Assembly (NCBI GenBank): GCA_021780075.1 | Contig: JAJXZL010000035.1 | Coordinates: 1-64,000, forward strand | Direction: 5' to 3' | Length of the DNA: 64,000 bases | From: Acidobacteriota bacterium | GTDB taxonomy: Bacteria > Acidobacteriota > Terriglobia > Terriglobales > Acidobacteriaceae | Shown: positions 1 through 64,000 of the stretch, piece after piece | How the letters are laid out: every line of letters begins with the position of its first letter | Position numbering within the stretch: position 1 is the stretch's first letter | The notes under the pieces: generated by a model | What the model saw: only the letters and a program-made list of their open reading frames with translations | Database searches by the model: none | What the model was told of the DNA's origin: nothing | Position numbers and translations under genes: made by a program

Positions 1-65
1 ACGAATCGAGAGAGGTGCGCTTGCCACATGCACCCTCTACCCGGGTAAACTTCATTACGGAGACC

Positions 66-728
66 ATGATGCGAAAGAAGTGGATGCAGGCCGTTTGGGC
101 CGTGATTGGAATTGCTGCGTTGAGCAGCACGATAGCCCTTGCACAGGGTGCGGTAGCCCCCAAGAAGGCCAATGCGTCACCTGCGGAGACAGATGTGGCA
201 GCGAGCTTCTACGAGGCGCTCAACAGCTCCACCAGCGGCACGGGGACTTCGCAGACCCCGACGAATGCCATGGGCGGCATGTTTGAACTGCGTCACATCA
301 GGTCATCCATGATCGGCTACGAGTTAACTTATTCATTCAATCCCGGGGACCAGTCCTACAAGCCTCTCGCAGGCAACTGCGCCTACCAATGCAATAACCA
401 GCCGCTGACGCAGACCGCCGGCCAGAACATTTTCGGTTTTGACTGGGTGTTCTCAAAGCAGTATGGCGCTCTGAGGCCGTTCGCTGTGGGCGGTCTGGGC
501 TTAACCGCTACCGTGCCGAGCAGCAGCGCCTATGCCGCAAACAATACCGTCAGGCCGACGTACATCTTCGGCGGCGGCGTGGATTTCTCTCTGGGAGAAC
601 ATCTGGGTGTGCGCGCGCAGGTGCGAGACAACTTTGCCAAGGCTCCGGCGCTGTCTTTGTACTACTCGCCAACCGGCGCCTATATGCAGACCATTCAGCC
701 GATGGGCGGGGTGTATTACCGCTTTTAG
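66..728 (+). CDS. Outer-membrane beta-barrel protein
   Basis: The 220-residue protein starts with a Sec signal peptide (Met-Met-Arg-Lys-Lys, a hydrophobic core, then a cleavable Ala-Leu-Ala-Gln around residue 27). The mature part alternates polar and hydrophobic residues and ends in a C-terminal 'GGVYYRF', with an aromatic last residue as in outer-membrane barrels folded by BamA. The phrases 'LRPFAVGGLGL', 'IFGGGVDFSLGEHLGVRAQVRD' (given only in part here as barrel strands) resemble small OmpW/OmpA-type porin-like proteins. I start it at the second in-frame Met because a GGAG sequence precedes it and the signal peptide begins there; an upstream in-frame Met at 15 would add 17 unlikely residues. 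Function beyond an outer-membrane barrel cannot be read. Confidence 0.72.
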   Translation: MMRKKWMQAVWAVIGIAALSSTIALAQGAVAPKKANASPAETDVAASFYEALNSSTSGTGTSQTPTNAMGGMFELRHIRSSMIGYELTYSFNPGDQSYKPLAGNCAYQCNNQPLTQTAGQNIFGFDWVFSKQYGALRPFAVGGLGLTATVPSSSAYAANNTVRPTYIFGGGVDFSLGEHLGVRAQVRDNFAKAPALSLYYSPTGAYMQTIQPMGGVYYRF

Positions 729-773
729 CGGCGATAGCAGGACATAGATCAAACGGGTAGCAGGGAAGTGCGT

Positions 774-806
774 GAGCCCGGGTACCACAAGGTGAAACCC
801 GGGCTC
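774..806. terminator. Perfect 10-bp hairpin between convergent genes
   Basis: GAGCCCGGGT and ACCCGGGCTC form a perfect 10-bp stem with a 13-nt loop. It lies between the convergent barrel-protein and EF-G-like genes, so it can serve both. There is no clear T-run on either side, so it is at best a weak intrinsic terminator. Confidence 0.5.
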
Positions 807-828
807 CGCGCTGTTTCCGTAATGATTC

Positions 829-2976
829 TTATTCTTCCTCTTCCTCCACCGGCCGTTTGGCGTTGGCCAGGATCTTCTCTGCCACGGCCTGCGGAACGAT
901 GTCGTAGTGGTTCATCTCCATCCGGTAGCTGCCCTTGCCCTGGGTCATGGAAGTGAGCAGCGTGCCGTAGGTGAGCATCTCTGCCATGGGAACCTCGGCG
1001 TTGATCACCGTGGTGCGCCCCTTGGATTCCATGCCCTGCACGCGGCCGCGCCGGCCATTCAGATCGCCCATCAGGGTTCCGGCAAACTCGTCCGGCGCCT
1101 CGATTTCCACCTTCATGATTGGCTCCAGCAGGCAGGGCTTGGCCGATTCCATGCACTTGCGGAAGGCCAGGCGGCCCGCCATCTTGAACGACATTTCGTT
1201 CGAGTCCACGTCGTGATAGCTGCCGTCGTAGACCGTCGCCTTAAAGTCCACCACCGGGTAACCGGCAAGGTAGCCGCGCGCCGCTGACTCGACGATGCCC
1301 TTTTCGACCGCGGGAACGAACTGCCGCGGAATCGCGCCGCCGAAGATTTCGTTGGCAAACTCGAAGCCGCCGCCGCGCGGCAGGGGCTCCATGCGAATCT
1401 TGCAGTCGCCAAACTGGCCATGGCCGCCGGTCTGCTTTTTGTGGCGTCCCTGCGCCTCGGCGCGCCCGCGGATGGTCTCGCGGTACGGCACCTTGGGTGC
1501 CTTGAGCGTGACCTCGGCATGGTAGCGCTTCTTCAGCCGGCTCACGATGGTCTCAATGTGCGGCTGCCCGGCCCCGGCAATCAGAAATTCATTGGTCATC
1601 GGGTCGCGGTAGAAGCGGATGAGCAGGTCCTCTTCCATCAACTTGTGGATCGCGGGGGCCAGCTTGTCCTCGTCGGCACGCGTCTTGGGCTCAATCGCGT
1701 AGGTCATCGCGGGCTCAGGCATTGCAGTCAGCTCCACCTGAATGTCGGCGCCCTTCTGGCCCAGCGTGTCGCCGGTGAAGGTATCGCGCAGCTTGGCTAC
1801 GGCGCCCAGGTCGCCGGCGTGCAGTTCGGGTACCTCGACGGCCTTGCGCCCCTGCATCACGCTCAGGTGGCTCAGCCGTTCCTGGCCGCGGCGCGAGTAG
1901 TTCTCCAACGTTGCGTCATTCTTGACCACTCCGCTGACCACCTTGAAGAAGCTGATGCGCCCAGAGAACGGGTCCGTCATTGTCTTGAAGACAATCAGCG
2001 CCGTCGGTTCCGTATCGTCTACTTTGCGGGATGCGCTGCCGTCGCCGGCGGCGCCATCCCCTCCGTCGGAACCCACCGCCTGCATCGCCGGGGTTTTCAC
2101 GGCGAATGGCGCGCGCTCAATGGGCGCGGGCGCGTAGACCTTGATGAAGTCCAGCAGATGGTCGGCGGCCATGTTGGCCAGTCCGCTTGAAAACAGCACC
2201 GGGAAGATACGGTCTTCGCGGATCGCCTCATGCAGCGCGGTAATCAGGTGCTGTTCGGGGATGGTGCCCTCGGCAAAAAACTCCTCCATCAGCTCGTCTT
2301 TGCCCTCGGCCACCAGTTCCACCAGCGCCTCATGTGCGGCCTTTGCCTGCGGAGCCAGGCTGGCAGGAATCTCGCCGGTAATCTTGCCGCGGCCATCGCC
2401 GCCGGGCGTGTAATAAAAAGCCTCCATGGTCACCAGGTCCACCACGCCGTGAAAGCCCTCGGCGTCTGAGATCGGCAACTGGACGGGCACGCAGTTGCGG
2501 CCCCAGCGCTCGTGCAGATCGTCAATGAGCGCGCTCAGTCCGCCGCCGCCGCCGGCCTTGGGGTGGTCCATCTGGTTCACCACTACGATGCGAGGAACGT
2601 TGGCCTCCTCGGCAAATTTCCACACGCGCTCGGTCACGGCCTCCACGCCGTTCTGGGCGTTCACCACCACCACGGCTGCCTCCACGGGCATCAGGGAGGC
2701 GCGCGCCTCATGGCTGAACATGTGGAATCCCGGCGTGTCTACAAAATTGATCTTGACGCCCTGCCACTCGGCAAACGCGACGGCATTCTGCATGGTGGTG
2801 CCGCGGGCCACTTCCTCTTCGTCATACGCGGTTACGGCCGAGCCGTCCTGCACGCGGCCCTGAGTCGGTGTCATCTTTGCGGCATGCAGCAGAGCAGCAA
2901 TCAAGGTGGTCTTGCCGCTGTGCGCATGCCCCACTACAGCTACGTTGCGGATCTCACTTCCCTGGTACGTTTTCAT
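829..2976 (-). CDS. Elongation factor G-like GTPase (EF-G paralogue)
   Basis: A 715-residue translational GTPase with the five-domain EF-G layout: GTPase domain (about 1-280), domain II around 'ALIVFKTMTDPFSGRISF', domain III, domain IV with 'GGHGQFGDCKIRMEP', and domain V near the end. G1 reads GHAHSGKT and G3 is DTPG. G4 is NQMD instead of the canonical NKxD, and switch I is RGTTM rather than RGITI. These features separate it from housekeeping EF-G and suit the EF-G-like (EF-G2) group, whose role is not settled. The C-terminus is an acidic run of Glu. The start is the Met preceded by AAGGAG; a longer reading would add 11 residues upstream. It stands alone, without rpsL, rpsG or tuf. Confidence 0.88.
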   Translation of the reverse strand: MKTYQGSEIRNVAVVGHAHSGKTTLIAALLHAAKMTPTQGRVQDGSAVTAYDEEEVARGTTMQNAVAFAEWQGVKINFVDTPGFHMFSHEARASLMPVEAAVVVVNAQNGVEAVTERVWKFAEEANVPRIVVVNQMDHPKAGGGGGLSALIDDLHERWGRNCVPVQLPISDAEGFHGVVDLVTMEAFYYTPGGDGRGKITGEIPASLAPQAKAAHEALVELVAEGKDELMEEFFAEGTIPEQHLITALHEAIREDRIFPVLFSSGLANMAADHLLDFIKVYAPAPIERAPFAVKTPAMQAVGSDGGDGAAGDGSASRKVDDTEPTALIVFKTMTDPFSGRISFFKVVSGVVKNDATLENYSRRGQERLSHLSVMQGRKAVEVPELHAGDLGAVAKLRDTFTGDTLGQKGADIQVELTAMPEPAMTYAIEPKTRADEDKLAPAIHKLMEEDLLIRFYRDPMTNEFLIAGAGQPHIETIVSRLKKRYHAEVTLKAPKVPYRETIRGRAEAQGRHKKQTGGHGQFGDCKIRMEPLPRGGGFEFANEIFGGAIPRQFVPAVEKGIVESAARGYLAGYPVVDFKATVYDGSYHDVDSNEMSFKMAGRLAFRKCMESAKPCLLEPIMKVEIEAPDEFAGTLMGDLNGRRGRVQGMESKGRTTVINAEVPMAEMLTYGTLLTSMTQGKGSYRMEMNHYDIVPQAVAEKILANAKRPVEEEEE

Positions 2977-3373
2977 GGTGTTTCTCCTTGCCACCTGCGG
3001 TGGGGCCAATTGCCTTCGGCCTCGCGAGGCGGAGTCTTGCGGTTGCGCGCCCCATGGGGCGCAAAGTCAATGGCTGGTTTGTAGAAGAAAGAGTGCGGAT
3101 GGCACAGGGACTTCATGGAGGCGTCCGGGAGGACGTCATTGGGGCCGGATTGCCGGGCTCCAGGTCCCGGTCTGCCGTCTTCCTCATCCATGCAGAGGCG
3201 CTCCGGCAGGCGCCGGGCGCGGGCAAATGCAGCATGCGCCGGGCGTCTTGCTGTAAGAACGGGATGCTATCACACGCGGATTGTGAACGTCCTGTGACTG
3301 GAGGCACAGCGCTCAGTCGGCCAGGGAAGGAGCTGTGTTTTCAAGGAGAAACAAGTATGTTGAAGCTGGACGC
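2977..3373. other. Intergenic region between EF-G-like gene and purF
   Basis: About 400 bp upstream of the EF-G-like gene and downstream of purF. It should hold the EF-G-like promoter. I see no RNA gene. At its right end a plus-strand AAGGAG precedes a 28-codon reading frame (3357-3443) that runs antisense into the end of purF; this is reported as a finding. Confidence 0.5.
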
Positions 3374-4903
3374 CTACAAGCTCACCGTGGCCGGCAGAAT
3401 CTCGTCTACATCCACCCATTGCGTGGGATATTTGCCGGTGTAGCAGGCGGTGCAGAAGCCCTTGCCGTCGGTGCTGCCGCAACACCTGAGCATGCCGTCG
3501 AGCGAGAGATAGGCCAGCGAGTCGGCCTCGATGAAGCGGCGAATCTCTTCGATGGACTGGTTGGCGGCGATCAGGTCGCGCTTGCTTGGCGTGTCCACTC
3601 CGTAGAAGCACGGCGAGGTGGTAGGCGGGCAACTGATGCGCAGGTGGACTTCCTTGGCGCCCGCGCCGCGCACCATGCGCACGATCTTGCGGCTTGTTGT
3701 TCCGCGAATGATGGAGTCGTCAATCAGGATGACGCGCTTGCCCTCCAGCAAATTGCGCACCGGGTTCAGCTTGAGGCGCACGCCAAAGTCGCGCACGCGC
3801 TGCTCGGGCTCAATAAACGTGCGGCCCACGTAGTGGTTGCGGATGAGGCCAAAGCGGAATGGTATGCCGCTCTGGTCGGCGTAGCCCAGCGCGGCGGTCA
3901 CACCGGAGTCTGGCACGGGCACAATGACATCGGCAGGCACGCCGGACTCGCGGGCAAGCTGGCGGCCCATCTGGTCGCGGCTCTCCTGCACCCAGCGGCC
4001 ATAGATGCGGCTGTCGGGGCGCGCAAAGTAGACATGCTCAAAGATGCAGCTCGACTGCGGCACGCCGGACGCGTACTGGCGGCTGGTCACGCCGTCCTCG
4101 GTCACCATCACCAGTTCGCCGGGCAGCACGTCGCGCTCATACTCGGCGCGCAGCAGGTCAAAGGCACAGGTCTCTGACGCAAAGACGATGGTATCGGGGC
4201 CTTCAGAATTGCGGATGCGGCCCATCGAGAGCGGGCGGAAGCCGCGCGGATCGCGGGCGGCAAAGACGCGGTCGCGCGTCATCATCACAATGGAAAACGC
4301 GCCCTCGACCTGCGAGAGCGAGTCGGCGATGGCGTCCACCAGCGAGCCGGCCTTGGAGTGCGCGATGAGCTGCACGATGATTTCAGAGTCGGAGGTGGTC
4401 TGGAAATACGCGCCGTCGCGTTCCAGCCGCGCGCGAATGTTGCCCAGGTTCACCAGGTTGCCGTTGTGCGCGATGGCGATCAGGCCCTTGGTCGAGTCCA
4501 CGCGAATGGGCTGCGCATTCAACAGCGCCGAGTCACCTGTAGTGGAATAGCGCGTGTGGCCAATGGCCATCTGGCCGGGCAGCTTCTGGAGCACGTCGTC
4601 GGTAAAGATTTCCGACACCAGCCCCATGCCTTTGATGTTGGCCAGCCTGTGGCCGTCGGCGGTAGCGATGCCTGCCGACTCCTGCCCGCGGTGTTGCAGC
4701 GCATAGAGGCCAAGATAGGCCTGCCGCGCCGCGTCGGGATGGCCGTGAATCGCAACAACGCCGCACTCTTCGCGAAGCTTGGGGTCTGTACTGCGCGCAC
4801 GGCGGGACGCGGCTTTGCCGCCCATCTGCATCTGGCATTCCGCTGCTGCCGAATCTGTTGTATCGACTATGCCTTCGACCCCCTGAAACAGCAACCGGCT
4901 CAT
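3374..4903 (-). CDS. purF: Amidophosphoribosyltransferase
   Basis: The 509-residue enzyme transfers the glutamine amide to PRPP, the first committed step of purine synthesis. The N-terminal nucleophile (Ntn) glutaminase begins at Cys47 ('[12 protein letters not shown]'), after a 46-residue propeptide ending in Glu-Glu. The PRPP-binding loop is '[14 protein letters not shown]'. Late cysteines ('[19 protein letters not shown]') match the Fe-S ligands of the Bacillus-type enzyme. Its ATG overlaps the purL stop as ATGA, so the two genes are probably translationally coupled. A second in-frame Met at residue 25 would give a propeptide of 22 residues, so the start is not certain; the overlapping start is preferred because of the coupling. 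Confidence 0.96.
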
Positions 4904-7374
4904 GCCGTCACCTCGTCATGCAGTGTGGCCTCAAGCGAACCGGCCCAGGGCTTGCGCAAATCGCTCAGCGGAGCGGAAATGAACGTGTCGCCGTAGACCG
5001 AGATTTCAAGCCGGTCCCCGCCGGTGGTGCCGATGCGGAAGGCGTGGAAGCTGAAGTGCTCAGCCAGCTCCTCGATTGCGGCCAACTGATTCGGCGCGGC
5101 CGTCACGATCATAGTGGAGGCCGGCTCGGCAAACAGGCCGAAGAGTGGATGCACCATCAGTTCCTGCTCCTGCTCGACTTTGGCGCCGATGCCGCTGCCG
5201 AAAGCCGCTTCAGCCAGCGCAACGGCGATGCCGCCCTCGGCGAGGTCGCGGGCGGAGTGGAGCAGTTCGCGGCTGGCCAGTTCGATCAGTAGTGTGTGCA
5301 GATCAGCTTCCGCGTCCAGATCCAGCGGAGGAGGCTGACCCCACACGCCGCCGAGAACTGTCTTGGCATAATCCGACGAGCCGAAGACGATCAGTTCGGC
5401 GTTGGCCGCGGCGTCGGTGAGCGTCGAGTCCTCGGGCACGATCTCGGCCTCATCGCCCAGCACGCCGGGAACGATGCTGCGCTGGCCTTCGGCGTCTTCG
5501 GCGCGCTTTGGGACTTTCAGATTGGGGTCCGGCGCTTCGCCTGAAGGAATGGGCCAGAGCAGAATGATGGCGTCGCCAGCCTGCTGAAAGTCCGCGGGCA
5601 CGGCCTTGGTCACGTCGTCCAGAATGCCCACGATGCCCAGCACTGGCGTGGGATAGATGCCTTCGCCGCGCGTCTCGTTGTAGAGCGAAACGTTGCCGCC
5701 GGTGACGGGCGTGCCCAGCGCCGTGCAGGCTTCGGCAATGCCATCAATAGCATCGGAAAGCTGCGCCATAATCTCCGGCTTCTCCGGATTGCCGAAGTTC
5801 AGGCAGTTGGTCGCGGCCACGGGTGTTGCGCCAGTGGAGGCAACTTTGCGCGCGGCTTCCGCAACGGCATGCATCGCGCCCAGCTTCGGGTTGAGATACG
5901 CCCAGCGGCCGTTGCCGTCCAGTGCCATGGCCAGTCCGCGCTCGTGGCCCGGCGTGCCTGTGCCCTTGATGCGCATCACGCCCGCCTCGCCGCCCGGCCC
6001 CTGCACCGTGTTGGTCTGCACCATGGTGTCGTACTGCTCATGCACCCAGCGCTTGGAGCAAATGTTGGCGCTGCCCAGCAGCTTCTTCAGGTCGGCTGTG
6101 TAGTCGCGGTCTTCATCCAGTTCCGCCATCGCTGTCTCGGGCGGATTCAGCGGTACGGGCGTTTTCCACACGCCGATGGGGCGATGATAGCGCGGTGCAT
6201 CGTCCGTGAGTGACTGGTTCGGAATGTCGGCCATCAGCACACCGTGATGCCGAATGCGAAGCCGCGGCTCGGGGATGACCGTGCCGACGATGACCGCGTC
6301 CAATCCCCACTTGGCAAAGACCTTCATCACCTCGTCTTCGCGGCCTTTTTCTGCCACCAGCAGCATCCGCTCCTGGCTTTCAGAGAGCATGATCTCGTAG
6401 GCGCTCATGCCGGTTTCGCGCTGAGGCGCCAGATCCAGATCCATCTCCACGCCCACTCCGCCGCGCGCGCCCATCTCACAGGAGGAGCTGGTCAGGCCCG
6501 CTGCGCCCATGTCCTGAATACCGACAATCGCACCGGTCTTCATTGCCTCAAGGCAGGCCTCCAGCAGCAGCTTCTCCATGAACGGATCGCCCACCTGCAC
6601 GTTGGGCCGCTTCTGCTCCGACCCTTCCGTGAATTCCTCGCTTGCCATGGTTGCGCCGTGGATGCCGTCGCGGCCTGTTTTTGCGCCGACGTAAATCACG
6701 GGATTGCCGGTGCCGGTCGCCTTGGCGTAGAAAATCTCGTCCTTGCGCACCAGGCCCAGCGCGAATGCGTTCACCAGCGGATTGCCGCTGTAGCAGGGCT
6801 CGAACTTGGTTTCGCCGCCCAGGTTGGGCACGCCAAAGCAGTTGCCATAGCCCGCAATGCCACTCACCACTCCCTCGACAATTGAGTGGTTTTTTGCCAC
6901 GAGCTTCCGCTCCTCAGCGTCCTCGTCCGCTTCTGTCACGATCGGTCCAAAGCGCAGTGAATCCATCACCGCCAGCGGTCGCGCGCCCATGGTGAAGATG
7001 TCGCGCAGAATGCCGCCTACGCCGGTAGCCGCGCCCTGGTAGGGCTCAATGTAGCTGGGGTGGTTGTGCGACTCGATCTTGAAGGCGCAGGCCCAGCCGT
7101 CGCCTACGTCGATAATGCCCGCGTTTTCGCCCGGTCCCTGCACCACGCGGTCGCTCTTGGTGGGCAGCCGTTTCAGGTGTACGCGGCTCGACTTGTAGGA
7201 GCAATGCTCGCTCCACATCACGCTGTAAATGCCCAGCTCGGTGAGAGAGGGAACGCGCCCCAGTGCGGCCAGAATGCGTTCGTACTCTTCCTTGGTGATG
7301 CTGTGCTGCGCCAGCAGTTCCGGGGTTACCTTGGCTGGCTCGGGAACAACGGGTGAAGAGGAAACGGATGTCAT
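4900..7374 (-). CDS. purL: Phosphoribosylformylglycinamidine synthase, subunit II
   Basis: PurL converts FGAR to FGAM using ammonia from glutamine, the fourth step of purine synthesis. Seen here: '[11 protein letters not shown]' near residue 60, '[20 protein letters not shown]' for ATP/Mg binding, '[13 protein letters not shown]', and a second AIRS-type half with 'TGGNVSLYN'. It is the small PurL type that needs PurS and PurQ, neither of which is in the window. At about 824 residues it is longer than the usual ~740, mainly from extra sequence in the second half. GGAGG lies about 8 nt before the GTG-ATG at 7377/7374, so I start at 7374; a further upstream ATG at 7389 overlaps that ribosome site and is less likely. 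It is followed directly by purF. Confidence 0.96.
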
Positions 7375-7514
7375 CACGGTTGCCTCCATTGTCGCATGCG
7401 GCGCGTAGTCAGAAATTCAGGGAAACGCGGAAATCCGTTGATGATGCTTCCCTGCGAACCGTGTTTGCCCTATGGAATTCCGGCCCGGCCGAGGCCCCTG
7501 GGGCGCGAGAAAAA

Positions 7515-8300
7515 CTACCCCTGGCGGCGGGACTCTCCGGTGCGCAGCGCGGTCTCAATCTGCTTGCTGTAGCGTCCGGTGAGGGCGTTCCAGCGGATGA
7601 TCGCCAGCTCTTCCAGCATCTTCATCCCGTCCTTCAGATAGCTCATGCGGGTTCGCTCGTCGTGCGCCCAGCTGACGGGCACCTCGACCACGTTCAAGCC
7701 GCGCTTGAGTGCGATGTAGAGGATCTCCGGATCAAACCCCCAGCGCTCAATGGTTTGCAGTTGGAAGACTGTCTGGGCGGCAGAGCGAGTAAAAGCCTTG
7801 AAGCCGCACTGCGTGTCGGCAAAGTGCAGGCCCATCACGGCGCGCGTAACGGCGTTGAAGCAGCGGCCGAAAAACTGCCGGTAGAGTGGCTGCCGCTGGG
7901 TCTGGCGGCTTTTCTCCAGCCAGCGGGAGCCGATGGCGATGTCCGCGCCCTGCTCGATCGCGCCGAACAGCCGCTCCGCTTCTTCAATGGGAGCCGAGAG
8001 GTCCGAGTCGGTGAACATGACCACATCGCCCAGCGCATGAAGGATCCCGTTGCGGACGCTGTAGCCTTTGCCGCGGTTGCCGGGATTCTCAAGCAGCCGC
8101 ACCTCGGGCGCCTGGCGGGCAAAGTCGCGCACCACCTGGGCCGTCCCGTCCGTGGAGCCGTCGTTGACCACGACGACTTCCGCACGCCACGCGTTGGCGC
8201 GGATGCAGGCCACGACGGACTGGAGCGTCGCGGGAAGGCGAGTGCTCTCGTTGTAGGCCGGAATCACGATGCTGTATTGCGGATAATCCGTCATGTTCAC
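7515..8300 (-). CDS. GT2 glycosyltransferase, dolichyl-phosphate glucosyltransferase-like
   Basis: A 261-residue GT-A enzyme. 'YSIVIPAYNES' opens the fold, 'VVNDGSTDGT' binds the nucleotide, and 'MFTDSDLSAP' carries the DxD-type metal site. 'DTQCGFKAFTR' and 'RWGFDPEILYIA' are typical of the branch that makes polyprenyl-phosphate glucose (ALG5-like). No transmembrane segment is evident, so it probably works at the inner face of the membrane on a lipid phosphate. It is divergent from the IHF-like gene and stands alone. The exact donor and acceptor cannot be read from sequence. Confidence 0.85.
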   Translation of the reverse strand: MNMTDYPQYSIVIPAYNESTRLPATLQSVVACIRANAWRAEVVVVNDGSTDGTAQVVRDFARQAPEVRLLENPGNRGKGYSVRNGILHALGDVVMFTDSDLSAPIEEAERLFGAIEQGADIAIGSRWLEKSRQTQRQPLYRQFFGRCFNAVTRAVMGLHFADTQCGFKAFTRSAAQTVFQLQTIERWGFDPEILYIALKRGLNVVEVPVSWAHDERTRMSYLKDGMKMLEELAIIRWNALTGRYSKQIETALRTGESRRQG

Positions 8301-8506
8301 GCTCCATCCCGCGTACTGCGGCTCCGATGGCGAGGGAGAACTCTGCCCATCATAACGCTATTGGAGAGCCCAAACCGAGCCCGCTGGCAGGAATGCCGTT
8401 TTTTGCGGTCCGAAGCCGCAAAAGGTTCAATTCTCACAGGTAAACTTGATTTTTGAACTTATCCGGCTCAGAATCCGTTTATGCTGAGAGCGGAGGCGTA
8501 CGCAAT

Positions 8507-8803
8507 ATGACAAAGGCAGACCTGGTGGAAAAAGTCACTCGGCTGGGTGACCTGACTCGCCGCGACGGCGAAGTGATTGTGGAAACCGTCTTCGATTCCG
8601 TGATTGGCGCACTGCAGAGCGGAGACAAGATCGAGATTCGCGGCTTTGGTTCTTTTCGTATCCGCCAGCGCAATCCCCGCATTGGCCGGAACCCCAAGAC
8701 CGGAGAGCGCGTTGAAGTGCCCGCCAAGCGCGTGCCCTATTTCAAGCCATCCAAAGAACTTCGCGACCTGGTGAACCCGGGAGAAGCCGCCAAAGCCTCG
8801 TGA
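8507..8803 (+). CDS. IHF/HU-family DNA-bending protein
   Basis: A 98-residue member of the IHF/HU family. The N-terminal helices begin 'MTKADLVEKVTRLGDLTRRD'. The beta-arm region carries 'RGFGSFRIRQRNPRIGRNP', with the Pro that intercalates DNA in this family, followed by 'KRVPYFKPSKELRDLVN'. It dimerises and bends DNA, organising the nucleoid and some promoters. GGAGG lies 8-9 nt before the chosen ATG; a longer in-frame start would add 18 unlikely residues. The sequence is closest in feel to IHF-beta/HU of Acidobacteria, but IHF and HU cannot be separated by eye. Confidence 0.93.
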   Translation: MTKADLVEKVTRLGDLTRRDGEVIVETVFDSVIGALQSGDKIEIRGFGSFRIRQRNPRIGRNPKTGERVEVPAKRVPYFKPSKELRDLVNPGEAAKAS

Positions 8804-8869
8804 GTACACGCCTCGACTGACGGCGTCTTTCCGCTGCAGGCACCCCATCCCTGGCAATTCGGGGCGGTC

Positions 8870-9946
8870 TCAGCGTGCCCGGATGCCGATGGCGCTCAGC
8901 ATGCGTCCGGCGTGGCCGTGCGAGGCGCGGTGCGAGAAAAACAGCTCCCGCTGGCAGCTTGTGCAGCCGCCCACCACGCTGATGGCGCGCGGCTTGAGCC
9001 CCGCGTCCAGCAGCTGGCGGCGGTTGGCTTCCATCAGATCCAGATGCAGGCTTGGCCCAATGGGCGAGTGCCCCGGTGCGCGCTGCGTCAGGAACAGCAT
9101 CGGGTAGCGGGTCCGCACCGGATCGGAGTCATAGACCTCGCGAAAGAGCGCCCGTGCGTAGCTGAATTGCGATTCGAAGATGGAGAGCACCTCTTCGCCG
9201 ACGGAGTAGCAGCAGGCGCCGATGCCGGGGCCGATGGCGGCCACCAGGTCCTCGGGCCGCGAGCCGAATTCGAACCGCATCCGCCCGATGCCGGTCTCCA
9301 CAATGCGCTTCACCGTTCCCCGCCAGCCTGCGTGGAAGGCCGCTACCACGCGCCTCTTGCGATCGGCCACCAGCACGGGGATGCAGTCGGCGGTCTGCAC
9401 AGCCAGCAGCAGGCCGGGCTCCGCAGTCATCACGCCATCGCCCTTTCGGGGCCGCTCGCGCAGCGCATCCGCCGCGCCCGCCACAACCACTACATTGGAA
9501 TGGACCTGGCGCAGCGTGACCAGCGGAGTGGCTGTGCTGCCGGTGATGGCTTGCGCAAAAAGGCGGCGGTTGCGGGCCACTGCCGCGCGATCATCAACGG
9601 CTGTAAAGCCAAGATTCATCTCGCCGGGCGCATCGTCGGCGCAGTAAGCGCGGCTGGCTCCACCCTTGCGCGTGCTGAAGCCGTGCCACAGCCAGGACAT
9701 CCGCTGCCATGCTGGAACGGCCAGCCAATGCACTCCGTTGGCGGCCACGCGAGGCTCCGGCGCGGGTAGCCTGAGCTCCTGCGGCATGGCGCGCTCCATG
9801 CGAAGCCGGCGCGTGATGCCCGCAGGCTTGCCGCGACGCTTGCGCTCAAGACCGGCGGCATCAAAAAGCGCGTCGATCGCCTCAATATCCGACGATTGCT
9901 TTGCGGTCTCAGGACTGGTTTTGCGTTGGATGCGGGACGGCTTCAC
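8870..9946 (-). CDS. pgeF: Peptidoglycan editing factor (laccase-domain, YfiH family)
   Basis: The C-terminal ~270 residues are the Cu-oxidase_4/YfiH fold. 'HGFSTRKGGAS' opens it, and the catalytic His/Cys/His triad appears in 'LRQVHSN', 'QTADCIPV' and 'AAFHAGWRG'; 'AIGPGIGACCYSVG' follows. PgeF hydrolyses mis-inserted residues in peptidoglycan precursors; older annotations call it polyphenol oxidase. The N-terminal ~80 residues are basic and look like a non-conserved extension. The longest start is a GTG with a weak ribosome site; an internal ATG at 9799 would trim 49 residues and is possible. It is convergent with the IHF-like gene. Confidence 0.86.
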   Translation of the reverse strand: MKPSRIQRKTSPETAKQSSDIEAIDALFDAAGLERKRRGKPAGITRRLRMERAMPQELRLPAPEPRVAANGVHWLAVPAWQRMSWLWHGFSTRKGGASRAYCADDAPGEMNLGFTAVDDRAAVARNRRLFAQAITGSTATPLVTLRQVHSNVVVVAGAADALRERPRKGDGVMTAEPGLLLAVQTADCIPVLVADRKRRVVAAFHAGWRGTVKRIVETGIGRMRFEFGSRPEDLVAAIGPGIGACCYSVGEEVLSIFESQFSYARALFREVYDSDPVRTRYPMLFLTQRAPGHSPIGPSLHLDLMEANRRQLLDAGLKPRAISVVGGCTSCQRELFFSHRASHGHAGRMLSAIGIRAR

Positions 9947-10264
9947 ATTCCGATTGTAACGGGCAGGCAGATGGACGGGAGCGGGAGAGCAAATGGGCCT
10001 GCCTTCCGGCAGGCCCGCTCGAGAGGCATTGAAAAGGAGGGAAACCTGGAGGGTTCAAGAGAAGAGGTCCGTCACCAGACCTTCGTGGGAGAATGGTCGC
10101 CTATCTCGGAAGGAACTTCATCGGGGAAGCCTCTGCATGTTACTTGGTCAGACGTCATCTGCTTCAAGAAGGTTGCCCGGAGCAAACAAATCGCGCGGCG
10201 GGCAGATTATTTTCTGCATTCAGCCCGTCCCGCGCGATTCGCTTTCCAGTCCGCCTCTGTGAGC
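9947..10264. other. Intergenic region with two hairpins
   Basis: About 320 bp between the minus-strand genes pgeF and the FG-GAP gene. It holds a terminator-like hairpin just after the FG-GAP stop (10189-10239) and a second hairpin at about 9995-10016: GGGCCTGCC and GGCAGGCCC, a perfect 9-bp stem with a TTCC loop. I see no gene. Confidence 0.6.
10189..10239 (-). terminator. Intrinsic terminator of the FG-GAP gene
   Basis: AATCGCGCGG pairs with CCGCGCGATT, and inside it CGGGC pairs with GCCCG, with two bulged bases. Read on the minus strand the stem is followed by TTGTTTGC. It begins about 25 nt past the stop of the minus-strand FG-GAP gene. Confidence 0.6.
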
Positions 10265-11554
10265 CTACTGCTTGGGTTCCTCTTCCTGTTTCGCCGTCGG
10301 CCCCTCGCCGGGGAACGGCCAGTTTGTGTCCAGCAGCAACTCCTTCTCGCGCTGCGCCTTGGGCACGTTGTTGATTTTCAGATTCTCAAAGAAGTGCACC
10401 CCGGTCTTGCCTGCCGTCACAATGTCCAGGTCGCCGTCGCCGTCCATGTCTTCCGTCACAAACTGCGTTCCCGCGCCCGCAGTGCCGTTCACTGAGATGG
10501 CATAGCGCGTAAACTGGCCGGTCTTGCGGTCGATTTTGTAGTAATAGACAACCAGCGGATCGTGGGAGCCGGGGTCGTTGCCAGAGTGGCCGCGGTAGCG
10601 CTTGCCCGCCAGCAGTTCAGGCTGGCCGTCGCCGTCGATATCCACCAGCTTCAAAGCATGTACCTGCGAGAAGCTCTCATCGATGGTGTGTTTGATCCAG
10701 TGGCGGCTGGCGCCATTGCCTTGCTGCTCCAGCCAATAGATGCCGTAGCTGTGGCCCTGGCCATAGATCACGTCGGTCTTGCCGTCGTTGTTCACGTCGT
10801 AGCCGATGATGGGGAAGCCGGCGTCGTCCATCTGCCAGTCGGGATGCCACTCCCACTGGTCCTTGTTGGCATCAATCTGACGGAACCAGCCGTTCGGCGT
10901 CAGGATGTCCGCCTTGCCGTCGCCGTCGATGTCGGCCACGCCAATGCCGTGCCCATCCTGTGCGCGGCCGCCCACGTGGTGCACCTTCGGCTCTGCGCCG
11001 GAGAAGTCAATCCACAGCACGCCCATGTGGCCGTAGTGCGAAAAGACCAGGTCCGGCTTGCCGTCGCCGTTGATGTCAGCTTCCCAGCCGCCTTCGGTGT
11101 CATAACTGTCGGTGATGAAGTGCTTCTTCCACACCGCGCCCAGCTTCTTGGGATTTTCATACCACCAGATGCCGTTGAGCATCCAGCCGGCCGTGACTAC
11201 ATCCGGCGCGCCATCGTGGTTCACGTCAATGGCCCACTCGCCGCAGTCGCTCACAAACTCGTTCAGCGTGCCGGCCTCGCGATACTGGTGCCGCTTCCAC
11301 TCGCCGCCCTGCGGGCCGGGGTTTTCATACCAGTACGCCCCGCTCAGAATGTCGGGCCGTCCGTCGCCATTCATGTCCATCGTGGTTACGCCTTCGGCAT
11401 GATCGGTGCCCAGGCGATGCACAAAAAACATGGCCTGCATCACGCCATACGGGCCGGGGCCGGGTGTGGTCTTGCGTTCAGTCTGCGACAGGCCGGGAAG
11501 GCACGACGCACCGATTGCGAACAAGAGCAGTGTGGCAGGGAAGTTGATTTGCAT
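10265..11554 (-). CDS. Secreted FG-GAP/VCBS beta-propeller protein
   Basis: A 429-residue exported protein. A Sec signal peptide (about residues 1-24, ending near Leu-Ser-Gln) precedes at least seven repeats with a calcium-binding D-x-[DN]-x-D-G core: DMNGDGRPD, DVNHDGAPD, DINGDGKPD, DIDGDGKAD, DVNNDGKTD, DIDGDGQPE and DMDGDGDLD. Such repeats fold as integrin-like propeller blades, so a seven-bladed propeller that binds calcium outside the cell is likely. No catalytic domain is evident. I start at the internal Met with GAGAGG upstream; a longer reading from a TTG adds 17 residues that do not look like a signal. Ligand unknown. Confidence 0.85.
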   Translation of the reverse strand: MQINFPATLLLFAIGASCLPGLSQTERKTTPGPGPYGVMQAMFFVHRLGTDHAEGVTTMDMNGDGRPDILSGAYWYENPGPQGGEWKRHQYREAGTLNEFVSDCGEWAIDVNHDGAPDVVTAGWMLNGIWWYENPKKLGAVWKKHFITDSYDTEGGWEADINGDGKPDLVFSHYGHMGVLWIDFSGAEPKVHHVGGRAQDGHGIGVADIDGDGKADILTPNGWFRQIDANKDQWEWHPDWQMDDAGFPIIGYDVNNDGKTDVIYGQGHSYGIYWLEQQGNGASRHWIKHTIDESFSQVHALKLVDIDGDGQPELLAGKRYRGHSGNDPGSHDPLVVYYYKIDRKTGQFTRYAISVNGTAGAGTQFVTEDMDGDGDLDIVTAGKTGVHFFENLKINNVPKAQREKELLLDTNWPFPGEGPTAKQEEEPKQ

Positions 11555-11610
11555 TGCGGGCCTCTCTCGCCAGCCATTCTCGTCTGCGGCGGTGCTGGAC
11601 CGCAAGTCGC

Positions 11611-12411
11611 TTATGCTTCGTCGGATTTGGGCCGCGCAGCGCGCTCGATGAAGTGGGTGATAAGGGAGACAGGCAGAAAGCGTACCAACAGCGCCGTGAA
11701 CCGGCCACTCAGGTGCGGAATGATCGTGCGCTGGCCGCGCGCCAGCGCCGCGACGGCTTGCCGCGCCACTTCCTCGGCGGTCTGGATGCCCCGTCGCTTG
11801 AACTTCTCTGCGCGTGCGACCTCAAAGAACTCACTCTCCGTCGGTCCGGGGCACAGTGCTGTCACCTTCACTCCAAAGCGCGCCACCTCCGCCGCGATGC
11901 CCAACGCAAAAATGCGGTCAAAAGCCTTGGTCGCCGCGTACGTCGAGATGTACGGCACGGGCTGAAAGCTGGCCGTCGAGGCCACCACCAGCATCCAGCC
12001 GCGGCGGCGCTTGACCATGGGCGCAATAAACAGCCGCGCCACGCGCACTACCGCCTCGCAGTTCACGCGAATCTGGCTCATCTCCTGCTCAATGGGGCTC
12101 TCATGGAAGGCGCTGTACTGGCCGAGGCCGGCGTTGTTGATGACGATCTCCACAGGCAGGCCCGCGCCTTCGGTGGCGTCATAAATTTGTTGCGGCGCAT
12201 CAGGGTCATTCAGGTCCGCGACGATGATGCGCACGTTTGTGCCCCTGGCCGTAAGCTCGGCGGCCAGCGCCTCAAGCCGCTCCGTGCGCCGCGCTGTGAG
12301 AATGAGGTGTGCGCCATGTGTTGCCAGTTCGCGCGCCAAAGCCGCACCAATGCCCGCGCTGGCTCCTGTAACCAGCGCCCATTTGCCTTTGTAGTCCCGT
12401 GTGCTCGCCAT
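11611..12411 (-). CDS. Short-chain dehydrogenase/reductase
   Basis: A 266-residue classical SDR. The Rossmann nucleotide loop is 'TGASAGIG' (about residue 15), followed by the structural 'NNAG' and the catalytic 'YAATK' (YxxxK) with its preceding Ser in 'STASF'. The segment 'LTARRTERLEAL' with Arg after the second strand favours NADP(H). The C-terminal part ('ALCPGPTESEFFEV') resembles the DltE/YqjQ-like branch, whose substrates vary. It lies 57 bp downstream of nothing obvious on its strand, and is divergent from the DUF4136 gene. Substrate not predictable. Confidence 0.9.
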   Translation of the reverse strand: MASTRDYKGKWALVTGASAGIGAALARELATHGAHLILTARRTERLEALAAELTARGTNVRIIVADLNDPDAPQQIYDATEGAGLPVEIVINNAGLGQYSAFHESPIEQEMSQIRVNCEAVVRVARLFIAPMVKRRRGWMLVVASTASFQPVPYISTYAATKAFDRIFALGIAAEVARFGVKVTALCPGPTESEFFEVARAEKFKRRGIQTAEEVARQAVAALARGQRTIIPHLSGRFTALLVRFLPVSLITHFIERAARPKSDEA

Positions 12412-12720
12412 CGCGTTTCATCATAGCGGATGCACGGATCCGATTCGTGCGCTCTGTGACAAAGGCTGCATGTTCGCGCGGTGGCCGCTCTGTGCGCACG
12501 CCCGGCCTGCTCAACCGGAGCATAGGCATGCATCGGCTGGCAGAAAGCCGGATGCGCGAGCACAGGGATACCTCCCCAAAACACGCACAGCCGAAACTAT
12601 CTCTCGCAGTTATCGGAGCCCGCGCGCAAACTCCGCATCCACCTAAGGCTACCTTTCTGCTTCTTCTCGCATCTTTATTAGTCACTGGAAGAGCGGAAGA
12701 AGATGGAGGTTCCTCAAACT
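12412..12720. other. Divergent promoter region, SDR and DUF4136 genes
   Basis: About 310 bp that must hold both divergent promoters. Apart from GGAGG close to the plus-strand start at 12721, I see no conserved element, repeat or RNA gene. Confidence 0.5.
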
Positions 12721-13284
12721 ATGAAGTTACGATTTGCCGTAGTGGCGGCTCTGTGCGCAGCCGCTTCATTTGTTTCAACGTCCGCATTTGCGGATAGCGT
12801 CAAAGTCGATTACAACCATCAGGCTAAGTTCGAAAGCTTTCACACCTACTCATGGGGTTCCGTGAAGGTCTCCAATGAATTGAATGCCGATCGCATCAAG
12901 CGATCCGTCGGCAGTGTTTTGCAGAAAGCGGGCTGGAAGGAAGTCCCATCCGGCGGCCAGGTCACCGTCATGGCCACCGATAACATTCACAATGAGCAGG
13001 AAGCTGAAACCTACTACAACGGGATGGGTGGCGGCTGGGGCATGGGCTGGGGTTGGGGCGGCTGGGGGATGCCTGGCGGTGGATTCGGAGACGAAACCAC
13101 GACCACAACCGACGTCCGCAAGGCGCACGTGGTCATTGATATGTTTGACGCAAGCTCCAAGGCGCTGCTGTGGCGCGGAGTCTCCAGGGGCCAGCTGTCA
13201 AACAACTCTGACACCAACCGCAAGAGACTCCACGCGGACATCCAACGGATGTTCCGTTACTTCCCGCCGAAGGGCAAGGGCTAA
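12721..13284 (+). CDS. DUF4136 secreted protein
   Basis: A 187-residue exported protein: a Sec signal peptide ('MKLRFAVVAALCAAASF', cleaved after Ala-Phe-Ala) and then a DUF4136 fold starting 'VKVDYNHQAKFESFHTYSW'. Members of this family are small envelope proteins of unknown function. The middle contains a Gly/Trp/Met-rich segment (about residues 100-122: GMGGGWGMGWGWG and more) that interrupts the domain and is probably a flexible loop. GGAGG sits about 10 nt before the chosen ATG; a start 18 bp upstream is possible but would overlap that site. A strong hairpin follows the stop. Confidence 0.78.
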   Translation: MKLRFAVVAALCAAASFVSTSAFADSVKVDYNHQAKFESFHTYSWGSVKVSNELNADRIKRSVGSVLQKAGWKEVPSGGQVTVMATDNIHNEQEAETYYNGMGGGWGMGWGWGGWGMPGGGFGDETTTTTDVRKAHVVIDMFDASSKALLWRGVSRGQLSNNSDTNRKRLHADIQRMFRYFPPKGKG

Positions 13285-13288
13285 TCCT

Positions 13289-13327
13289 GAAGCAAGGGGG
13301 CAGCACAATGGCGCTGCCCCTTGCTTC
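13289..13327 (+). terminator. Hairpin after the DUF4136 gene
   Basis: GAAGCAAGGGGGCAGC pairs with GCTGCCCCTTGCTTC, a 15-bp stem with one bulged G and an 8-nt loop, 4 nt after the stop. No long T-run follows. It also lies downstream of the convergent M3 peptidase gene. Confidence 0.6.
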
Positions 13328-13420
13328 AAACGCATGCGATGCGCAGTTGCTCTTGCAACTGCTGAGCTTCTGTGCGGAGTGCCGACCAGATCATTTCAAG
13401 CCGCCCAATGACACTCCTAT

Positions 13421-15442
13421 TTACTCGCCGTGCGCAACTGCATCGGTGAAGATCAACCCGCCTTCAAACTCCTCATGCAGCCACTTACTGAAGGCAGCAA
13501 ATTCCTCGTCGCGGCCCAGGAAGTCGCGCACCATAGTGCGCCCCGGCTTTGAGCCGCCCTGCTCCAGCACGGCCTTGCGGTAGCGGCTGCCTGCATCGCA
13601 GCCCAGCAGGTCTGCCGGATCAAACTGCGCAAAGAAGTCCAGCGCAATCACCTTGTCAAAGGCGTAGGTGTAGTAGTTCGACGAATAGCCCGTCAGGTGG
13701 CCAAAGCTGGCATACATGCGGTTGCCTTCGAGCCACGTCCACGGCTGCAGGCTCTGGTAGAGCCGCTTCGTCGTGGTGTCCAGGTCCAGTCCCGCCGAGT
13801 CCTGGTCGTGCAGATCGAGCGAGAGCCTGGTGTAGTAGAGCTGCGCGCGCACCCAGTCCGCGCGTCCAAACGAGCCCGCCAGCTTCATTTTCCTGATCGT
13901 CTCCGACGGCAGAACTTCGCCTGTCTGGTAGTGCCGTGCGAAGGACTGCAGCAGTTTTTCGTCGCGGAAAAACTCTTCGAGCATCTGCGATGGCACTTCG
14001 ATAAAGTCGCCTTCGGTCGCAAAGCCCGACACGCCCGCCCACTCCGTCTGTCCGCCAAGAATGGCGTGCATCAGGTGGCCGAACTCATGGAAGAACGTAA
14101 CCACGTCGTTGTATTGCAGCAGGCCGGGGTCGTCCGCCTCGCCACCAGGGAAGTTGCAGATGAGCGCGGCCTCAGGCAGGTAACGCCCGCGCACGCCTGT
14201 CACCACGGGCGCGGCGCTGAACCACTTGTCCTTGCCCTCGCGCGGGTGCATGTCCAGATAAAAGCGCCCCACGACGCTGCCGCCCTCAATGACCTCGAAG
14301 ACCGAAACAGACGGATCCCACCCCTGCGCGGACGAGGGGCGGAACTCGACCTTGAACAGCCGCGCCGCCGTGTCCAGCACGCCTGCCTCCACCTGCGCAT
14401 AGGGGAAGTAGGGGCGCACCGACTGCGAGTCGAAGTCGAAGGCCGAGCGGCGGAAGAGCTCATACCAGTAGCCCCGGCTCGCGATGTCGATGGCTTCCAG
14501 TCCCGCCTGCTGTTGGCGCGCGAAGTTCAGGACCAGCTCGTGCTCGCGGTGGGCTCCCTCGCGGCTGGCCTCGTCGAGTCGCGTCAGAAACGTGCGCACG
14601 TTGGCCGCCGAGCCCATCATCTGGTCGGCGGTGGCGAGATCGGCCCAGCTGCGGAAGCCGAGGATGGTCGCAATCTCCTGCCGCGTAGCCAGCAGGTCCA
14701 GCAGAATCTGCTGGTTCGCCGGATATGCGCGTGTGTTGTAGGCCAGAAACATGCGCTCGCGCAGTGCCGCACTGGCGGCGAAGGTCATCACCGGCTGCAT
14801 GTCGGGCTGGTCGGTCGAGAGGGTTACGCGGCCCTCGGCATCCGGTTGATGCCGCGCCAGATAATCCGCGGGCAGGCCGTCGAGTTCTGGGGTAGTGGCT
14901 TCAACGGTCTTTGCGCCCTCCTGGATGTTGCGAGCAAACTCCAGCGAGAGGCGGGTGGTTTTCTCATGCAACGTCTGCAGGTGATCGCGGGTGGCCTGGT
15001 CCTTGTCCACGCCGGCCAGCCGGTAGCTCAGCAGAGTGCGCTCCAGGTAGTGCTTTGTCGCGGGGCTCGCTCCATCCAGGCGGATGGCAGAAAGCGCGTC
15101 ATACACGGCTCGGTTCAGGCTCAGGCCGCTGGCCGCCATGGCCACCCGCTGAGCCTCCAGCTGCGCCTGGTCGCGGACGCCCTTGTCGGCGGCCACGGAG
15201 TTGAGCACACCTGCCTGCGCACCGGCCAGGCTAAGTTGCTCCACCACCACGTCATACAGGCGTAGTGAATTTTCAGGCGTGCGCGGCTCTTCGACGGCAA
15301 GCAGGGCAGCCAGAGCTGCCTCATGCAGGGCCAGGCGGGCATCGACCCACGCGGTCAGCGCTTTGCCAGAGGCGGCTCCGCCCGCCTCCCAGGCGTGCAG
15401 GTCTTGGGTAAGGGCGGTGGCAGCGATGGTTGCAGCGGACAT
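13421..15442 (-). CDS. M3-family zinc oligopeptidase
   Basis: A 673-residue enzyme of the oligopeptidase A/thimet/Dcp family. The zinc site 'HEFGHLMH' lies near residue 450, and the third ligand is in 'EVPSQMLEEFF' about 27 residues later. The N-terminal half is the long helical domain of this family ('TRLSLEFARNIQEGAK'). The C-terminal 'YYTYAFDKVIALDFFAQF' is also typical. No signal peptide is seen, so it is likely cytoplasmic and trims short peptides. Length matches the family (about 680). It is divergent from aroDE. Confidence 0.92.
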   Translation of the reverse strand: MSAATIAATALTQDLHAWEAGGAASGKALTAWVDARLALHEAALAALLAVEEPRTPENSLRLYDVVVEQLSLAGAQAGVLNSVAADKGVRDQAQLEAQRVAMAASGLSLNRAVYDALSAIRLDGASPATKHYLERTLLSYRLAGVDKDQATRDHLQTLHEKTTRLSLEFARNIQEGAKTVEATTPELDGLPADYLARHQPDAEGRVTLSTDQPDMQPVMTFAASAALRERMFLAYNTRAYPANQQILLDLLATRQEIATILGFRSWADLATADQMMGSAANVRTFLTRLDEASREGAHREHELVLNFARQQQAGLEAIDIASRGYWYELFRRSAFDFDSQSVRPYFPYAQVEAGVLDTAARLFKVEFRPSSAQGWDPSVSVFEVIEGGSVVGRFYLDMHPREGKDKWFSAAPVVTGVRGRYLPEAALICNFPGGEADDPGLLQYNDVVTFFHEFGHLMHAILGGQTEWAGVSGFATEGDFIEVPSQMLEEFFRDEKLLQSFARHYQTGEVLPSETIRKMKLAGSFGRADWVRAQLYYTRLSLDLHDQDSAGLDLDTTTKRLYQSLQPWTWLEGNRMYASFGHLTGYSSNYYTYAFDKVIALDFFAQFDPADLLGCDAGSRYRKAVLEQGGSKPGRTMVRDFLGRDEEFAAFSKWLHEEFEGGLIFTDAVAHGE

Positions 15443-15551
15443 AAGGGGACAATCCTCCGAAGTTCCAGATTGCCACAGCGGGGCGGCGTGGGGCAGTCAA
15501 TCGAAAAGAAATGCACACAAGTGGTTGCATCCGTGCAACAACCCGTCTAAT

Positions 15552-17123
15552 ATGCGTCAGTTGACGCAAATGCCTCACGCCGCCTCCATCGCGCCCTCCA
15601 CGCCCACCGCCGGTCCGCGCCTGCGCCTGGGCAAGCTGTGCGTGGCCATCCAGGCCGGCTCGCCGGCGGAGATGCTGGAGCGGGCTGAAGCCGCTTTGCG
15701 GGACTCGAAGTTTTTCGAGTTCCGTCTGGACTCGCTCTCCAAGCCGGCGGCGGTGCTGCCCAAGCTCAAGGACTTTATGGCCGCGCATCGCGATGTGACG
15801 GCTATCGCCACCTGCCGGCGCAAGCAGAACGGCGGCAACTTTGCCGGTTCCCTGACTGCGGAACTGGCGATTCTGGCGGACGCCGCCCTGGCTGGCTGCC
15901 AGATTGTCGATCTTGAAGTCGAGTCTGCCGAAGAGGCCAAACCCGCGCAGCTTGCCAAGCTGCGAGCCGCGGGTGCGGCGCTCCTGGTCAGTTTTCACGA
16001 CTTCACCCGCACCCGCAGCCTGGAGCAGGCCGCGGACCGCATTGAAGCCTTCAGGCCGGACTTCGTCAAAGTGGTTTCGACCGCCCGGTCGCTGGCCGAC
16101 AATCTTGCCGTGCTGCGGCTCATCGAAGACCGCTCGCTGTCCGCGCACGTCGTGGGCATCGCCATGGGCGAGGAGGGCATTCTAAGCCGCGTGCTGGGCC
16201 CCCGGGCGGGCGCGGCATTTACCTTCGCATCGTTTTCTGACGGAACGGAGACCGCTCCCGGCCAGGTGAGTGCGCGCACCCTGCGCGAGTTCTACCGCGT
16301 GGAGCAGCTCGACCAGGCGACGCGCGTCTTTGGCGTGGCGGGCAATCCGATCTCCCACTCGCTCTCGCCGCTGATGCACAATGTGGCCTTCCGCCGCGAA
16401 AACGTGAATGCCATCATGCTTCCCCTGAAGGTGCGCGCGCTGGACGACCTGCTGACCGTGGTGCGCGAGCTGCCCTTGGCGGGCGTGGCTGTCACCATGC
16501 CGCTCAAGCAGGAAGTGCTGCCGCATCTGGCCAACATGGACCCGCTGACGGCGCGTATCGGCGCCTGCAACACGCTGCGCACGGGGGCCGACGGCAAGCT
16601 CTACGGATTCAATACCGACGTGGCCGGCGTGGTCAGGCCGCTGGAGAAGCGGCTGCGCCTGAAGGGCGCGCGCGTTGCCGTGCTGGGCGCGGGCGGCGCG
16701 GCGCGGGCCGCAGTCTTTGGCCTTGTGGAGCAGGGCGCGGAGGTCTTCATTGTCAACCGCACCCATGAGACCGCCGTGGCACTTGCCCGTCAGGCCAAGG
16801 CCAGGTCGCTGAAGCATGAGGCCTTTGTCAAACAGCATTTTGACGTACTCATCAACTCCACGCCCTGCGGCATGAAAGGCATCAAGCAGGCGCTGCCGAT
16901 TGCCGAAAATGAGCTGAGTGCCGGACTGGTCTTTGACATGGTCTACAACCCGCTGGAGACGCCGCTGCTTACGCTGGCGCGCTCGCGCGGAATTCCGGTG
17001 GTCAGCGGGCTGGAGATGTTTGTGCAGCAGGGCGCGCGCCAGTTCGAGATATGGACCGGCAAGCCCGCACCCGAGTCGGACATGTTTCGCGTTGTGGAGC
17101 ATGCCCTGCGCCAGCGCGGCTAG
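15552..17123 (+). CDS. aroDE: Bifunctional 3-dehydroquinate dehydratase / shikimate dehydrogenase
   Basis: A 523-residue fusion covering two consecutive shikimate steps. The N-terminal ~230 residues are a type I (Schiff-base) dehydroquinate dehydratase: 'FFEFRLDSL', '[10 protein letters not shown]', 'SFHDF' and '[10 protein letters not shown]', whose Lys is the imine-forming residue. The C-terminal ~280 residues are an NADP shikimate dehydrogenase: '[16 protein letters not shown]', 'VTMPLKQEV', 'GACNTLR', 'GFNTDVAG' and '[14 protein letters not shown]'. The same order is known in plants, Chlamydia and other bacteria. The start is the ATG at 15552; 15570 is also possible, and neither has a clear ribosome site. 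Its stop overlaps that of the convergent lipoprotein gene by 4 bp. Confidence 0.94.
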
Positions 17124-18283
17124 CGTCGCTTCTTTGCGCCTTTGGGCATCCCGGCTTTTTCTTCAGGCGAACGAACAATAGGAATCGGGGCAAGATCGGT
17201 GCCCACGCGGCGGACCTGCGTGTCCCGAAGCGCGTAGCTGATAGTGCGCGGATTCACCGGGCGAGCGATGCCGGTTTCCGGGTCAATGGCGACATCGGCC
17301 GAGCTGGAGATCTGGAAGCTGAAGACGGGCTCCGTGCCATGGGGTCCCGGCTGCGACGACAACTGCACCGGCAGGTAGCCCTCAATGGGGTGCAGGCGGT
17401 AGGCCGTCTCGTAGCGATGGTGCTTCAGGCTCCACGTAAACACGCGGATCTGGTCGAAGTCGAACGGCAGTCCGGATTTTGGCGGGCTGAGCACGGTCAC
17501 GTAAATCGGCACTTCATGGTTGGGCGTGGAGGCTTCGGGGTCGTTGACCCTGGCGAGCACGTAAGCGCCCACGATGCGCTGGCCCTCGGCATATTGCGCG
17601 ATCTCGTCGGGCACATCCACATCCGCGCGGTTGCCCAGCATCCACCCCGTGCGGCCTGCGGCATCGCGGACCAACCACCAGTCTTCCATGATCACGGCAG
17701 AAGCGGCGGGCGGCTCTCCGGGGCGCTGCTCCGCGGGCTTGGCGGGAGCGGCAGGTTTGGCGCCGGGGCCGGGCAGAGGCGTTCTGGGAATCGAGGCGCG
17801 CACGAGCATCTGCACTTTGGCGTTACCGGGCAGCAGATAGAAGCGGTCTGTGTCGCGCCCGGCGGTCAGGTGCAGGTAAATGTCGTCGCGAATCGTCGCG
17901 GTTGCGACGGTGGGGTCGCTCTTGTGCTGGCTGGCGAGCTGCACAAAATCGTCGTAGATTTTGGCGTCGATCACAGCCCGCTCGGGAATCCAGCCAATCT
18001 CGTTCTTCTGCGTTTTCACCTTGAGAAAGCGGCGGCCGTGCTCCAGAACTTCGAGCGGCTGGCCGTTGGTTACCTCGGCCACGCGGTTGGAGACGGCGGC
18101 GACCCGGTCGCGCAGGTACATCTGCCGGGTCCAGACGTAGACCGTCTCATGCTGCTCGTGGCGCATGCGGCCGCATCCGCTGGCAAGCACAAGAAAATAA
18201 AGAATAAAGAGGCAGCTTGTCCAAGGCCAGATACGCTTGAGGAGTGGAGCGGCGGGAATCGGAAATCGAGTCAGAGCAGCCAC
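17120..18283 (-). CDS. SH3-like lipoprotein
   Basis: A 387-residue predicted lipoprotein. A long basic leader and hydrophobic core end in 'VLASGC' with the lipidated Cys at about residue 37. Two regions look like bacterial SH3 repeats: one near residues 45-110 ('[29 protein letters not shown]') is quoted here only as '[15 protein letters not shown]', and a second around '[19 protein letters not shown]'. A Pro/Ala-rich linker joins them. The C-terminal part has no recognised family. The start is a GTG with AGGGA upstream. It sits 80 bp past the propeller lipoprotein on the same strand. Confidence 0.7.
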
Positions 18284-18363
18284 TGGCGGTCCCTATGAGA
18301 ATAGCACTGCGCAGAGATCAACTGTCCGCGTGCCTCGCCGCGCGGATTTGCGGCAGCAGGCCC

Positions 18364-19527
18364 TCAATGCGCAGCGGCGATTCCGCTGGCCTGGACGGGG
18401 TCAGTGCCGGTGGCCGCGGAGATGACCGGGTCAAGATAGCCGGGGTTGGTCGCGTCGAATACGTAGCCCATCAGGTCCGGGCTTCCGTCGTAATTCACCA
18501 CAAACACAAAATTGCCGCTGTTGTCCTCGGCCATCGCAACAGAGTGCGCGCCCGCCGTGAAGGTGCTGCCCAGCGCGGTAAGCGAAAAGGCGGAGTTGTT
18601 TGTCGAGATGGAAAAGCCGCCGATCACGCCGGTGGTACCGCTGCTGGTCTGCCGGTTCGCCACGTAGACATAGTCGCCGGTAAAGACCGGCAGAATCGAG
18701 TAGGGAGCCAGCCCTGAACTGGGGTAGGGCGATCCGGTAAGCTCCTTCAACGTACCGTAGTTGAAGGCCCGTATCCCGCCCGAGTTTGAGCCCGACGTGG
18801 CGACGGTTTCGCCAATGTAGAAGAGCCTGGCGTAGGGGTCCACGGCCACCGAGAGCGCCGCGCCGCCTGCGTTCCTGGGGGCGATGGTGCTCACCGTGCC
18901 CAGCGGATTGGTGTTGGCCGCGCTGAAGGGGACAAGTGCCGTGCCGCCCGTGCCCATCGCTACCAGCACCAGCGTATTATCCGGTGAAAAGGTCATCTGC
19001 TGCACGGTGGAGGCAGGCAGCAGGGTGTACTGCTCGGAGCTCGAGGTGACTCCGCCAGTGGAAGGGTTGATGGGGATCGCATAAACGTAGGGCTGGCTGG
19101 AGATCGTGTCCACAAGCCAGGAGTTTGTTGCGTCCACCTGCATGCTGGCGGCCTGGTCTGAGGAGATGGGACTCTGCGCATTGCCCAGCGTGAGCTGGCC
19201 GTTGGAGGCAATGGTGTAGAGGTAGATGCCGTTGGTGGTGCTCACGTAGAGAAAGTTATTGTTCGGCGCCACGGTCATGGCGAAGGGTGGCGCCAGCAGC
19301 GGAAACGGACTGCCGGGAACAGCAGTAATGACGCCGGCATTGACGTAGTAGCCCGCGATCTGGCTGGTCAGCACGTTCATCACATAGAAGATGCCGCTGG
19401 AGAGGGTGGTTGTGCCCGTGCCTCCGCCCCCGCCGCTGCTGGTGTAGGGGTCCTGCCAGAAACCCTTGCAGCCAGAGAGGAGCGGAACTGTCATCAGGGC
19501 CAGCCTTGCCCACTTTCCAATCGTCAT
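18364..19527 (-). CDS. Beta-propeller (lactonase-like) lipoprotein
   Basis: A 387-residue lipoprotein with signal 'MTIGKWARLALMTVPLLSGC', lipidated at Cys20. A Gly/Ser/Thr linker ('SSGGGGGTGTTT') leads into repeats of the YVTN/lactonase propeller type: 'PNNNFLYVSTTNGIYLYTI', 'SPDNTLVLVAMG', 'DPYARLFYIGE' and 'DNSGNFVFVVNYDGS'. This architecture is frequent in Terriglobia, usually in many paralogues, with no defined substrate. AAGGAG lies 8 nt before the chosen ATG; an upstream in-frame start would add 47 residues that read as noise. Probably cell-surface or periplasmic. Confidence 0.85.
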   Translation of the reverse strand: MTIGKWARLALMTVPLLSGCKGFWQDPYTSSGGGGGTGTTTLSSGIFYVMNVLTSQIAGYYVNAGVITAVPGSPFPLLAPPFAMTVAPNNNFLYVSTTNGIYLYTIASNGQLTLGNAQSPISSDQAASMQVDATNSWLVDTISSQPYVYAIPINPSTGGVTSSSEQYTLLPASTVQQMTFSPDNTLVLVAMGTGGTALVPFSAANTNPLGTVSTIAPRNAGGAALSVAVDPYARLFYIGETVATSGSNSGGIRAFNYGTLKELTGSPYPSSGLAPYSILPVFTGDYVYVANRQTSSGTTGVIGGFSISTNNSAFSLTALGSTFTAGAHSVAMAEDNSGNFVFVVNYDGSPDLMGYVFDATNPGYLDPVISAATGTDPVQASGIAAAH

Positions 19528-19745
19528 TGCTGCTCCTTCGTCGTTGGTTTCCGGCTCCGTGGGTTGCCGGCGTCGTGGGCTCGCAGCCCCATGGGTTTCT
19601 GCCGCCAGACACAAGGGTATCGTCTCGGGCCATGCTGCGTCCCAGTGTGGTCCACGGCAAGAGAGCACAACTCCACCCCTGTCGCAAAAGACGCACGCAG
19701 GCCGGAATCGCTTGCTCGGCCGCTCTGGACTCAGGGGGTTACTTC

Positions 19746-20669
19746 TCAGGATGTGGCGGCGCGCGCCTGCCAGACCAGCCGTGCAGCCACCAGGTCCTCA
19801 ATGGCCAGGCCCACGGACTTGAAGACGATGCGCCCATTGCGCCGAATGGCCACGGAACCGGCCAGAACCTCGCCAATCTCGGCTCCCACGCTGACGCCCG
19901 AGAGCCGCACGTCGCCTGACTCGCGCTCCACCGCAGAGCGTGAATCGGCGACCACAAAACTTGTGCGCATGGCCTCGTCGTCCAGCTCGCGCAGCGTGTT
20001 GCCCGTGGCTCCCACGGCCAGCACCAGCGCGTTTGCCGCCAGCCATCGGCCCATCAGCACCGGCTCAGGAGAACTGGTGGCAGTCAGCACTACGTCCGCG
20101 GCGGCAGCCTCTTCCACGGTGACGGCGCGCGCACCGGTTTCCGCTGCCAGCCGTTCGGCGTTGGCCGGGGTGCGGCTCCAGATGCGAATGTCGTTGAGCG
20201 CGGGCCACACCAGCCGCAGCGCCTGGATGTGCGCATGCGCCTGCACGCCCGAGCCGAGAATGCCAAAGCTGGTCGGGGCTATTTCAAAATGGAGCGGGGC
20301 AAGCGCAGAGAAGACGACGGCGGAAACAGCAGCGGTACGCATTTCCGTGATGAGGGTGCCGTCCATCAGGGCCAGCGGCTCGCCAGTCTGGCGGCGCAGC
20401 AGCTCAATCATCGCCATGTGCGTGGGCCGGCCCAGCCCGGCGTTGCCGGGGTAAAAGGTAACGGTCTTTACGCCCATCACGTCGCCGGCGATAACCGGCA
20501 TCACGGCAAACCAGCCGTTGTTGGCGCCCTCGGCATTGCCCGCGCGCAGAATCGTCCGCGGCGGCTGAATTACCAACCCCGCGGAGTAGTCCATCAAAGC
20601 CTGACGAATGGCGGGAATCAGCGCTTCGTAGGTGAGGACACCGCGAACTTCGTTTTGGGAAATGTACAC
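19746..20669 (-). CDS. Ornithine cyclodeaminase / mu-crystallin family protein
   Basis: A 307-residue NAD(P)-binding protein. 'GLGRPTHMAMIELL' and 'ALMDGTLITEMRTAAVSAV' form the N-terminal substrate region; 'GILGSGVQAHAHIQAL' is the Rossmann loop, followed by 'IWSRTPANAERLA' and 'VLTATSSPEPVL'. The family includes ornithine cyclodeaminase, alanine dehydrogenase (Ala-DH archaeal type), ketimine reductase and siderophore enzymes such as SbnB, so the reaction is not fixed. It begins with GTG, 35 bp downstream of the DUF2203 gene, which suggests co-transcription with it. Confidence 0.87.
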   Translation of the reverse strand: MYISQNEVRGVLTYEALIPAIRQALMDYSAGLVIQPPRTILRAGNAEGANNGWFAVMPVIAGDVMGVKTVTFYPGNAGLGRPTHMAMIELLRRQTGEPLALMDGTLITEMRTAAVSAVVFSALAPLHFEIAPTSFGILGSGVQAHAHIQALRLVWPALNDIRIWSRTPANAERLAAETGARAVTVEEAAAADVVLTATSSPEPVLMGRWLAANALVLAVGATGNTLRELDDEAMRTSFVVADSRSAVERESGDVRLSGVSVGAEIGEVLAGSVAIRRNGRIVFKSVGLAIEDLVAARLVWQARAATS

Positions 20670-20704
20670 GGGCTGCTGACTCTGGCGTGCGCGTCTGGAA
20701 AGCC

Positions 20705-21145
20705 CTAGTTGGGCCGCCTGCTGGGGTTGGAGCGGCGGCGGAAGCGCTCATCGACCGGCTGGCGGCCCTTGAAGCCCGATTCCATCGTGTGCCAATGCTC
20801 GATCGTCGTCTCGCCCATGCGCCAGCAGAGCAGCACCACTTCATCGTCCAGACGGCAGGGAAAATCGAGCAGCCCGGATTCCAGGTCCTTCACCTGTACG
20901 CCGATGGAGTCCATTTCCGCAACGCTCTCGCGAACGCATTGCAGGTGCGTCTCAGCCTCAGCCCGAATCTTGGCTACTTTGCTAACATCCACACGCATGC
21001 CGCCAGCCAGGTAAATGCGCTGCGCAAGCTCGGAAATGTCGGATTCGGCCTGCTCTGCGGAAGTTTTGCACTCAATGGCGCGCTTCAGCAGCGACTCCAG
21101 CACCGGCAGTAAAGATTGCGCTTCGTCAAGGGTAAACGTCTTCAT
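20705..21145 (-). CDS. DUF2203 family protein
   Basis: A 146-residue soluble protein with the DUF2203 signature: an N-terminal 'FTLDEAQSLLPVLESLL', a helical middle, and the conserved 'GVQVKDLESGLLDFP' followed by 'LLCWRMGE' and 'HWHTMESGFKGR'. The family has no known function. It lies between nadA and the ornithine cyclodeaminase-family gene on the same strand. The C-terminal tail is Arg-rich. Confidence 0.85.
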   Translation of the reverse strand: MKTFTLDEAQSLLPVLESLLKRAIECKTSAEQAESDISELAQRIYLAGGMRVDVSKVAKIRAEAETHLQCVRESVAEMDSIGVQVKDLESGLLDFPCRLDDEVVLLCWRMGETTIEHWHTMESGFKGRQPVDERFRRRSNPSRRPN

Positions 21146-21229
21146 GGCGACATCCTTGGTTACTAAGATACAACGTAAATTCGAAAAATTAGTTGTGGCA
21201 AATGGTCTTTAATTTGGTTTCTGCCAGCC

Positions 21230-22366
21230 CTATTTCACTTCCAGCATCCGGTCCAGCGCTACCCGCGCCCAGTGCTTCACGCTCTTCTTCACCTGGATAT
21301 GGTTCACCACGCGGCCTTCGACCAGGTTCTCAAGTGCCCATGCCAGGTGCTGCGGGCTAATGCGATACATGGTGGTGCACAGGCAGCCGGTATCGTCCAG
21401 GGTGATGACGTGTTTGCCCTGCGAGGCGGCGTGCCGGGCCAGGCGGTTCACCAGGTGAATCTCAGTGCCCACGGCGAATAGGATGCCTGCGGGTGCCTCA
21501 TCAACCAGCGCGATCAGCCGCTCGGTGGAGCCAAGAGCATCCGCCTTCTGGCAGACCTCCCAGCGGCACTCGGGGTGCACAATCACCCGGATGTCCGGGT
21601 ATTTGGCGCGGACCTCGTCCACATGGCTGGGCAGAAAGCGCTGATGCACCGAGCAGTGGCCCTTCCACAGCAGAACGCGGCTGGCGGCGAGGCTTTGCTT
21701 TGTCTGCCCGCCTTCGAGCCCCCACGGGTCCCACACCGGCATGGCGTCCAGCGGAATGCCCATGGCGTAGCCGGTATTGCGGCCCAGGTGCTGGTCCGGC
21801 AGAAAGAGGATGCGCTTGCCGCGCTCGAAGGCCCAGCGGAAGGCCGCGCCGGCGTTGGACGAGGTGCACACCAGCCCGCCCCGTTCGCCGCAGAAGGCCT
21901 TGATGGCGGCGCTCGAGTTCATATACGTGATGGGGATGGTCTCTTCCGAAAGGTGAAGGTGCTCGAGCACTTCCCAGCAGGCTTCCACCTGCGAAATCTC
22001 GGCCATGTCGGCCATGGAGCAGCCGGCGTTCAGGTCCGGCAAAATCACCTGCTGGCCGTCGCGGCCAAGAATATCCGCGCTCTCTGCCATAAAGTGCACG
22101 CCGCAAAAGACCAGGTACTCCGCATCCGTCTCCGCAGCGGCCTTTGAGAGCTTATAGCTGTCGCCGGTGAAGTCGGCGAAGCGGATCACCTCGTCCCGCT
22201 GATAGTGGTGGCCCAGCAGGATGGTGCTGGAGCCGAGCCGGGCGCGCGCCTCTGCGATGCGCTCATCCATCGAGTGGTCGGGCAGTGACAAATAGTGGTC
22301 AAGGCTGCACATGCTGCCGGCTTCGGTCGTGGCCGCCGCGGCCTCATCAAGAATCAGGTTCGCCAT
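21230..22366 (-). CDS. nadA: Quinolinate synthase
   Basis: NadA condenses iminoaspartate with dihydroxyacetone phosphate to quinolinate for NAD synthesis, using a [4Fe-4S] cluster. In this 378-residue protein the cluster cysteines are seen in 'FCGVHFMAESADI', 'LNAGCSMADM', 'HPECRWEVC' and 'DDTGCLCTTMYRI'. 'GHHYQRDEV' and 'TSSNAG' are substrate motifs. The partner nadB is about 5 kb away rather than adjacent, and nadC is not in the window. GGCGGAG precedes the ATG. Confidence 0.95.
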   Translation of the reverse strand: MANLILDEAAAATTEAGSMCSLDHYLSLPDHSMDERIAEARARLGSSTILLGHHYQRDEVIRFADFTGDSYKLSKAAAETDAEYLVFCGVHFMAESADILGRDGQQVILPDLNAGCSMADMAEISQVEACWEVLEHLHLSEETIPITYMNSSAAIKAFCGERGGLVCTSSNAGAAFRWAFERGKRILFLPDQHLGRNTGYAMGIPLDAMPVWDPWGLEGGQTKQSLAASRVLLWKGHCSVHQRFLPSHVDEVRAKYPDIRVIVHPECRWEVCQKADALGSTERLIALVDEAPAGILFAVGTEIHLVNRLARHAASQGKHVITLDDTGCLCTTMYRISPQHLAWALENLVEGRVVNHIQVKKSVKHWARVALDRMLEVK

Positions 22367-22712
22367 ACTCCGCCTTCAGCCCGGCCGGTGCCTGCGAGAG
22401 GACGGCGGGCGGGGATGTTGAAAGCTAACGCGGCTGCAGTGGATGCATTCAGCCTGCTCCAGACGCCGGCGTTGCCACCGGTTGTTTGACGCAGCCCCAC
22501 CCACGGGGTTGTTGCAGCCCTTTCACATAACGGATGCTGTTCGGGGCCGGCGGATCTCTCGATTCCTGCCCGGCGAGGAACGCTCCCGATACCTTCCAGT
22601 TTAACAAAAATGAAATAAAGGCACCTGACGCACGCGCGTTGGTGCCCGGGCTGGCGGCTGCCTTGCAGCGCAGTTTGTGAGCGCCCGCAAGGAACAGGTA
22701 TCATTAGCCTGC
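22367..22712. other. Divergent promoter region, nadA and tat genes
   Basis: About 345 bp upstream of both nadA and the tat genes. There is an A/T-rich patch about 90 bp before the tatB start. I recognise no riboswitch, operator or gene in it. Confidence 0.5.
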
Positions 22713-23309
22713 ATGGGAGCCCCGCCGACAATTGAATTTGCCAGTCTGGGCATGGCCGACTCGCTCATCCTCATGGTGTTGGCGCTGGTGGTCTTCGGTC
22801 CGCGGCGGCTGCCCCAGATCGGCCGCCAGATCGGCAAGCTCATGTACGAGTTCCGCAAAGCCTCCAACGACTTCAAGTTCCAGATGGAAGAGGAGTTGAG
22901 GAATGCCGAGGATGCCGAGCGTCGCAAAAAAGATGAGGAACTGCGGCGCACCCTGGCACTGACCGCGCCGACGCAGGAATCTGTATCGGCAGATCCGCCC
23001 GCGGTCAACGCAATTGAGTCTCCCTATCCAGGCGAGGGGCATTATCCGCCCGAAGCTACCCCCGCAGTAACCCCGGCAGAGGATGCCACGCTGCGCATTC
23101 AGCCGCCCTCCACGGGCGAGCAGGTGCCGGCCACGCGGCCTTCGCGCCTCGCAGGTGAGCAACCGGCAAGCGAGGACAGCGCCGCTGCGCCGTCCAGTGC
23201 CGTTGAGCAGGCTGTTGCTGAAGCTGTGCCGCAGGCTGAGGCCGCCGCCGCCGCGCCGCCAACGCAACCTGCCCAGACCCCCACGGAGGCAATACAACAC
23301 AATGGTTGA
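22713..23309 (+). CDS. tatB: Twin-arginine translocase TatA/TatB-type subunit
   Basis: A 198-residue protein with the TatA/B layout: a short N-terminal transmembrane helix ('MADSLILMVLALVVFGP'), the hinge 'FGPRRLPQIGRQIG', and an amphipathic helix that continues as a charged coiled-coil-like stretch (about residues 50-80). The last ~110 residues are a low-complexity Pro/Ala/Glu tail. TatB-like rather than TatA-like by length, but the two cannot be separated with certainty. The Met of 'MGAPPTIEF' is chosen; an upstream GTG adds 12 residues. It overlaps tatC by 8 bp. Confidence 0.87.
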   Translation: MGAPPTIEFASLGMADSLILMVLALVVFGPRRLPQIGRQIGKLMYEFRKASNDFKFQMEEELRNAEDAERRKKDEELRRTLALTAPTQESVSADPPAVNAIESPYPGEGHYPPEATPAVTPAEDATLRIQPPSTGEQVPATRPSRLAGEQPASEDSAAAPSSAVEQAVAEAVPQAEAAAAAPPTQPAQTPTEAIQHNG

Positions 23310-24093
23310 CCCCGCGGACGCAATCGGCAAGGCGCGGGAAGCAGTGAGCCAGCGCGCGGAACTCCCCGGCATGAGCCTCATGGAGCACCTGGAGGAACTG
23401 CGCAAGCGTATTGTGCACTCCGCGCTCTACCTCTGTGCCGGCTTCATCGCGGCCTACGTCTTCCACGAGCGCCTTTACGGTTTTGTCCAGGAGCCGCTGG
23501 ACAGGCTGCACATCAAGCTCAACTACACGCATCCGATGGATGCCCTGAATCTGTACCTCCAGGTGTCGCTGATCGGCGGAGCGATTCTGGCATCGCCCTT
23601 CATTCTCTACCAGGTGTGGCTGTTCATTGCGCCGGGACTCTATCAGCGTGAGCGGCGCTTCGTGGTGCCATTCATGGGCGCTACCGTGGGGCTTTTTCTT
23701 GCGGGAGCCTTCTTCGGCTATCACTGGGTGCTGCCCGGCGCGCTCAAAATTCTCATCGTGGACTTCGGCAGCAAATTCAACCCCATCATCACCATTGAGG
23801 AGTACACCGCCTTTTTCCTCTCGGTGATTCTGGGCCTGGGCATCAGCTTTGAAATGCCGGTGCTCATCTTCTTCCTGGCCATGTTCGGCATTGTGAGCCC
23901 ACGCTTTCTGTGGAAGAACATCCGTTACGCCATTCTGGCCGTGTTTCTGGTGGCCGCCATCATCACGCCCAGCCCCGACCCGTGGACCATGTGCATCTAT
24001 GCCATCCCCATGCTGGCACTCTATCTCGTCGGCATTGGCGTGGCCTGGTGGGTTCACCCCTCGCGCCGCAATGCGAAGGAGGCAGCGAAATGA
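23302..24093 (+). CDS. tatC: Twin-arginine translocase subunit TatC
   Basis: A 263-residue inner-membrane protein with six predicted transmembrane segments. 'MSLMEHLEELRKRIV' is the TatC N-terminal signature that helps to bind the twin-arginine signal; 'SPFILYQVWLFIAPGLYQRERR' is the conserved first cytoplasmic loop (here shortened: 'YQVWLFIAPGLY'). 'ITPSPDPWT' lies before the last helices. Together with TatB it exports folded proteins. The start overlaps the tatB stop, and the stop overlaps the next gene as ATGA, so three genes form a tight operon. Confidence 0.96.
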   Translation: MVDPADAIGKAREAVSQRAELPGMSLMEHLEELRKRIVHSALYLCAGFIAAYVFHERLYGFVQEPLDRLHIKLNYTHPMDALNLYLQVSLIGGAILASPFILYQVWLFIAPGLYQRERRFVVPFMGATVGLFLAGAFFGYHWVLPGALKILIVDFGSKFNPIITIEEYTAFFLSVILGLGISFEMPVLIFFLAMFGIVSPRFLWKNIRYAILAVFLVAAIITPSPDPWTMCIYAIPMLALYLVGIGVAWWVHPSRRNAKEAAK

Positions 24094-25022
24094 CGCGCTT
24101 CTCTTTAGTTCAACGCGCCGTGGCGGCACTGCTGCTGGCTGCTCCTCTGGCTGCGCAGGCGCAGGCGCACTTCAACGGCGAAAAGGCCTATGAATATGCG
24201 CGCGAGTTCGCCGCCATCGGCCCGCGCTGGCCCACCAGCCAGGGACACCTCAAAGCCGAGCAGTTCCTGCGCAGCCACTTCCAGCACGACCAGCTTGAAG
24301 AAGACACCTTCACCGCCGATACGCCCATTGGCCCAGTAAACATGCGCAACTTCATCGTGCGTTTCCCCGGCAAGAAGGACGGCGTCATCGTGCTGGCCTC
24401 GCATTACGAAACCAACTACCCGCTGCGCAACATCAACTTCGTCGGCGCCAATGACGGAGCCGCAACCACCGGCCTGCTGATGGCCATCGGCGACCAGTTG
24501 CGGGAACAAGCCGCGCACGGCAAAAAACTCGACGGCTACTCCGTGTGGCTGGTCTTCTTTGACGGCGAAGAAGCGATCAAAAGCTGGTCAGCCTCAGACT
24601 CGACCTACGGCAGCCGCCATCTGGCCGCCAAGTGGGGCCGCGACGGCACGCTGGGCCGCATCAAGGCCTTCATGCTAGCCGACATGATCGGCGACAAGGA
24701 TCTCGACATCCAGCGCGAAAGCCGCTCCACCGACTGGCTGGTTTCACTCGTGCGCCAGGCAGCTAAAAAGTTCGGCTACGAGCGCTACTTCTTCCAGCAG
24801 GATGAGCCCGTGGAGGACGACCACATGGCATTCGTCCAGCGCGGCGTGCCGTCCATCGATATCATCGACCTCGACTACGGTCCCAACAACAGCTATCACC
24901 ACACCGCACAGGACACGATGGACAAGATCAGCGCGCGCAGCCTGACCATCGACGGTGACGTGTTCATCGAGACCATCCGCCTCATCAACCAGCGGCAGGT
25001 GCAGCTCACAGTTGTCCGCTGA
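24090..25022 (+). CDS. M28-family glutaminyl cyclase-like exported protein
   Basis: A 310-residue exported zinc hydrolase-fold protein. A Sec signal peptide is cleaved near Ala-Gln-Ala. Metal ligands of the M28 fold appear in 'SHYET', 'GANDGAATTG', 'FFDGEEA', 'EDDHMAF' and 'YHHTAQDTMD'. 'DSTYGSRHLAAKW' is strongly like glutaminyl-peptide cyclotransferases, which form N-terminal pyroglutamate; that role is more likely than aminopeptidase. There is no twin-arginine motif in the signal, although it is coupled to tatC by an ATGA overlap. AAGGAGG lies 8 nt before the ATG. Confidence 0.82.
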   Translation: MTRFSLVQRAVAALLLAAPLAAQAQAHFNGEKAYEYAREFAAIGPRWPTSQGHLKAEQFLRSHFQHDQLEEDTFTADTPIGPVNMRNFIVRFPGKKDGVIVLASHYETNYPLRNINFVGANDGAATTGLLMAIGDQLREQAAHGKKLDGYSVWLVFFDGEEAIKSWSASDSTYGSRHLAAKWGRDGTLGRIKAFMLADMIGDKDLDIQRESRSTDWLVSLVRQAAKKFGYERYFFQQDEPVEDDHMAFVQRGVPSIDIIDLDYGPNNSYHHTAQDTMDKISARSLTIDGDVFIETIRLINQRQVQLTVVR

Positions 25023-25041
25023 CTTCCTGTAGCATTCAGCT

Positions 25042-25902
25042 ATGTTTGCCGGCGCTTCATGGACATGGTGGCTGGGTTTTCACCTGGCGGTGGTCGTCCT
25101 GCTTGCTGTCGATTCGTTTCTGCCCGGGCGCAGAAGCGCGACGCGCCACGGCGAGCTGATTCCCTGGCTCTGGACGGGCGTGCTCGTGCTCATCACGGCG
25201 GGCTTCGCCGTCTGGATCGCTGCCACACACGGGCATCAGATTGCACTTGAATTCGTGGCCGGATACACGATCGAGGCCTCGCTCAGCATCGACAACCTGT
25301 TCGTGTTCATGGTCATCTTCCAGGGCTTCCACATCAGCGAGCTCAATCAGCACAAGGCGCTGCTGTGGGGCGTGGGCGGAGCCGTTATCCTGCGCGCACT
25401 CTTCATCGCCGCCGGCATCACGTTGCTGCGGCGCTTCGAGTGGATTACCTGGATCTTCGGCATCTTTCTCATGTATGCCGCGTGGCGGCTGGTCAAGGGC
25501 GACTCAACGCGCGACGTAATTCCCGGATGGATTCGCCACCTGCACGTAGGCACCGGTTCGCTGCTGCCCGTGATTCTGGCCATTGAATTCACTGATCTGC
25601 TCTTTGCCGTGGACTCCATCCCCGCCGTGCTGGCGGTGTCTTACCATCCCTTCGTGGTCTACACCTCCAACATTGCCGCCGTGCTGGGCCTGCGCGCGCT
25701 CTATTTCGCGCTGGCTTCGCTGCTTGACCGTCTGCGCTTCCTGCACTACGGCCTCGGTGCGCTGCTTGCCTTCGTCGCGTTCAAAATGCTGACCGCGCAC
25801 TGGATCGAGATTTCCATCGCGCTTTCGCTGGCCATCATCGGCGCCATTCTGGCGGTGTCCGTGATGGTGTCGTTGTGGGCAGCGCGGGCAGACCAGCGAT
25901 AG
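25042..25902 (+). CDS. TerC-family membrane protein
   Basis: A 286-residue protein with about eight transmembrane segments and the TerC/Alx signature: 'EASLSIDNLFVFMVIF' with a buried acidic residue, and 'AIEFTDLLFAVDSIPA'. Members are linked to tellurite resistance or, more generally, to manganese export and metal loading of exported proteins. Its position 20 bp after the tat operon suggests possible co-transcription and an envelope role. The function here is inferred from the family only. Confidence 0.9.
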   Translation: MFAGASWTWWLGFHLAVVVLLAVDSFLPGRRSATRHGELIPWLWTGVLVLITAGFAVWIAATHGHQIALEFVAGYTIEASLSIDNLFVFMVIFQGFHISELNQHKALLWGVGGAVILRALFIAAGITLLRRFEWITWIFGIFLMYAAWRLVKGDSTRDVIPGWIRHLHVGTGSLLPVILAIEFTDLLFAVDSIPAVLAVSYHPFVVYTSNIAAVLGLRALYFALASLLDRLRFLHYGLGALLAFVAFKMLTAHWIEISIALSLAIIGAILAVSVMVSLWAARADQR

Positions 25903-25929
25903 AGCCGCCAGTCGATCATCGGCGTCGCG

Positions 25930-26979
25930 TCACTTCGTCGCAATCCGCACCAGGGCAGTTTTTTGTCCGTGCGCAGCCCGGTCGCGCTCCAGCCACGCGG
26001 GCAGCCCTGTATTTCTCAGTCGAGCCATCATGTTGCCGATGTGCATCGAGCCATGCAGCAGATGCCCTGCCTTCAGCGGCCCGGCAACGCGTATTCCGCT
26101 GATCCAGTGCGCCGCCGCGCTCGCCGAGCAGCCGCACTGCGCGCAGTCCGGATCGCCGCCCAGAACGCAGGGTTCCACGTGCGTCCGTAAATCGGCGGAG
26201 TAATTTTTTGAGAGACGTGAAAACGTGCACTCTCGCGGCGACGAGGGCGGATGCAGCAGCGCCTGACCGTATCCAACCGGCGTCAGCAGGCGGGTATAAA
26301 GCGCGCGGAGCCGCGGCAGCTCGCTCGACAACCACGCGCGCTGCGCAGGGCTCAGTCGCTCGGCGCTCTGCTCTCCGCGCTGCGGCGAGTAGAGGCTTAC
26401 CCAGATCCGCTGCACCTCCTCTCGCGCGCTCCAGAAGCGTACATACTCCTCGATGTAGCCTGTCCGCTCCAGCATCGGCGCAGTGATTGTCCAGTGAATG
26501 TTGACGCGGCGCCCGGCGATGTTCGAAAGGATGCGCTCATACGTCGCGGGATGCCGGCGCACGTCGTGGTGCTCAGGCAGGCCGTCAACTGACACGGCAA
26601 GCGTAAAGTGCGGCAGATTCATCCATTCGGCGGGGATGGGGATCACGCCGCTGGTCACGATCATGGTGTAGATGCCGCGCCCGCACAGCTCCGGCAGAAT
26701 GCGGCTCAACTCGCGATGGCGCACCATGGGTTCGCCGCCTACCAGCGACACTTGCAGCGGCTTGTGCTTGTCCACCAGGTTCAGTACACCGTGCACAAGA
26801 TCGTCGCCGCGCTTGTCGCTCAGTTCGCGCAGTGAAATCTCGCCGCCCAGGTGGTTTACTCCGTAGGCGTAGCAGCCGGGGCAGCGCAGGGGACACTCAC
26901 GCGTAATTTCAATCGAGAGCATAGGGGTATGGCCGCGCAGGACCTTGCCCCAGGACTGCAAGATGTTTAGAGTCCGCAA
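25930..26979 (-). CDS. Radical SAM protein
   Basis: A 349-residue radical SAM enzyme. The [4Fe-4S]/SAM cysteines are 'CPLRCPGC' (CxxxCxxC) at about residue 29-36; 'SLVGGEPMVR' is the GGE motif. C-terminal cysteines in 'EPCVLGGDPDCAQCGC' suggest an auxiliary SPASM-like cluster. No peptide substrate gene or maturase partner is adjacent. The start is TTG, preceded by GGGGG at a suitable distance. It sits on the same strand as nadB, 121 bp downstream of it. Reaction unknown. Confidence 0.82.
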   Translation of the reverse strand: MRTLNILQSWGKVLRGHTPMLSIEITRECPLRCPGCYAYGVNHLGGEISLRELSDKRGDDLVHGVLNLVDKHKPLQVSLVGGEPMVRHRELSRILPELCGRGIYTMIVTSGVIPIPAEWMNLPHFTLAVSVDGLPEHHDVRRHPATYERILSNIAGRRVNIHWTITAPMLERTGYIEEYVRFWSAREEVQRIWVSLYSPQRGEQSAERLSPAQRAWLSSELPRLRALYTRLLTPVGYGQALLHPPSSPRECTFSRLSKNYSADLRTHVEPCVLGGDPDCAQCGCSASAAAHWISGIRVAGPLKAGHLLHGSMHIGNMMARLRNTGLPAWLERDRAAHGQKTALVRIATK

Positions 26980-27100
26980 TCTGTCACCCCCTAGCGACGG
27001 AGAATGAACAGCTTTAGACGTGCCTGATTTTATTAGACTCTCGTTTCGTTCCGGCGGAAGCGCAAAAGTGAATGTGGATTACCGCCGGATCGTTGCTCCG

Positions 27101-28708
27101 CTACCACGCCTCAAAGACGATGAGCTCATCCTGACCTTCCACCCTCTTCAAGACGGAGTGCTTCTGGAAGTGCGCGTCGTCGCGGTGGGGATAGTCGTTG
27201 CGGAAGTGTGCCCCGCGGCTCTCCGTGCGGGCCAGCGCCGAGTGCAGAATGGCGTGCGCCACGCGGCTCATCGCATGGGCCTCGGCCAGCCGGCGGTTGC
27301 CACGGCCATAGTGCGCAAACTGTGCCAGGCCAGCCTCGCACGCGGCATGCGCGGCCATTCCCTCGCGCAGCGTGGAGTCTTCGCGCAGCAGCCCTGCATA
27401 AATCCACATCGCGTGCTGCAATTGCGCAATCACGGCTTCCAGTTTCTCCTCTTCGTCGGCGGAGAGCCGTGCGGCAGGCAACTCCTGCGCATCGACGGCG
27501 ACCAGCGGAAGACCGTCGGCCAGCATAGCCTGCGCTGCGCGCGCGCCAAAGACCAGCCCCTCCAGCAGCGAGTTCGAAGCCAGCCGGTTGGCGCCGTGCA
27601 CGCCGGTGCACGCCGCCTCGCCCGCGGCATAAAGCCCGCGCAGGCTGGTGCGGCCATCAAGGCTGGTGCGGATGCCGCCCATCAGGTAGTGCGCCGCCGG
27701 GCGTACGGGGATAAGGTCGCTTTGCAGGTCGAGCCCATAGCGTGCAAGCTCGGCGCTGATGCCAGGAAAGCGCTCGTGCAGGTTGATGTTTTTCACATGG
27801 CGCATGTCCAGATGAACCACGCGCACCGTGCCCGGCCCGCTGCCCATTCCCTCGCGCGTAATCGCGCGGGCCACCACGTCGCGCGGAGCGAGTTCGAGCA
27901 GAGGGTGATAACGCTCCATGAAGCGCTCGCCGCGGTCGTTGCGCAAATACGCGCCCTCGCCGCGCAGCGCTTCTGAGAGAAGAAAGCGCGGCGCGCCCGG
28001 CAAGGACAGCGCGGTGGGATGAAACTGGTAGAACTCCATGTCAGCCAGTTCAGCGCCTGCCTCCGCGGCCAGCGCGATGCCGTCGCCGGTCGCCACGGCG
28101 GGGTTGGTGGTGTCGGAGTACGTCTGCCCTGCGCCGCCTGCGGCAATCAGCACGGCGCGCGCGTTCATGCGCTCGTGCCGGCCTTCGCGGTCCAGCAGGT
28201 CAGCGGCTACCACGCAGCCATTCGCAGCCACCAGGCCGGTGACCGTCGTCCATTCGGAAAAGCGGATGCGCTCATGCGCGCGGGCAAACGCCGCCAGAGA
28301 GCGGCTGATTTCCGCGCCCGTGGCGTCTCCATCGGCGTGCAGAATGCGCGGCAGGGAGTGTGCGCCCTCGCGCGTGCGCAGCAGCTTGCCGTTCTCCTCG
28401 TCAAAGTGCGCGCCCCACCCAATCAACTCAGCCACGCGCAGCGGCCCTTCAGTCACCAGCGCCCGGGCTGCGGGCTCGTACACAAGGCCGTCACCAGCGG
28501 CGATGGTGTCGCTCAGGTGCAGTGCCACATCGGCGTCGCCTTCCATCGCCACGGCAATGCCGCCCTGCGCATAGTGCGTGTTCGACTCGCCAACGGACTC
28601 CTTGGTGACCACGAGAACATTACCGTGATCTGCCAGTTCCACAGCCGCGCGCAGTCCAGCCACGCCCGCGCCCACCACCAGAAAGTCAACCTGCTGCGCC
28701 AGTGCCAT
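27101..28708 (-). CDS. nadB: L-aspartate oxidase
   Basis: NadB oxidises aspartate to iminoaspartate, the substrate of NadA. In this 535-residue flavoprotein 'GAGVAGLRAA' (about residue 13) binds FAD, 'SNTHYAQGGIAVA' is the family signature of the succinate dehydrogenase/fumarate reductase group, and 'EFYQFHPTAL' plus 'RNDRGERFM' carry catalytic residues. The C-terminal helical domain is present ('MAAHAACEAGLAQF'). I start at the Met of 'MALAQQ' because the FAD motif should lie close to the N-terminus; the longer reading adds 84 unrelated residues. Confidence 0.95.
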   Translation of the reverse strand: MALAQQVDFLVVGAGVAGLRAAVELADHGNVLVVTKESVGESNTHYAQGGIAVAMEGDADVALHLSDTIAAGDGLVYEPAARALVTEGPLRVAELIGWGAHFDEENGKLLRTREGAHSLPRILHADGDATGAEISRSLAAFARAHERIRFSEWTTVTGLVAANGCVVAADLLDREGRHERMNARAVLIAAGGAGQTYSDTTNPAVATGDGIALAAEAGAELADMEFYQFHPTALSLPGAPRFLLSEALRGEGAYLRNDRGERFMERYHPLLELAPRDVVARAITREGMGSGPGTVRVVHLDMRHVKNINLHERFPGISAELARYGLDLQSDLIPVRPAAHYLMGGIRTSLDGRTSLRGLYAAGEAACTGVHGANRLASNSLLEGLVFGARAAQAMLADGLPLVAVDAQELPAARLSADEEEKLEAVIAQLQHAMWIYAGLLREDSTLREGMAAHAACEAGLAQFAHYGRGNRRLAEAHAMSRVAHAILHSALARTESRGAHFRNDYPHRDDAHFQKHSVLKRVEGQDELIVFEAW

Positions 28709-28865
28709 AACCTTTGAGGCTATCACCGCGGCGGGCAATCGTTGAATCGCGCCCAGCGACATCCAGGCGGAACAGAGTGTAAGCTGTCTGGCATGCTGCG
28801 CAGTGGTGGTTGCCGCATGCCCGCGCCGCGTGCGCCAGAACAACAGGACCGGAGGCCCAACTCGA

Positions 28866-30131
28866 ATGCCGACATACCAGCAACTGCCCCCCGATGCCTT
28901 GAAGATTTTTCTCGTGCTGTTCCTGTCCTTCCTCATCGGGCTTGAGAGGGAGGAACACAAGTCCGAGCGTGGTACCTATTTGTTCGGCGGCGTGCGCACC
29001 TTCCCGCTCATCGGGCTCATCGGGTATTCCATTGCTCTTATTTCAGGCACGCAACTGCTTCCGCTGACGATCGGCTTGCTGGTTGTCGCCGGCTTCCTGC
29101 TGTTGTCGTATTGGCACAAGCTTTCCTCGCCCGAGGCTGCGGGCGTCACCACGGAAATGTCCGGCCTGGCCACGTTCCTGATTGGCGCGCTCATCTGCTA
29201 CGACCACCTGTGGGTTGCCACCACGCTCGGCGTGGCCAGCCTGCTGCTGCTGGATCTGAAAGCCGCGCTTGAAAAGCTCGCCGTGCGCATCGCGCCCAAT
29301 GAAATTCTCACCTTCGCCAAGTTCCTGTTGCTCACCGGCGTCATCCTGCCCGTACTTCCCAACCAGGAGTTCAGCCACTTCCACATCAACCCATTCAAGA
29401 CGTGGCTTGTGGTGGTGGCCATCAGCGCCATCTCGTACGCCAGTTACGTTCTGCAAAAGCTCACCAAAGGCCAGGGCGGAGTCGTCCTGGCCGCGTTGCT
29501 CGGCGGCGCTTATTCCTCCACTGTCACCACCGTCGTCATGGCACGCCGCTCCAAGAGCGAACAGGAGCCGCATCTTTTTTCAGGCAGCATCCTCATTGCA
29601 TCCGGCGTCATGTACCTGCGCATGGTGGTACTGCTGGCGCTCTTCAACCGCCAGTTGATGTCCGTTCTGCTGGTGCCTTTTCTTGTGCTCGCGGCTGTGG
29701 GGGTCGGTGCCGGCTGGCTATGGACCCGTCGTGCCGACGCAACGGCGCAGGCGGCGAAGCGCGACTTTGAGCCCAAGAATCCGCTCGACCTGCTCACGGC
29801 GTTTCTGTTTGCCGGGCTCTTTCTGGGCATGCTGGTCGCCACCCAGTTGGCCGTCACCTATCTCGGCCGCGGCGGATTGAACACGCTGGCCGCACTCATG
29901 GGCGTCAGCGATGTTGACCCGTTCATCATGGGACTCACGCAGGCAGCGGGCACGCTCACGCCGCTCAACATTGCCGCCGCCGCCATTCTGATTGCGGCGG
30001 CCAGCAACAACGTCGTCAAAGGCATCTACGCCTACAGCCTGGCCGAGCGCAAAACCGGCCTGCAAAGCATGCTCTTTCTGGTGGCTCTGGCCGCCGTCAG
30101 CCTCATTCCCTTGTCCTGGATCGGTTCATAG
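28866..30131 (+). CDS. MgtC/SapB and DUF4010 membrane protein
   Basis: A 421-residue integral membrane protein. The N-terminal third is MgtC/SapB-like: 'FLIGLEREEHK', 'GGVRTFPLIGLIGYS' and 'GLATFLIGALI'. The rest is the DUF4010 region, with 'LLTGVILPVLPNQ', 'AALLGGAYSSTVTTVVMAR' and 'VSDVDPFIMGLTQ'. It has about 11-12 hydrophobic segments. The family is of unknown transport role, perhaps metal- or cation-linked. GGAGG precedes the chosen ATG by 9 nt; an earlier in-frame start would overlap the divergent nadB leader. Confidence 0.85.
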   Translation: MPTYQQLPPDALKIFLVLFLSFLIGLEREEHKSERGTYLFGGVRTFPLIGLIGYSIALISGTQLLPLTIGLLVVAGFLLLSYWHKLSSPEAAGVTTEMSGLATFLIGALICYDHLWVATTLGVASLLLLDLKAALEKLAVRIAPNEILTFAKFLLLTGVILPVLPNQEFSHFHINPFKTWLVVVAISAISYASYVLQKLTKGQGGVVLAALLGGAYSSTVTTVVMARRSKSEQEPHLFSGSILIASGVMYLRMVVLLALFNRQLMSVLLVPFLVLAAVGVGAGWLWTRRADATAQAAKRDFEPKNPLDLLTAFLFAGLFLGMLVATQLAVTYLGRGGLNTLAALMGVSDVDPFIMGLTQAAGTLTPLNIAAAAILIAAASNNVVKGIYAYSLAERKTGLQSMLFLVALAAVSLIPLSWIGS

Positions 30132-30227
30132 AAGCTGAGCTCAACGACAGAATGTCTAGTGCGGGCGCGCCCAGACGCCAGGGCCCGGCTGCGCGCTTCC
30201 AGCGCTTGCTTTAGGATTGAAGACAGC

Positions 30228-31328
30228 GTGCAGACCATACGAGTAGCAACACCATCGGCAAAATATGACGTTGTGACGGGCAGCGGCCTGCTGCAAACCC
30301 TTGCGCCGCGCATTCAGCGCGTTGCGGGCAGGCTGCCGCGGCGCGTCTTCGTCCTCACCTCGCCCGAGATCTGGGCCCTGTGGGGCAAGGCATTCCTCAG
30401 TTCATTTCGAGAGCCGCCCATTGCCTTGTTTTTGCCCGCGGGCGAGAAATACAAAACCATCGGCAGCGTGGACCGGTTGCTGCGCCAGATGGTTGCGGCG
30501 GGCGCCGATCGCGGCTCGCTGCTGATCGCCTTTGGCGGCGGCATCGTGGGCGACGTTGGCGGATTCCTTGCCGCGATCTACATGCGAGGCATCCCCTATG
30601 TGCAAGTGCCCACCACGTTTCTCTCGCAGGTGGACTCATCCGTCGGCGGCAAGACGGGCGTCAATCTGCCCGAGGGCAAGAATCTCGTGGGCAGCTTCCA
30701 TCATCCGCTCGCGGTGTTTGCGGATATCGATGTGCTCGGTACCTTGTCTGACCGTGAGTTGCGCGCCGGCTTGATGGAGAGCGTGAAAGCAGGCATCATC
30801 CGCGACCGCACCCTGGTCCGTTACATGGAGGAGCATGCGCGCGAGGTGCTGGGCCGCGACCCCAGGGCGCTCGAAAAAGTCATTGCCGCGTCCATTCGCA
30901 TGAAAGCCGGCGTCGTCAACCGCGACGAGCGCGAGAGCGGCCTGCGCATGATCCTCAACCTCGGCCATACCCTGGGCCACGCCATCGAGCAGGTCACGCG
31001 CTACAAGGTTCTGCTCCACGGCGAGGCCGTGGGCTGGGGCATGGTGGCAGCGCTCTATCTGGCGCGGCAACGCGGCACCATCTCAGCCGCGCAGTTCCAG
31101 CGGCTTGAAGGCCTCGTGTACCTCTACGGGCCGTTGCCGCCCCTGAAGGTGCGTGCGGCCAAACTCGTGGCGGCCACGGTCGGTGATAAGAAAAACGTGG
31201 GCGGCATCAAGCGCTTCGTGCTGCCCGTAGGCATCGGCGATGCAGGCGTGGTGGAAGACGTAACGGTCACCGAGCTTGAAGCCGCTGCCAACTACATGAT
31301 TGCGCGCGCAAAGGAACGGCACGCCTGA
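30228..31328 (+). CDS. aroB: 3-dehydroquinate synthase
   Basis: AroB makes 3-dehydroquinate from DAHP, the second shikimate step, with NAD and a divalent metal. The 366-residue protein shows 'PAGEKYKTI', '[15 protein letters not shown]', '[20 protein letters not shown]' and metal ligands in '[12 protein letters not shown]' and '[11 protein letters not shown]'. The start is a GTG, chosen because the family begins near there ('[15 protein letters not shown]'). The stop shares one base with the next gene (TGATG), so translation is probably coupled to ubiE. Confidence 0.96.
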
Positions 31329-32077
31329 TGACAGTGAGCGGAGCCAAGCCGGCGGGCGTGCAGGACGAAGCCAGCGCTGCGCAGACCGTGCAGCAGATGT
31401 TCAACAGCATCGCTCCGCGCTATGACCTTCTGAATCATATTCTTTCAGCCAACATAGATCGGCTGTGGTGGTGGCGAACCGCGCGGCGATTCCGTCCCGT
31501 GCTCTCCAACCCCGACGCCGCAATTCTTGACATCTGCTGCGGCACCGGCGACATGACCATGGCCCTGCTCAAGCGCCGGCCTGCCGGCGCGCGTCCCGTC
31601 CTCGCCGCGGATTTCGCGCGTGGCATGTTGAGCCGCGGCGCGCAGAAATTCTCAGGCCGCGGCGCCGTTGCGCTGGAGGCCGATGCGCTCCACCTGCCAC
31701 TCAAATCCGCGTCGCTGGACCTGGTCGTGACCGCCTTCGGCTTCAGGAATCTGGCCAACTACGAGGCCGGTCTGCGCGAGTTTCATCGCGTGCTCAAGCC
31801 GGGCGGCCAGTTGGGCATACTGGACTTCAGCGAGCCGGGCGGCCTCATGGGAAAGGCGTACGCCGTCTACTTTCGCCGCGTGCTGCCAGCCATCGGACGC
31901 ATGATCTGCGGCAAAGACGGCCCCTACAGCTATCTGCCGGCCTCGGTCGGCAACTTCCCGCCTCCACCGCAGATGCTGGCGCTGATGCGCTCCGTGGGCT
32001 ATGCTGAGTGCGCCTGGCAGCCCTACACCTTCGGCATCGCCGGGTTGTACACCGCCACGCGCACCGCTGTAGCCTAA
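31328..32077 (+). CDS. ubiE: Demethylmenaquinone methyltransferase (UbiE/MenG)
   Basis: A 249-residue class I SAM methyltransferase. 'NSIAPRYDLLNHILS' is the UbiE/COQ5 N-terminal signature, 'ILDICCGTGDMTMAL' is SAM motif I, 'VVTAFGFRNL' is a second family motif and 'EFHRVLKPGGQLGILDFS' is motif III. It methylates the quinone precursor; in Acidobacteria, which use menaquinone, this is most likely the last step of menaquinone synthesis. It is joined to aroB by a 1-bp overlap. Ubiquinone synthesis is not indicated here. Confidence 0.92.
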   Translation: MTVSGAKPAGVQDEASAAQTVQQMFNSIAPRYDLLNHILSANIDRLWWWRTARRFRPVLSNPDAAILDICCGTGDMTMALLKRRPAGARPVLAADFARGMLSRGAQKFSGRGAVALEADALHLPLKSASLDLVVTAFGFRNLANYEAGLREFHRVLKPGGQLGILDFSEPGGLMGKAYAVYFRRVLPAIGRMICGKDGPYSYLPASVGNFPPPPQMLALMRSVGYAECAWQPYTFGIAGLYTATRTAVA

Positions 32078-32084
32078 AGATGAA

Positions 32085-33527
32085 ATGACCTCCGCAGCCT
32101 CCAGTACGCATGCCGCAGTCACGGCCGAGCACTCTGCCGAGAAAAAGCGTGCGGCGCTGCACTCCATGGTGGCCGCCTCCGCCATGACGTTGTTGAAGCT
32201 CGGTGCGGGCATCCTGTCGGGATCGCTGGGCGTGCTGTCGGATGCGGCCCACTCCGGCCTCGATCTTACCGGCGCGGTCCTCACTTTCTTTTCCGTGCAC
32301 GTCTCTGACAAGCCGGCAGACGAAAACCATACCTACGGCCACGGCAAAGTGGAGAATCTCTCCGCCTTCTTCGAGGTGGGCCTCATGGTTGTCTCCTGCG
32401 CGTGGATTATCTGGGAGGCGATGCAGCGGATTTTCCATCACACCGTGGAGCTGCGCCATTCCATCTGGCCCGTGCTCGTGCTCGTGACTTCGATTGCCGT
32501 GGACTTCTGGCGGTCAAGGGAACTGCGCGCAGTGGCCAGGCGCACCGGCTCGCCGGCGCTGGAGACAGACGCATTTCACTTTGCCTCCGACATCTGGTCC
32601 ACGCTCGCCGTGCTGGCCGGGTTGCTCGCCAGTTGGGTAGGCAGCATCTCCGGCATCGCCTGGCTGCAGTATGCCGATCCCTTCGCAGCCGTGTTGGTCT
32701 CGCTCATGATCCTTCGCATCACCGCCCAGGTGGCGCACGAAACCATTGACGTACTCATGGATCAGATTCCCGCCGAAACGCGGCGGCACATCCTGCGCGA
32801 GGTGGAACAGGTGCCCGGCGTCCTGAGCGTGGAGCGGGCGCGCGTCCGCCGCGCCGGGCCCGCACACTTTGTTGATCTCACGCTCGCGTTGCCTCGTCGC
32901 CACACCTTTGAGCACACCGGCGAATTGGTGCGCGCGGCCACCGCGGCTGTGCATCGCGCTCTGCCCAAGGCCGACGTGGTCATCCATACCGTTCCCCGGC
33001 AGGACAGGACAGAAAATATCTTTGATCGCGTGCGCGCCGTGGCTGCGCGCAACAACGTAAGCGTGCATGAGCTCAGCGTGCAGTCGCACCACGGACGTCT
33101 GCGCGTGGAGCAGCATGTGGAACTGGATGAGACGCTCTCGCTGCTTGAAGCGCACAGCTTTGTCAGCGCGCTGGAAGAGGAAATTCTGCGCGAGACGCCG
33201 GAGGTCCACTCCGTGCTGACGCATATTGAGAGCGAGCCGGCAACCATCGAACAGCCCGAGGAGATGGTCGAGGAAGACCGCAGGATCGAGCAGATGTTGC
33301 GCGCCACGGCCAGTCACTTTCCAGAGATTGCAGACGTGCATGAAATCACCGTCGGCCGCGCCGGCGAGCACATCTATCTCTCATGCCACTGCACACTGCC
33401 CGACGATCTGACCATGCAGCGCGTGCATGAGGTCATCACCGCGCTTGAAGACCGCTTCAAACTGGAGTATCCGGAGATGTATCGGGTGACGATTCACCCT
33501 GAGCCGGTGACGGACAATACGCGCTAG
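32085..33527 (+). CDS. Cation diffusion facilitator with extended C-terminus
   Basis: A 480-residue transporter, much longer than the usual ~300. The membrane domain (about residues 28-230) has the CDF zinc-site motifs 'SDAAHSGLDL' and 'DAFHFASDIW' and about six transmembrane segments. Three cytoplasmic ferredoxin-like repeats then follow (about 235-310, 315-395 and 400-475), with phrases such as 'VPGVLSVERARVRR', 'LLEAHSFVSALEEEIL' and 'FPEIADVHEITVGR'. Normal CDF proteins have one. It probably exports zinc, iron or manganese. It follows ubiE by 7 bp. Confidence 0.88.
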   Translation: MTSAASSTHAAVTAEHSAEKKRAALHSMVAASAMTLLKLGAGILSGSLGVLSDAAHSGLDLTGAVLTFFSVHVSDKPADENHTYGHGKVENLSAFFEVGLMVVSCAWIIWEAMQRIFHHTVELRHSIWPVLVLVTSIAVDFWRSRELRAVARRTGSPALETDAFHFASDIWSTLAVLAGLLASWVGSISGIAWLQYADPFAAVLVSLMILRITAQVAHETIDVLMDQIPAETRRHILREVEQVPGVLSVERARVRRAGPAHFVDLTLALPRRHTFEHTGELVRAATAAVHRALPKADVVIHTVPRQDRTENIFDRVRAVAARNNVSVHELSVQSHHGRLRVEQHVELDETLSLLEAHSFVSALEEEILRETPEVHSVLTHIESEPATIEQPEEMVEEDRRIEQMLRATASHFPEIADVHEITVGRAGEHIYLSCHCTLPDDLTMQRVHEVITALEDRFKLEYPEMYRVTIHPEPVTDNTR

Positions 33528-33539
33528 AGCGGGAGAGGA

Positions 33540-33965
33540 ATGGCAAACATGATTGCCCACAGCGAGTGGAAGCACGACGAAGTCTTCGAGGCGGTTGCAG
33601 AGAGCGGCAAGACGATTGTCTTTGATGCGGATGCCGAGCACACCCACGGTCCCAGCCCGGTTGAAGCAGTGCTGATGGCGCTGTGTAGTTGCACTTCGGT
33701 CGATGTGGTCGGCATTCTCAAAAAGAAGCGTCAACCGCTCACCGGCCTGCGTGTTACAGCACTCGCTGCCCGTGCTGAAACCTTCCCGCGCGTATTCACT
33801 CACATCATGCTCACGTATGCGGTGCGCGGGCAGTTGAGCCGCAAAGCCGTTGAAGATGCGGTCGCGCTGTCAAAGAACAAGTACTGCTCGATCTCAAAGA
33901 TGCTTGAGAAGGCAGCCACAATCGAGTATCAGATCGTCTACGTCGATGGAGAGCCTCTGCCATGA
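33540..33965 (+). CDS. OsmC-family peroxiredoxin-like protein
   Basis: A 141-residue OsmC-fold protein. Two conserved cysteines appear in 'ALCSCTSVDVV' (about residue 49-51) and 'NKYCSISK' (about 120), the pair used by OsmC/Ohr to reduce organic hydroperoxides. 'GPSPVEAVLMAL' is the family signature before the first Cys. GAGAGG lies just before the ATG. The stop overlaps the PASTA gene as ATGA. Substrate is not predictable; the branch looks like the YhfA-type rather than Ohr. Confidence 0.88.
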   Translation: MANMIAHSEWKHDEVFEAVAESGKTIVFDADAEHTHGPSPVEAVLMALCSCTSVDVVGILKKKRQPLTGLRVTALAARAETFPRVFTHIMLTYAVRGQLSRKAVEDAVALSKNKYCSISKMLEKAATIEYQIVYVDGEPLP

Positions 33966-34732
33966 AGAGGCATCCATTCATCTACTTTTTTCGCGTTGTC
34001 TCGCTCGTCATGTTGCTTGTCACGGTGGCCATGCTCGCCGCCATCGCCACCATGCACTTCGCCATTCACGGCGCTGAGGTGCAGGTTCCGGAGTTGAAGG
34101 GCATGACCGTTGCCGAGGCGCGCAGCCAGGCGGCGGGCATGGGGCTCAACCTCAACGTGGACAATCGCTACTACTCGGCAGAGGTGACGGCAGGGCATAT
34201 CCTGTCGCAGTCGCCCGCGCCGGGAACCGTGGTGCGCCGCGAGTGGCATGTGCGCGTGGCTGAAAGCCTCGGCCCGCAAAAGGTGGATGTGCCAGACACC
34301 GTGGGCAGCGATGAGCGCCTCGCAGCACTGCGCCTCAGGCGCGTAGGGCTTGAGGTGGGCGTGACCGCGCGGCTGCCTTACGCCGCAGCGGCCGAGGGCA
34401 CGGTGATTGCCCAGGATCCGCCCGCGCATGCCCAGGGCATTGAGCAGCCCAGCGTGAATCTGCTGGTGGCCGCGCCGGAGGATGATTCTCCCGACGGCTT
34501 TGTGATGCCCGATCTGACCGGCCTGCCCGTCGTGACGGCGCAGACGCAGTTGGCCAAGGTGGGCATCAAATCAGCGCTGCCTGTCTTTGTGGATGTGCCC
34601 GTGTCGCCGGTGGGCACAGGGAGCGCTCCGCCCAAACCGCCAGTTCCTCCCGGCGCGGTTATTGCGCAGGATCCGCCTGCGGGCGCGCGCGTGGACCAGG
34701 CAGCAGAAGTGAAACTGACCGTGGCAAAGTAA
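33962..34732 (+). CDS. PASTA-domain membrane protein
   Basis: A 256-residue protein with one N-terminal transmembrane helix (about residues 11-35) and three extracellular PASTA domains, beginning at 'VQVPELKGMTVAEARSQA', 'VDVPDTVGSDERLAALRL' and 'FVMPDLTGLPVVTAQTQL'; each ends with an 'ILSQSPAPGT' or 'IAQDPPA' element. PASTA domains bind peptidoglycan or muropeptides, usually on Ser/Thr kinases or PBPs, but no kinase or penicillin-binding domain is attached. ATGA overlap with OsmC suggests the same transcript. Likely a periplasmic cell-wall sensor or anchor. Confidence 0.88.
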   Translation: MKRHPFIYFFRVVSLVMLLVTVAMLAAIATMHFAIHGAEVQVPELKGMTVAEARSQAAGMGLNLNVDNRYYSAEVTAGHILSQSPAPGTVVRREWHVRVAESLGPQKVDVPDTVGSDERLAALRLRRVGLEVGVTARLPYAAAAEGTVIAQDPPAHAQGIEQPSVNLLVAAPEDDSPDGFVMPDLTGLPVVTAQTQLAKVGIKSALPVFVDVPVSPVGTGSAPPKPPVPPGAVIAQDPPAGARVDQAAEVKLTVAK

Positions 34733-34782
34733 TCCAACAGCAGCGCGCAGGCAGTGCGAGCAATGCGCGAAGGGAAGTCAGC

Positions 34783-35280
34783 ATGGGATTGAGTGAAGAC
34801 ATTGTGCGTGTAGCACTGCAGGAGCGCGAGCTTGTGTTGTCGCGCCTGGACGCGCAGACGGCCTGGGAGCTTGGCTCGCGTCTGCGGACGATGGCCGTCG
34901 AGCGCGGCCTCGCCGTGGTCATCGACGTGCGCCGTTTCGGACAGCCGCTCTTCTACACGGCGCTCTCAGGCACAACGCCGGACAACGTGGAGTGGGTACG
35001 CCGCAAATGCAATGTCGTCGCCCGGTTCCATTGCAGCTCCTATGCAATCGGCCTTCGAGACAAGTCAAAGAATGAGACTGTCTACGAGTCGCAGGGACTC
35101 TCGCTGGTTGACTACGCCACGCATGGCGGCTCGTTCCCGCTCACAGTGGAGGGCGCGGGCGTGGTGGGCAGCGTTACCGTCTCTGGCCTGCCGCAGCGTG
35201 CCGATCACGAGCTTGTAGTCGAAGCGCTCTGCGCCATGCTGGGCCGCGACTATGCCACGCTCCGGCTGCCGGCAGAGTAG
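34783..35280 (+). CDS. UPF0303 / heme-degrading-domain protein
   Basis: A 165-residue cytoplasmic protein of the UPF0303 family (YBR137W-like, related to the HbpS/GlcG heme-binding fold). Seen: 'AWELGSRLRTMA', 'VVIDVRRFGQPLFYTALSGTTPDN', here shortened to 'VVIDVRRFGQPLFY', 'WVRRKCNVVARFHCSS', and 'GSVTVSGLPQRADHELV'. Its biochemical role is unknown. AAGGGA precedes the ATG. It ends the plus-strand run that starts at aroB, 50 bp after the PASTA gene. Confidence 0.82.
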   Translation: MGLSEDIVRVALQERELVLSRLDAQTAWELGSRLRTMAVERGLAVVIDVRRFGQPLFYTALSGTTPDNVEWVRRKCNVVARFHCSSYAIGLRDKSKNETVYESQGLSLVDYATHGGSFPLTVEGAGVVGSVTVSGLPQRADHELVVEALCAMLGRDYATLRLPAE

Positions 35281-35317
35281 CGCGATACAAGTCAGCGCAT
35301 AAGCAGGCCACCGCTTC

Positions 35318-36661
35318 TCAGGCAGTCTTCTCCATCACCGCGATGAAAAATCCGTCGGTGTCAAAGATGCCGGGCAGCAGTCGCAGAAAGCCTTCCGGCG
35401 TAATGCATCCGCGCAGCCGCTCCGCACCAGAGGCCGTGAGTAGACCTTCGTTGAGCATTGCCGTAATCCGTGCGTTCATCGCAACCGTTCGCGCATTGCG
35501 CACTTGTGCCAGCACCGCCGCAACCACCTGCTCGTTCTCCTCCGGCTCCAGCGAACAAGTGGAGTACACAACGCGCCCGCCGGGCCGCACGGCACGCAAC
35601 GCCGCGGCAAGAATCGCGCGCTGTCTCTCCGCCTGTCTCGCCAAATCTTCCACATGCAGGCGGTGGCGAATCTCGGGATTGCGTCCCAGCGTGCCTGTGC
35701 CGCTGCACGGCACATCGGCCAGCACAACGTCATAGGCTGATTCCTCCGCAAGCGCGGTCGCATCGGCCTGTCTGCACTCAACGCGCGCACCCAGCGGCGC
35801 AAGGCGCTGGCGCAAGTAATCCAGCCGCGGCGCGCTCGCTTCGCAGGCCACAATGCGCGCCCGCGGATTACGCTCTGCCAGAATCAGCGTCTTGCCGCCC
35901 GGCGCAGCGCAGCAGTCCAGAATCGCATCGCCGCGCCCGGCCATCTCCGCTACAAGCTGCGAGCCTTCATCCTGCATGCGCGCGCGGCCTTCGCGCAATG
36001 CCGCCGTCGCCGTCACGTCACCTGAAACCACAGCGTGCGCGGCGGTGAGCAGCGCGCCTGGCTCCAGCTCGATGCCGGCTCTCGCCAGTTCATCTTCCAC
36101 GTCGGCGCCTGTCACGCGCACAGTGTGCACGGGTTGGCTCTGGCCGTGGCGGCAGATTGCGCGCGTCGCTTCTGCTCCGTAAAAACTCGCCCAGCGCTCC
36201 ACCATCCACGCAGGATGCGCCGCCACCGCAGCCTGCTCCGTCTCGTTCAAAGAAGAAAGCGGCGAAGCCGCCAGCTTGCGCAGCACGGCATTCACCATGC
36301 CGGAGGCAAAGCGATGCCCGGCCTGCTTGGCCAACTCCACGCTCTCGTCAATGGCGGCGCGCGCCGGAATGCGATCCAGATGCAGCAGTTGAAACGCGCC
36401 CATGCGCAGGGCAGTCAGCACTTCCGTGTCGAGTTTTGCCTTGGGCCGCGCAAGCAGCGCCTGCAGCGCGGCATCCAGATGCAGTTGCCACCGCAGCACA
36501 CCCAGCACCAGTGTTGTCGTCAGGTTGCGATCCGCGGCCGCCAGCGCAGACACGCCTTTGCCGCGCAGCAAATCATCGGAGTGCGACTGCCCGCGCTCCA
36601 CCGCAAGCAAAATTTGATAGGCCGCTTTGCGCGCCGGAGACACGGCAGCCATGGCGCTCAA
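35318..36661 (-). CDS. rsmB: 16S rRNA (cytosine-967-C5) methyltransferase
   Basis: A 447-residue RsmB. The N-terminal ~140 residues are a NusB-like RNA-binding domain ('RKAAYQILLAVERG', 'TALRMGAFQLLHLDRIPARAAIDESVELA' quoted in part). The catalytic domain has SAM motif 'ILDCCAAPGGKTLILAE', 'VLADVPCSGTGTLGRNPE' with the first catalytic Cys and 'VVYSTCSLEPEENE' with the second. It modifies C967 of 16S rRNA. The TTG start overlaps the fmt stop by 4 bp; an ATG nine bases downstream is possible. It lies in the def-fmt-rsmB order seen in many bacteria. Confidence 0.94.
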   Translation of the reverse strand: MSAMAAVSPARKAAYQILLAVERGQSHSDDLLRGKGVSALAAADRNLTTTLVLGVLRWQLHLDAALQALLARPKAKLDTEVLTALRMGAFQLLHLDRIPARAAIDESVELAKQAGHRFASGMVNAVLRKLAASPLSSLNETEQAAVAAHPAWMVERWASFYGAEATRAICRHGQSQPVHTVRVTGADVEDELARAGIELEPGALLTAAHAVVSGDVTATAALREGRARMQDEGSQLVAEMAGRGDAILDCCAAPGGKTLILAERNPRARIVACEASAPRLDYLRQRLAPLGARVECRQADATALAEESAYDVVLADVPCSGTGTLGRNPEIRHRLHVEDLARQAERQRAILAAALRAVRPGGRVVYSTCSLEPEENEQVVAAVLAQVRNARTVAMNARITAMLNEGLLTASGAERLRGCITPEGFLRLLPGIFDTDGFFIAVMEKTA

Positions 36662-37599
36662 CCCAGCCGCGCGCCCGGCGCGTATTGCGTCCCGCGCAAA
36701 AACTCCGCCGCAGCCATGCGCTTCTTGCCCTCAAGCTGCACGTCAGTCAGTTCCAGCCATGTGCCCTGCGCACACGCAACGAACATGCGGTGGTTTTCGA
36801 TGCAAATCTCGCCGGGCTCTGCCGATGTTCCGCCCGCAGGCTGCGCCAGTTCCATGCGATGCACAATCAGCTTCTTGCCGTGCAGCATCGCATACGCGCC
36901 GGGCCACGGCTGAAAGCCGCGCCAGCGATTCTTCAACTCGGCAGCCGTGCGCGCGGCAAAGTTCATGTGCGCGTCTTCGCGCGTCAGCAGCGGCGCCAGC
37001 GTGGCCCGCGCATGGTCCTGCGGCTTCGGCGTGATCGTGCCGCGCTCCAGGCCCGCCAGCGTCTCCACCATCAGCGGAGCGCCTGCCTTTGCCAGCACGT
37101 CAAAAAGATCCGCCGCGGTCTGCTCCGGCGCAATGGCCATCGGCTGCTGCAGCAGAATCGGCCCCGTGTCCAGGCCTTCTTCCAGCAGCATCGTTGTGTT
37201 GCCTGTAACGGTTTCGCCCATCGCCACTGCCCATTGAATCGGCGCCGCTCCGCGATATTTCGGCAGCAGCGAAGCATGCAGGTTGATGCAGCCCAGTCGC
37301 GGCAGCGCCAGCATCCACGGCGGAATGATGCGCCCGTAGGCCACCACCACAATCGCGTCCGGAGCAATCGCCTCCAGTTGCGCGCGAAACTCTGCGTTGT
37401 TGCGAATCTTGTCCGGCTGCGTTACAGCAAGGCCCGCGGCCAGCGCCGTCTGCTTCACTGGCGGCGCTGCCATCTCCTGCGAGCGGCCAACCGGGCGGTC
37501 GGGCTGCGTGACGACCAGCGGAATCTCGTGGCCCGCGGCCAGCAGCGCCTCCAGCGTGGGCACGGCAAAGCGCGGAGTGCCGCAAAAGACCAGTTTCAC
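36658..37599 (-). CDS. fmt: Methionyl-tRNA formyltransferase
   Basis: Fmt formylates initiator Met-tRNA with 10-formyl-THF. In the 313-residue protein 'VFCGTPRFAVPTL' begins the Rossmann fold, 'YGRIIPPWML', 'INLHASLLPKYRGAAPI' with the catalytic Asn/His and 'LLEEGLDTGPIL' with the catalytic Asp follow; a C-terminal tRNA-binding domain is present. The start is a GTG with AAGG upstream, chosen from the family N-terminus. It begins 4 bp after the stop of def, and overlaps rsmB. Confidence 0.95.
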   Translation of the reverse strand: MKLVFCGTPRFAVPTLEALLAAGHEIPLVVTQPDRPVGRSQEMAAPPVKQTALAAGLAVTQPDKIRNNAEFRAQLEAIAPDAIVVVAYGRIIPPWMLALPRLGCINLHASLLPKYRGAAPIQWAVAMGETVTGNTTMLLEEGLDTGPILLQQPMAIAPEQTAADLFDVLAKAGAPLMVETLAGLERGTITPKPQDHARATLAPLLTREDAHMNFAARTAAELKNRWRGFQPWPGAYAMLHGKKLIVHRMELAQPAGGTSAEPGEICIENHRMFVACAQGTWLELTDVQLEGKKRMAAAEFLRGTQYAPGARLG

Positions 37600-37603
37600 G
37601 GCC

Positions 37604-38113
37604 TTACCATGTGCCTTCGCGCTGCATCTTGCGAATGTGGCGCAGCACCATGTCACGCTTCAGCGCGCTCATGCGGAAGATGAACAGCATCCCGTCCAGG
37701 TGGTCAATCTCATGCTGGAAGGCGCGCGCCAGCAGCTCATCGCCGTCCATCTCAAACCACTTTTCTTCCAGGTTCTGCGCACGGATGCGCACCGTCGCCG
37801 CGCGCGGCACCTTCTCGCGAATCTCCGGGAAGCTCAGGCAGCCTTCTTCTTCATACTGCCTGCCCTCGCGCAGAATGATCTCAGGATTGATGAGCACCAG
37901 CTTTTGCGCCGGATCCTTGCCCATGCTCAGGTCGATCACCGTCACGCGCTTTGACACGCCCACCTGCGGCGCTGCCAGCCCGATGCCCTGCGACGCATAG
38001 GTGGTCTCGAACATGTCCGCCACCAGCTTGCGCAGCTCGTCGTTGAATTCCGTGACCGGCTCGCCGGGCTGTTGCAGCACCGGCTCGGGATATTTCACAA
38101 TCTTCAAAATCAT
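37604..38113 (-). CDS. def: Peptide deformylase
   Basis: A 169-residue iron/zinc hydrolase that removes the formyl group from nascent proteins. The three family motifs are 'GIGLAAPQVG', 'EEGCLSFPE' with the Cys metal ligand, and 'QHEIDHLDG' with the HExxH. It partners with Fmt just downstream, so formylation and deformylation are encoded together. aroC lies 9 bp upstream on the same strand and probably shares its transcript. Confidence 0.97.
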   Translation of the reverse strand: MILKIVKYPEPVLQQPGEPVTEFNDELRKLVADMFETTYASQGIGLAAPQVGVSKRVTVIDLSMGKDPAQKLVLINPEIILREGRQYEEEGCLSFPEIREKVPRAATVRIRAQNLEEKWFEMDGDELLARAFQHEIDHLDGMLFIFRMSALKRDMVLRHIRKMQREGTW

Positions 38114-38122
38114 GCGTTCTTC

Positions 38123-39301
38123 TTAGTAACTCCCTATCTGTTCGATGTAGCCCTTGAAATTTCGTTTCATTTCCAGCGCCGAATCGCCGCCAAATTTCTG
38201 CTGAGCCAGCCCGGCGACAGTCAGCGCCACCATGGCTTCTGCGGCCACGCCCGCCGCGGGCACCACGCAGATGTCGCTGCGCTCATAGCTTGCGCTGGTC
38301 GCCTCGCGCGTATCAAAGCGCACGCTCTCCAGCGGCCTGCGCAGCGTGGAGATGGGCTTCAGGTAGCCGCGCACCACAATGTCCTCGCCGTTGGAGACGC
38401 CGCCCTCGATGCCGCCGGCATTATTCTGCTCGCGGGTAAAGCGCGTCGGCCTGCCCGTGTCCTGGCTGGAGTAGTGGATGGGGTCATGCACCGTCGAGCC
38501 AAAGGACTCCGCCGCCACCACGCCCCGGCCAATCTCCACCGCCTTCACCGCCTGCAGGCTCATCACGCTCCAGGCCAGCAGCCCGTCCAGCCGCTCGTCC
38601 CAGTTGGCATAGGTGCCCAGGCCGGCCGGAACGCCATGCACCACCACCTCAAACACCCCGCCCACCGTGTCGCCGGTGCGCGAGGCATGCTCCACCTCTT
38701 CCTTCATGTGCGCTTCGGTGGCCGGGTCCACGCAGCTCAGCAGCACCTCATCCTTGGCGCAGATGGCGGTAATCTCCTCCCACGTCGCGGCGCGCTCCAG
38801 CTCCACGCGGCCCACGCGGATCACGTGGCTCGCAATCTCGATGCCCAGCTCCCGCAGCATCAGCTTGGCAAAGGCTCCCGCTGCCACGCGCGAGGTGGAC
38901 TCACGCGCCGACGCACGCTCCAGCACGTACCGCGCGTCAGGGAAGTTGTACTTCAGCGCGCCCGCCAGGTCCGCATGGCCCGGCCTGGGCGAGGCCACCG
39001 CCTGGTGCTTCGCGGGGTCGCCCGCCTCCACCGGCAGCTTCTCTTCCCAGTTCTTCCAGTCGCGGTTGATGATCTCAATGGCGACCGGCGCGCCGATGGT
39101 CTTGCCATGCCGCACGCCGCTCAGCACATGGGCTTTATCGGTCTCAATCTTCATGCGGCCGCCGCGCCCATAGCCCTGCTGGCGCCGCCACAGCTCGCGG
39201 TTCACAAAGTTCAGGTCAACGGGCACGCCGGCCGGCAGTCCCTGGACCAGCGCGATCAGTGCCTCTCCGTGCGACTCCCCGGCAGTTGAAAAACGAATCA
39301 T
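38123..39301 (-). CDS. aroC: Chorismate synthase
   Basis: AroC makes chorismate from EPSP using reduced FMN, the last shared shikimate step. The 392-residue protein opens 'MIRFSTAGESHGEAL', has 'RQQGYGRGGRMKIE', 'SGVRHGKTIGAPV', 'RPGHADLAGALKYN' and 'ARESTSRVAAGAFAK', and ends in the conserved arginine region. The Met of 'MIRFS' is the family start; a longer reading adds nine residues. The start codon and about 60 bp upstream are duplicated, with divergence, at about 44272-44396. Confidence 0.96.
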   Translation of the reverse strand: MIRFSTAGESHGEALIALVQGLPAGVPVDLNFVNRELWRRQQGYGRGGRMKIETDKAHVLSGVRHGKTIGAPVAIEIINRDWKNWEEKLPVEAGDPAKHQAVASPRPGHADLAGALKYNFPDARYVLERASARESTSRVAAGAFAKLMLRELGIEIASHVIRVGRVELERAATWEEITAICAKDEVLLSCVDPATEAHMKEEVEHASRTGDTVGGVFEVVVHGVPAGLGTYANWDERLDGLLAWSVMSLQAVKAVEIGRGVVAAESFGSTVHDPIHYSSQDTGRPTRFTREQNNAGGIEGGVSNGEDIVVRGYLKPISTLRRPLESVRFDTREATSASYERSDICVVPAAGVAAEAMVALTVAGLAQQKFGGDSALEMKRNFKGYIEQIGSY

Positions 39302-39604
39302 ATTACTTTGATTGTAACGGTCTTGCACCTATCCGAACCAGAATGCCGAGCCCTGACGCAGTTTCCAGAGAGGTGACAAACAGCTTTCAACCCTGTCGAT
39401 GAGTGCCAAAGTCTGAAGTCAACAGACCGAATCGCTGGAGGCTAGCGGACTTTCCGGTAGTGATCTGAGCTGGCGGGTTATTGCGAGCTTCCATTCTCGG
39501 TCCCCAAAAGCGAGGGACCCGGGGCACCTTCATCGGAGTTGGGATTAGCAGGTGTGATCGAGGCCACCTGCCAATTGGTGCAAATCGTTGACATAAAGGA
39601 CCCA
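39302..39604. other. aroC upstream region
   Basis: About 300 bp. Its left ~65 bp are repeated near 44335-44396. Around 39499-39519 there is a small inverted repeat (GGTCCC and GGGACC, 9-nt spacing). The rest is of lower GC than the flanking genes. I see no gene. Confidence 0.5.
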
Positions 39605-40369
39605 TCAACCCTTGATAATCTCGGCGGATGTCTTTGCGACGATATCAGTGAAAACATCCTTCAAAACAGCACCCGCCTTCGCTAGGTTAATTTCAATTAA
39701 CTTCTTTTTCGCAGGCACGAGGTCGGCCTTCGGATCCGACATCACGTATTGCAGGTCATTCCAGAGTTCTTCCCGCTCCTCGTACGATAGCTTATCGTCA
39801 TGGTCGAGAAGGCGCCGCGCAGTCTGGAGCTTGTCTTCCATCCAGGGATACGCCCTGCCACATCCATGACAGAACAGTGGCAAAGCGTAGGCTCTAGGGT
39901 CCTGATATATGCGGCTTCCGCGGATCGGCTCCTTGCAATACTGACATTCATGAACACAAGAGGCACCGCACTTTGTGCAATGGGCTTTTGGGTCAAATGG
40001 CATCCCATCGCGGTGCTGAATGTGCCCCTGCTTGCAAATCTGTGCGCTGCAATGAATCCCGTCGGGATGTGTGCCATCCGCCGTGACCTGATTTTGCGAC
40101 TGTTCTTCCAGCGCTTCTTTCACCAGGTGGCGAGCTAGCTCTTTATATTCGTCCTGTTGTTCTTCGTTCTCAAAGTATCCGCCAGTTCGCCTAATTTTGA
40201 ATTGCGGCAACCAATCGATGGCTTTTCCTTTTGCTGCTGACGGAGCGTAGACACGAAACTCTCTCTGGTTGATATAAACCGTGGCAACCGATTGCAAGAG
40301 CGCGGCATTACCGGAACCGGTCAAATTGCTCTGATCTATAACAACCTTCGTATTCGGGTTGCTGATCAT
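39605..40369 (-). CDS. DUF2321-like zinc-ribbon protein
   Basis: A 254-residue cytoplasmic protein. The middle (about residues 110-170) has paired cysteines typical of DUF2321: 'CSAQICKQGHIQHRDG', 'HCTKCGASCVHECQYCKEPIRG' (shown as 'HCTKCGASC' and 'CQYCKEPIRG'), then 'LFCHGCGRAYPW', i.e. several CxxC knuckles that would bind zinc. The C-terminal ~80 residues are helical and charged. Base composition is lower in GC than its neighbours and it lies between aroC and an EVE-gene relic, so it looks acquired. AGAGG precedes the chosen ATG; a longer frame would run into the relic leader. Function unknown. Confidence 0.75.
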   Translation of the reverse strand: MISNPNTKVVIDQSNLTGSGNAALLQSVATVYINQREFRVYAPSAAKGKAIDWLPQFKIRRTGGYFENEEQQDEYKELARHLVKEALEEQSQNQVTADGTHPDGIHCSAQICKQGHIQHRDGMPFDPKAHCTKCGASCVHECQYCKEPIRGSRIYQDPRAYALPLFCHGCGRAYPWMEDKLQTARRLLDHDDKLSYEEREELWNDLQYVMSDPKADLVPAKKKLIEINLAKAGAVLKDVFTDIVAKTSAEIIKG

Positions 40370-40414
40370 ATGTGGAACCTCTGCCACCCATTCTAGCCAG
40401 CCCCCGCCACCCTC

Positions 40415-40616
40415 ACCGCCTCCCATTCCCGCCCCGCGCCTCGCGTATCCTGCCCCATGGCCTGCTTCCTCGTCAAGGCCGAGCCGACCTTCGCCAGCTC
40501 GCCCCTCATCATCGGCAGGCTTTCCGTCGTGCCTCGCACGCAGGAGCAGTGGGACTGGTTCGTCGATTAAGACTGAGCTGCCAGCCCCCCGTCGGCAATC
40601 CGCGCCGCCACCGCCC
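40415..40616 (+). pseudogene. EVE-domain gene relic with folP tail
   Basis: Positions 40415-40456 match the leader of the intact EVE gene. At 40457-40570 a 37-codon frame carries the EVE start ('MACFLVKAEP') joined directly to the EVE end ('TQEQWDWFVD'), with about 89 codons missing. The join lies at an imperfect repeat (CAAGACCGAGCC / CAAGGCCGAGCC in the intact gene). At 40577-40616 it continues with ~40 bp like the 3' end of folP. So it is a copy of the EVE-folP junction. The frame is intact, and expression as a micro-protein cannot be excluded. Confidence 0.85.
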
Positions 40617-40688
40617 CTGGCCGGGGTCTCCGCGATAGCCTGCCGTTACTTTCCGTTCCGTAGCTCGCGCATGACGATGGTCAAAGCC

Positions 40689-41207
40689 TCAGTTTCTTAT
40701 CTCGCCCTGCGCCAGCCCCTCAACAACCGCAGCAATCTTATCGAGGATCTGGTTCCAGCCCTCTAATTGACCGCTATTTTTCGCGCTCTCCATAGGTTCA
40801 TTTCCAATGAAGGTGAGTTTCGTCTGGCCGTTTCCCAAATCCTCAAAGAGAGTCACGTCGTACGCATTTTCGATGGCCTCATGTTCTATTCCGTATTGTG
40901 CAGGCTCAACCTTGTTTCCCTTCGAGTCGGAAAAGTACATCGAGGAGACGATCTTCTCGTGCAGAACAATCTCATGGTATTCACCGCCATTCCAGAACTC
41001 CTGCCCATCCGGCGTTCTCATGCAGCAGAGAAATTTCCCCCCAACGCGAAAATCCATCTGGCAAACGGGCGCAGTAAATCCCTTGGGCCCCCACCACTGC
41101 ATCACATATTCCGGGTCCGTCCACGCCTTCCAAACCAGTTCGCGTGGGGCATCAAAAACTCTGGTGACAACCATCCGCTCCGTCTCATTCGCCGTGTTTT
41201 TTGTCAT
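40689..41207 (-). CDS. AHSA1/SRPBCC-domain protein
   Basis: A 172-residue START-like (SRPBCC) protein of the AHSA1 type: 'TRVFDAPRELVWKAWTDPEYVMQWWGP' (quoted in part as 'APRELVWKAWTDPE'), 'DFRVGGKFLCCM', 'GGEYHEIV' and 'LEGWNQILDKI'. The fold forms a hydrophobic cavity; ligands are usually unknown. It overlaps the ArsR-type regulator by 23 bp, and a strong GAGGAGG lies inside the end of that gene, so the two are translated together. Confidence 0.88.
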   Translation of the reverse strand: MTKNTANETERMVVTRVFDAPRELVWKAWTDPEYVMQWWGPKGFTAPVCQMDFRVGGKFLCCMRTPDGQEFWNGGEYHEIVLHEKIVSSMYFSDSKGNKVEPAQYGIEHEAIENAYDVTLFEDLGNGQTKLTFIGNEPMESAKNSGQLEGWNQILDKIAAVVEGLAQGEIRN

Positions 41208-41535
41208 CTCTGACCTCCTCTTTTTTCATTCGATTCACAACCGCGTCCAGCTTGTCGAAACTCTCTTCCCAGAACTGGCGATAGCTGATCGCCCAGTCGC
41301 TGACCGTCTTGATCGCCTCCGGCCTGAGCGTGCAAATACTCTCTCGTCCATGCTTCGTCTTGATTACAATCCGCGCCCGCACCAGGCAGGCAATATGTTT
41401 TGAAATCATCTGCTGCGAGAGTGCAAACGGCTCCGTCAAGCCATGCACAGAGGCAGGCCCGCGGGAGAGCCTCTCGACCATCGCCCGCCGGGTTGGATCA
41501 GACAAAGCCGCAAATGTTGTACCTAACCTATCCAC
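41185..41535 (-). CDS. ArsR-family HTH regulator
   Basis: A 116-residue winged-helix repressor. 'TFAALSDPTRRAMVERLSRGP' (ArsR N-terminus, quoted in part as 'ALSDPTRRAMVERLS'), 'FALSQQMISKHIACLVRARIV' is the recognition helix region ('SQQMISKHI') and 'WEESFDKLDAVVNRMKKEE' is the C-terminal dimerisation helix. No metal-binding Cys pair is seen, so it belongs to the non-metal ArsR group that is often paired with an SRPBCC protein. It starts with GTG. Confidence 0.88.
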   Translation of the reverse strand: MDRLGTTFAALSDPTRRAMVERLSRGPASVHGLTEPFALSQQMISKHIACLVRARIVIKTKHGRESICTLRPEAIKTVSDWAISYRQFWEESFDKLDAVVNRMKKEEVRDDKKHGE

Positions 41536-41750
41536 AACCGTATGGTAGTGGATTTCCGCTGAATGTCAATGGCTATTCTCGCGACCGCGGTTTTCTGTTC
41601 CTGATCTCCGAACCCTGACGCTCGCGCGACCAGCGATCAATGGCTGCGCCACCTCGATAAATGAGTTGGCCTGCTATAGCCATTCGAGATTCGTGGCGCT
41701 AATGGGGAGAAACTAGCAGACGGAGCAAGGTGATTTCCAAGCTGCGCGGT

Positions 41751-42830
41751 TCACGTGAGCGCGGGATAGTTTGTGTAGCCGGCGGCGTCTCCTCCGTAGA
41801 AAGTCGTTGGGTCCGGTTCATTCAAAGCTGCTCCGAGCTGTAACCGCCTTGGCAGATCCGGGTTGGCCAGAAAGGCGCGTCCGTATGCGACAGCGTCGGC
41901 ATGTCCAGTACTTAAAGCACTCTCTCCCCTGAGCCCGTCATATCCGCCATTCACGACGTAGAGACTTTTCCAAAGTGTTCTCAGGTGAGCCGACGTGGCG
42001 AGATCCGCCTCGCTGCTTCCTTTGCTGTTCTGCGCCGTTTCAACGACGTGGAGGTAACCGAGCCCATAGCCGTTGAGTCTTTCAACCGCGACGGAGAAGG
42101 TTTCGACTGGGTTGTTGTCCGCCATATCGTTGAAGCTTCCCGTCGGGGAGATTCGAACACCCACATGCCCGCTGTCCCAGACTTCCAGGACGCGTTCAAC
42201 TGTTTCCATGAGCAAGCGGACTCGATTGGTCGTAACGCCTCCATACTCATCGGTTCGCCGATTCGATCCTGTTTTGAGAAATTGATCGATCAAGTATCCA
42301 TTTGCCGCATGAATCTCGACGCCGTCAAATCCTGCTTCTTTTGCGTTGCTGGCTGCGCGCCGATAGTCATCCAGGGTCTCGTTGATCCCGCTCGCTGTCA
42401 ACGCAACTGGCTCCGAAACAGGTGCCAGACCCGTGGCAATTAACGTCTGGCTATTGGCGCGGATTGCGGAGGGAGCTACTGGCTGTGCATTGTTCGGCAA
42501 CAAGGACGAATGAGAAATTCGGCCAACATGCCACAACTGAAGGAAGATTCGGCCTCCACTCTTATGAACGGATTCGACGATGCGGCTCCACGCTCGCACC
42601 TGTTCAGGCGAGTGGATCCCGGGAGTATCGATGTAGCCTTTGCCCATGGGCGAGATTTGCGTCGCCTCGGTCACGATAAGTCCAGCCGAAGCGCGTTGTG
42701 CGTAGTAGGTCGCCGCGAGTTCGCCCGGCACGCCATCGGCGTGTGCGCGGTTGCGCGTTAGGGGTGCCATGAATACACGATTTGCCAGGACCAAAGATCC
42801 AAGCCGGACGGGTTCGAAGAGGGTAGCCAT
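41751..42830 (-). CDS. Old yellow enzyme (NADH:flavin oxidoreductase)
   Basis: A 359-residue FMN TIM-barrel enzyme. 'RVFMAPLTRNRA' is the first FMN-binding strand; 'LQLWHVGRIS' follows; 'GFDGVEIHAANGYLIDQFL' carries the His/Asn pair that binds the substrate carbonyl (shown here as 'GVEIHAANGYL'); and 'RRTDEYGG' is conserved. These are features of NemA/OYE alkene reductases, which reduce electrophilic enones and nitro compounds. AGGAG precedes the chosen ATG; the longer frame adds 26 residues. It lies downstream of a DoxX-like gene and near a divergent TetR regulator. Confidence 0.94.
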   Translation of the reverse strand: MATLFEPVRLGSLVLANRVFMAPLTRNRAHADGVPGELAATYYAQRASAGLIVTEATQISPMGKGYIDTPGIHSPEQVRAWSRIVESVHKSGGRIFLQLWHVGRISHSSLLPNNAQPVAPSAIRANSQTLIATGLAPVSEPVALTASGINETLDDYRRAASNAKEAGFDGVEIHAANGYLIDQFLKTGSNRRTDEYGGVTTNRVRLLMETVERVLEVWDSGHVGVRISPTGSFNDMADNNPVETFSVAVERLNGYGLGYLHVVETAQNSKGSSEADLATSAHLRTLWKSLYVVNGGYDGLRGESALSTGHADAVAYGRAFLANPDLPRRLQLGAALNEPDPTTFYGGDAAGYTNYPALT

Positions 42831-42949
42831 TTCTATGCTCCTGTTGTTTTGCGACGCAGTGGATTGCTGCTGAGACGGCAGCGGTAAAGAACTCATCAGG
42901 TTCGACACGGCTGCTCCTTACTCTGACGGTATATGGTTGGGCTCGAACT

Positions 42950-43390
42950 CTATTGATTCGGCGTATCGCTAGCCTTCTCTGCCCGCCACTCCTTCCAAAC
43001 ACCGAAGGCAGTGAGCAATCCGAGGAGGAGAACGACAACGGGAATCACAGGTGGCTTGATACCCAGAGGAAGAACGCTGGCAGGCACCTCCGGCTGCAGG
43101 TGGACATAGATTGCCACGCCCATCTGGGTAAACAGGATCAAACACGCAAGCAGCAGGAGTTGATCTTTGCCTTTTGCGGTCAGCGATCGCCAAACCCATG
43201 GCAGTAAGAAGAGGGCGCCTGTAACCATTTCCGTCAGCTTGCCCGCAAGAATCGACTCGTGGGGCAGATGACTCTGTTGAATCTGGATTTCAAACCATCC
43301 GCGAAAGGGCTGGAAGAACTTGAGGAATCCGAACAGGAACATCAGGACTCCCAGGAGCAGCGATAAAGGTTTGATGAGGCGATGAGCCAT
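42950..43390 (-). CDS. DoxX-like membrane protein
   Basis: A 146-residue protein with four hydrophobic segments, beginning 'MAHRLIKPLSLLLG'. 'FGFLKFF' and 'LTEMVTGALFLL' resemble the DoxX-like family, which may couple quinone or thiol redox at the membrane. GGAGG lies just upstream of the ATG. It is the first gene of the minus-strand pair with the old yellow enzyme, and faces tetR across two palindromic operators. Confidence 0.78.
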   Translation of the reverse strand: MAHRLIKPLSLLLGVLMFLFGFLKFFQPFRGWFEIQIQQSHLPHESILAGKLTEMVTGALFLLPWVWRSLTAKGKDQLLLLACLILFTQMGVAIYVHLQPEVPASVLPLGIKPPVIPVVVLLLGLLTAFGVWKEWRAEKASDTPNQ

Positions 43391-43427
43391 TTTTCCTCCA
43401 CTTTCGAGATTCTGCAGTCTGTCGATC

Positions 43428-43447
43428 GAGACAGACAAGTCTGTCTC
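43428..43447. promoter_or_regulatory. Palindromic operator 1 (tetR / doxX intergenic)
   Basis: GAGACAGAC and GTCTGTCTC are a perfect 9-bp inverted repeat separated by AA. It lies 38 bp upstream of the doxX-like start, and is one of two copies of the same core (AGACAGAC-N2-GTCTGTCT) between the divergent genes. Confidence 0.75.
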
Positions 43448-43464
43448 TAATTCTTCATGAGTAT

Positions 43465-43482
43465 AGACAGACTGGTCTGTCT
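43465..43482. promoter_or_regulatory. Palindromic operator 2 (tetR promoter)
   Basis: AGACAGAC and GTCTGTCT, a perfect 8-bp inverted repeat separated by TG, ending 10 bp before the first possible tetR start. Binding here would block tetR itself, so autoregulation is likely. Confidence 0.75.
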
Positions 43483-43491
43483 TCTGTCAAG

Positions 43492-44073
43492 ATGGATCCG
43501 ATGAAATCACAAAAACAAGCCGATCCGCGGCAGAGAATTCTGGAGGTGGCCGACCGGCTCTTTTACGCGGAGGGAGTCCGCGCGACTGGCACCGAGAAGA
43601 TCATGTCCATCGCCGAAGTCGCCAAGGCGACGTTTTATCGGCATTTCGAAAGCAAGGATGCCCTCGTGCTCGCGTACCTCGAAAACCGCGATCAAGCTCT
43701 TTGGGACTATCTCTCTCAACCCATTCCCCCAAAGAATCTGCGCGAGGCTCTGATCAAATTCGAGCAAATGGCGAACCGGCCCGAAATAATCGGCTGCCCG
43801 TTCCTGCGGATCGCATCCGAATACCCGGATACGGCCCACCCGTTCCATCACCTGGCGATCCAACACCAAAACAAGATTCTCGACTATCTAACCGATCTGC
43901 TAGAGCCCTTCGCAATCGACAAAAGGGCGGCGGCTGCTGCGATACTGAGCGTCATCGATGGCGCCCTTTCTACGCGAATGGTCTATGGGACTTCGAAGGA
44001 GATTCCGATTCTCTTGCCCGCCGAGGCAGTACTCAAGAGCTTTCAGAGCGCGCGAACTCAACGCCGAAGTTGA
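43492..44073 (+). CDS. TetR-family regulator
   Basis: A 193-residue TetR regulator. The DNA-binding domain is 'RQRILEVADRLFYAEGVRATG' (first helices, quoted in part) and 'IAEVAKATFYRHFESKDALVLAYL', whose recognition helix is 'AKATFYRHF'. The ligand domain contains 'EIIGCPFLRIASEYPD' with a single Cys that could sense electrophiles. It is divergent from the doxX-like and old yellow enzyme genes and has two operators upstream; this suggests a NemR-like repressor. The start could be either ATG at 43492 or 43501. Confidence 0.93.
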   Translation: MDPMKSQKQADPRQRILEVADRLFYAEGVRATGTEKIMSIAEVAKATFYRHFESKDALVLAYLENRDQALWDYLSQPIPPKNLREALIKFEQMANRPEIIGCPFLRIASEYPDTAHPFHHLAIQHQNKILDYLTDLLEPFAIDKRAAAAAILSVIDGALSTRMVYGTSKEIPILLPAEAVLKSFQSARTQRRS

Positions 44074-44213
44074 TCGGCTGCCCTTATGGAAGCCTGATCT
44101 CCTCATAAGCGCGTTAGGCAGGAACGGTCTGGATTCATGCAATATCGCCAAGGCCACTCATCCATCGCTCAATGCAGATTGCAGGCTGACCGGCTCGCCA
44201 TCACCGCACCCAC

Positions 44214-44396
44214 ACCGCCTCCCGCTTCCACCCCGCGCCTCGTGTATCCTGCCCCATGGGCGGTCTGCAGGCCCTGGATCAGCGCGATCAACGCCTCTCC
44301 GTGGGACTCCCCGGCGGTTGAAAAACGAATCATATTGCTTTGATTGTAAAGGTCTTGCACTCATCCGAACCAGAATCCCGCGGCATCGCGCAGTTT
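44214..44396. pseudogene. EVE leader fused to aroC 5' relic
   Basis: 44214-44259 repeats the EVE-gene leader up to its ATG. It is joined directly to 44272-44396, which repeats the first ~60 bp of aroC (minus strand, start codon at 44333) and about 65 bp upstream of aroC, with about 15 mismatches in ~125 positions. The aroC piece keeps the start and encodes 'MIRFSTAGESHGEALIALI' before running into unrelated sequence. It lies in direct orientation relative to the intact aroC start. Confidence 0.85.
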
Positions 44397-44483
44397 CGGG
44401 ATAGCCGACCAAACGGTGAGAACGCGCACTTCCGTTTAGTTGTGATATAAAGTGCGCAATCCCTCACTGAAAGCGAACTACGA

Positions 44484-44873
44484 ATGATTCCAGATGAGCG
44501 ATTCGGCAGATGGGTATCAATTGGTGTTCCGGCAATTCTCATTGAGGGTGTTGCCGTCGTTCTTTTGGCGCACCTACGTTACCTGATCGCATTGCACGAT
44601 CTTTTGCCACCCGTAGCTCTTGGCCTGACAATACAGATTGGCTTTTTTGTCTGCGCATTTTGGGCGGGAAACTTGGCGCGGGAACAACGCAGATTTGGCC
44701 CGATCTCTTTCCTTGTTGGATTCAGCTTATGGGCCACGCTGCTAATCGTGATGCATTACGGTCCACTTTGGGGAATCCTTTCGCCCGTTGGAGATCCATT
44801 GAGCTTTACCATTTTCATGGCGTTTGTAACATTGGCTTCTTGGCTTGTCATGAGTAGACTGCGCCGCATCTAG
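44484..44873 (+). CDS. Small membrane protein, unknown
   Basis: A 129-residue protein with four hydrophobic segments ('VSIGVPAILIEGVAVVLLAH', 'ALGLTIQIGFFVCAFWAG', 'FLVGFSLWATLLIVMHYG' and 'FTIFMAFVTLASWLVM'). No family recognised. It lies between the EVE/aroC relic and the intact EVE gene, so it is probably accessory. GC is lower than the backbone genes. Confidence 0.6.
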   Translation: MIPDERFGRWVSIGVPAILIEGVAVVLLAHLRYLIALHDLLPPVALGLTIQIGFFVCAFWAGNLAREQRRFGPISFLVGFSLWATLLIVMHYGPLWGILSPVGDPLSFTIFMAFVTLASWLVMSRLRRI

Positions 44874-44997
44874 CAGCGCGAAAGTCAACCCATCCGTCCG
44901 GTCGTCGCAATAGATACCCCTGTTTCCATCGGTTGACCGTCAGCCGGAAATCGCAGCCTTCCCGCTCCCACCGCCACGCCTCGTGTATCCTGCCCCC

Positions 44998-45378
44998 ATG
45001 GCCTGCTTCCTCTTCAAGACCGAGCCCGACGTCTACTCCTTTGACGACTTCCTCCGCGACAAGGAAACCATCTGGGACGGCGTCACCAACCCCACGGCCG
45101 TCAAGCATTTACGCGAAATGAAAGCCGGCACGAAGTGGATCTTCTACCACACCGGCGACGAGCGCACCGCCATCGGCACTGGAACAGTCCTCAGCGTGGA
45201 TCCCACAGACCCCAAAGTCCCCATCGTGCGCGTCAAGGTTGGCAAGCGCCTCAAGCAGCCCAAAACGCTGGCCGCCATCAAGGCCGAGCCGATCTTCGCC
45301 AGCTCGCCCCTCATCATCATCGGCAGGTTGTCGGTTGTTCCGCTCACCCAGGAGCAGTGGGACTGGTTCCTGAGTTAG
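44998..45378 (+). CDS. EVE-domain protein
   Basis: A 126-residue EVE-fold (PUA-like) protein. 'MACFLFKTEPDVYSFDDF' starts the fold, then 'IWDGVTNPTAVKHLREM' and 'IFYHTGDERTAIGTG' which are the EVE signature for binding modified bases, and 'EPIFASSPLIIIGRLSVVPLT'. EVE proteins are thought to read modified cytosines or RNA bases. Its stop overlaps that of folP by 4 bp (convergent). Two decayed copies of its leader lie upstream. It is slightly short for an EVE domain (about 140-150). Confidence 0.9.
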   Translation: MACFLFKTEPDVYSFDDFLRDKETIWDGVTNPTAVKHLREMKAGTKWIFYHTGDERTAIGTGTVLSVDPTDPKVPIVRVKVGKRLKQPKTLAAIKAEPIFASSPLIIIGRLSVVPLTQEQWDWFLS

Positions 45379-46301
45379 GGGCGCGCCGCCAGCACCGCGT
45401 CAGCAATCCGTGCCGCCTCCACCGCCGCCCGCACGCTGTGCACCCGCACAATCGAGGCTCCTTGCAGAATCGCCGCCACCAGCGCAGCCACGCTGGCCGT
45501 CTCGCGCGCCTCCACCGGCGCATCCTGCCCGCCGTGCAGCGGAGCCAGCGTCCTGCCCAGAAATGACTTGCGCGACAGCCCCGCCAGCAGCGGCCGCCCC
45601 AGCGCCAGCAACTCCGCCTGCCGCGCCAGCAGGGCGTAATTCTCGTCGAGCCGCTTGCCGAATCCATAACCGGGGTCCAGCACAATGGCCTCCGCGCCAA
45701 CTCCCGCGGCGGCTGCCGTGCTCAGGCTGGCTGAGAGCCCCGCACGCACCTCGGCAAGCAGCTCATCCGGCTCAAGCTGCGGCTGCGCGCGCCACTCCTC
45801 GGGTCGCCCGCGCGTGTGCATCAGCACTACCCCGCAGCCAACCTCAGCACACACGGGAGCCAGTCCAAAGTCCCAGAAAAAACCGCTCACGTCGTTGATG
45901 ATTTCCGCGCCCGCCGCCAGAGCCGCCCGCGCCGTCGCCGCCTTGTACGTGTCCACGGAGACAATCGCCTCCGCCCGCGCCTTCAGAATGCCTTCCAGCA
46001 CCGGCAGCAGCCGCGCCTGCTCCTCCTCCGCGCTCACCGCCGGAGCCGCCGACGTGCCCGCCGCTCCGCCCGCCCGCGAGCCTGGCCGCGTGCTCTCCGC
46101 GCCCAGGTCCAGCAGGTCCGCTCCTTCGTCCAGCAGCGCCAGCGCGTGCGCCACAGCCGCAGCCGAGTCAAAAAAAAAACCGCCGTCGCTGAAGGAATCC
46201 GGCGTAATGTTCACCACGCCCATCACCAGCGTGCGCCGTCCCAGTTCCAGCGCGCGCGTGCGCAGCCTCCACGGGCAAATCATGCGAGTCAATGCGGTCA
46301 T
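45375..46301 (-). CDS. folP: Dihydropteroate synthase
   Basis: FolP joins p-aminobenzoate to the pterin for folate. The 308-residue TIM barrel shows 'MGVVNITPDSFSDGG', 'LDLGAESTRPGS', 'IVSVDTYKAATARAAL', 'IINDVSGF', 'VLMHTRGRPEEW', 'VLDPGYGFGK' and 'LAGLSRKSFLG'. An uninterrupted run of ten T (mRNA U) encodes the FFF after DGG at 46170-46179. The 3' end is copied in the EVE relic near 40577-40616. It is convergent with the EVE gene. Confidence 0.95.
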   Translation of the reverse strand: MTALTRMICPWRLRTRALELGRRTLVMGVVNITPDSFSDGGFFFDSAAAVAHALALLDEGADLLDLGAESTRPGSRAGGAAGTSAAPAVSAEEEQARLLPVLEGILKARAEAIVSVDTYKAATARAALAAGAEIINDVSGFFWDFGLAPVCAEVGCGVVLMHTRGRPEEWRAQPQLEPDELLAEVRAGLSASLSTAAAAGVGAEAIVLDPGYGFGKRLDENYALLARQAELLALGRPLLAGLSRKSFLGRTLAPLHGGQDAPVEARETASVAALVAAILQGASIVRVHSVRAAVEAARIADAVLAARP

Positions 46302-46402
46302 CCTGATTCCAGCGTTCCCTGATGAGTTCTACTCGATTCTAAGAGCATGTCGCCCGTCCCACAGCCATTCCACCGGCTTTTGCCTCCTGCTACACTCCGG
46401 GC

Positions 46403-48049
46403 ATGGCGATTTTGCGGCGGATTTCGGCGTTTCTGCTGGCGGCTCTTCTGCTTTCTTCCACGGGCCTCCAAGCCCAGACGCGGCCCACGCGCCCTGCATC
46501 GCACCGCGCCACCAGCGCCGCTCCGGCCAAAGACGCGCTGGCAGACCGCATCAACGCCATCCTGTCTGAGCCGTCGCTCAGCCACGCCGAGTTCGGCATC
46601 AGCGTCATGACCCTTGACGGCAAGGTGCTTTACGGCCTCAATGAGGGCCGCCTGTTCACTCCCGCCTCCAATGCCAAACTCGCCACCACTGCCGCCGCCT
46701 ATGCGCTGCTGCCCGTGGATACGCTCACCTGGACCACCAATGTGGTCGCTGGCGGCGAGGTGGATGCAGCCGGCGTGCTCCACGGCAACCTTGTCCTGCT
46801 CGGTGCCGGCGACCCCACCCTGAGCGCCCGTCAGTATCCCTATGTCGAGCCTTCCGCGGCCACAACCACCGCGCCCGTTCCCGCCGCGCCCACCGAGCCA
46901 AAACCACGCGCCATGCACGTCCTTGACCTGCTTGCCCAGCAGGTTCTGCAGGAAGGCGTCCGCAAAATCGACGGCAACATCGTCGGCGACGACAGTTATT
47001 TTCTCCACGAGCCCTATGGCACAAGCTGGGCATGGGACGACCTGCAGTGGAGTTACGGCGCGCCGGTCTCCGCGCTCACCTTCAACGACAACACCATCGG
47101 CCTCAGCATCCTGCGCGACACCTCCGCGCCCGAGGGCGTCGCCGCCGTCTGGGAGCCCAATCTCGACTACTTCACGCTGGACAACACCATGACCATCGCT
47201 CTCCGGGATGAGGCCGCGCATCCCGGCCTGCAGCGCATGCCCGGCAGCCTGCTGGTGCGCCTCTGGGGCACCGCGCCAGCCGACGGCTTTCATGCCAATC
47301 TCGCCGTCGAGGACCCCGCGGAGTTCACTGCCGCGGCCTTTCAGTTGGCGCTCCTCCAGCGCGGCATCACCGTCACTGGCTCCGCAACCGCTGCGCATCG
47401 TCTTCCCGTCGACACAGGCGACTTCGCCGCCGAGCGCGCCATGCCGCTCAAGCTTGAGCGCCTGGATTTCGGCACCATTGAGGTTCCGCTCAATGGCCGC
47501 CGCGTTCTCGCCCGGCATGTCTCCGTGCCCTTGGCGCAGGACATCAAGGTCACCAACAAGGTCAGCCAGAACCTCCACGCCGAAATGCTGCTGCGCCTGC
47601 TCGGCAAGATCTGCGCAGACGACGGCAGCCTCGCCCAGGGCACACGTGTCGTACGCCAGTTCCTGGTGGACTCAGGCGTGAGCGATGCCGACTTTTTCTT
47701 CTACGACGGCTCGGGCATGAGCATGGATGACCGCATCACGCCGCGCGCCTACGCGCAGTTGCTCGCCTTCGCTTCTCGCCAGGCCTGGGGCGCGGCATGG
47801 CGCGACACCTTCCCCATCGCAGGCGTAGACGGCACGCTGTCACGGCAATTCAAAAACTCGCCGCTCAAGGGCCGTTTGTGGGCCAAGACGGGCACCCTCG
47901 ACGAGACCAACGCGCTCTCCGGCTACCTGACCACCGCCCGCGGCAAGACGCTGGCCTTCTCCATCCTCGTCAACGGCCACCGCCCCGGCAGCGAGGCAGA
48001 GGAGCAGGCAATCGACCGCATCTGCGAGGCCATCGCCGCATCGGAGTAG
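46403..48049 (+). CDS. dacB: D-Ala-D-Ala carboxypeptidase/endopeptidase, PBP4 type
   Basis: A 548-residue exported S13 peptidase of the peptidoglycan-remodelling PBP4 class. A Sec signal peptide ('[19 protein letters not shown]') is followed by '[16 protein letters not shown]' with SxxK, '[14 protein letters not shown]', the second-box region '[17 protein letters not shown]' and KTG in '[12 protein letters not shown]'. In the second box the usual Asn of 'SGLSxxNxxTP' is Asp here. The large insertion of the class C enzymes is present between the first and second boxes. It is divergent from folP. Confidence 0.93.
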
Positions 48050-48175
48050 CAGCAGGAGATTGCAGGACTGACGCGCGCCACCTTGGAACCCCGCGCCGCA
48101 ACCGCGCGTACCCTCTTTGTTCGATTCTGTTCGATTGCATTGCTTGCCATGGCCGCGACCGGCAAGGGAGACCCC

Positions 48176-49738
48176 GTGACATCTGAATCGCCTGCATCCA
48201 CCTCAACTCCATCCTCGCGATGGCTCAACGATGGCCTCGCGCCAGTGGCCGTCCTTGCGCTGGCGCGCGTGGTGCTCTATCTGGTGGCGGCTCCGAACTA
48301 CGGCTACTTCCGCGACGAAATGTACTACCTCGCATGCGGCGAGCATCCGGCCTGGGGATACATGGATCAGCCCCCGCTCATTGCCTGGATCGCCTGGCTG
48401 CTGCAACACACCATCGGCGTCTCGCTCTATGCGCTGCGCCTGCTGCCCATGCTGGCAGACGTGGCCGCCATCTTTCTCACAGCCCTGCTGGCCCGCAAGC
48501 TGGGCGGCGGACGCTGGGCCATGTTTCTTGCGGCGCTGGCTGTGCTGGCTGCTCCCATCAACCTTGGGCTCAGCCATCTGTTCACCATGAACGCCTTTGA
48601 CCCGCTGCTCTGGACGTTGATCGCATGGTGCCTCGCGGATCTGGTGCAGACCGGCGACGAGAAAATCTGGCTCCGCATCGGCGTGCTGGTCGGCATCACC
48701 CTGCTCAACAAGTACGGCGTGCTCTTTCTTGTGCCGGGCCTGCTCGCAGGCGTGCTCTTGTCGCCGCTGCGGCGCAGCCTGGCGCGGCCGTGGTTCTGGG
48801 CCGGCGTTAGCCTTGCCACGGTGATCGCCCTGCCCAATTTTCTGTGGCAGTTGCACTGGAACTTCCCGTTTGTCCAGCTTGTTCATTCCGTGCGCGAGCA
48901 TGGCCGCGACGTGATGCTGGCCCCGCTGCCCTATCTGGGCCAGCAGGCGCAGATGATCGGGTATATCCCCGCGCTGCTGGTCGTTCTCGGCGCATGGTTC
49001 TTTATTTCAGCGCACGGCAGGCGCTACGCGGTGCTGGGCTGGGGATTCGCCAGCGTGCTGGGCCTCATGCTTGTTCTCAAGGGCAAGTTCTACTACGTCG
49101 CCCCGGCATATCCCGTGATGTTTGCCGCCGGCGCGGTCCTCTTTGAGCGCTGGACGCACGGCCGCGGCCTGCGCTGGACGCGGCCCGCCTATGCCGCTGT
49201 CGTGCTCGCCGTGGGAGCCTTGATTGCCCCGACCATCATCCCGGTTCTCTCCATTCCCGCCTACATCGCCTACACGCAGAGGCTCGGAATTCAGCAGCCG
49301 AAATTCGAAAATCAGCCGCAGAGCAGCCTGCCCCAGATCTATGCCGACATGACGGGCTGGGAGCAGCGCGTGAAGCTCGTCGCAGACTACTACCACTCGC
49401 TGCCGCCCGACGTGCAGAAAGTTACGGCCATCGGAGCGCCCAACTACGGCGAGGCAGGCGCCGTGGACCTGTTCGGGCCGAAGTACGGATTGCCCAGGGC
49501 CATCAGCGGCTCCAACAACTATTGGATATGGGGTCCGCGCCAGTACACCGGCGAGAGCATCATCCTCATGGACGAGGACTCGCCGGAAAAATACGCGCGC
49601 AGTTGCAAGTCCTTCACGCTGGTTGCTCGCCCCGTCGATCCCTACGCGCGCCCGGACGAGGACTACCCCATCTACCACTGCGTGGGACTCAGCATCAATC
49701 TCCAGGACATGTGGCCGCGCCTGAAGCCGTGGAAGTAG
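48176..49738 (+). CDS. GT39-family membrane glycosyltransferase (ArnT-like)
   Basis: A 520-residue polytopic protein with about 11-12 transmembrane segments. 'YGYFRDEMYYLACGEHPAWGY' (quoted in part as 'YFRDEMYYLACGEHP') and 'MDQPPLIAW' are the first periplasmic loop with the catalytic acidic residue of the PMT/ArnT group. 'GLGLSHL'-like and 'LNKYGVLFLVPG' segments are typical too. It transfers a sugar from a polyprenyl phosphate to an unknown acceptor. The GTG start has AAGGGAG at the right distance; longer readings at 48149 or 48083 are possible. It follows dacB by 126 bp. Confidence 0.85.
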   Translation: MTSESPASTSTPSSRWLNDGLAPVAVLALARVVLYLVAAPNYGYFRDEMYYLACGEHPAWGYMDQPPLIAWIAWLLQHTIGVSLYALRLLPMLADVAAIFLTALLARKLGGGRWAMFLAALAVLAAPINLGLSHLFTMNAFDPLLWTLIAWCLADLVQTGDEKIWLRIGVLVGITLLNKYGVLFLVPGLLAGVLLSPLRRSLARPWFWAGVSLATVIALPNFLWQLHWNFPFVQLVHSVREHGRDVMLAPLPYLGQQAQMIGYIPALLVVLGAWFFISAHGRRYAVLGWGFASVLGLMLVLKGKFYYVAPAYPVMFAAGAVLFERWTHGRGLRWTRPAYAAVVLAVGALIAPTIIPVLSIPAYIAYTQRLGIQQPKFENQPQSSLPQIYADMTGWEQRVKLVADYYHSLPPDVQKVTAIGAPNYGEAGAVDLFGPKYGLPRAISGSNNYWIWGPRQYTGESIILMDEDSPEKYARSCKSFTLVARPVDPYARPDEDYPIYHCVGLSINLQDMWPRLKPWK

Positions 49739-49810
49739 CCACGCCAGCCGCGTGATGCCGGCCTGGGTTGCTCGCGGTGTCTCTGCGCACGCTGTATCAT
49801 CAGGAAACGA

Positions 49811-50170
49811 ATGCGTATGCGACTTCTACCTGCTTCTGTAGCGGCCCTTCTGTGCGTGGCGGGCCTGGCCGTTTCCGGTTGCCGCAACCTCCCGCCGTCC
49901 AAGCCGTCCTCGCAATGGACGCCCCAGGAAGCGCGAGGAGCCCAGGTCTTTCAGCGGGACTGTGCGCGCTGCCATTACCCCACCACCACCGCGGGCCTGC
50001 ACGGACCGGGTCTCCAGGCGCTCACAAAGCTCCAGTCCATGCCCTCCGGCGCGCCGCCCACGGATGAGCGCATCACAGCCACCATCCTGCGCGGGCACGG
50101 CACCATGCCCGGCACGCAGATGTCGGACGATCAGCTTGCCGATCTGCTGGCTTATCTCCACACCTTATGA
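49811..50170 (+). CDS. Monohaem cytochrome c lipoprotein
   Basis: A 119-residue lipoprotein: the signal ends in 'VSGC' with lipidated Cys24. Haem binding is 'CARCH' at residues 51-55, and Met in 'GHGTMPGTQM' is the likely sixth ligand. 'QLADLLAYLHTL' is the C-terminal helix of class I cytochromes c. It should carry electrons at the outer face of the membrane. Its stop overlaps the next gene as ATGA. Confidence 0.92.
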   Translation: MRMRLLPASVAALLCVAGLAVSGCRNLPPSKPSSQWTPQEARGAQVFQRDCARCHYPTTTAGLHGPGLQALTKLQSMPSGAPPTDERITATILRGHGTMPGTQMSDDQLADLLAYLHTL

Positions 50171-50565
50171 CAGAAGAAGCCCGCAACAATCCCGCCGACT
50201 CCCCGCACAAGCCCGCTGGCGTGGCTCCGCCGCGCCGGGAGTTGCTCCCGCTGCCCGGCCTTGCGGCCATTGGACTCTATCTGCTGGTACTGGCCGGGAT
50301 CATCATTCTCGGCGTTGTCGGCGGGCGTCACTATCCACCGCTTTTTCTTCTTCTTGCCGCCGCTTTTATCACGGCCGCAGCCGGGCTCATTGTCCTGCTC
50401 CGCTGGGCTTGGGCGATGGCGCTCGCCGCGGTCCTGCTGCTCGCCTGCTATAACCTCTGGATCTTCTCCACGCTTCACGTCGCCCCCGCCCTGGTGCAGG
50501 GACTGCTCAACCTCGTGTTCTTCCTCTACTTGATCCGAACCGAAGTCCGGGAAAAGCTGCGCTGA
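50167..50565 (+). CDS. Small membrane protein coupled to cytochrome c
   Basis: A 132-residue protein with four hydrophobic segments after a 28-residue polar N-terminus ('GLAAIGLYLLVLAGIIILGVVG', quoted in part, 'LFLLLAAAFITAAAGLIVLL', 'ALAAVLLLACYNLWIF' and 'LLNLVFFLYLI'). No family recognised. It is translationally coupled to the cytochrome by the ATGA overlap, so a redox-related membrane partner is possible, but that is inference. Confidence 0.75.
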   Translation: MTEEARNNPADSPHKPAGVAPPRRELLPLPGLAAIGLYLLVLAGIIILGVVGGRHYPPLFLLLAAAFITAAAGLIVLLRWAWAMALAAVLLLACYNLWIFSTLHVAPALVQGLLNLVFFLYLIRTEVREKLR

Positions 50566-50620
50566 AGCCAGAGCAAAACTTCTCATGCGCGCTTTACGGG
50601 CGGAGTGATACCCTCTCCGC

Positions 50621-52657
50621 ATGTTTCGAACAGCGCTGCGAACCCTGCCTGCCCTCGGATTGCTGCTTCCGCTTCTCACCCCGGCGATGGCCGCCGATGC
50701 CCCCAAAAAGCGCAGCATCACGCTCGACGACCTGCCCCGCCTGGTGCGCGTCGGCGCTCCCGTCGTCTCCCCTGACGGCCAGTGGGTGGCCTACACCGCC
50801 AGCCAGATCGACACCAAGGAAGACAAGACCCTCACGCATCTCTGGATGGTCAAGTGGGATGGCTCCGCGCAGATCCAGCTTACCTATGGCAAGGAGGGCG
50901 CGTCGCAGCCGCGCTTCAGCCCCGATGGCCGCTACATCAGCTTTCTCTCCTCGCGCCCCGGTCCCGCCAAGGGAGAACAGGTCTGGCTGCTCGACCGCCG
51001 TGGCGGCGAGGCCCAGCAGCTCACCAGCATCACCGATCAGAGCATCGAGAACTACCTCTGGTCGCCCGATTCCAAAAAACTGCTCCTCACGCTGCATCCC
51101 AAGGCCGAGCCCGATGCCGAGGAAGGCAAGCCGCCCGCGCCGCCCAAGCCCATCGTCATTGACCGCTACCACTTCAAGCAGGACATCAAGGGCTACATCC
51201 GCGACGACGACTGGGATGCGCTCTATCTCTATGACATCGCCACAAAGAAGGCCGAGAAGCTGACCACATCGAAGAACGTGGACGAGAAGAATGCGCTCTG
51301 GTCCCCGGATGGCCAGTGGATCGCCTTCGTCAGCAATCACGATGCCGACCCAGACCGCAGTGACAACACGGACGTCTTTGTCGTCGCGCCCAAAGCCGGT
51401 TCCGCGCCGCGCCAGCTCACTACATGGACCGGCCCGGACGGCGGCCGCCTCGCCTGGTCGCCCGATTCAAAGTCCATCGCCTACACGCAGGGCGCTCCGC
51501 TCCCGCTTCTGGAGTACTCGCAGGACAAGCCCGCTGTGGTCACTCTGGATGGCAAGGTCAGTTACCCGGCATCGGCCTTGGACCGCAGCGTCCGCGAGCC
51601 CATTTACTCCACCGACGGCCATCTCAGCTATCTCGTCGCCGATGATCGCAACCAATACCCCGCCGAAGTCGAGTTATCCGGCAGTTCTGACAAGCGCCTG
51701 CTCGCGCAGCAGGGAGCTGTCATGGCGTGGGACACCGCCGCCGGGCACATCGCCGTCCTCTACACCAACGACGAAGCCCCCGGCGAAATCTACGCCTTCG
51801 AGCGCGGTGCGTTGCGCAAGCTCAGCACGCAGAATGACGCGCTCCTTGCCGAGCTCAACCTCGTGCCCACTGAAGGCGTCGAGTTCAAAAGCAAGGACGG
51901 CACCGAGGTCCACGGCCTGCTCACCCGCCCGGCCAGCTTCAAAGCAGCCTCGCCCGTGCCCATGGTGCTCTTCATTCACGGCGGCCCCAATGGGCAGGAC
52001 GAGCACAGCTTCGACTTCCTGCGCCAGTGGCTTGCCACCAAGGGCTACGCCGAACTCAACGTGAACTATCGCGGCAGCTCCGGCCGCGGCCAGGCCTACG
52101 CCAAGGCCATCGCTGGCGATTGGGGCCACTACGAAGTCGAAGACCTGCTTGCAGGCGTTGACAAGGCCGTTGCCCTGGGCGTTGCCGACCCCAACCGCCT
52201 CGCCGTCACTGGCTGGAGCTACGGCGGCATCCTCACGGACTACACCACCGCCAGCACTGACCGCTTCAAGGCCGCCATCAGCGGCGCAGGCGTGGCCAAT
52301 TCGTTGGCGTTCTACGGCGTCGATCAGTACATCCTGCAGTACGACAACGAACTCGGCCAGCCGTGGAAGAACTCGCAGCTCTATCTCAAAATCAGCTATC
52401 CCTTCTTCCAGATCGACAAGCGCATCCACACGCCCATGCTCTTCATGGGCGGCACGTCCGACATGAACGTGCCCCTCATCGGCGGAGAGCAAATGTACCA
52501 GGCGCTCAAGTCACTCAACCGCCCCACGGAGTTGGTTGTCTACCCCGGCCAGTTCCACGGCTTCACGCGGCCAAGTTACATCCGCGACCGCTACGAGCGC
52601 TGGCTTGCCTGGTGGGATAAGTATCTGCAGCCCGCGCCTGCCACCGCCGCAAAGTAA
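50621..52657 (+). CDS. S9-family prolyl oligopeptidase
   Basis: A 678-residue exported serine peptidase. A signal peptide ends near Ala-Met-Ala-Ala. The N-terminal ~400 residues are a WD40/TolB-like propeller ('RFSPDGRYISFLSSR', 'WSPDSKKLLLT', 'WSPDGQWIAFVS'). The catalytic alpha/beta-hydrolase has Ser in 'GWSYGGIL' (about residue 534), Asp in 'GGTSDMNVP' (about 614) and His in 'GQFHGFTR' (about 645). The oxyanion region is 'FIHGGPNGQDEHSF'. It resembles acylaminoacyl peptidase/dipeptidyl peptidases. A strong terminator follows. Confidence 0.93.
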   Translation: MFRTALRTLPALGLLLPLLTPAMAADAPKKRSITLDDLPRLVRVGAPVVSPDGQWVAYTASQIDTKEDKTLTHLWMVKWDGSAQIQLTYGKEGASQPRFSPDGRYISFLSSRPGPAKGEQVWLLDRRGGEAQQLTSITDQSIENYLWSPDSKKLLLTLHPKAEPDAEEGKPPAPPKPIVIDRYHFKQDIKGYIRDDDWDALYLYDIATKKAEKLTTSKNVDEKNALWSPDGQWIAFVSNHDADPDRSDNTDVFVVAPKAGSAPRQLTTWTGPDGGRLAWSPDSKSIAYTQGAPLPLLEYSQDKPAVVTLDGKVSYPASALDRSVREPIYSTDGHLSYLVADDRNQYPAEVELSGSSDKRLLAQQGAVMAWDTAAGHIAVLYTNDEAPGEIYAFERGALRKLSTQNDALLAELNLVPTEGVEFKSKDGTEVHGLLTRPASFKAASPVPMVLFIHGGPNGQDEHSFDFLRQWLATKGYAELNVNYRGSSGRGQAYAKAIAGDWGHYEVEDLLAGVDKAVALGVADPNRLAVTGWSYGGILTDYTTASTDRFKAAISGAGVANSLAFYGVDQYILQYDNELGQPWKNSQLYLKISYPFFQIDKRIHTPMLFMGGTSDMNVPLIGGEQMYQALKSLNRPTELVVYPGQFHGFTRPSYIRDRYERWLAWWDKYLQPAPATAAK

Positions 52658-52679
52658 CTCAACTGCATCGCGCAGATTC

Positions 52680-52717
52680 CTTGAGGGCCTGTCACCTGCA
52701 CAGGCCCTCAAGCTTTT
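52680..52717 (+). terminator. Intrinsic terminator of the S9 peptidase gene
   Basis: CTTGAGGGCCTGT and ACAGGCCCTCAAG form a perfect 13-bp stem with a 7-nt loop, followed by CTTTTC on the plus strand. It overlaps the last codons of the convergent polysaccharide deacetylase gene. Confidence 0.9.
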
Positions 52718-53648
52718 CTGTAGGCTCCGGCTCGAACGGCGGATACGCCAGATGCCGCGCGTTCAGGAACTGGTTCGGCAGCGGCCCGCCTACTGCGGAG
52801 GCTGCATCCGGGTCCAGCGCATAAACTCGGTTGCGCTGCACCTTGGCCAGATCGCGATAACGAAATCCCTGCCTGTCCAGTACGCGGAGCAACTCCGGCA
52901 GCATCAGCGCCGTAAAAGGCGTCTCATGCAGCAGCAGCACGTTGGGAACCTCGTGCCCAAAGGCCGTCAACTGCTCCTCGCGCCCCACGCGAATGAACTC
53001 CGCCGCATTGTCGAGATAGCTCTGCCGTAGCCAGCCAATCGCCGTGTCATCTTTCTTTGCCGCGCAACGGCCGTAGGCGTCATCCCAGTCGTCATCGTTA
53101 AAGTTCAGCGTCACCTGTGCAATGCGATAGTGATGCGCCTTGAGCCATGCGCGCACCGCGCGCCGCTTCTCCAGCGTGTCCCCTTCGTACAGGTAGGGAT
53201 ACCGAAACCAGTGCCAGTCATGCTCCTTCGCAAACTGCGCCAGCACCGGCTCATTGCGCGCAATCTCCTGCTCAAAAGCCGCTGCGGACACATCATTCAG
53301 CGAGGGATGCGACCAGGTGTGATTGCCCAGCAGCATGCCCGCCTCCACCCACGTGCGCAGGGCCTCTTGTTCGTCGGGATCGTCCGCCACATCAACGCCG
53401 TTCACAAAGCCGTAGACGCCTTTCAGATGGTGCGCTAGCAGTTCGCTCGCCAGTGTCGCGGCAATCTGCGCGCGCGTCTGGTTGGGTGGCAATCCGCCGC
53501 CCGCGGGCAGGTCGTCAAAGGTCAGCGCCACCACCGGGTGCCGCGCCAGCCGCACGGGCTTCTGCTTCTTTGTCGACGACTTACCCTCGGCGTGCGCCGC
53601 CAGCCCCGCACACACCAGCAACACCAACACCCATATCCGTCGTTTCAT
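52692..53648 (-). CDS. Polysaccharide deacetylase-family protein
   Basis: A 318-residue exported NodB-fold protein. A Sec signal peptide ends around Ala-His-Ala. 'VALTFDDLPAGGG' is motif 1 with the metal/acid pair, 'NHTWSHPSLNDVS' is motif 2 with two His ligands, 'WFRYPYLYEGDT' is motif 3 and 'VLLLHETPFTALML' is motif 5. It probably deacetylates or cleaves cell-wall or exopolysaccharide sugars. Its stop lies inside the stem of the terminator of the convergent S9 gene. Confidence 0.9.
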   Translation of the reverse strand: MKRRIWVLVLLVCAGLAAHAEGKSSTKKQKPVRLARHPVVALTFDDLPAGGGLPPNQTRAQIAATLASELLAHHLKGVYGFVNGVDVADDPDEQEALRTWVEAGMLLGNHTWSHPSLNDVSAAAFEQEIARNEPVLAQFAKEHDWHWFRYPYLYEGDTLEKRRAVRAWLKAHHYRIAQVTLNFNDDDWDDAYGRCAAKKDDTAIGWLRQSYLDNAAEFIRVGREEQLTAFGHEVPNVLLLHETPFTALMLPELLRVLDRQGFRYRDLAKVQRNRVYALDPDAASAVGGPLPNQFLNARHLAYPPFEPEPTEKLEGLCR

Positions 53649-53741
53649 TCGGAATTGAGACTTTCAGCGCTGGGCTTCGGGCCGACCGCGCATCCTATTG
53701 GACGCAACAGCCCTCAATCCGTTCCCGCTACAATAAGAGCA

Positions 53742-54647
53742 ATGGATCTGGTACAGATTGAGCCCGCCCGCAAAGCCCCCGCCCCCAAGCCGGAGTGGCT
53801 GAAGGCCCGCGCCCCCGTCGGCGAAAACTACCACGACCTCAAGCGCCTCGCCCGCTCCCTCAATCTGCACACCGTCTGCGAGAGCGCCCAGTGCCCCAAC
53901 ATCGGCGAGTGCTGGCACCACAAAACCGCCACCTTCATGATGCTCGGCAACCTGTGCACGCGCCGCTGCGGCTTCTGCGCCGTGCCCAAGGGCCGCCCTG
54001 AGCCCATCGACTTCGACGAGCCCCGCCGCGTGGCTGAGGCCGTTGCCGCGCTCGGCCTGGAGTACGCTGTCATCACCAGCGTCAACCGCGACGACGATCT
54101 CCTCGGCGGAGCCCGCGCCTTCGCCCTTGTCATTGAAGAAATCCGCCGCCAGGCACCCAACTGCCGCGTTGAAGTCCTCATCCCGGACTTTCAGGGCGAC
54201 CGCGACTCTATCCACACCGTCGTTGATGCGCGCCCGGCAGTCCTCAATCACAACACGGAATCGGTCCCGCGCCTCTACCGCGCCGTCCGCTCCGGCGCGC
54301 GCTACGAGCGTTCTCTTGAGCTATTGCGCTACTCCAAGGAGCTAAACCCCAAAGGGGTCACAAAATCCGGCGTCATGGTCGGCCTCGGCGAAGAAACCGC
54401 AGAGTTGCTCCAGGTTTTCCGCGACCTCGCTGCCGTGCATTGCGACATCCTTACCATCGGCCAGTACCTGCGCCCCTCGCGCGACCACCTGCCCATGGCC
54501 CGGCTCTACACGCCGCGCGAGTTTGCCGAGCTCAAGACTGAAGCGCTCAAGATGGGCTTCCGTCACGTCGAGTCCGGCCCGCTCGTCCGCTCCAGCTATC
54601 ACGCACACGAGCAGGCAGCCTCCACCGGCCTCACCGTGCTGGCATAG
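53742..54647 (+). CDS. lipA: Lipoyl synthase
   Basis: LipA inserts sulfur into octanoyl chains on carrier proteins. The 301-residue radical SAM enzyme has the auxiliary cluster 'CESAQCPNIGECW' and the SAM cluster 'CTRRCGFC'; 'YAVITSVNRDDD' and 'TKSGVMVGLGE' are conserved, and the C-terminal 'VESGPLVRSSYHA' carries the Arg-Ser-Ser-Tyr end motif. The start is the Met of 'MDLVQIEP', which agrees with the family. lipB is not in the window; frr is 77 bp downstream. Confidence 0.96.
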   Translation: MDLVQIEPARKAPAPKPEWLKARAPVGENYHDLKRLARSLNLHTVCESAQCPNIGECWHHKTATFMMLGNLCTRRCGFCAVPKGRPEPIDFDEPRRVAEAVAALGLEYAVITSVNRDDDLLGGARAFALVIEEIRRQAPNCRVEVLIPDFQGDRDSIHTVVDARPAVLNHNTESVPRLYRAVRSGARYERSLELLRYSKELNPKGVTKSGVMVGLGEETAELLQVFRDLAAVHCDILTIGQYLRPSRDHLPMARLYTPREFAELKTEALKMGFRHVESGPLVRSSYHAHEQAASTGLTVLA

Positions 54648-54724
54648 CCGTCGCGCCGCTGCTTCCCGCCCGCAAGGTTGTAGAATAGCCGTTGGCAATT
54701 CGCTCTTGAAGAGGACAAAACCTT

Positions 54725-55312
54725 ATGGCAGTCTCGACCATGGCCGGCATCCCGGCCCTCAAGGATCTCGCAGCGGATATCAAGCGGCGCATGGACCAGG
54801 CCGTCACCGGCTTCCAGGCAAATCTTGCCTCCACGCGCACCGGCCGCGCCAGCGTACACATGCTTGACCAGATCAAGGTGGACTACTACGGCACCCATAC
54901 GCCGGTCACGCAACTGGCGCAGGTCTCCACGCCTGAAGCGCAGCTCATCCTCATTCAGCCCTGGGACCCCACCGTGCTCAAGGAGATTGAGAAGGCTATT
55001 CTCACCTCCGACCTCGGCTTCAACCCGCAGTCCGACGGCAAGCTCATCCGCCTGCCTGTCCCGCCCATGACCGAGGAGCGCCGCCGCGATGTCTGCAAGC
55101 ACCTCAACAAGGTGCTTGAAGAGCACCGCACCGCCATCCGCAACGTGCGCCGCGACGGCAACGACGCCCTCAAGAAGCTCGCCAAGGACAAGAAGATCAG
55201 CGAAGACGAAGAAAAGCGCGCGCTCGAAGAAGTGCAGAAGATGACCGACGAAGAAATCCGCCGCATGGAAGAGCTTTCGCGCAAGAAGGAAGCTGAAGTC
55301 ATGCAGGTGTGA
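54725..55312 (+). CDS. frr: Ribosome recycling factor
   Basis: A 195-residue Frr that splits post-termination ribosomes with EF-G. 'STRTGRASVHMLDQIKVDYYG' (quoted in part as 'RTGRASVHMLDQI') and 'LRSPPMTEERR'-like 'LPVPPMTEERRRD' are conserved; the long C-terminal helix is charged. GAAGAGGA lies about 10 nt before the ATG. The usual neighbours pyrH, tsf and rpsB are absent. A strong terminator lies 49 bp after the stop. Confidence 0.96.
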   Translation: MAVSTMAGIPALKDLAADIKRRMDQAVTGFQANLASTRTGRASVHMLDQIKVDYYGTHTPVTQLAQVSTPEAQLILIQPWDPTVLKEIEKAILTSDLGFNPQSDGKLIRLPVPPMTEERRRDVCKHLNKVLEEHRTAIRNVRRDGNDALKKLAKDKKISEDEEKRALEEVQKMTDEEIRRMEELSRKKEAEVMQV

Positions 55313-55336
55313 GCCGGCGGCCGCATGGCCCGGCTC
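55311..55336 (+). terminator. Weak hairpin at the frr stop
   Basis: GAGCCGG and CCGGCTC form a 7-bp stem with a 12-nt loop, overlapping the stop codon, followed only by TTC. It may be a secondary structure rather than a terminator. Confidence 0.35.
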
Positions 55337-55360
55337 TTCAGTGTGCTGGTCCCAAAAGCA

Positions 55361-55404
55361 GCGAAGGTGGATCCTCCGTCAGGGAAGATCCACCTTCGCG
55401 TTTT
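55361..55404 (+). terminator. Strong intrinsic terminator after frr
   Basis: GCGAAGGTGGATC and GATCCACCTTCGC form a perfect 13-bp stem with a 13-nt loop, followed by GTTTT on the plus strand. Confidence 0.9.
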
Positions 55405-55545
55405 ACCTTGGATTTACAGGAAGCAGATGATCGTGAGAAGTAGCACGATCCCCATCATCGCTTCAAAGCGAACCCCGGAGCACCCGGTCTTTAACCCCAT
55501 CCTGAACCTCCCGCGTCCGCCCTGCCCGTGCGTCCGGACCACTGC

Positions 55546-55773
55546 TTAGAAAACAAGAACCAGCACGGACACTGCATCCAGGAATCCCCATACCACAGCC
55601 ACCACCTGGCAAATCCTGCCGCCATAGAGGAAGATCTTCTCAACGCTCCCGGGATAAAGGATCCGCCGCGACGAGGTGTCCGCCCACTTCTGGCTCTGTC
55701 TCGTCATCAGCTTTCCAAGTTGAAATACGCCGCAAAACAAAAGAACGCCCAAAAGGTACTGGAGAGCTAGCAT
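55546..55773 (-). CDS. 75-residue membrane protein
   Basis: A small protein with two hydrophobic segments ('MLALQYLLGVLLFCGVF' and 'ICQVVAVVWGFLDAVSVLVL') flanking a polar middle ('LMTRQSQKWADTSSRR'). GAGGAGG precedes the ATG at ideal spacing, which is strong support for a real gene. A longer frame would add 36 implausible residues. No family recognised. Confidence 0.7.
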   Translation of the reverse strand: MLALQYLLGVLLFCGVFQLGKLMTRQSQKWADTSSRRILYPGSVEKIFLYGGRICQVVAVVWGFLDAVSVLVLVF

Positions 55774-56120
55774 GGATCCTCCTCGCAACGTCGTTGGTAT
55801 CAACGTCGTTTGTTTGCTTATGTAAAAGCACGTCGCGTGCCAAACCACCGGAGCCGCCGGTTTCCGTCGCCTGCCTCGCATGTTGAGCCTGTCTGCGGAC
55901 AGGGAAATGAAAGCCTATCATGCATGTATTAAATAACTTATCCTGGAGTTCCAGCCGGGCGCGGCATGAGTCTCCCGTGGTCGCGCAGCCGCCTTTGCCT
56001 GGCCCCCGGAAAAAATGTAGAAATTGCCGCTGGCTCGTCGAATTTACACGCCACGCCTCCCCTTAATTTTCAGGTCTATACTACTCAGCGCGGCAAAAGC
56101 ACCGGGAACGGAGGAAGCCG
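55774..56120. other. Divergent promoter region, small membrane gene and M48 gene
   Basis: About 350 bp. TATACT at 56077-56082, about 40 bp before the M48 start, is a candidate -10 box, with no good -35 match. The middle is A/T-rich around 55915-55945. No gene or RNA is recognised. Confidence 0.4.
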
Positions 56121-57608
56121 ATGAGCCGGAGAACGAGATTTTTTCTATCTTTTTCAATTTTGATTTTTGTAGCAGGAATTCTAGTTAGGCCCGCAGAGGC
56201 GCGTTTCACGCCCACACCGTGCAAAAACCCCTACACGCAGCAGCAGGAAATTCAGCTGGGCCTCAAGGCCATGGCCCAGGTTTACCAGCAGCAGCCCATT
56301 CTGCCAGACTCCGATCCCGTCTCGCGCTATGTTCAGGCCCTCGGCATGAAGCTCGTCCAGTACGCCCCCGGTTACCGTTGGCCTTTCCAGTTTCATGTGG
56401 TCAACTCTGCTGATATCAATGCCTTTGCCCTGCCCGGCGGCTCCATCTTCATCAATCTCGGCACCGTGCAGGCGGCCACGGATGAGGCTCAGCTCGCCGG
56501 CGTCATGGCGCATGAAATCTCCCACGTCGTCCAGCGCCACTCCACCTGCAATCAGGCCAGGGAGCAGATGCCCAGCATTCTCGCCGGTCTGGGCGGCGCG
56601 CTGGCAGACATCTTTCTCCCCGGCGCGGCGGGCGCAATCGCGCAGCAGGGCATCAGTTCCGTTGCAGGTCTCACCTTCCTCCGCATGTCGCGCGATGACG
56701 AGAAGCAGGCCGACCTGATGGGCACTGACATCCTTTACGACGCGGGCTACGACCCGCGCGCCTTGCCCCAGTTCTTTGAGACCATCCAGGCCAAATACGG
56801 CTCCGGCGGCGCGCAACTGCTCAGCGACCACCCCAACCCAGGCAACCGCATCGGCTACGTCGATCAGGAGATTGCCACCCTGCCGCCCAAGACCAATGAG
56901 ATAAAAGACAGTCCGCAATTCCAGGCCATGCATGCCGACGCCCTCAAAATGCACGCCGATACGGCGGAGGAGATCAAGGCTGGCAAATGGAAGAGCAAGC
57001 AACCCCCTCTGCCCGCTGAAGCCTCCGCGGCGGTTGCCGCAGACAAATCCACCGCCGCTCCGCAAACCAGCTCCACCACCGCGCCGCAGGCAGGCACGCT
57101 GGCCAGCACCGTAAACTGGCGGCCTTCCTCGGCGATGAACACATTCACCCACTCGTTGTATTCCGTGCGCTATCCGCAGAACTGGAGCATGAGCGGCAGC
57201 ACGCAGTCCTCCGTCACCATCGCGCCCCCCGGCGGAACGGGCACGGACGCCAACGGCCAGACAGCCACCGCCTACGGTGTCATCATCGATCACGTTCAGG
57301 GCCAGGGCGATCTGCAGCAGCAGACCGATGCGCTCGCCCAGAGCATTCAGCAGAGCAACCCCGGCATGAGCGAGGCAACCGACGCGACAGGCATCACCGT
57401 CAATCACCGCCAGGGCCGCAGCATCGAGTTCCTCAGCACCTCGCCGCTCAGCACCTCGAGCAACACCGTCTACGAGCGCGACTGGATGGTCACCGTGCAG
57501 CGCCCCGACGGAAGCCTGAGCTACCTCGTCTTCATCGCGCCAGAGAAGGACTTCAACAGCCTGCGCCCCACGTTCAAGAAAATCCTCAACAGCTTTACCG
57601 TGCGATAG
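56121..57608 (+). CDS. M48-family metalloprotease, BepA/LoiP-like
   Basis: A 495-residue exported zinc protease. Signal peptide 'FFLSFSILIFVAGILV', cleaved near Ala-Glu-Ala. 'NAFALPGGSIFINLGTV' and the HExxH 'MAHEISHVVQRH' (about residue 133-142), with the Glu ligand in 'DEKQADLMG', are M48. The C-terminal ~150 residues after a Pro/Ala/Ser linker form a separate domain ('SLYSVRYPQNWSM', 'EKDFNSLRPTFKKILNSF') of no known family, perhaps PsbP-like in outline. It likely degrades or refolds outer-membrane proteins. GGAGG precedes the ATG. Confidence 0.9.
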   Translation: MSRRTRFFLSFSILIFVAGILVRPAEARFTPTPCKNPYTQQQEIQLGLKAMAQVYQQQPILPDSDPVSRYVQALGMKLVQYAPGYRWPFQFHVVNSADINAFALPGGSIFINLGTVQAATDEAQLAGVMAHEISHVVQRHSTCNQAREQMPSILAGLGGALADIFLPGAAGAIAQQGISSVAGLTFLRMSRDDEKQADLMGTDILYDAGYDPRALPQFFETIQAKYGSGGAQLLSDHPNPGNRIGYVDQEIATLPPKTNEIKDSPQFQAMHADALKMHADTAEEIKAGKWKSKQPPLPAEASAAVAADKSTAAPQTSSTTAPQAGTLASTVNWRPSSAMNTFTHSLYSVRYPQNWSMSGSTQSSVTIAPPGGTGTDANGQTATAYGVIIDHVQGQGDLQQQTDALAQSIQQSNPGMSEATDATGITVNHRQGRSIEFLSTSPLSTSSNTVYERDWMVTVQRPDGSLSYLVFIAPEKDFNSLRPTFKKILNSFTVR

Positions 57609-57636
57609 CCACGGCGAGCGGCAACAGAAACAACAA

Positions 57637-57695
57637 GGGTGGCTCACTCCCGGTTCCTGGCAGGAACTGAGAAGGGAAGTGAGCCACCCGCTTTC
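57637..57695 (+). terminator. Large hairpin after the M48 gene
   Basis: GGGTGGCTCACT and AGTGAGCCACCC form a perfect 12-bp stem enclosing a smaller GTTCCTG/CAGGAAC stem. It is followed by GCTTTCCC. It is also downstream of the convergent orphan secreted gene. Confidence 0.75.
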
Positions 57696-57737
57696 CCGTT
57701 GTGCAGCCGCAGGCCTGTCCTGTCTGCCAGCGCTGCG

Positions 57738-58709
57738 TTACTTCGTCCGTCCCTTTCCCCCCGTAGGACGAGCCGAGAGGATCTTGATCTTCAGTGAAGA
57801 AGAGTAGTCGTCAAAGTTCACCGTGGTAATGGACGAGGAGACATCCGCTACTCCGATGATCTTTGCATTCCGCGTAATAGTGGTGTCGCCTGTATTCTCG
57901 TCCAGCTTGAAGGTGATAAGCCAGTCGCCAGCTTTCGAGGCATCTGTCTCAACGGTACAACTGCCGAGATCCCAGATGTAGCCGTAGATCAAGGATCCTA
58001 CGACATTGATTTCAGCGGCATAGTTTCCAGGACCGTCTGCCGCAGCCTCGTAAACGGCCTTGTTCACGTTGCATCCATACGTCGTGTTGGGCGCGCCATT
58101 ACTGTCGAGCTTTTGAATCATCAAGCGCGCCGTTCTGGAGTACACTGTGGCGCCTAACATCTCCTCGGCAACACCTGTAGTCCCCACAATCTCACTCCGG
58201 CGAGAGCCAAGCAAAGATGCCATGGGATAACCCGTCATGGATGTCTCTGTCGTGAGCGGCTTGCGCAGTACCGTCTCCACGCGAATGGGTTGCGAAGCCG
58301 TCCAACTCTGGCTGATCAGGTTGTCGCCCCAGTCCACCTGAACTTCTTCAGGGGCACTGCCGCCAACTCTCCACTCTGCGCGCCAGGTGTTCTCCGTGTT
58401 CTGCGCATAGTAGTCCGGGTTGGCTGCATAGGGCACGACAAACCACGGAAAGCTCTCATAGATTTCTCCCGCGAGCGGCCGCAGCCCTGTGTTATCGGCC
58501 GGCTCTGGTGGAGTGTTCCAGTCCAGGCCTGAGAGCGTGAGGCCGGTGAGGCCATACCCCTCCGCAAAGACCACGGGGTAAGACAGGTTGTTTCCATAGC
58601 CGGTGGTTTCGCCTCCGCCTCCACTCTTCCCTTTGCCCTGGGCGAGCGCGGCCGTGGCGCAAGCGAGGCCTAACACCAGAACGAACAGCAAGGTCATCTT
58701 GACTTTCAT
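57738..58709 (-). CDS. Secreted protein of unknown family
   Basis: A 323-residue exported protein: signal 'MKVKMTLLFVLVLGLACATAALAQ', then a Gly/Lys spacer ('GKGKSGGGG'). The mature part is rich in Thr, Tyr and aromatic residues, with several short beta-type segments and four cysteines ('YGCNVNK', 'LGSCTVETD') that could form disulfides. The C-terminus is 'GGKGRTK', basic like the spacer. I recognise no family. Codon use and base composition are less GC-rich than the neighbours. Confidence 0.7.
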   Translation of the reverse strand: MKVKMTLLFVLVLGLACATAALAQGKGKSGGGGETTGYGNNLSYPVVFAEGYGLTGLTLSGLDWNTPPEPADNTGLRPLAGEIYESFPWFVVPYAANPDYYAQNTENTWRAEWRVGGSAPEEVQVDWGDNLISQSWTASQPIRVETVLRKPLTTETSMTGYPMASLLGSRRSEIVGTTGVAEEMLGATVYSRTARLMIQKLDSNGAPNTTYGCNVNKAVYEAAADGPGNYAAEINVVGSLIYGYIWDLGSCTVETDASKAGDWLITFKLDENTGDTTITRNAKIIGVADVSSSITTVNFDDYSSSLKIKILSARPTGGKGRTK

Positions 58710-59022
58710 AAGAAAGCTCCTTCCTGCTGCAGATCTCCGGCTGCCCGCTTTTCAGCCAGGCACAAGAGTTTGGCACCTTTCCTATGCAGGAAATGTGATA
58801 TGTGTCATGTCGCCTTGTGATCCAGACACAAGCCACAGCCACTCGCATGCCCATCAAATGGATGCACGCAGCAAGCCCGCAAGTGAAACCGGATTCGGGA
58901 AGATCAATAGGACCGAGGGTTCATCAACAGCGCGTCAACAAGCGCGTTTGCAGCAGATCGTTGGCCCGCCTCGCAGGTGGTCCGCGGAAGGACAAATGAG
59001 CTATGTCACCGGGCGCCCGGTT
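58710..59022. other. Intergenic region upstream of the secreted orphan
   Basis: About 310 bp. It should carry the promoter of the minus-strand orphan gene, near 58780-58810 where the sequence is A/T-rich. Short frames on the plus strand are not supported by a ribosome site. I see no gene or RNA. Confidence 0.45.
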
Positions 59023-59310
59023 CTATGTGAGGAAGAATACCGCCGCAAACGAAGCCAGCGCCGCACCCGCCTGCAATGTCAGGATGGTCAAGGTCTGTCG
59101 GGGAACGCGCGGCAGCCACTTCGCCGCGAAGAAGCAGATCAGCGGCACCTGCGCCACCATCAGAATCTGCCAGATGTGCGCTGCGGCTCCCTCATCGGCC
59201 TCGTGCGCGGTCCCGTAAATCGCCGCATGACCCAGCACCACGGCCAGTCCCGCCAGCGACATCGCAATCGGCAGCGCCGCGCTCGGCTTCTTCAGCAATG
59301 TGGCATTCAT
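59023..59310 (-). CDS. Small membrane protein (95 residues)
   Basis: Three hydrophobic segments ('LPIAMSLAGLAVVLGHAAIYG', quoted only as 'AMSLAGLAVVLGHA', 'IWQILMVAQVPLICFFAAKW' and 'LTLQAGAALASFAAVFFL'). GGAGGT lies at good distance before the ATG. No family recognised; it stands 109 bp upstream of nothing on its strand and downstream of gcvT. Confidence 0.72.
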   Translation of the reverse strand: MNATLLKKPSAALPIAMSLAGLAVVLGHAAIYGTAHEADEGAAAHIWQILMVAQVPLICFFAAKWLPRVPRQTLTILTLQAGAALASFAAVFFLT

Positions 59311-59419
59311 GGCAACCTCCGGGGAAAAACATGCCGCTCAAGCCCGCCCGAGCGTGAACCCTTTGTATCAATTCCGGCGCAGCCTTGTCACCTTGCCGAC
59401 CCGCTCACCTGCCGCAGCC

Positions 59420-60574
59420 TTACTTCCTGGCCCGCTTGTAAAACGGCAGCGGCACCTGCTTCGCGCGCACGCGATTTCCGCGCACCTCCACCAGCACATC
59501 CTCGCCGCTGGCAGCCACCGCTGCGGGCACCATCGCACACGCAATGTTGGTCTTAAGGAACGGCGCAGGCGAACCCGACGTAATTGCCCCGATGCGTTCT
59601 CCAGCCAAAGACAACACGGAGTACCCGTCCCGCGCAATCCCGCGCTCCACCATCTCCAGACCCACAATCCTGCGCTTCGGCCCGTCGGCCGCCTGCACTG
59701 CCAGCAGCGCATCGCGTCCAATAAACTCTCCCTTGTCCAGCTTCAGCCAGCGCTCCAGCCCCGCCTCCAGCACGTTGATTTCGTCAGAAATCTCATGCCC
59801 ATACAGGCTCATGCCCGCCTCCAGCCGCAGCGTGTTCCGCGCGCCCAGCCCGCACGGCCTGATGCCAAACTCCGCGCCCGCCTCCAGCAGCGCCTCCCAC
59901 ATCTTCACGGTGGTCGCCTCGTCCGACGGGGTGTACACCTCAAAGCCGTCCTCGCCGCTGTAGCCCGTGCGCGCAATCAGCACATTGTGAATGCCCGCCA
60001 CCTGCCCCCACGTGAACCAGTAGTTCTTGATCGCGCCAAGGTCCACCTTGGTCAGCTTCTGCAGCGTCTCCAGCGCGCGCGGTCCCTGCACCGCAAGCTG
60101 CGAGTAGTAGCTGGAGTAGTCGCTCAGGTGGATGCCCGGCCACCCGCCCACCTGCTGCCGGATCCACGCAAAGTCCTTGTCCTTCGTCCCTGCATTCACC
60201 ACCAGCAGATAGTCGTTCTCGCCCAGCCGGTGCACCAGGATGTCGTCCACAAACGTCCCCTGCGGCGTCAGCAGCGCGGAGTAGTGCGCCTGCCCATCCT
60301 TCAGCCGCGAGGCATCGTTCATCGTGATCTGCTGCACGGCTGCCAGCGACCCCGGCCCGCGAAACTGAATCTCGCCCATGTGGCTTACGTCGAAAAGCCC
60401 CACACCCGTCCGCACCGCCATGTGCTCGGCAATCAGTCCGCCGCCGGGGCCGGGATACTCCACCGGCATATCCCACCCGCCAAAATCCACCATCTTGGCC
60501 TTCAGCGCGCGATGCGTCGCATTCAGGGCGGTTTTCTTCAGCGTTTCGGCAGCGGGTGCGACAGGTGTGCTCAT
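59420..60574 (-). CDS. gcvT: Aminomethyltransferase (glycine cleavage T protein)
   Basis: GcvT moves the aminomethyl group from the H-protein lipoyl arm to THF. The 384-residue protein has 'MVDFGGWDMPVEYPG', 'GLFDVSHMGEI', 'LVVNAGTKDKD', 'YTGEDGFEVY'-like 'GYSGEDGFEVYTP' and 'GLGARNTLRLEAGMSLYG'. AAAGGA precedes the ATG. gcvH and gcvP are not present here, and there is no recognisable glycine riboswitch in the short upstream gap. Confidence 0.95.
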   Translation of the reverse strand: MSTPVAPAAETLKKTALNATHRALKAKMVDFGGWDMPVEYPGPGGGLIAEHMAVRTGVGLFDVSHMGEIQFRGPGSLAAVQQITMNDASRLKDGQAHYSALLTPQGTFVDDILVHRLGENDYLLVVNAGTKDKDFAWIRQQVGGWPGIHLSDYSSYYSQLAVQGPRALETLQKLTKVDLGAIKNYWFTWGQVAGIHNVLIARTGYSGEDGFEVYTPSDEATTVKMWEALLEAGAEFGIRPCGLGARNTLRLEAGMSLYGHEISDEINVLEAGLERWLKLDKGEFIGRDALLAVQAADGPKRRIVGLEMVERGIARDGYSVLSLAGERIGAITSGSPAPFLKTNIACAMVPAAVAASGEDVLVEVRGNRVRAKQVPLPFYKRARK

Positions 60575-60621
60575 CAGTGTTCCTTTCAGGCGTTGTTACG
60601 GTACCCTGTTAACGATAGGGA

Positions 60622-61281
60622 TTGGGCCGCCGCGGGGTCAAACCTGCGCCCTCCCGCTCCAGGACGGCACGTTTGCACTGGCGCAAGATCATTCCGTGGT
60701 CGATGGTGGGCTTTCGAGCCCTCCTCGGGCCTGCAATGGCAGGCGCAGCATGGGGGATGACAGCACCCGAATCCTGGCTGGGAGCGATGATCGCCGCCGG
60801 CCTTGCCTCCGATGTGTACGACGGCATTCTCGCCCGGCGCTGGCAAACAGACACTTCCGCCCTCCGCGTGGCAGACTCTGCCGCCGACACCGTCTTCTAC
60901 CTCGGCGTGCTCGCGGCCATCGTCGAGCGCCACTGGCCTGCCTTGCACGAGCGCCTCTGGCTTCTTGCCGCGCTTCTTGTCCTCGAGGCCCTTCGAATCC
61001 TTTTTGATTGGATGAAATTTCGCCGCATGGCCAGCTATCACTCGTACGCCGCCAAAGCATGGGGCCTGCTCCTGGCTGCTGCCACCATTGCGCTGCTCTG
61101 CTTCAACCGCGCGCCATGGCTCATGACCGCAGCGCTGGTCTGGGGCATCCTCTGTGACATGGAAGGGCTGGCCATGTCTGCCTTGTTGCCGCACTGGACA
61201 CACGACGTTAAATCTCTCCGCCGCGCCCTCGAATTACGCCGTCAATTCCCCGCACAAGTTTTGCAAGTAAACGATCAATGA
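60622..61281 (+). CDS. CDP-alcohol phosphatidyltransferase-family protein
   Basis: A 219-residue membrane protein with about five hydrophobic segments. The catalytic motif is 'DVYDGILARRWQTD...VADSAAD': D-x2-D-G-x2-A-R, 8 residues, then normally Gly, x3, D, x3, D. Here that Gly is Leu, while all four Asp are present. Such enzymes make phosphatidylglycerol phosphate, cardiolipin or similar phospholipids; the alcohol is not predictable. The chosen start is a TTG with no clear ribosome site; a later start is possible. It is divergent from gcvT. Confidence 0.75.
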   Translation: MGRRGVKPAPSRSRTARLHWRKIIPWSMVGFRALLGPAMAGAAWGMTAPESWLGAMIAAGLASDVYDGILARRWQTDTSALRVADSAADTVFYLGVLAAIVERHWPALHERLWLLAALLVLEALRILFDWMKFRRMASYHSYAAKAWGLLLAAATIALLCFNRAPWLMTAALVWGILCDMEGLAMSALLPHWTHDVKSLRRALELRRQFPAQVLQVNDQ

Positions 61282-61309
61282 GCCTCTAACGATTCAAAAG
61301 GAAAAGACG

Positions 61310-61483
61310 ATGGACAAGATCAGGGGGATTGTATTGGTTGTGCTTGGCATCCTGGCGCTCTATCACGGCTCGACCATGCACCCCAGCCACTCCGCCATCC
61401 TGGCCTATGCCCTGGGAGGGTTCTCCATTGCCATCGGCATCTGGCGGCTGTCCCAGAAGCCACCGCCGCGCCAGCACCCATAA
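61310..61483 (+). CDS. 57-residue membrane protein
   Basis: A short frame with two hydrophobic segments ('IRGIVLVVLGILALYHG' and 'ILAYALGGFSIAIGIW') and a Lys/Pro/Arg tail. AAAGGA precedes the ATG at 7 nt, and it follows the phosphatidyltransferase by 28 bp on the same strand. No family recognised. Confidence 0.65.
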   Translation: MDKIRGIVLVVLGILALYHGSTMHPSHSAILAYALGGFSIAIGIWRLSQKPPPRQHP

Positions 61484-61506
61484 AAACCCGGCTCCGCAGC
61501 TCGCCG

Positions 61507-61905
61507 TTATCGGCGCCGTGCGCGCCAGAATGAACTGATCGTTAGATAAAGGAAGAGGGCAATCAGACACGCTGCCACCACAAACTTCGCGTGGTCCGGC
61601 CCGTGTTCTGCGCTGGCTCGGGTCCGCCACAGCGACTGCCCGAAGATCAGCACAAACATAAAGAAAAAAACCCCAGACACCTCAAGCCACAAAATGCTCC
61701 CCACGCGGGCAAAGGGCCGCAAAAAGCCCCGCACGCCCTGCGCAAGTCCTTTGGTTGCACTGCCCGTCACCCGGCCTGCACTCCGGCCCACGGGCGCGCT
61801 CGCTGCTGGCACAGGCTCGGCGCTGGCTGTCAGGCGCTCGCTGGCCAGGCGCCACGCTACGCGTACGCTCATGCCCAGCACTCGTCCAATGGTTTGTGGT
61901 CTCAC
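61507..61905 (-). CDS. Membrane protein of unknown family
   Basis: About 132 residues with a polar, basic N-terminal half and two hydrophobic segments ('ILWLEVSGVFFFMFVLIFGQ' and 'FVVAACLIALFLYLTISSF'). The longest frame starts at 62076 and overlaps the divergent gene; I start at a GTG at 61905, and an ATG at 61872 is equally possible. No ribosome site decides it. Confidence 0.5.
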   Translation of the reverse strand: MRPQTIGRVLGMSVRVAWRLASERLTASAEPVPAASAPVGRSAGRVTGSATKGLAQGVRGFLRPFARVGSILWLEVSGVFFFMFVLIFGQSLWRTRASAEHGPDHAKFVVAACLIALFLYLTISSFWRARRR

Positions 61906-62050
61906 TTCAAATAGGATGGTATCAGCGGCGGTTCCTGCCCTGCTTTGCACAGTTTTTGGGCAGCAGCAGGTTGCCCCCAGCGCGCTGCGGAAGTAAGGTA
62001 TATGAAACCAACGCAGCGACTCACGCCGGCCGCTGCCCCGGAGGCATGCT

Positions 62051-62353
62051 TTGACATCCCGCCTGCGCGAACTCATTCAGCAATTGGGAGAAGCGATCCA
62101 TGAGTCGGTCATCGAGAGCGAGCAGATTGCCGGCGTTGTGCAGGATATCCGCAAGCACGGTTTCGATGTACTCCTGATGCTCGAGGCCACCATCGGCCTC
62201 AACGAGGTCACGGCCAAGGATGCCGGCGATTCCGGTGCAGAGTCCAGCGGCGAGGAGGGCCCGTTCACCCAGAATGACCTCCACTTCCTCCGCTCCCTGC
62301 GCATCTCCGTCGAGGGCGACACAGACGGCGACGGAGAGCCGCAGGCCGAATAA
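62051..62353 (+). CDS. 100-residue acidic protein
   Basis: A soluble helical protein starting with TTG. GGAGG lies at 6-7 nt, which supports this start. 'LRELIQQLGEAIHESVIESEQI' (amphipathic, quoted in part as 'ELIQQLGEAIHESV') is followed by an acidic, Gly-rich linker and a short C-terminal helix. No family recognised; an acidic adaptor is possible. Confidence 0.65.
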   Translation: MTSRLRELIQQLGEAIHESVIESEQIAGVVQDIRKHGFDVLLMLEATIGLNEVTAKDAGDSGAESSGEEGPFTQNDLHFLRSLRISVEGDTDGDGEPQAE

Positions 62354-62503
62354 GCCTCCTGCTCAGCTCCGCCAGTGCAGCTCCACCGGCCCGTCCATCG
62401 GATGACTGCGTGCCACAGCTCCCACCTTCGAGCGCTGGCACTCTGAGAGCGCGCAGATTAGCATCGGCAGGCTGCTCGTCCTTGTCATACAATCGGCAAT
62501 TGC

Positions 62504-62644
62504 ATGAAGAAGCTTCCCCTTCCGCTCGTGCAGTTCGTGCTGCTCGCCGTGTGCGCCTGCGGCTTGGTGCGCGCGCGGCGCCTCCGCGGGGCAACGTGTG
62601 ACGTGCCGCTCAGGCCCGCGCTCAAAAGGATGGTGCTCGCATGA
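62504..62644 (+). CDS. 46-codon frame before the phosphatase gene
   Basis: A short frame beginning 'MKKLPLPLVQFVLLAVCACG', with a basic start and hydrophobic core like a signal peptide or membrane anchor, then an Arg-rich tail. Its TGA overlaps the ATG of the phosphatase gene (ATGA). No clear ribosome site, so it is uncertain. Confidence 0.35.
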   Translation: MKKLPLPLVQFVLLAVCACGLVRARRLRGATCDVPLRPALKRMVLA

Positions 62645-64000
62645 CAACAGCACTTATCCTGGCCGCATCCGTGCCCCTCCTGCACCAGCTATTCACGCCC
62701 TTATCGCTCGCCGAGCAGTATCAACACACCCCGAATCTGCTCCTTGCAGTCCTGCTCGGCTGCTTGGCGACGGCATACCTCGCTTTGTGGCGTGCGGCAC
62801 CCGATTTTCGCATTTTTCGAGATATGGGCATCTTTATTGCCCTCGTTGCCGTGGATAATTTTTCGCCCTACTTCGGGGTCCACGGTTCCACATGGACGGT
62901 GCGAGCCATCACCGTCCCTGTGCTCGTTGAGATTGCTGCCGAAGCAATGCGAATCCAGAAACGCCGGTGGACGCGGACCTTTTGGCCCATCTATGGGTTT
63001 GCAGCGGTTGCCGGCTGGTCCCCCGCGATGGTCTTTGTGCGCGAGTGGCCCATTGTTTTCTCTGATATCGCTCTCTTCATTCTGGTCGTCCAGGGATTCC
63101 GCCAGGGCAAAACCACGAACAGGTCGATTGCCTGCGTCTTCCTCGGCTACTTCCTGGTGCGTATGCCGCTCTCAACCAGCTTCCAACACCTTACGGGCAT
63201 CGGAGGGGCCATCAACCTGGGTGGCTGGGTCTGGCCCTACCCAGTCTTCGTCGTGATCTTGCTGGGCTCCGTCATCCTTGCCGTCATCGTGCGGGATCTC
63301 ATTCGCGACCGCCGCGAGAAGATGCGCATGGAGGCGGAACTCGCTGCTGGCCGCGCCGTGCAGCAGGTCCTCATTCCCGAGCAAACGCCCGTTGTCCCCG
63401 GCTTCCACATCGACTCGGTCTACAAGCCCTACGGAGAAGTAGGCGGCGACTTTTTTCAGATTCTTCCCCGTTCGGATAGCAGCGTGTTGATCGCCATCGG
63501 AGACGTCAGCGGCAAGGGCATGCCCGCCGCCATGATGGTCTCGCTGCTCGTCGGCGCCCTCAACGCGCTCGCTGAAACCACCACCAGCCCCGCGCAGCTT
63601 CTCGCCGGCCTTAATCGCCGCATCCTCGGCCGCAACCACGGAGGCTTTACCACCTGCCTCATCCTGCATGCCAACCCCAGCGGCACATGCACCGCCGCCA
63701 ATGCCGGACACATCCCGCCCTATCTCAACGGAGAACCGCTGGCCTGCGAGAATAATCTGCCTCTCGGCCTGGTGGCGGAAACCTCCTACTGCGAATTCAC
63801 ATTTCGGGCAAGCGACAGCGACCGCATCACTCTCTTCACAGACGGCGTCATCGAGGCCGCCAACGCCAGGCGTGAACTCTTCGGCTTCGAACGCACGGAG
63901 CAGATCATCCATCAGCCCGCTGCCGCCATCGCCGACGCCGCCCAGCGCTGGGGCCAGGAAGACGACATCACCGTGCTTACCGTCGCGTTGACTGCCCACC
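62641..64000 (+). CDS. Membrane SpoIIE-type PP2C phosphatase (cut by window edge)
   Basis: The frame has no stop before the end of the window, so only the first ~453 residues are visible. The N-terminal ~220 residues hold about seven to eight hydrophobic segments ('LLLAVLLGCLATAYLAL', 'IVFSDIALFILVVQGF', 'YPVFVVILLGSVILAVIV'). A short coiled linker ('REKMRMEAELAAGRAVQQVLIP', quoted in part as 'RMEAELAAGRAVQQVL') leads into the PP2C domain with metal motifs 'YGEVGGDFFQI', 'IGDVSGKGMPAAMM', 'FTDGVIEA' and 'EDDIT'. It dephosphorylates Ser/Thr, typically an anti-anti-sigma factor, in response to a membrane signal. AAAAGGA precedes the ATG. Confidence 0.9.
   Translation, partial: MTTALILAASVPLLHQLFTPLSLAEQYQHTPNLLLAVLLGCLATAYLALWRAAPDFRIFRDMGIFIALVAVDNFSPYFGVHGSTWTVRAITVPVLVEIAAEAMRIQKRRWTRTFWPIYGFAAVAGWSPAMVFVREWPIVFSDIALFILVVQGFRQGKTTNRSIACVFLGYFLVRMPLSTSFQHLTGIGGAINLGGWVWPYPVFVVILLGSVILAVIVRDLIRDRREKMRMEAELAAGRAVQQVLIPEQTPVVPGFHIDSVYKPYGEVGGDFFQILPRSDSSVLIAIGDVSGKGMPAAMMVSLLVGALNALAETTTSPAQLLAGLNRRILGRNHGGFTTCLILHANPSGTCTAANAGHIPPYLNGEPLACENNLPLGLVAETSYCEFTFRASDSDRITLFTDGVIEAANARRELFGFERTEQIIHQPAAAIADAAQRWGQEDDITVLTVALTAH

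Follow-up and report, generated by a model that had tools for sequence, protein, structure and literature searches.

The region between aroC and folP in the window analysed here (a 64,000-nucleotide stretch of the Acidobacteriota genome G000) raises the question of how the ends of these genes, and of the EVE gene between them, came to be repeated around other genes. The explanation favoured with moderate confidence is that passenger-gene slots are stacked two deep between aroC and EVE, the alpha/beta units, referred to by their two kinds of end, being mobile cassettes that lack a transposase. The slots are apparently members of a family of small, transposon-like cassettes from soil Acidobacteria, for which no movement enzyme of its own was seen. 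The following features were mapped in positions 38123-46301 (R1 is the end model).

38123-39301, minus strand: aroC, intact, left flank of the site (Pfam Chorismate_synt, E 1.1e-108).
39229-39380, plus strand: original aroC 5' end and upstream sequence, repeated at 44261-44412 (84%, direct orientation).
39354-39380, plus strand: degenerate alpha end next to aroC (R1 7.5 bits, E 0.4, alone not significant).
39605-40426, minus strand: cargo, DUF2321 gene, start codon uncertain (Pfam DUF2321, E 2.3e-25).
40408-40623, plus strand: relic of EVE leader, internally deleted EVE and folP 3' end (from the repeats; same relic in G034, contig C122).
40689-41535, minus strand: AHSA1 and ArsR pair, a chimera of two G034 copies (Pfam and comparison with G034).
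41653-44152, no single strand: later insertion of OYE, a DoxX-like gene and TetR (absent between ArsR and EVE in G034, contig C100).
44178-44259, plus strand: degenerate beta end and EVE leader, cut at ATGG (from the repeats; R1 does not find this end in the window).
44261-44412, plus strand: second copy of the aroC 5' end and upstream sequence (repeat; joint read from the sequence).
44382-44416, plus strand: alpha end (R1 25.6 bits; the sequence belongs to the R1 training set).
44484-44873, plus strand: cargo, small membrane protein gene (no family found in Pfam scans).
44931-44963, minus strand: degenerate beta end before EVE (R1 7.2 bits, E 0.52, outside the training set, alone not significant).
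44998-45378, plus strand: EVE gene, intact (Pfam EVE, E 9.8e-26).
45375-46301, minus strand: folP, intact, right flank (Pfam Pterin_bind, E 1.6e-71).

The gene identities in the preliminary description (DUF2321, AHSA1, ArsR, OYE, TetR, EVE, aroC and folP) each obtained a Pfam match. Its label DoxX did not hold: Pfam gave no DoxX match and only one sub-threshold match to DUF3262. Among 80 genomes of the genus, the small membrane protein gene was found in G000 only, and the DUF2321 gene had relatives in three others.

The repeats of the gene ends proved genuine, and they mark stacked gene slots. Three EVE leaders, a second aroC start and a second folP 3' end had been described, all in the same orientation, and self-comparison of the window together with a search of the G000 genome confirmed them. 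The EVE leader at 40408-40460 recurs directly at 44207-44259 (89%) and at 44948-45000 (62%, ungapped), and copies 2 and 3 share 91.9% identity over 37 bp. Direct repeats of EVE/folP sequence join 40473-40513 to 45278-45318 (98%) and, at the 3' end, 40506-40623 to 45314-45431 (77%). When 44948-45431 was searched against the whole genome, only four places were matched, those of the repeats listed. As read from the sequence, 40408-40623 is an EVE gene whose middle was lost between two TCAAGRCCGAGCC copies and which continues into the folP 3' end, and the EVE leader at 44207-44259 ends at ATGG, where it is joined to aroC at about codon 24.

The arrangement at 44207-44412 agrees with a tandem copy of the stretch between aroC codon ~24 and the start of EVE, and a tandem array of flank pieces occurs in G022, which, like G096 and G103, carries flank duplications together with cargo at other sites. 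The locus could accordingly be read as the product of a tandem duplication, within the locus itself, of aroC-EVE (and of EVE-folP), each copy then receiving its own gene insertions without any import of homologous DNA. This is quite improbable: unrelated genes would have had to enter each copy within one and the same short interval, and over codons 1-21 the aroC copy shows five synonymous changes and one Val to Ile relative to the original, unlike long-term neutral decay, although the stretch is short. Furthermore, the AHSA1-ArsR copies of G034 differ in the nearest relatives of their right halves (G016 for copy 1; the window, then G015, for copy 2). Import of homologous DNA is tentatively preferred to internal duplication.

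In the window the AHSA1-ArsR pair is chimeric, and G034 still carries both of the copies that it combines (43:6 and 83:15, 0/20000 permutations). The pair stands at 91-92% to G016/G015, while aroC reaches only 79-81%, which points to its horizontal spread. No terminal sequence was held in common, and AHSA1-ArsR was rejected as an element with fixed boundaries. The OYE-DoxX-TetR segment is a later insertion; its empty site is visible between ArsR and EVE on contig C100 of G034, and the three genes also occur elsewhere, at 93% on a further G034 contig and at 88% in G026.

The junction was compared across 72 aroC regions from the genus, counting that of the window. In 44 of these, aroC and EVE lay on one contig (for G034, the EVE relic was taken); outside the 44 were G004, G010 and G072, which have just an EVE relic, and 25 regions that lack EVE. 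The aroC-EVE spacing was compact (124-349 bp) in 25/44 and at least 646 bp, with various genes, in 19/44. G028 was scored as compact, since what looks like a gap there is a run of N within aroC. The pair aroC-EVE is the common state of the genus. EVE adjoining folP was seen only in G000, G033 and G034, most genomes being fragmented; that order is therefore derived, and the earlier proposal of aroC-EVE-folP as ancestral is not supported. The proposal of a repeatedly used accessory-gene site with recombination scars was upheld: junctions with cargo and compact ones both occur among relatives, and the same slot differs among the closest relatives, with DUF2321 in G000, an unnamed 173-aa ORF in G034, and a GNAT protein plus a membrane ORF in G033. 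Comparison of the aroC-EVE interval across relatives thus gave no uniform gene set, and with both compact and variously filled junctions the region is not simply old backbone.

Variable cargo and empty sites between conserved genes also characterise integrase-free hotspots, which are described in PMC5635113. An ordinary hotspot of this kind, with homologous recombination in the flanking core genes, additive events duplicating gene ends, and the inverted ends described below as inherited inactive intergenic sequence, would explain the cargo differences between conserved flanks, the horizontal AHSA1-ArsR pair and the lack of a mobility gene. It is nevertheless unlikely, since the same inverted ends and target duplications occur at many unrelated sites. 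The aroC-EVE junction is not uniquely unstable, because insertions were also found in the folP-dacB control (more than 350 bp in 4/25 relatives; no dacB in the flank at 5/30 loci). The names fmt, def and dacB are presumptive, assigned from the sequences. An interspersed repeat at 39487-39574 was rejected as the cause of the site, as it matches many other loci in the genus.

Inverted ends of about 35 bp enclose the slot cargo of G033 and G034 (28/38 in G034, 1/1000 shuffles; 13/1000 shuffles in G033). The window's own end pairings were not significant in the same border test; its ends comprise one strong, used in R1 training, and the two weak ones listed above, and its own unit has one strong and one weak end. 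The beta end at 44178 has a counterpart at G034:C100:20957-20992 (E 0.0034). The same ends were found at unrelated loci, including a partner not used for the model, and bound 45 examined units of 0.55-4.7 kb, three of which are the aroC-EVE slots of relatives. Among 107 ends in 11 genomes, neighbouring ends were convergent in 18 cases, divergent in none and same-strand in one; 40 of 50 units had one alpha and one beta end, 10 were ambiguous and none had two alike. Other end orders occur outside these genomes (L354, L428, L433, L439 and L442). The inverted ends recur around other genes throughout the genus, and part of the apparent backbone leaders is therefore a cassette end: the preliminary reading was right about the repeats and missed the inverted cassette ends around the slot cargo. 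A conserved fold of the ends was rejected (two pairs were predicted, without compensatory change). A search for viral carriers, made with one exact degenerate form of each end, gave 0 matches, and plasmid origin was rejected, 39229-45431 having no match in 72,556 plasmid records at megablast sensitivity.

Target duplications of 8 bp flank part of the units of the family. In a first set of 29 units, with the inner pair of L337 counted as the 29th, the mean agreement was 4.21/8 against 2.16 for mismatched pairs; 9/29 units reached at least 6 of 8, significantly more than 0.7%, and 20/29 stayed below 6 of 8 at register. The second set was weaker (3/22 at 6 of 8 or more), and a one-base shift of register gave no lower mean there (2.82 vs 2.73). 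No clear target duplication was recognised by eye at slot 2 of the window. Five further orthologous sites had conserved flanks and largely unrelated interiors; L095 and L096 were left out of this comparison. Excluded from the count were L356/L138 and L358 (flanks at 74-89%, gaps to L389 and L273): L138 yielded no ends, and the flank of L358 may consist of repeats. The orthologous sites compared gave no precise empty site for other units and one doubtful spanning match.

The units usually hold one or two ordinary genes, among them toxin-antitoxin genes, regulators and a shikimate kinase. The 64 ORFs scanned (61 of 62 from the 45 units, plus three) contained no transposase among the matches listed (25/66 families; 43/64 ORFs fully listed). 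No autonomous relative or cognate insertion sequence with the same ends was seen at contig-edge ends, unpaired ends or in lower-contig genomes.

In the favoured cassette explanation, each slot would consist of an aroC 5' end with an alpha end, the cargo, and a beta end with an EVE leader, and an alpha/beta unit, with its inverted ends and 8-bp target duplication, would presumably be moved in trans. The first unit may have inserted between the divergent promoters of aroC and EVE in an ancestor of G000, G033 and G034, after which the cargo would have changed while ends and flanks stayed the same. A further slot could arise when a homologous fragment with other cargo joined in, leaving truncated copies of the ends of flanking genes. 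The observed order would result if a circle spanning aroC codon ~24 to the start of EVE integrated through a single crossover, or if the same segment were duplicated in tandem. Two copies of AHSA1-ArsR would then have recombined in G000, with loss of the DNA between them, and OYE-DoxX-TetR was inserted there. An assembly artefact, with variants of one locus merged through misassembly or a mixture of strains, is very improbable: the G034 contigs do break within the region, but related, different arrangements occur in three separate assemblies, and end pairs are present in low-contig genomes such as G005 and G002.

A more specific proposal, which we hold to be doubtful, is that the alpha and beta ends are halves of a dedicated Acidobacteriaceae cassette-exchange system, in which a putative recombinase or transposase swaps cargo between fixed ends, keeping site and orientation. 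If so, a shared gene pool would be served by reusable slots in these genomes, with no integron involved. The cassettes themselves point to widespread small gene units in an abundant soil lineage, which annotation based on transposases or integrases would miss.

Among known systems, mobile insertion cassettes (MICs), of which MIC231 is an example named in PMC6542083, resemble the units in having genes between inverted repeats, no transposase of their own and target duplications. No cognate insertion sequence was found here at the ends and genomes examined. In contrast to MICs, related species have different cargo at one and the same site, and flank pieces are duplicated where units stack. MITEs and Tn3-derived TIMEs are likewise non-autonomous with inverted ends, but the alpha/beta units carry full genes, and the Tn3 target duplication is 5 bp rather than 8 bp. 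Integron gene cassettes share heterogeneous single genes, toxin-antitoxin pairs and stacking; instead of one folded, same-orientation site per cassette, however, each alpha/beta unit has two paired, inverted ends with no conserved fold, and no integrase was seen in its scanned ORFs. Integrase-free hotspots (PMC5635113) are alike in variable cargo between conserved neighbours and the lack of a mobility gene, and differ from the alpha/beta units, which have defined inverted ends and target duplications. Fixed slots with changing cargo offer a direct route to how such hotspots exchange genes, and to why flanking gene ends get duplicated.

The preliminary description held that duplicated ends of aroC, EVE and folP lie at an accessory-gene site in the window. 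These copies were borne out:

39229-39380 and 44261-44412, direct: aroC start and its second copy, 84% identity
40408, 44207 and 44948, direct: three EVE leaders
40473-40623 and 45278-45431, direct: EVE/folP 3' piece and its copy, 77-98% identity

Pfam also agreed with the main gene names proposed there; the name DoxX was without support in the family scans. Matches to an EVE-folP junction query in the genome of the window (G000, 3.88 Mb, 53 contigs) were restricted to the known window places. The stretch 40408-40623 is an EVE gene minus its middle, with the deletion between two copies of TCAAGRCCGAGCC, and continues into the 3' end of folP. As read from the sequence, the EVE leader 44207-44259 terminates at ATGG and is fused to aroC near codon 24. 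A fragment with aroC codon ~24 at one limit and the EVE start at the other would, once circularised and integrated by one crossover, give the joint 44259/44261; tandem duplication would produce the identical order. In E. coli, linear DNA is reported to circularise and to undergo a single crossover (available part of PMC3240628), and merodiploids can arise through transformation (available part of PMC3784515).

The stop codons of EVE and folP overlap at 45375-45378. An inverted repeat at 43429-43482 (21 nt, 90%) separates the DoxX-like gene from the TetR gene and is perhaps the TetR operator. An interspersed repeat at 39487-39574 (core AAAAGCGAGGGACCCGGGGCACC) adjoins DUF2321; it is single in the window and matches many loci across the genus genomes.

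The aroC regions of 72 genus genomes, the window counted, were compared. aroC and EVE shared a contig in 44 (the EVE relic of G034 counted), with a compact interval of 124-349 bp in 25 and one of at least 646 bp in 19. No EVE was found within the compared stretch in 25/72, and in 3/72 (L104, L107 and L157, from G004, G010 and G072) an EVE N-terminal relic alone stood beside aroC; there EVE has moved elsewhere, leaving the relic behind. Cargo between aroC and EVE across relatives included TPR genes and several further kinds; in L118 (G007), EVE was inverted relative to the usual, near aroC, with a TPR gene in between. At the control junction folP|dacB, the interval exceeded 350 bp in 4/25 loci, and dacB was missing from the flank in 5/30. 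By self-comparison of the 72 regions, aroC or EVE repeats were confined to G000, G033 and G103, the repeats of G034 sitting on separate contigs. Among the relatives compared, EVE adjoined folP in G000, G033 and G034 only, which form one clade (SH-aLRT 99).

The closest relatives, G034 (REEB336) and G033 (WY1.bin67), are metagenome-assembled genomes. The order in G033 was aroC, GNAT gene, truncated aroC copy, membrane ORF, EVE and folP. In G034, slot 1 carried an unnamed 173-aa ORF; an EVE-folP relic with the identical deletion was followed by AHSA1-ArsR until the contig end, and on another contig a second AHSA1-ArsR copy preceded EVE-folP. Informative sites in the window's AHSA1-ArsR pair favoured copy 1 in the left part (43:6) and copy 2 in the right part (83:15), a pattern equalled in 0/20,000 permutations; the pair is a mosaic of both. 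AHSA1-ArsR was 91-92% identical to that of the distant species G016 and G015, where aroC reached 79-81%, and a common flank longer than ~100 bp was absent among nine loci compared. OYE-DoxX-TetR was present in G000 and absent from the corresponding ArsR/EVE interval in G034; GCCAC was seen by eye at each of its joints, and its genes occurred in G026 (88%) and also elsewhere in G034, on a different contig (93%).

The slot borders of G034 formed an inverted repeat (28/38, 1/1000 shuffles), as did those of G033 (13/1000); the remaining 9/11 border pairings tested, the window's among them, had none beyond shuffling. A 20-base end pattern with at most 3 mismatches occurred at 15 places in 8 genomes, and its reversed control at 2, both in G000. 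The end profile recovered partner ends absent from its building set. Profile R1, built from 17 ends, matched in 79/80 genus genomes at a permissive E ≤ 0.5; R2, built from 55, was run on a sample of 200 genomes from the order and at E ≤ 0.05 found ends in 139 (47/57 genera), with ~10 expected by a rough E-value. Among 107 ends in 11 genomes, neighbours within 6 kb were convergent in 18 cases, same-strand in 1 and divergent in 0. Beyond those genomes other orders exist (L354, L428, L433, L439, L442), some being ends of abutting units. Core-only ends in L357, L359, L361 and L396 adjoin another repeat (..GGGGCTGA..) and are perhaps a subfamily. With consensus forms drawn from a portion of the same data, 40/50 units had one end of each type, alpha and beta, 10 were ambiguous and 0 had two alike.

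With filters off, 3 of the 4 top R1 matches in the 64 kb coincided with slot borders:

44382-44416: R1 end, 25.6 bits; sequence part of the R1 training set
39354-39380: R1 end, E 0.4
44963-44931: R1 end, E 0.52

Membership of the window slot is supported more by the relatives than by the window's own ends.

Besides aroC|EVE, five orthologous sites had matching flanks and mostly unrelated interiors:

Site B: G079, G082, G091, G026; flanks 85-99%; G082 and G026 with 1268 of 3723 bp in common
Site C: G026, G022, G093
Site D: G004, G010; 93%, 24 of 1321 bp common
Site E: G100, G019
Site F: G029, G096

The end type per side was consistent at sites C, D and F, and also at B, where one of the four ends was a tie. 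Flanks were also duplicated together with cargo in G022 (81-86%) and G096 (90%, 93 bp), and in G103 a cargo pair behind EVE, read as toxin-antitoxin, was followed by a second EVE 3' end, 55 bp long and 94.5% identical.

Target duplication was assessed in two sets. In the first, four of the 29 units came from one orthologous site, so the units were not all independent; the mean at the predicted register was 4.21 of 8 (mismatched pairs, 2.16), and at least 6 of 8 agreed in 9/29 (mismatched, 0.7%). With small shifts allowed, 4/29 had a perfect 8 bp, and these four shared one diagonal; the fraction among mismatched pairs was 0.000. In the second set (22 units), the mean was 2.73 versus 1.98 and three units reached 7 of 8, with 0.9% of mismatched pairs reaching 6. 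One base off register the mean was as high (2.82, at least 6 in 2/22), so this set lends weak support to target duplication.

ORFs of at least 100 aa numbered 62 from 45 units; 64 were scanned, namely 61 of these, two from a contig-edge unit and the window membrane gene. The matches listed included HigB toxin (2 members), zeta toxin, ParD-like antitoxin, DUF4411, BamHI endonuclease, DNA methylase, MerR/SoxR, protein kinase, shikimate kinase, S41 peptidase and permease and, from PADLOC, PD-Lambda-2, PD-T4-6 and type II methyltransferase. Three scans listed 25 of 66, 25 of 96 (PADLOC) and 25 of 112 cargo families, without member names. The complete list of all 20 families covered 43/64 ORFs, and most of the other 21 were judged already named; L295:5187-5960 and L361:2073-2819 had no family among the matches listed. 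No transposase was among the families listed for the 64 ORFs. A cassette in G017:C128 carries the shikimate kinase gene (L344:1317-1910), and a gene pair adjoining a single cassette end in G022:C64 (L373:695-2339) is read as BamHI-like endonuclease plus methylase.

Insertion sequences and transposases have been reported in Acidobacteria (available part of PMC5900883); no comparable cassette family in this phylum was found in the literature searched, which largely excluded subscription papers. As far as the available parts of PMC3129680 and PMC6542083 describe it, the mobile insertion cassette is the closest known class for the alpha/beta units.
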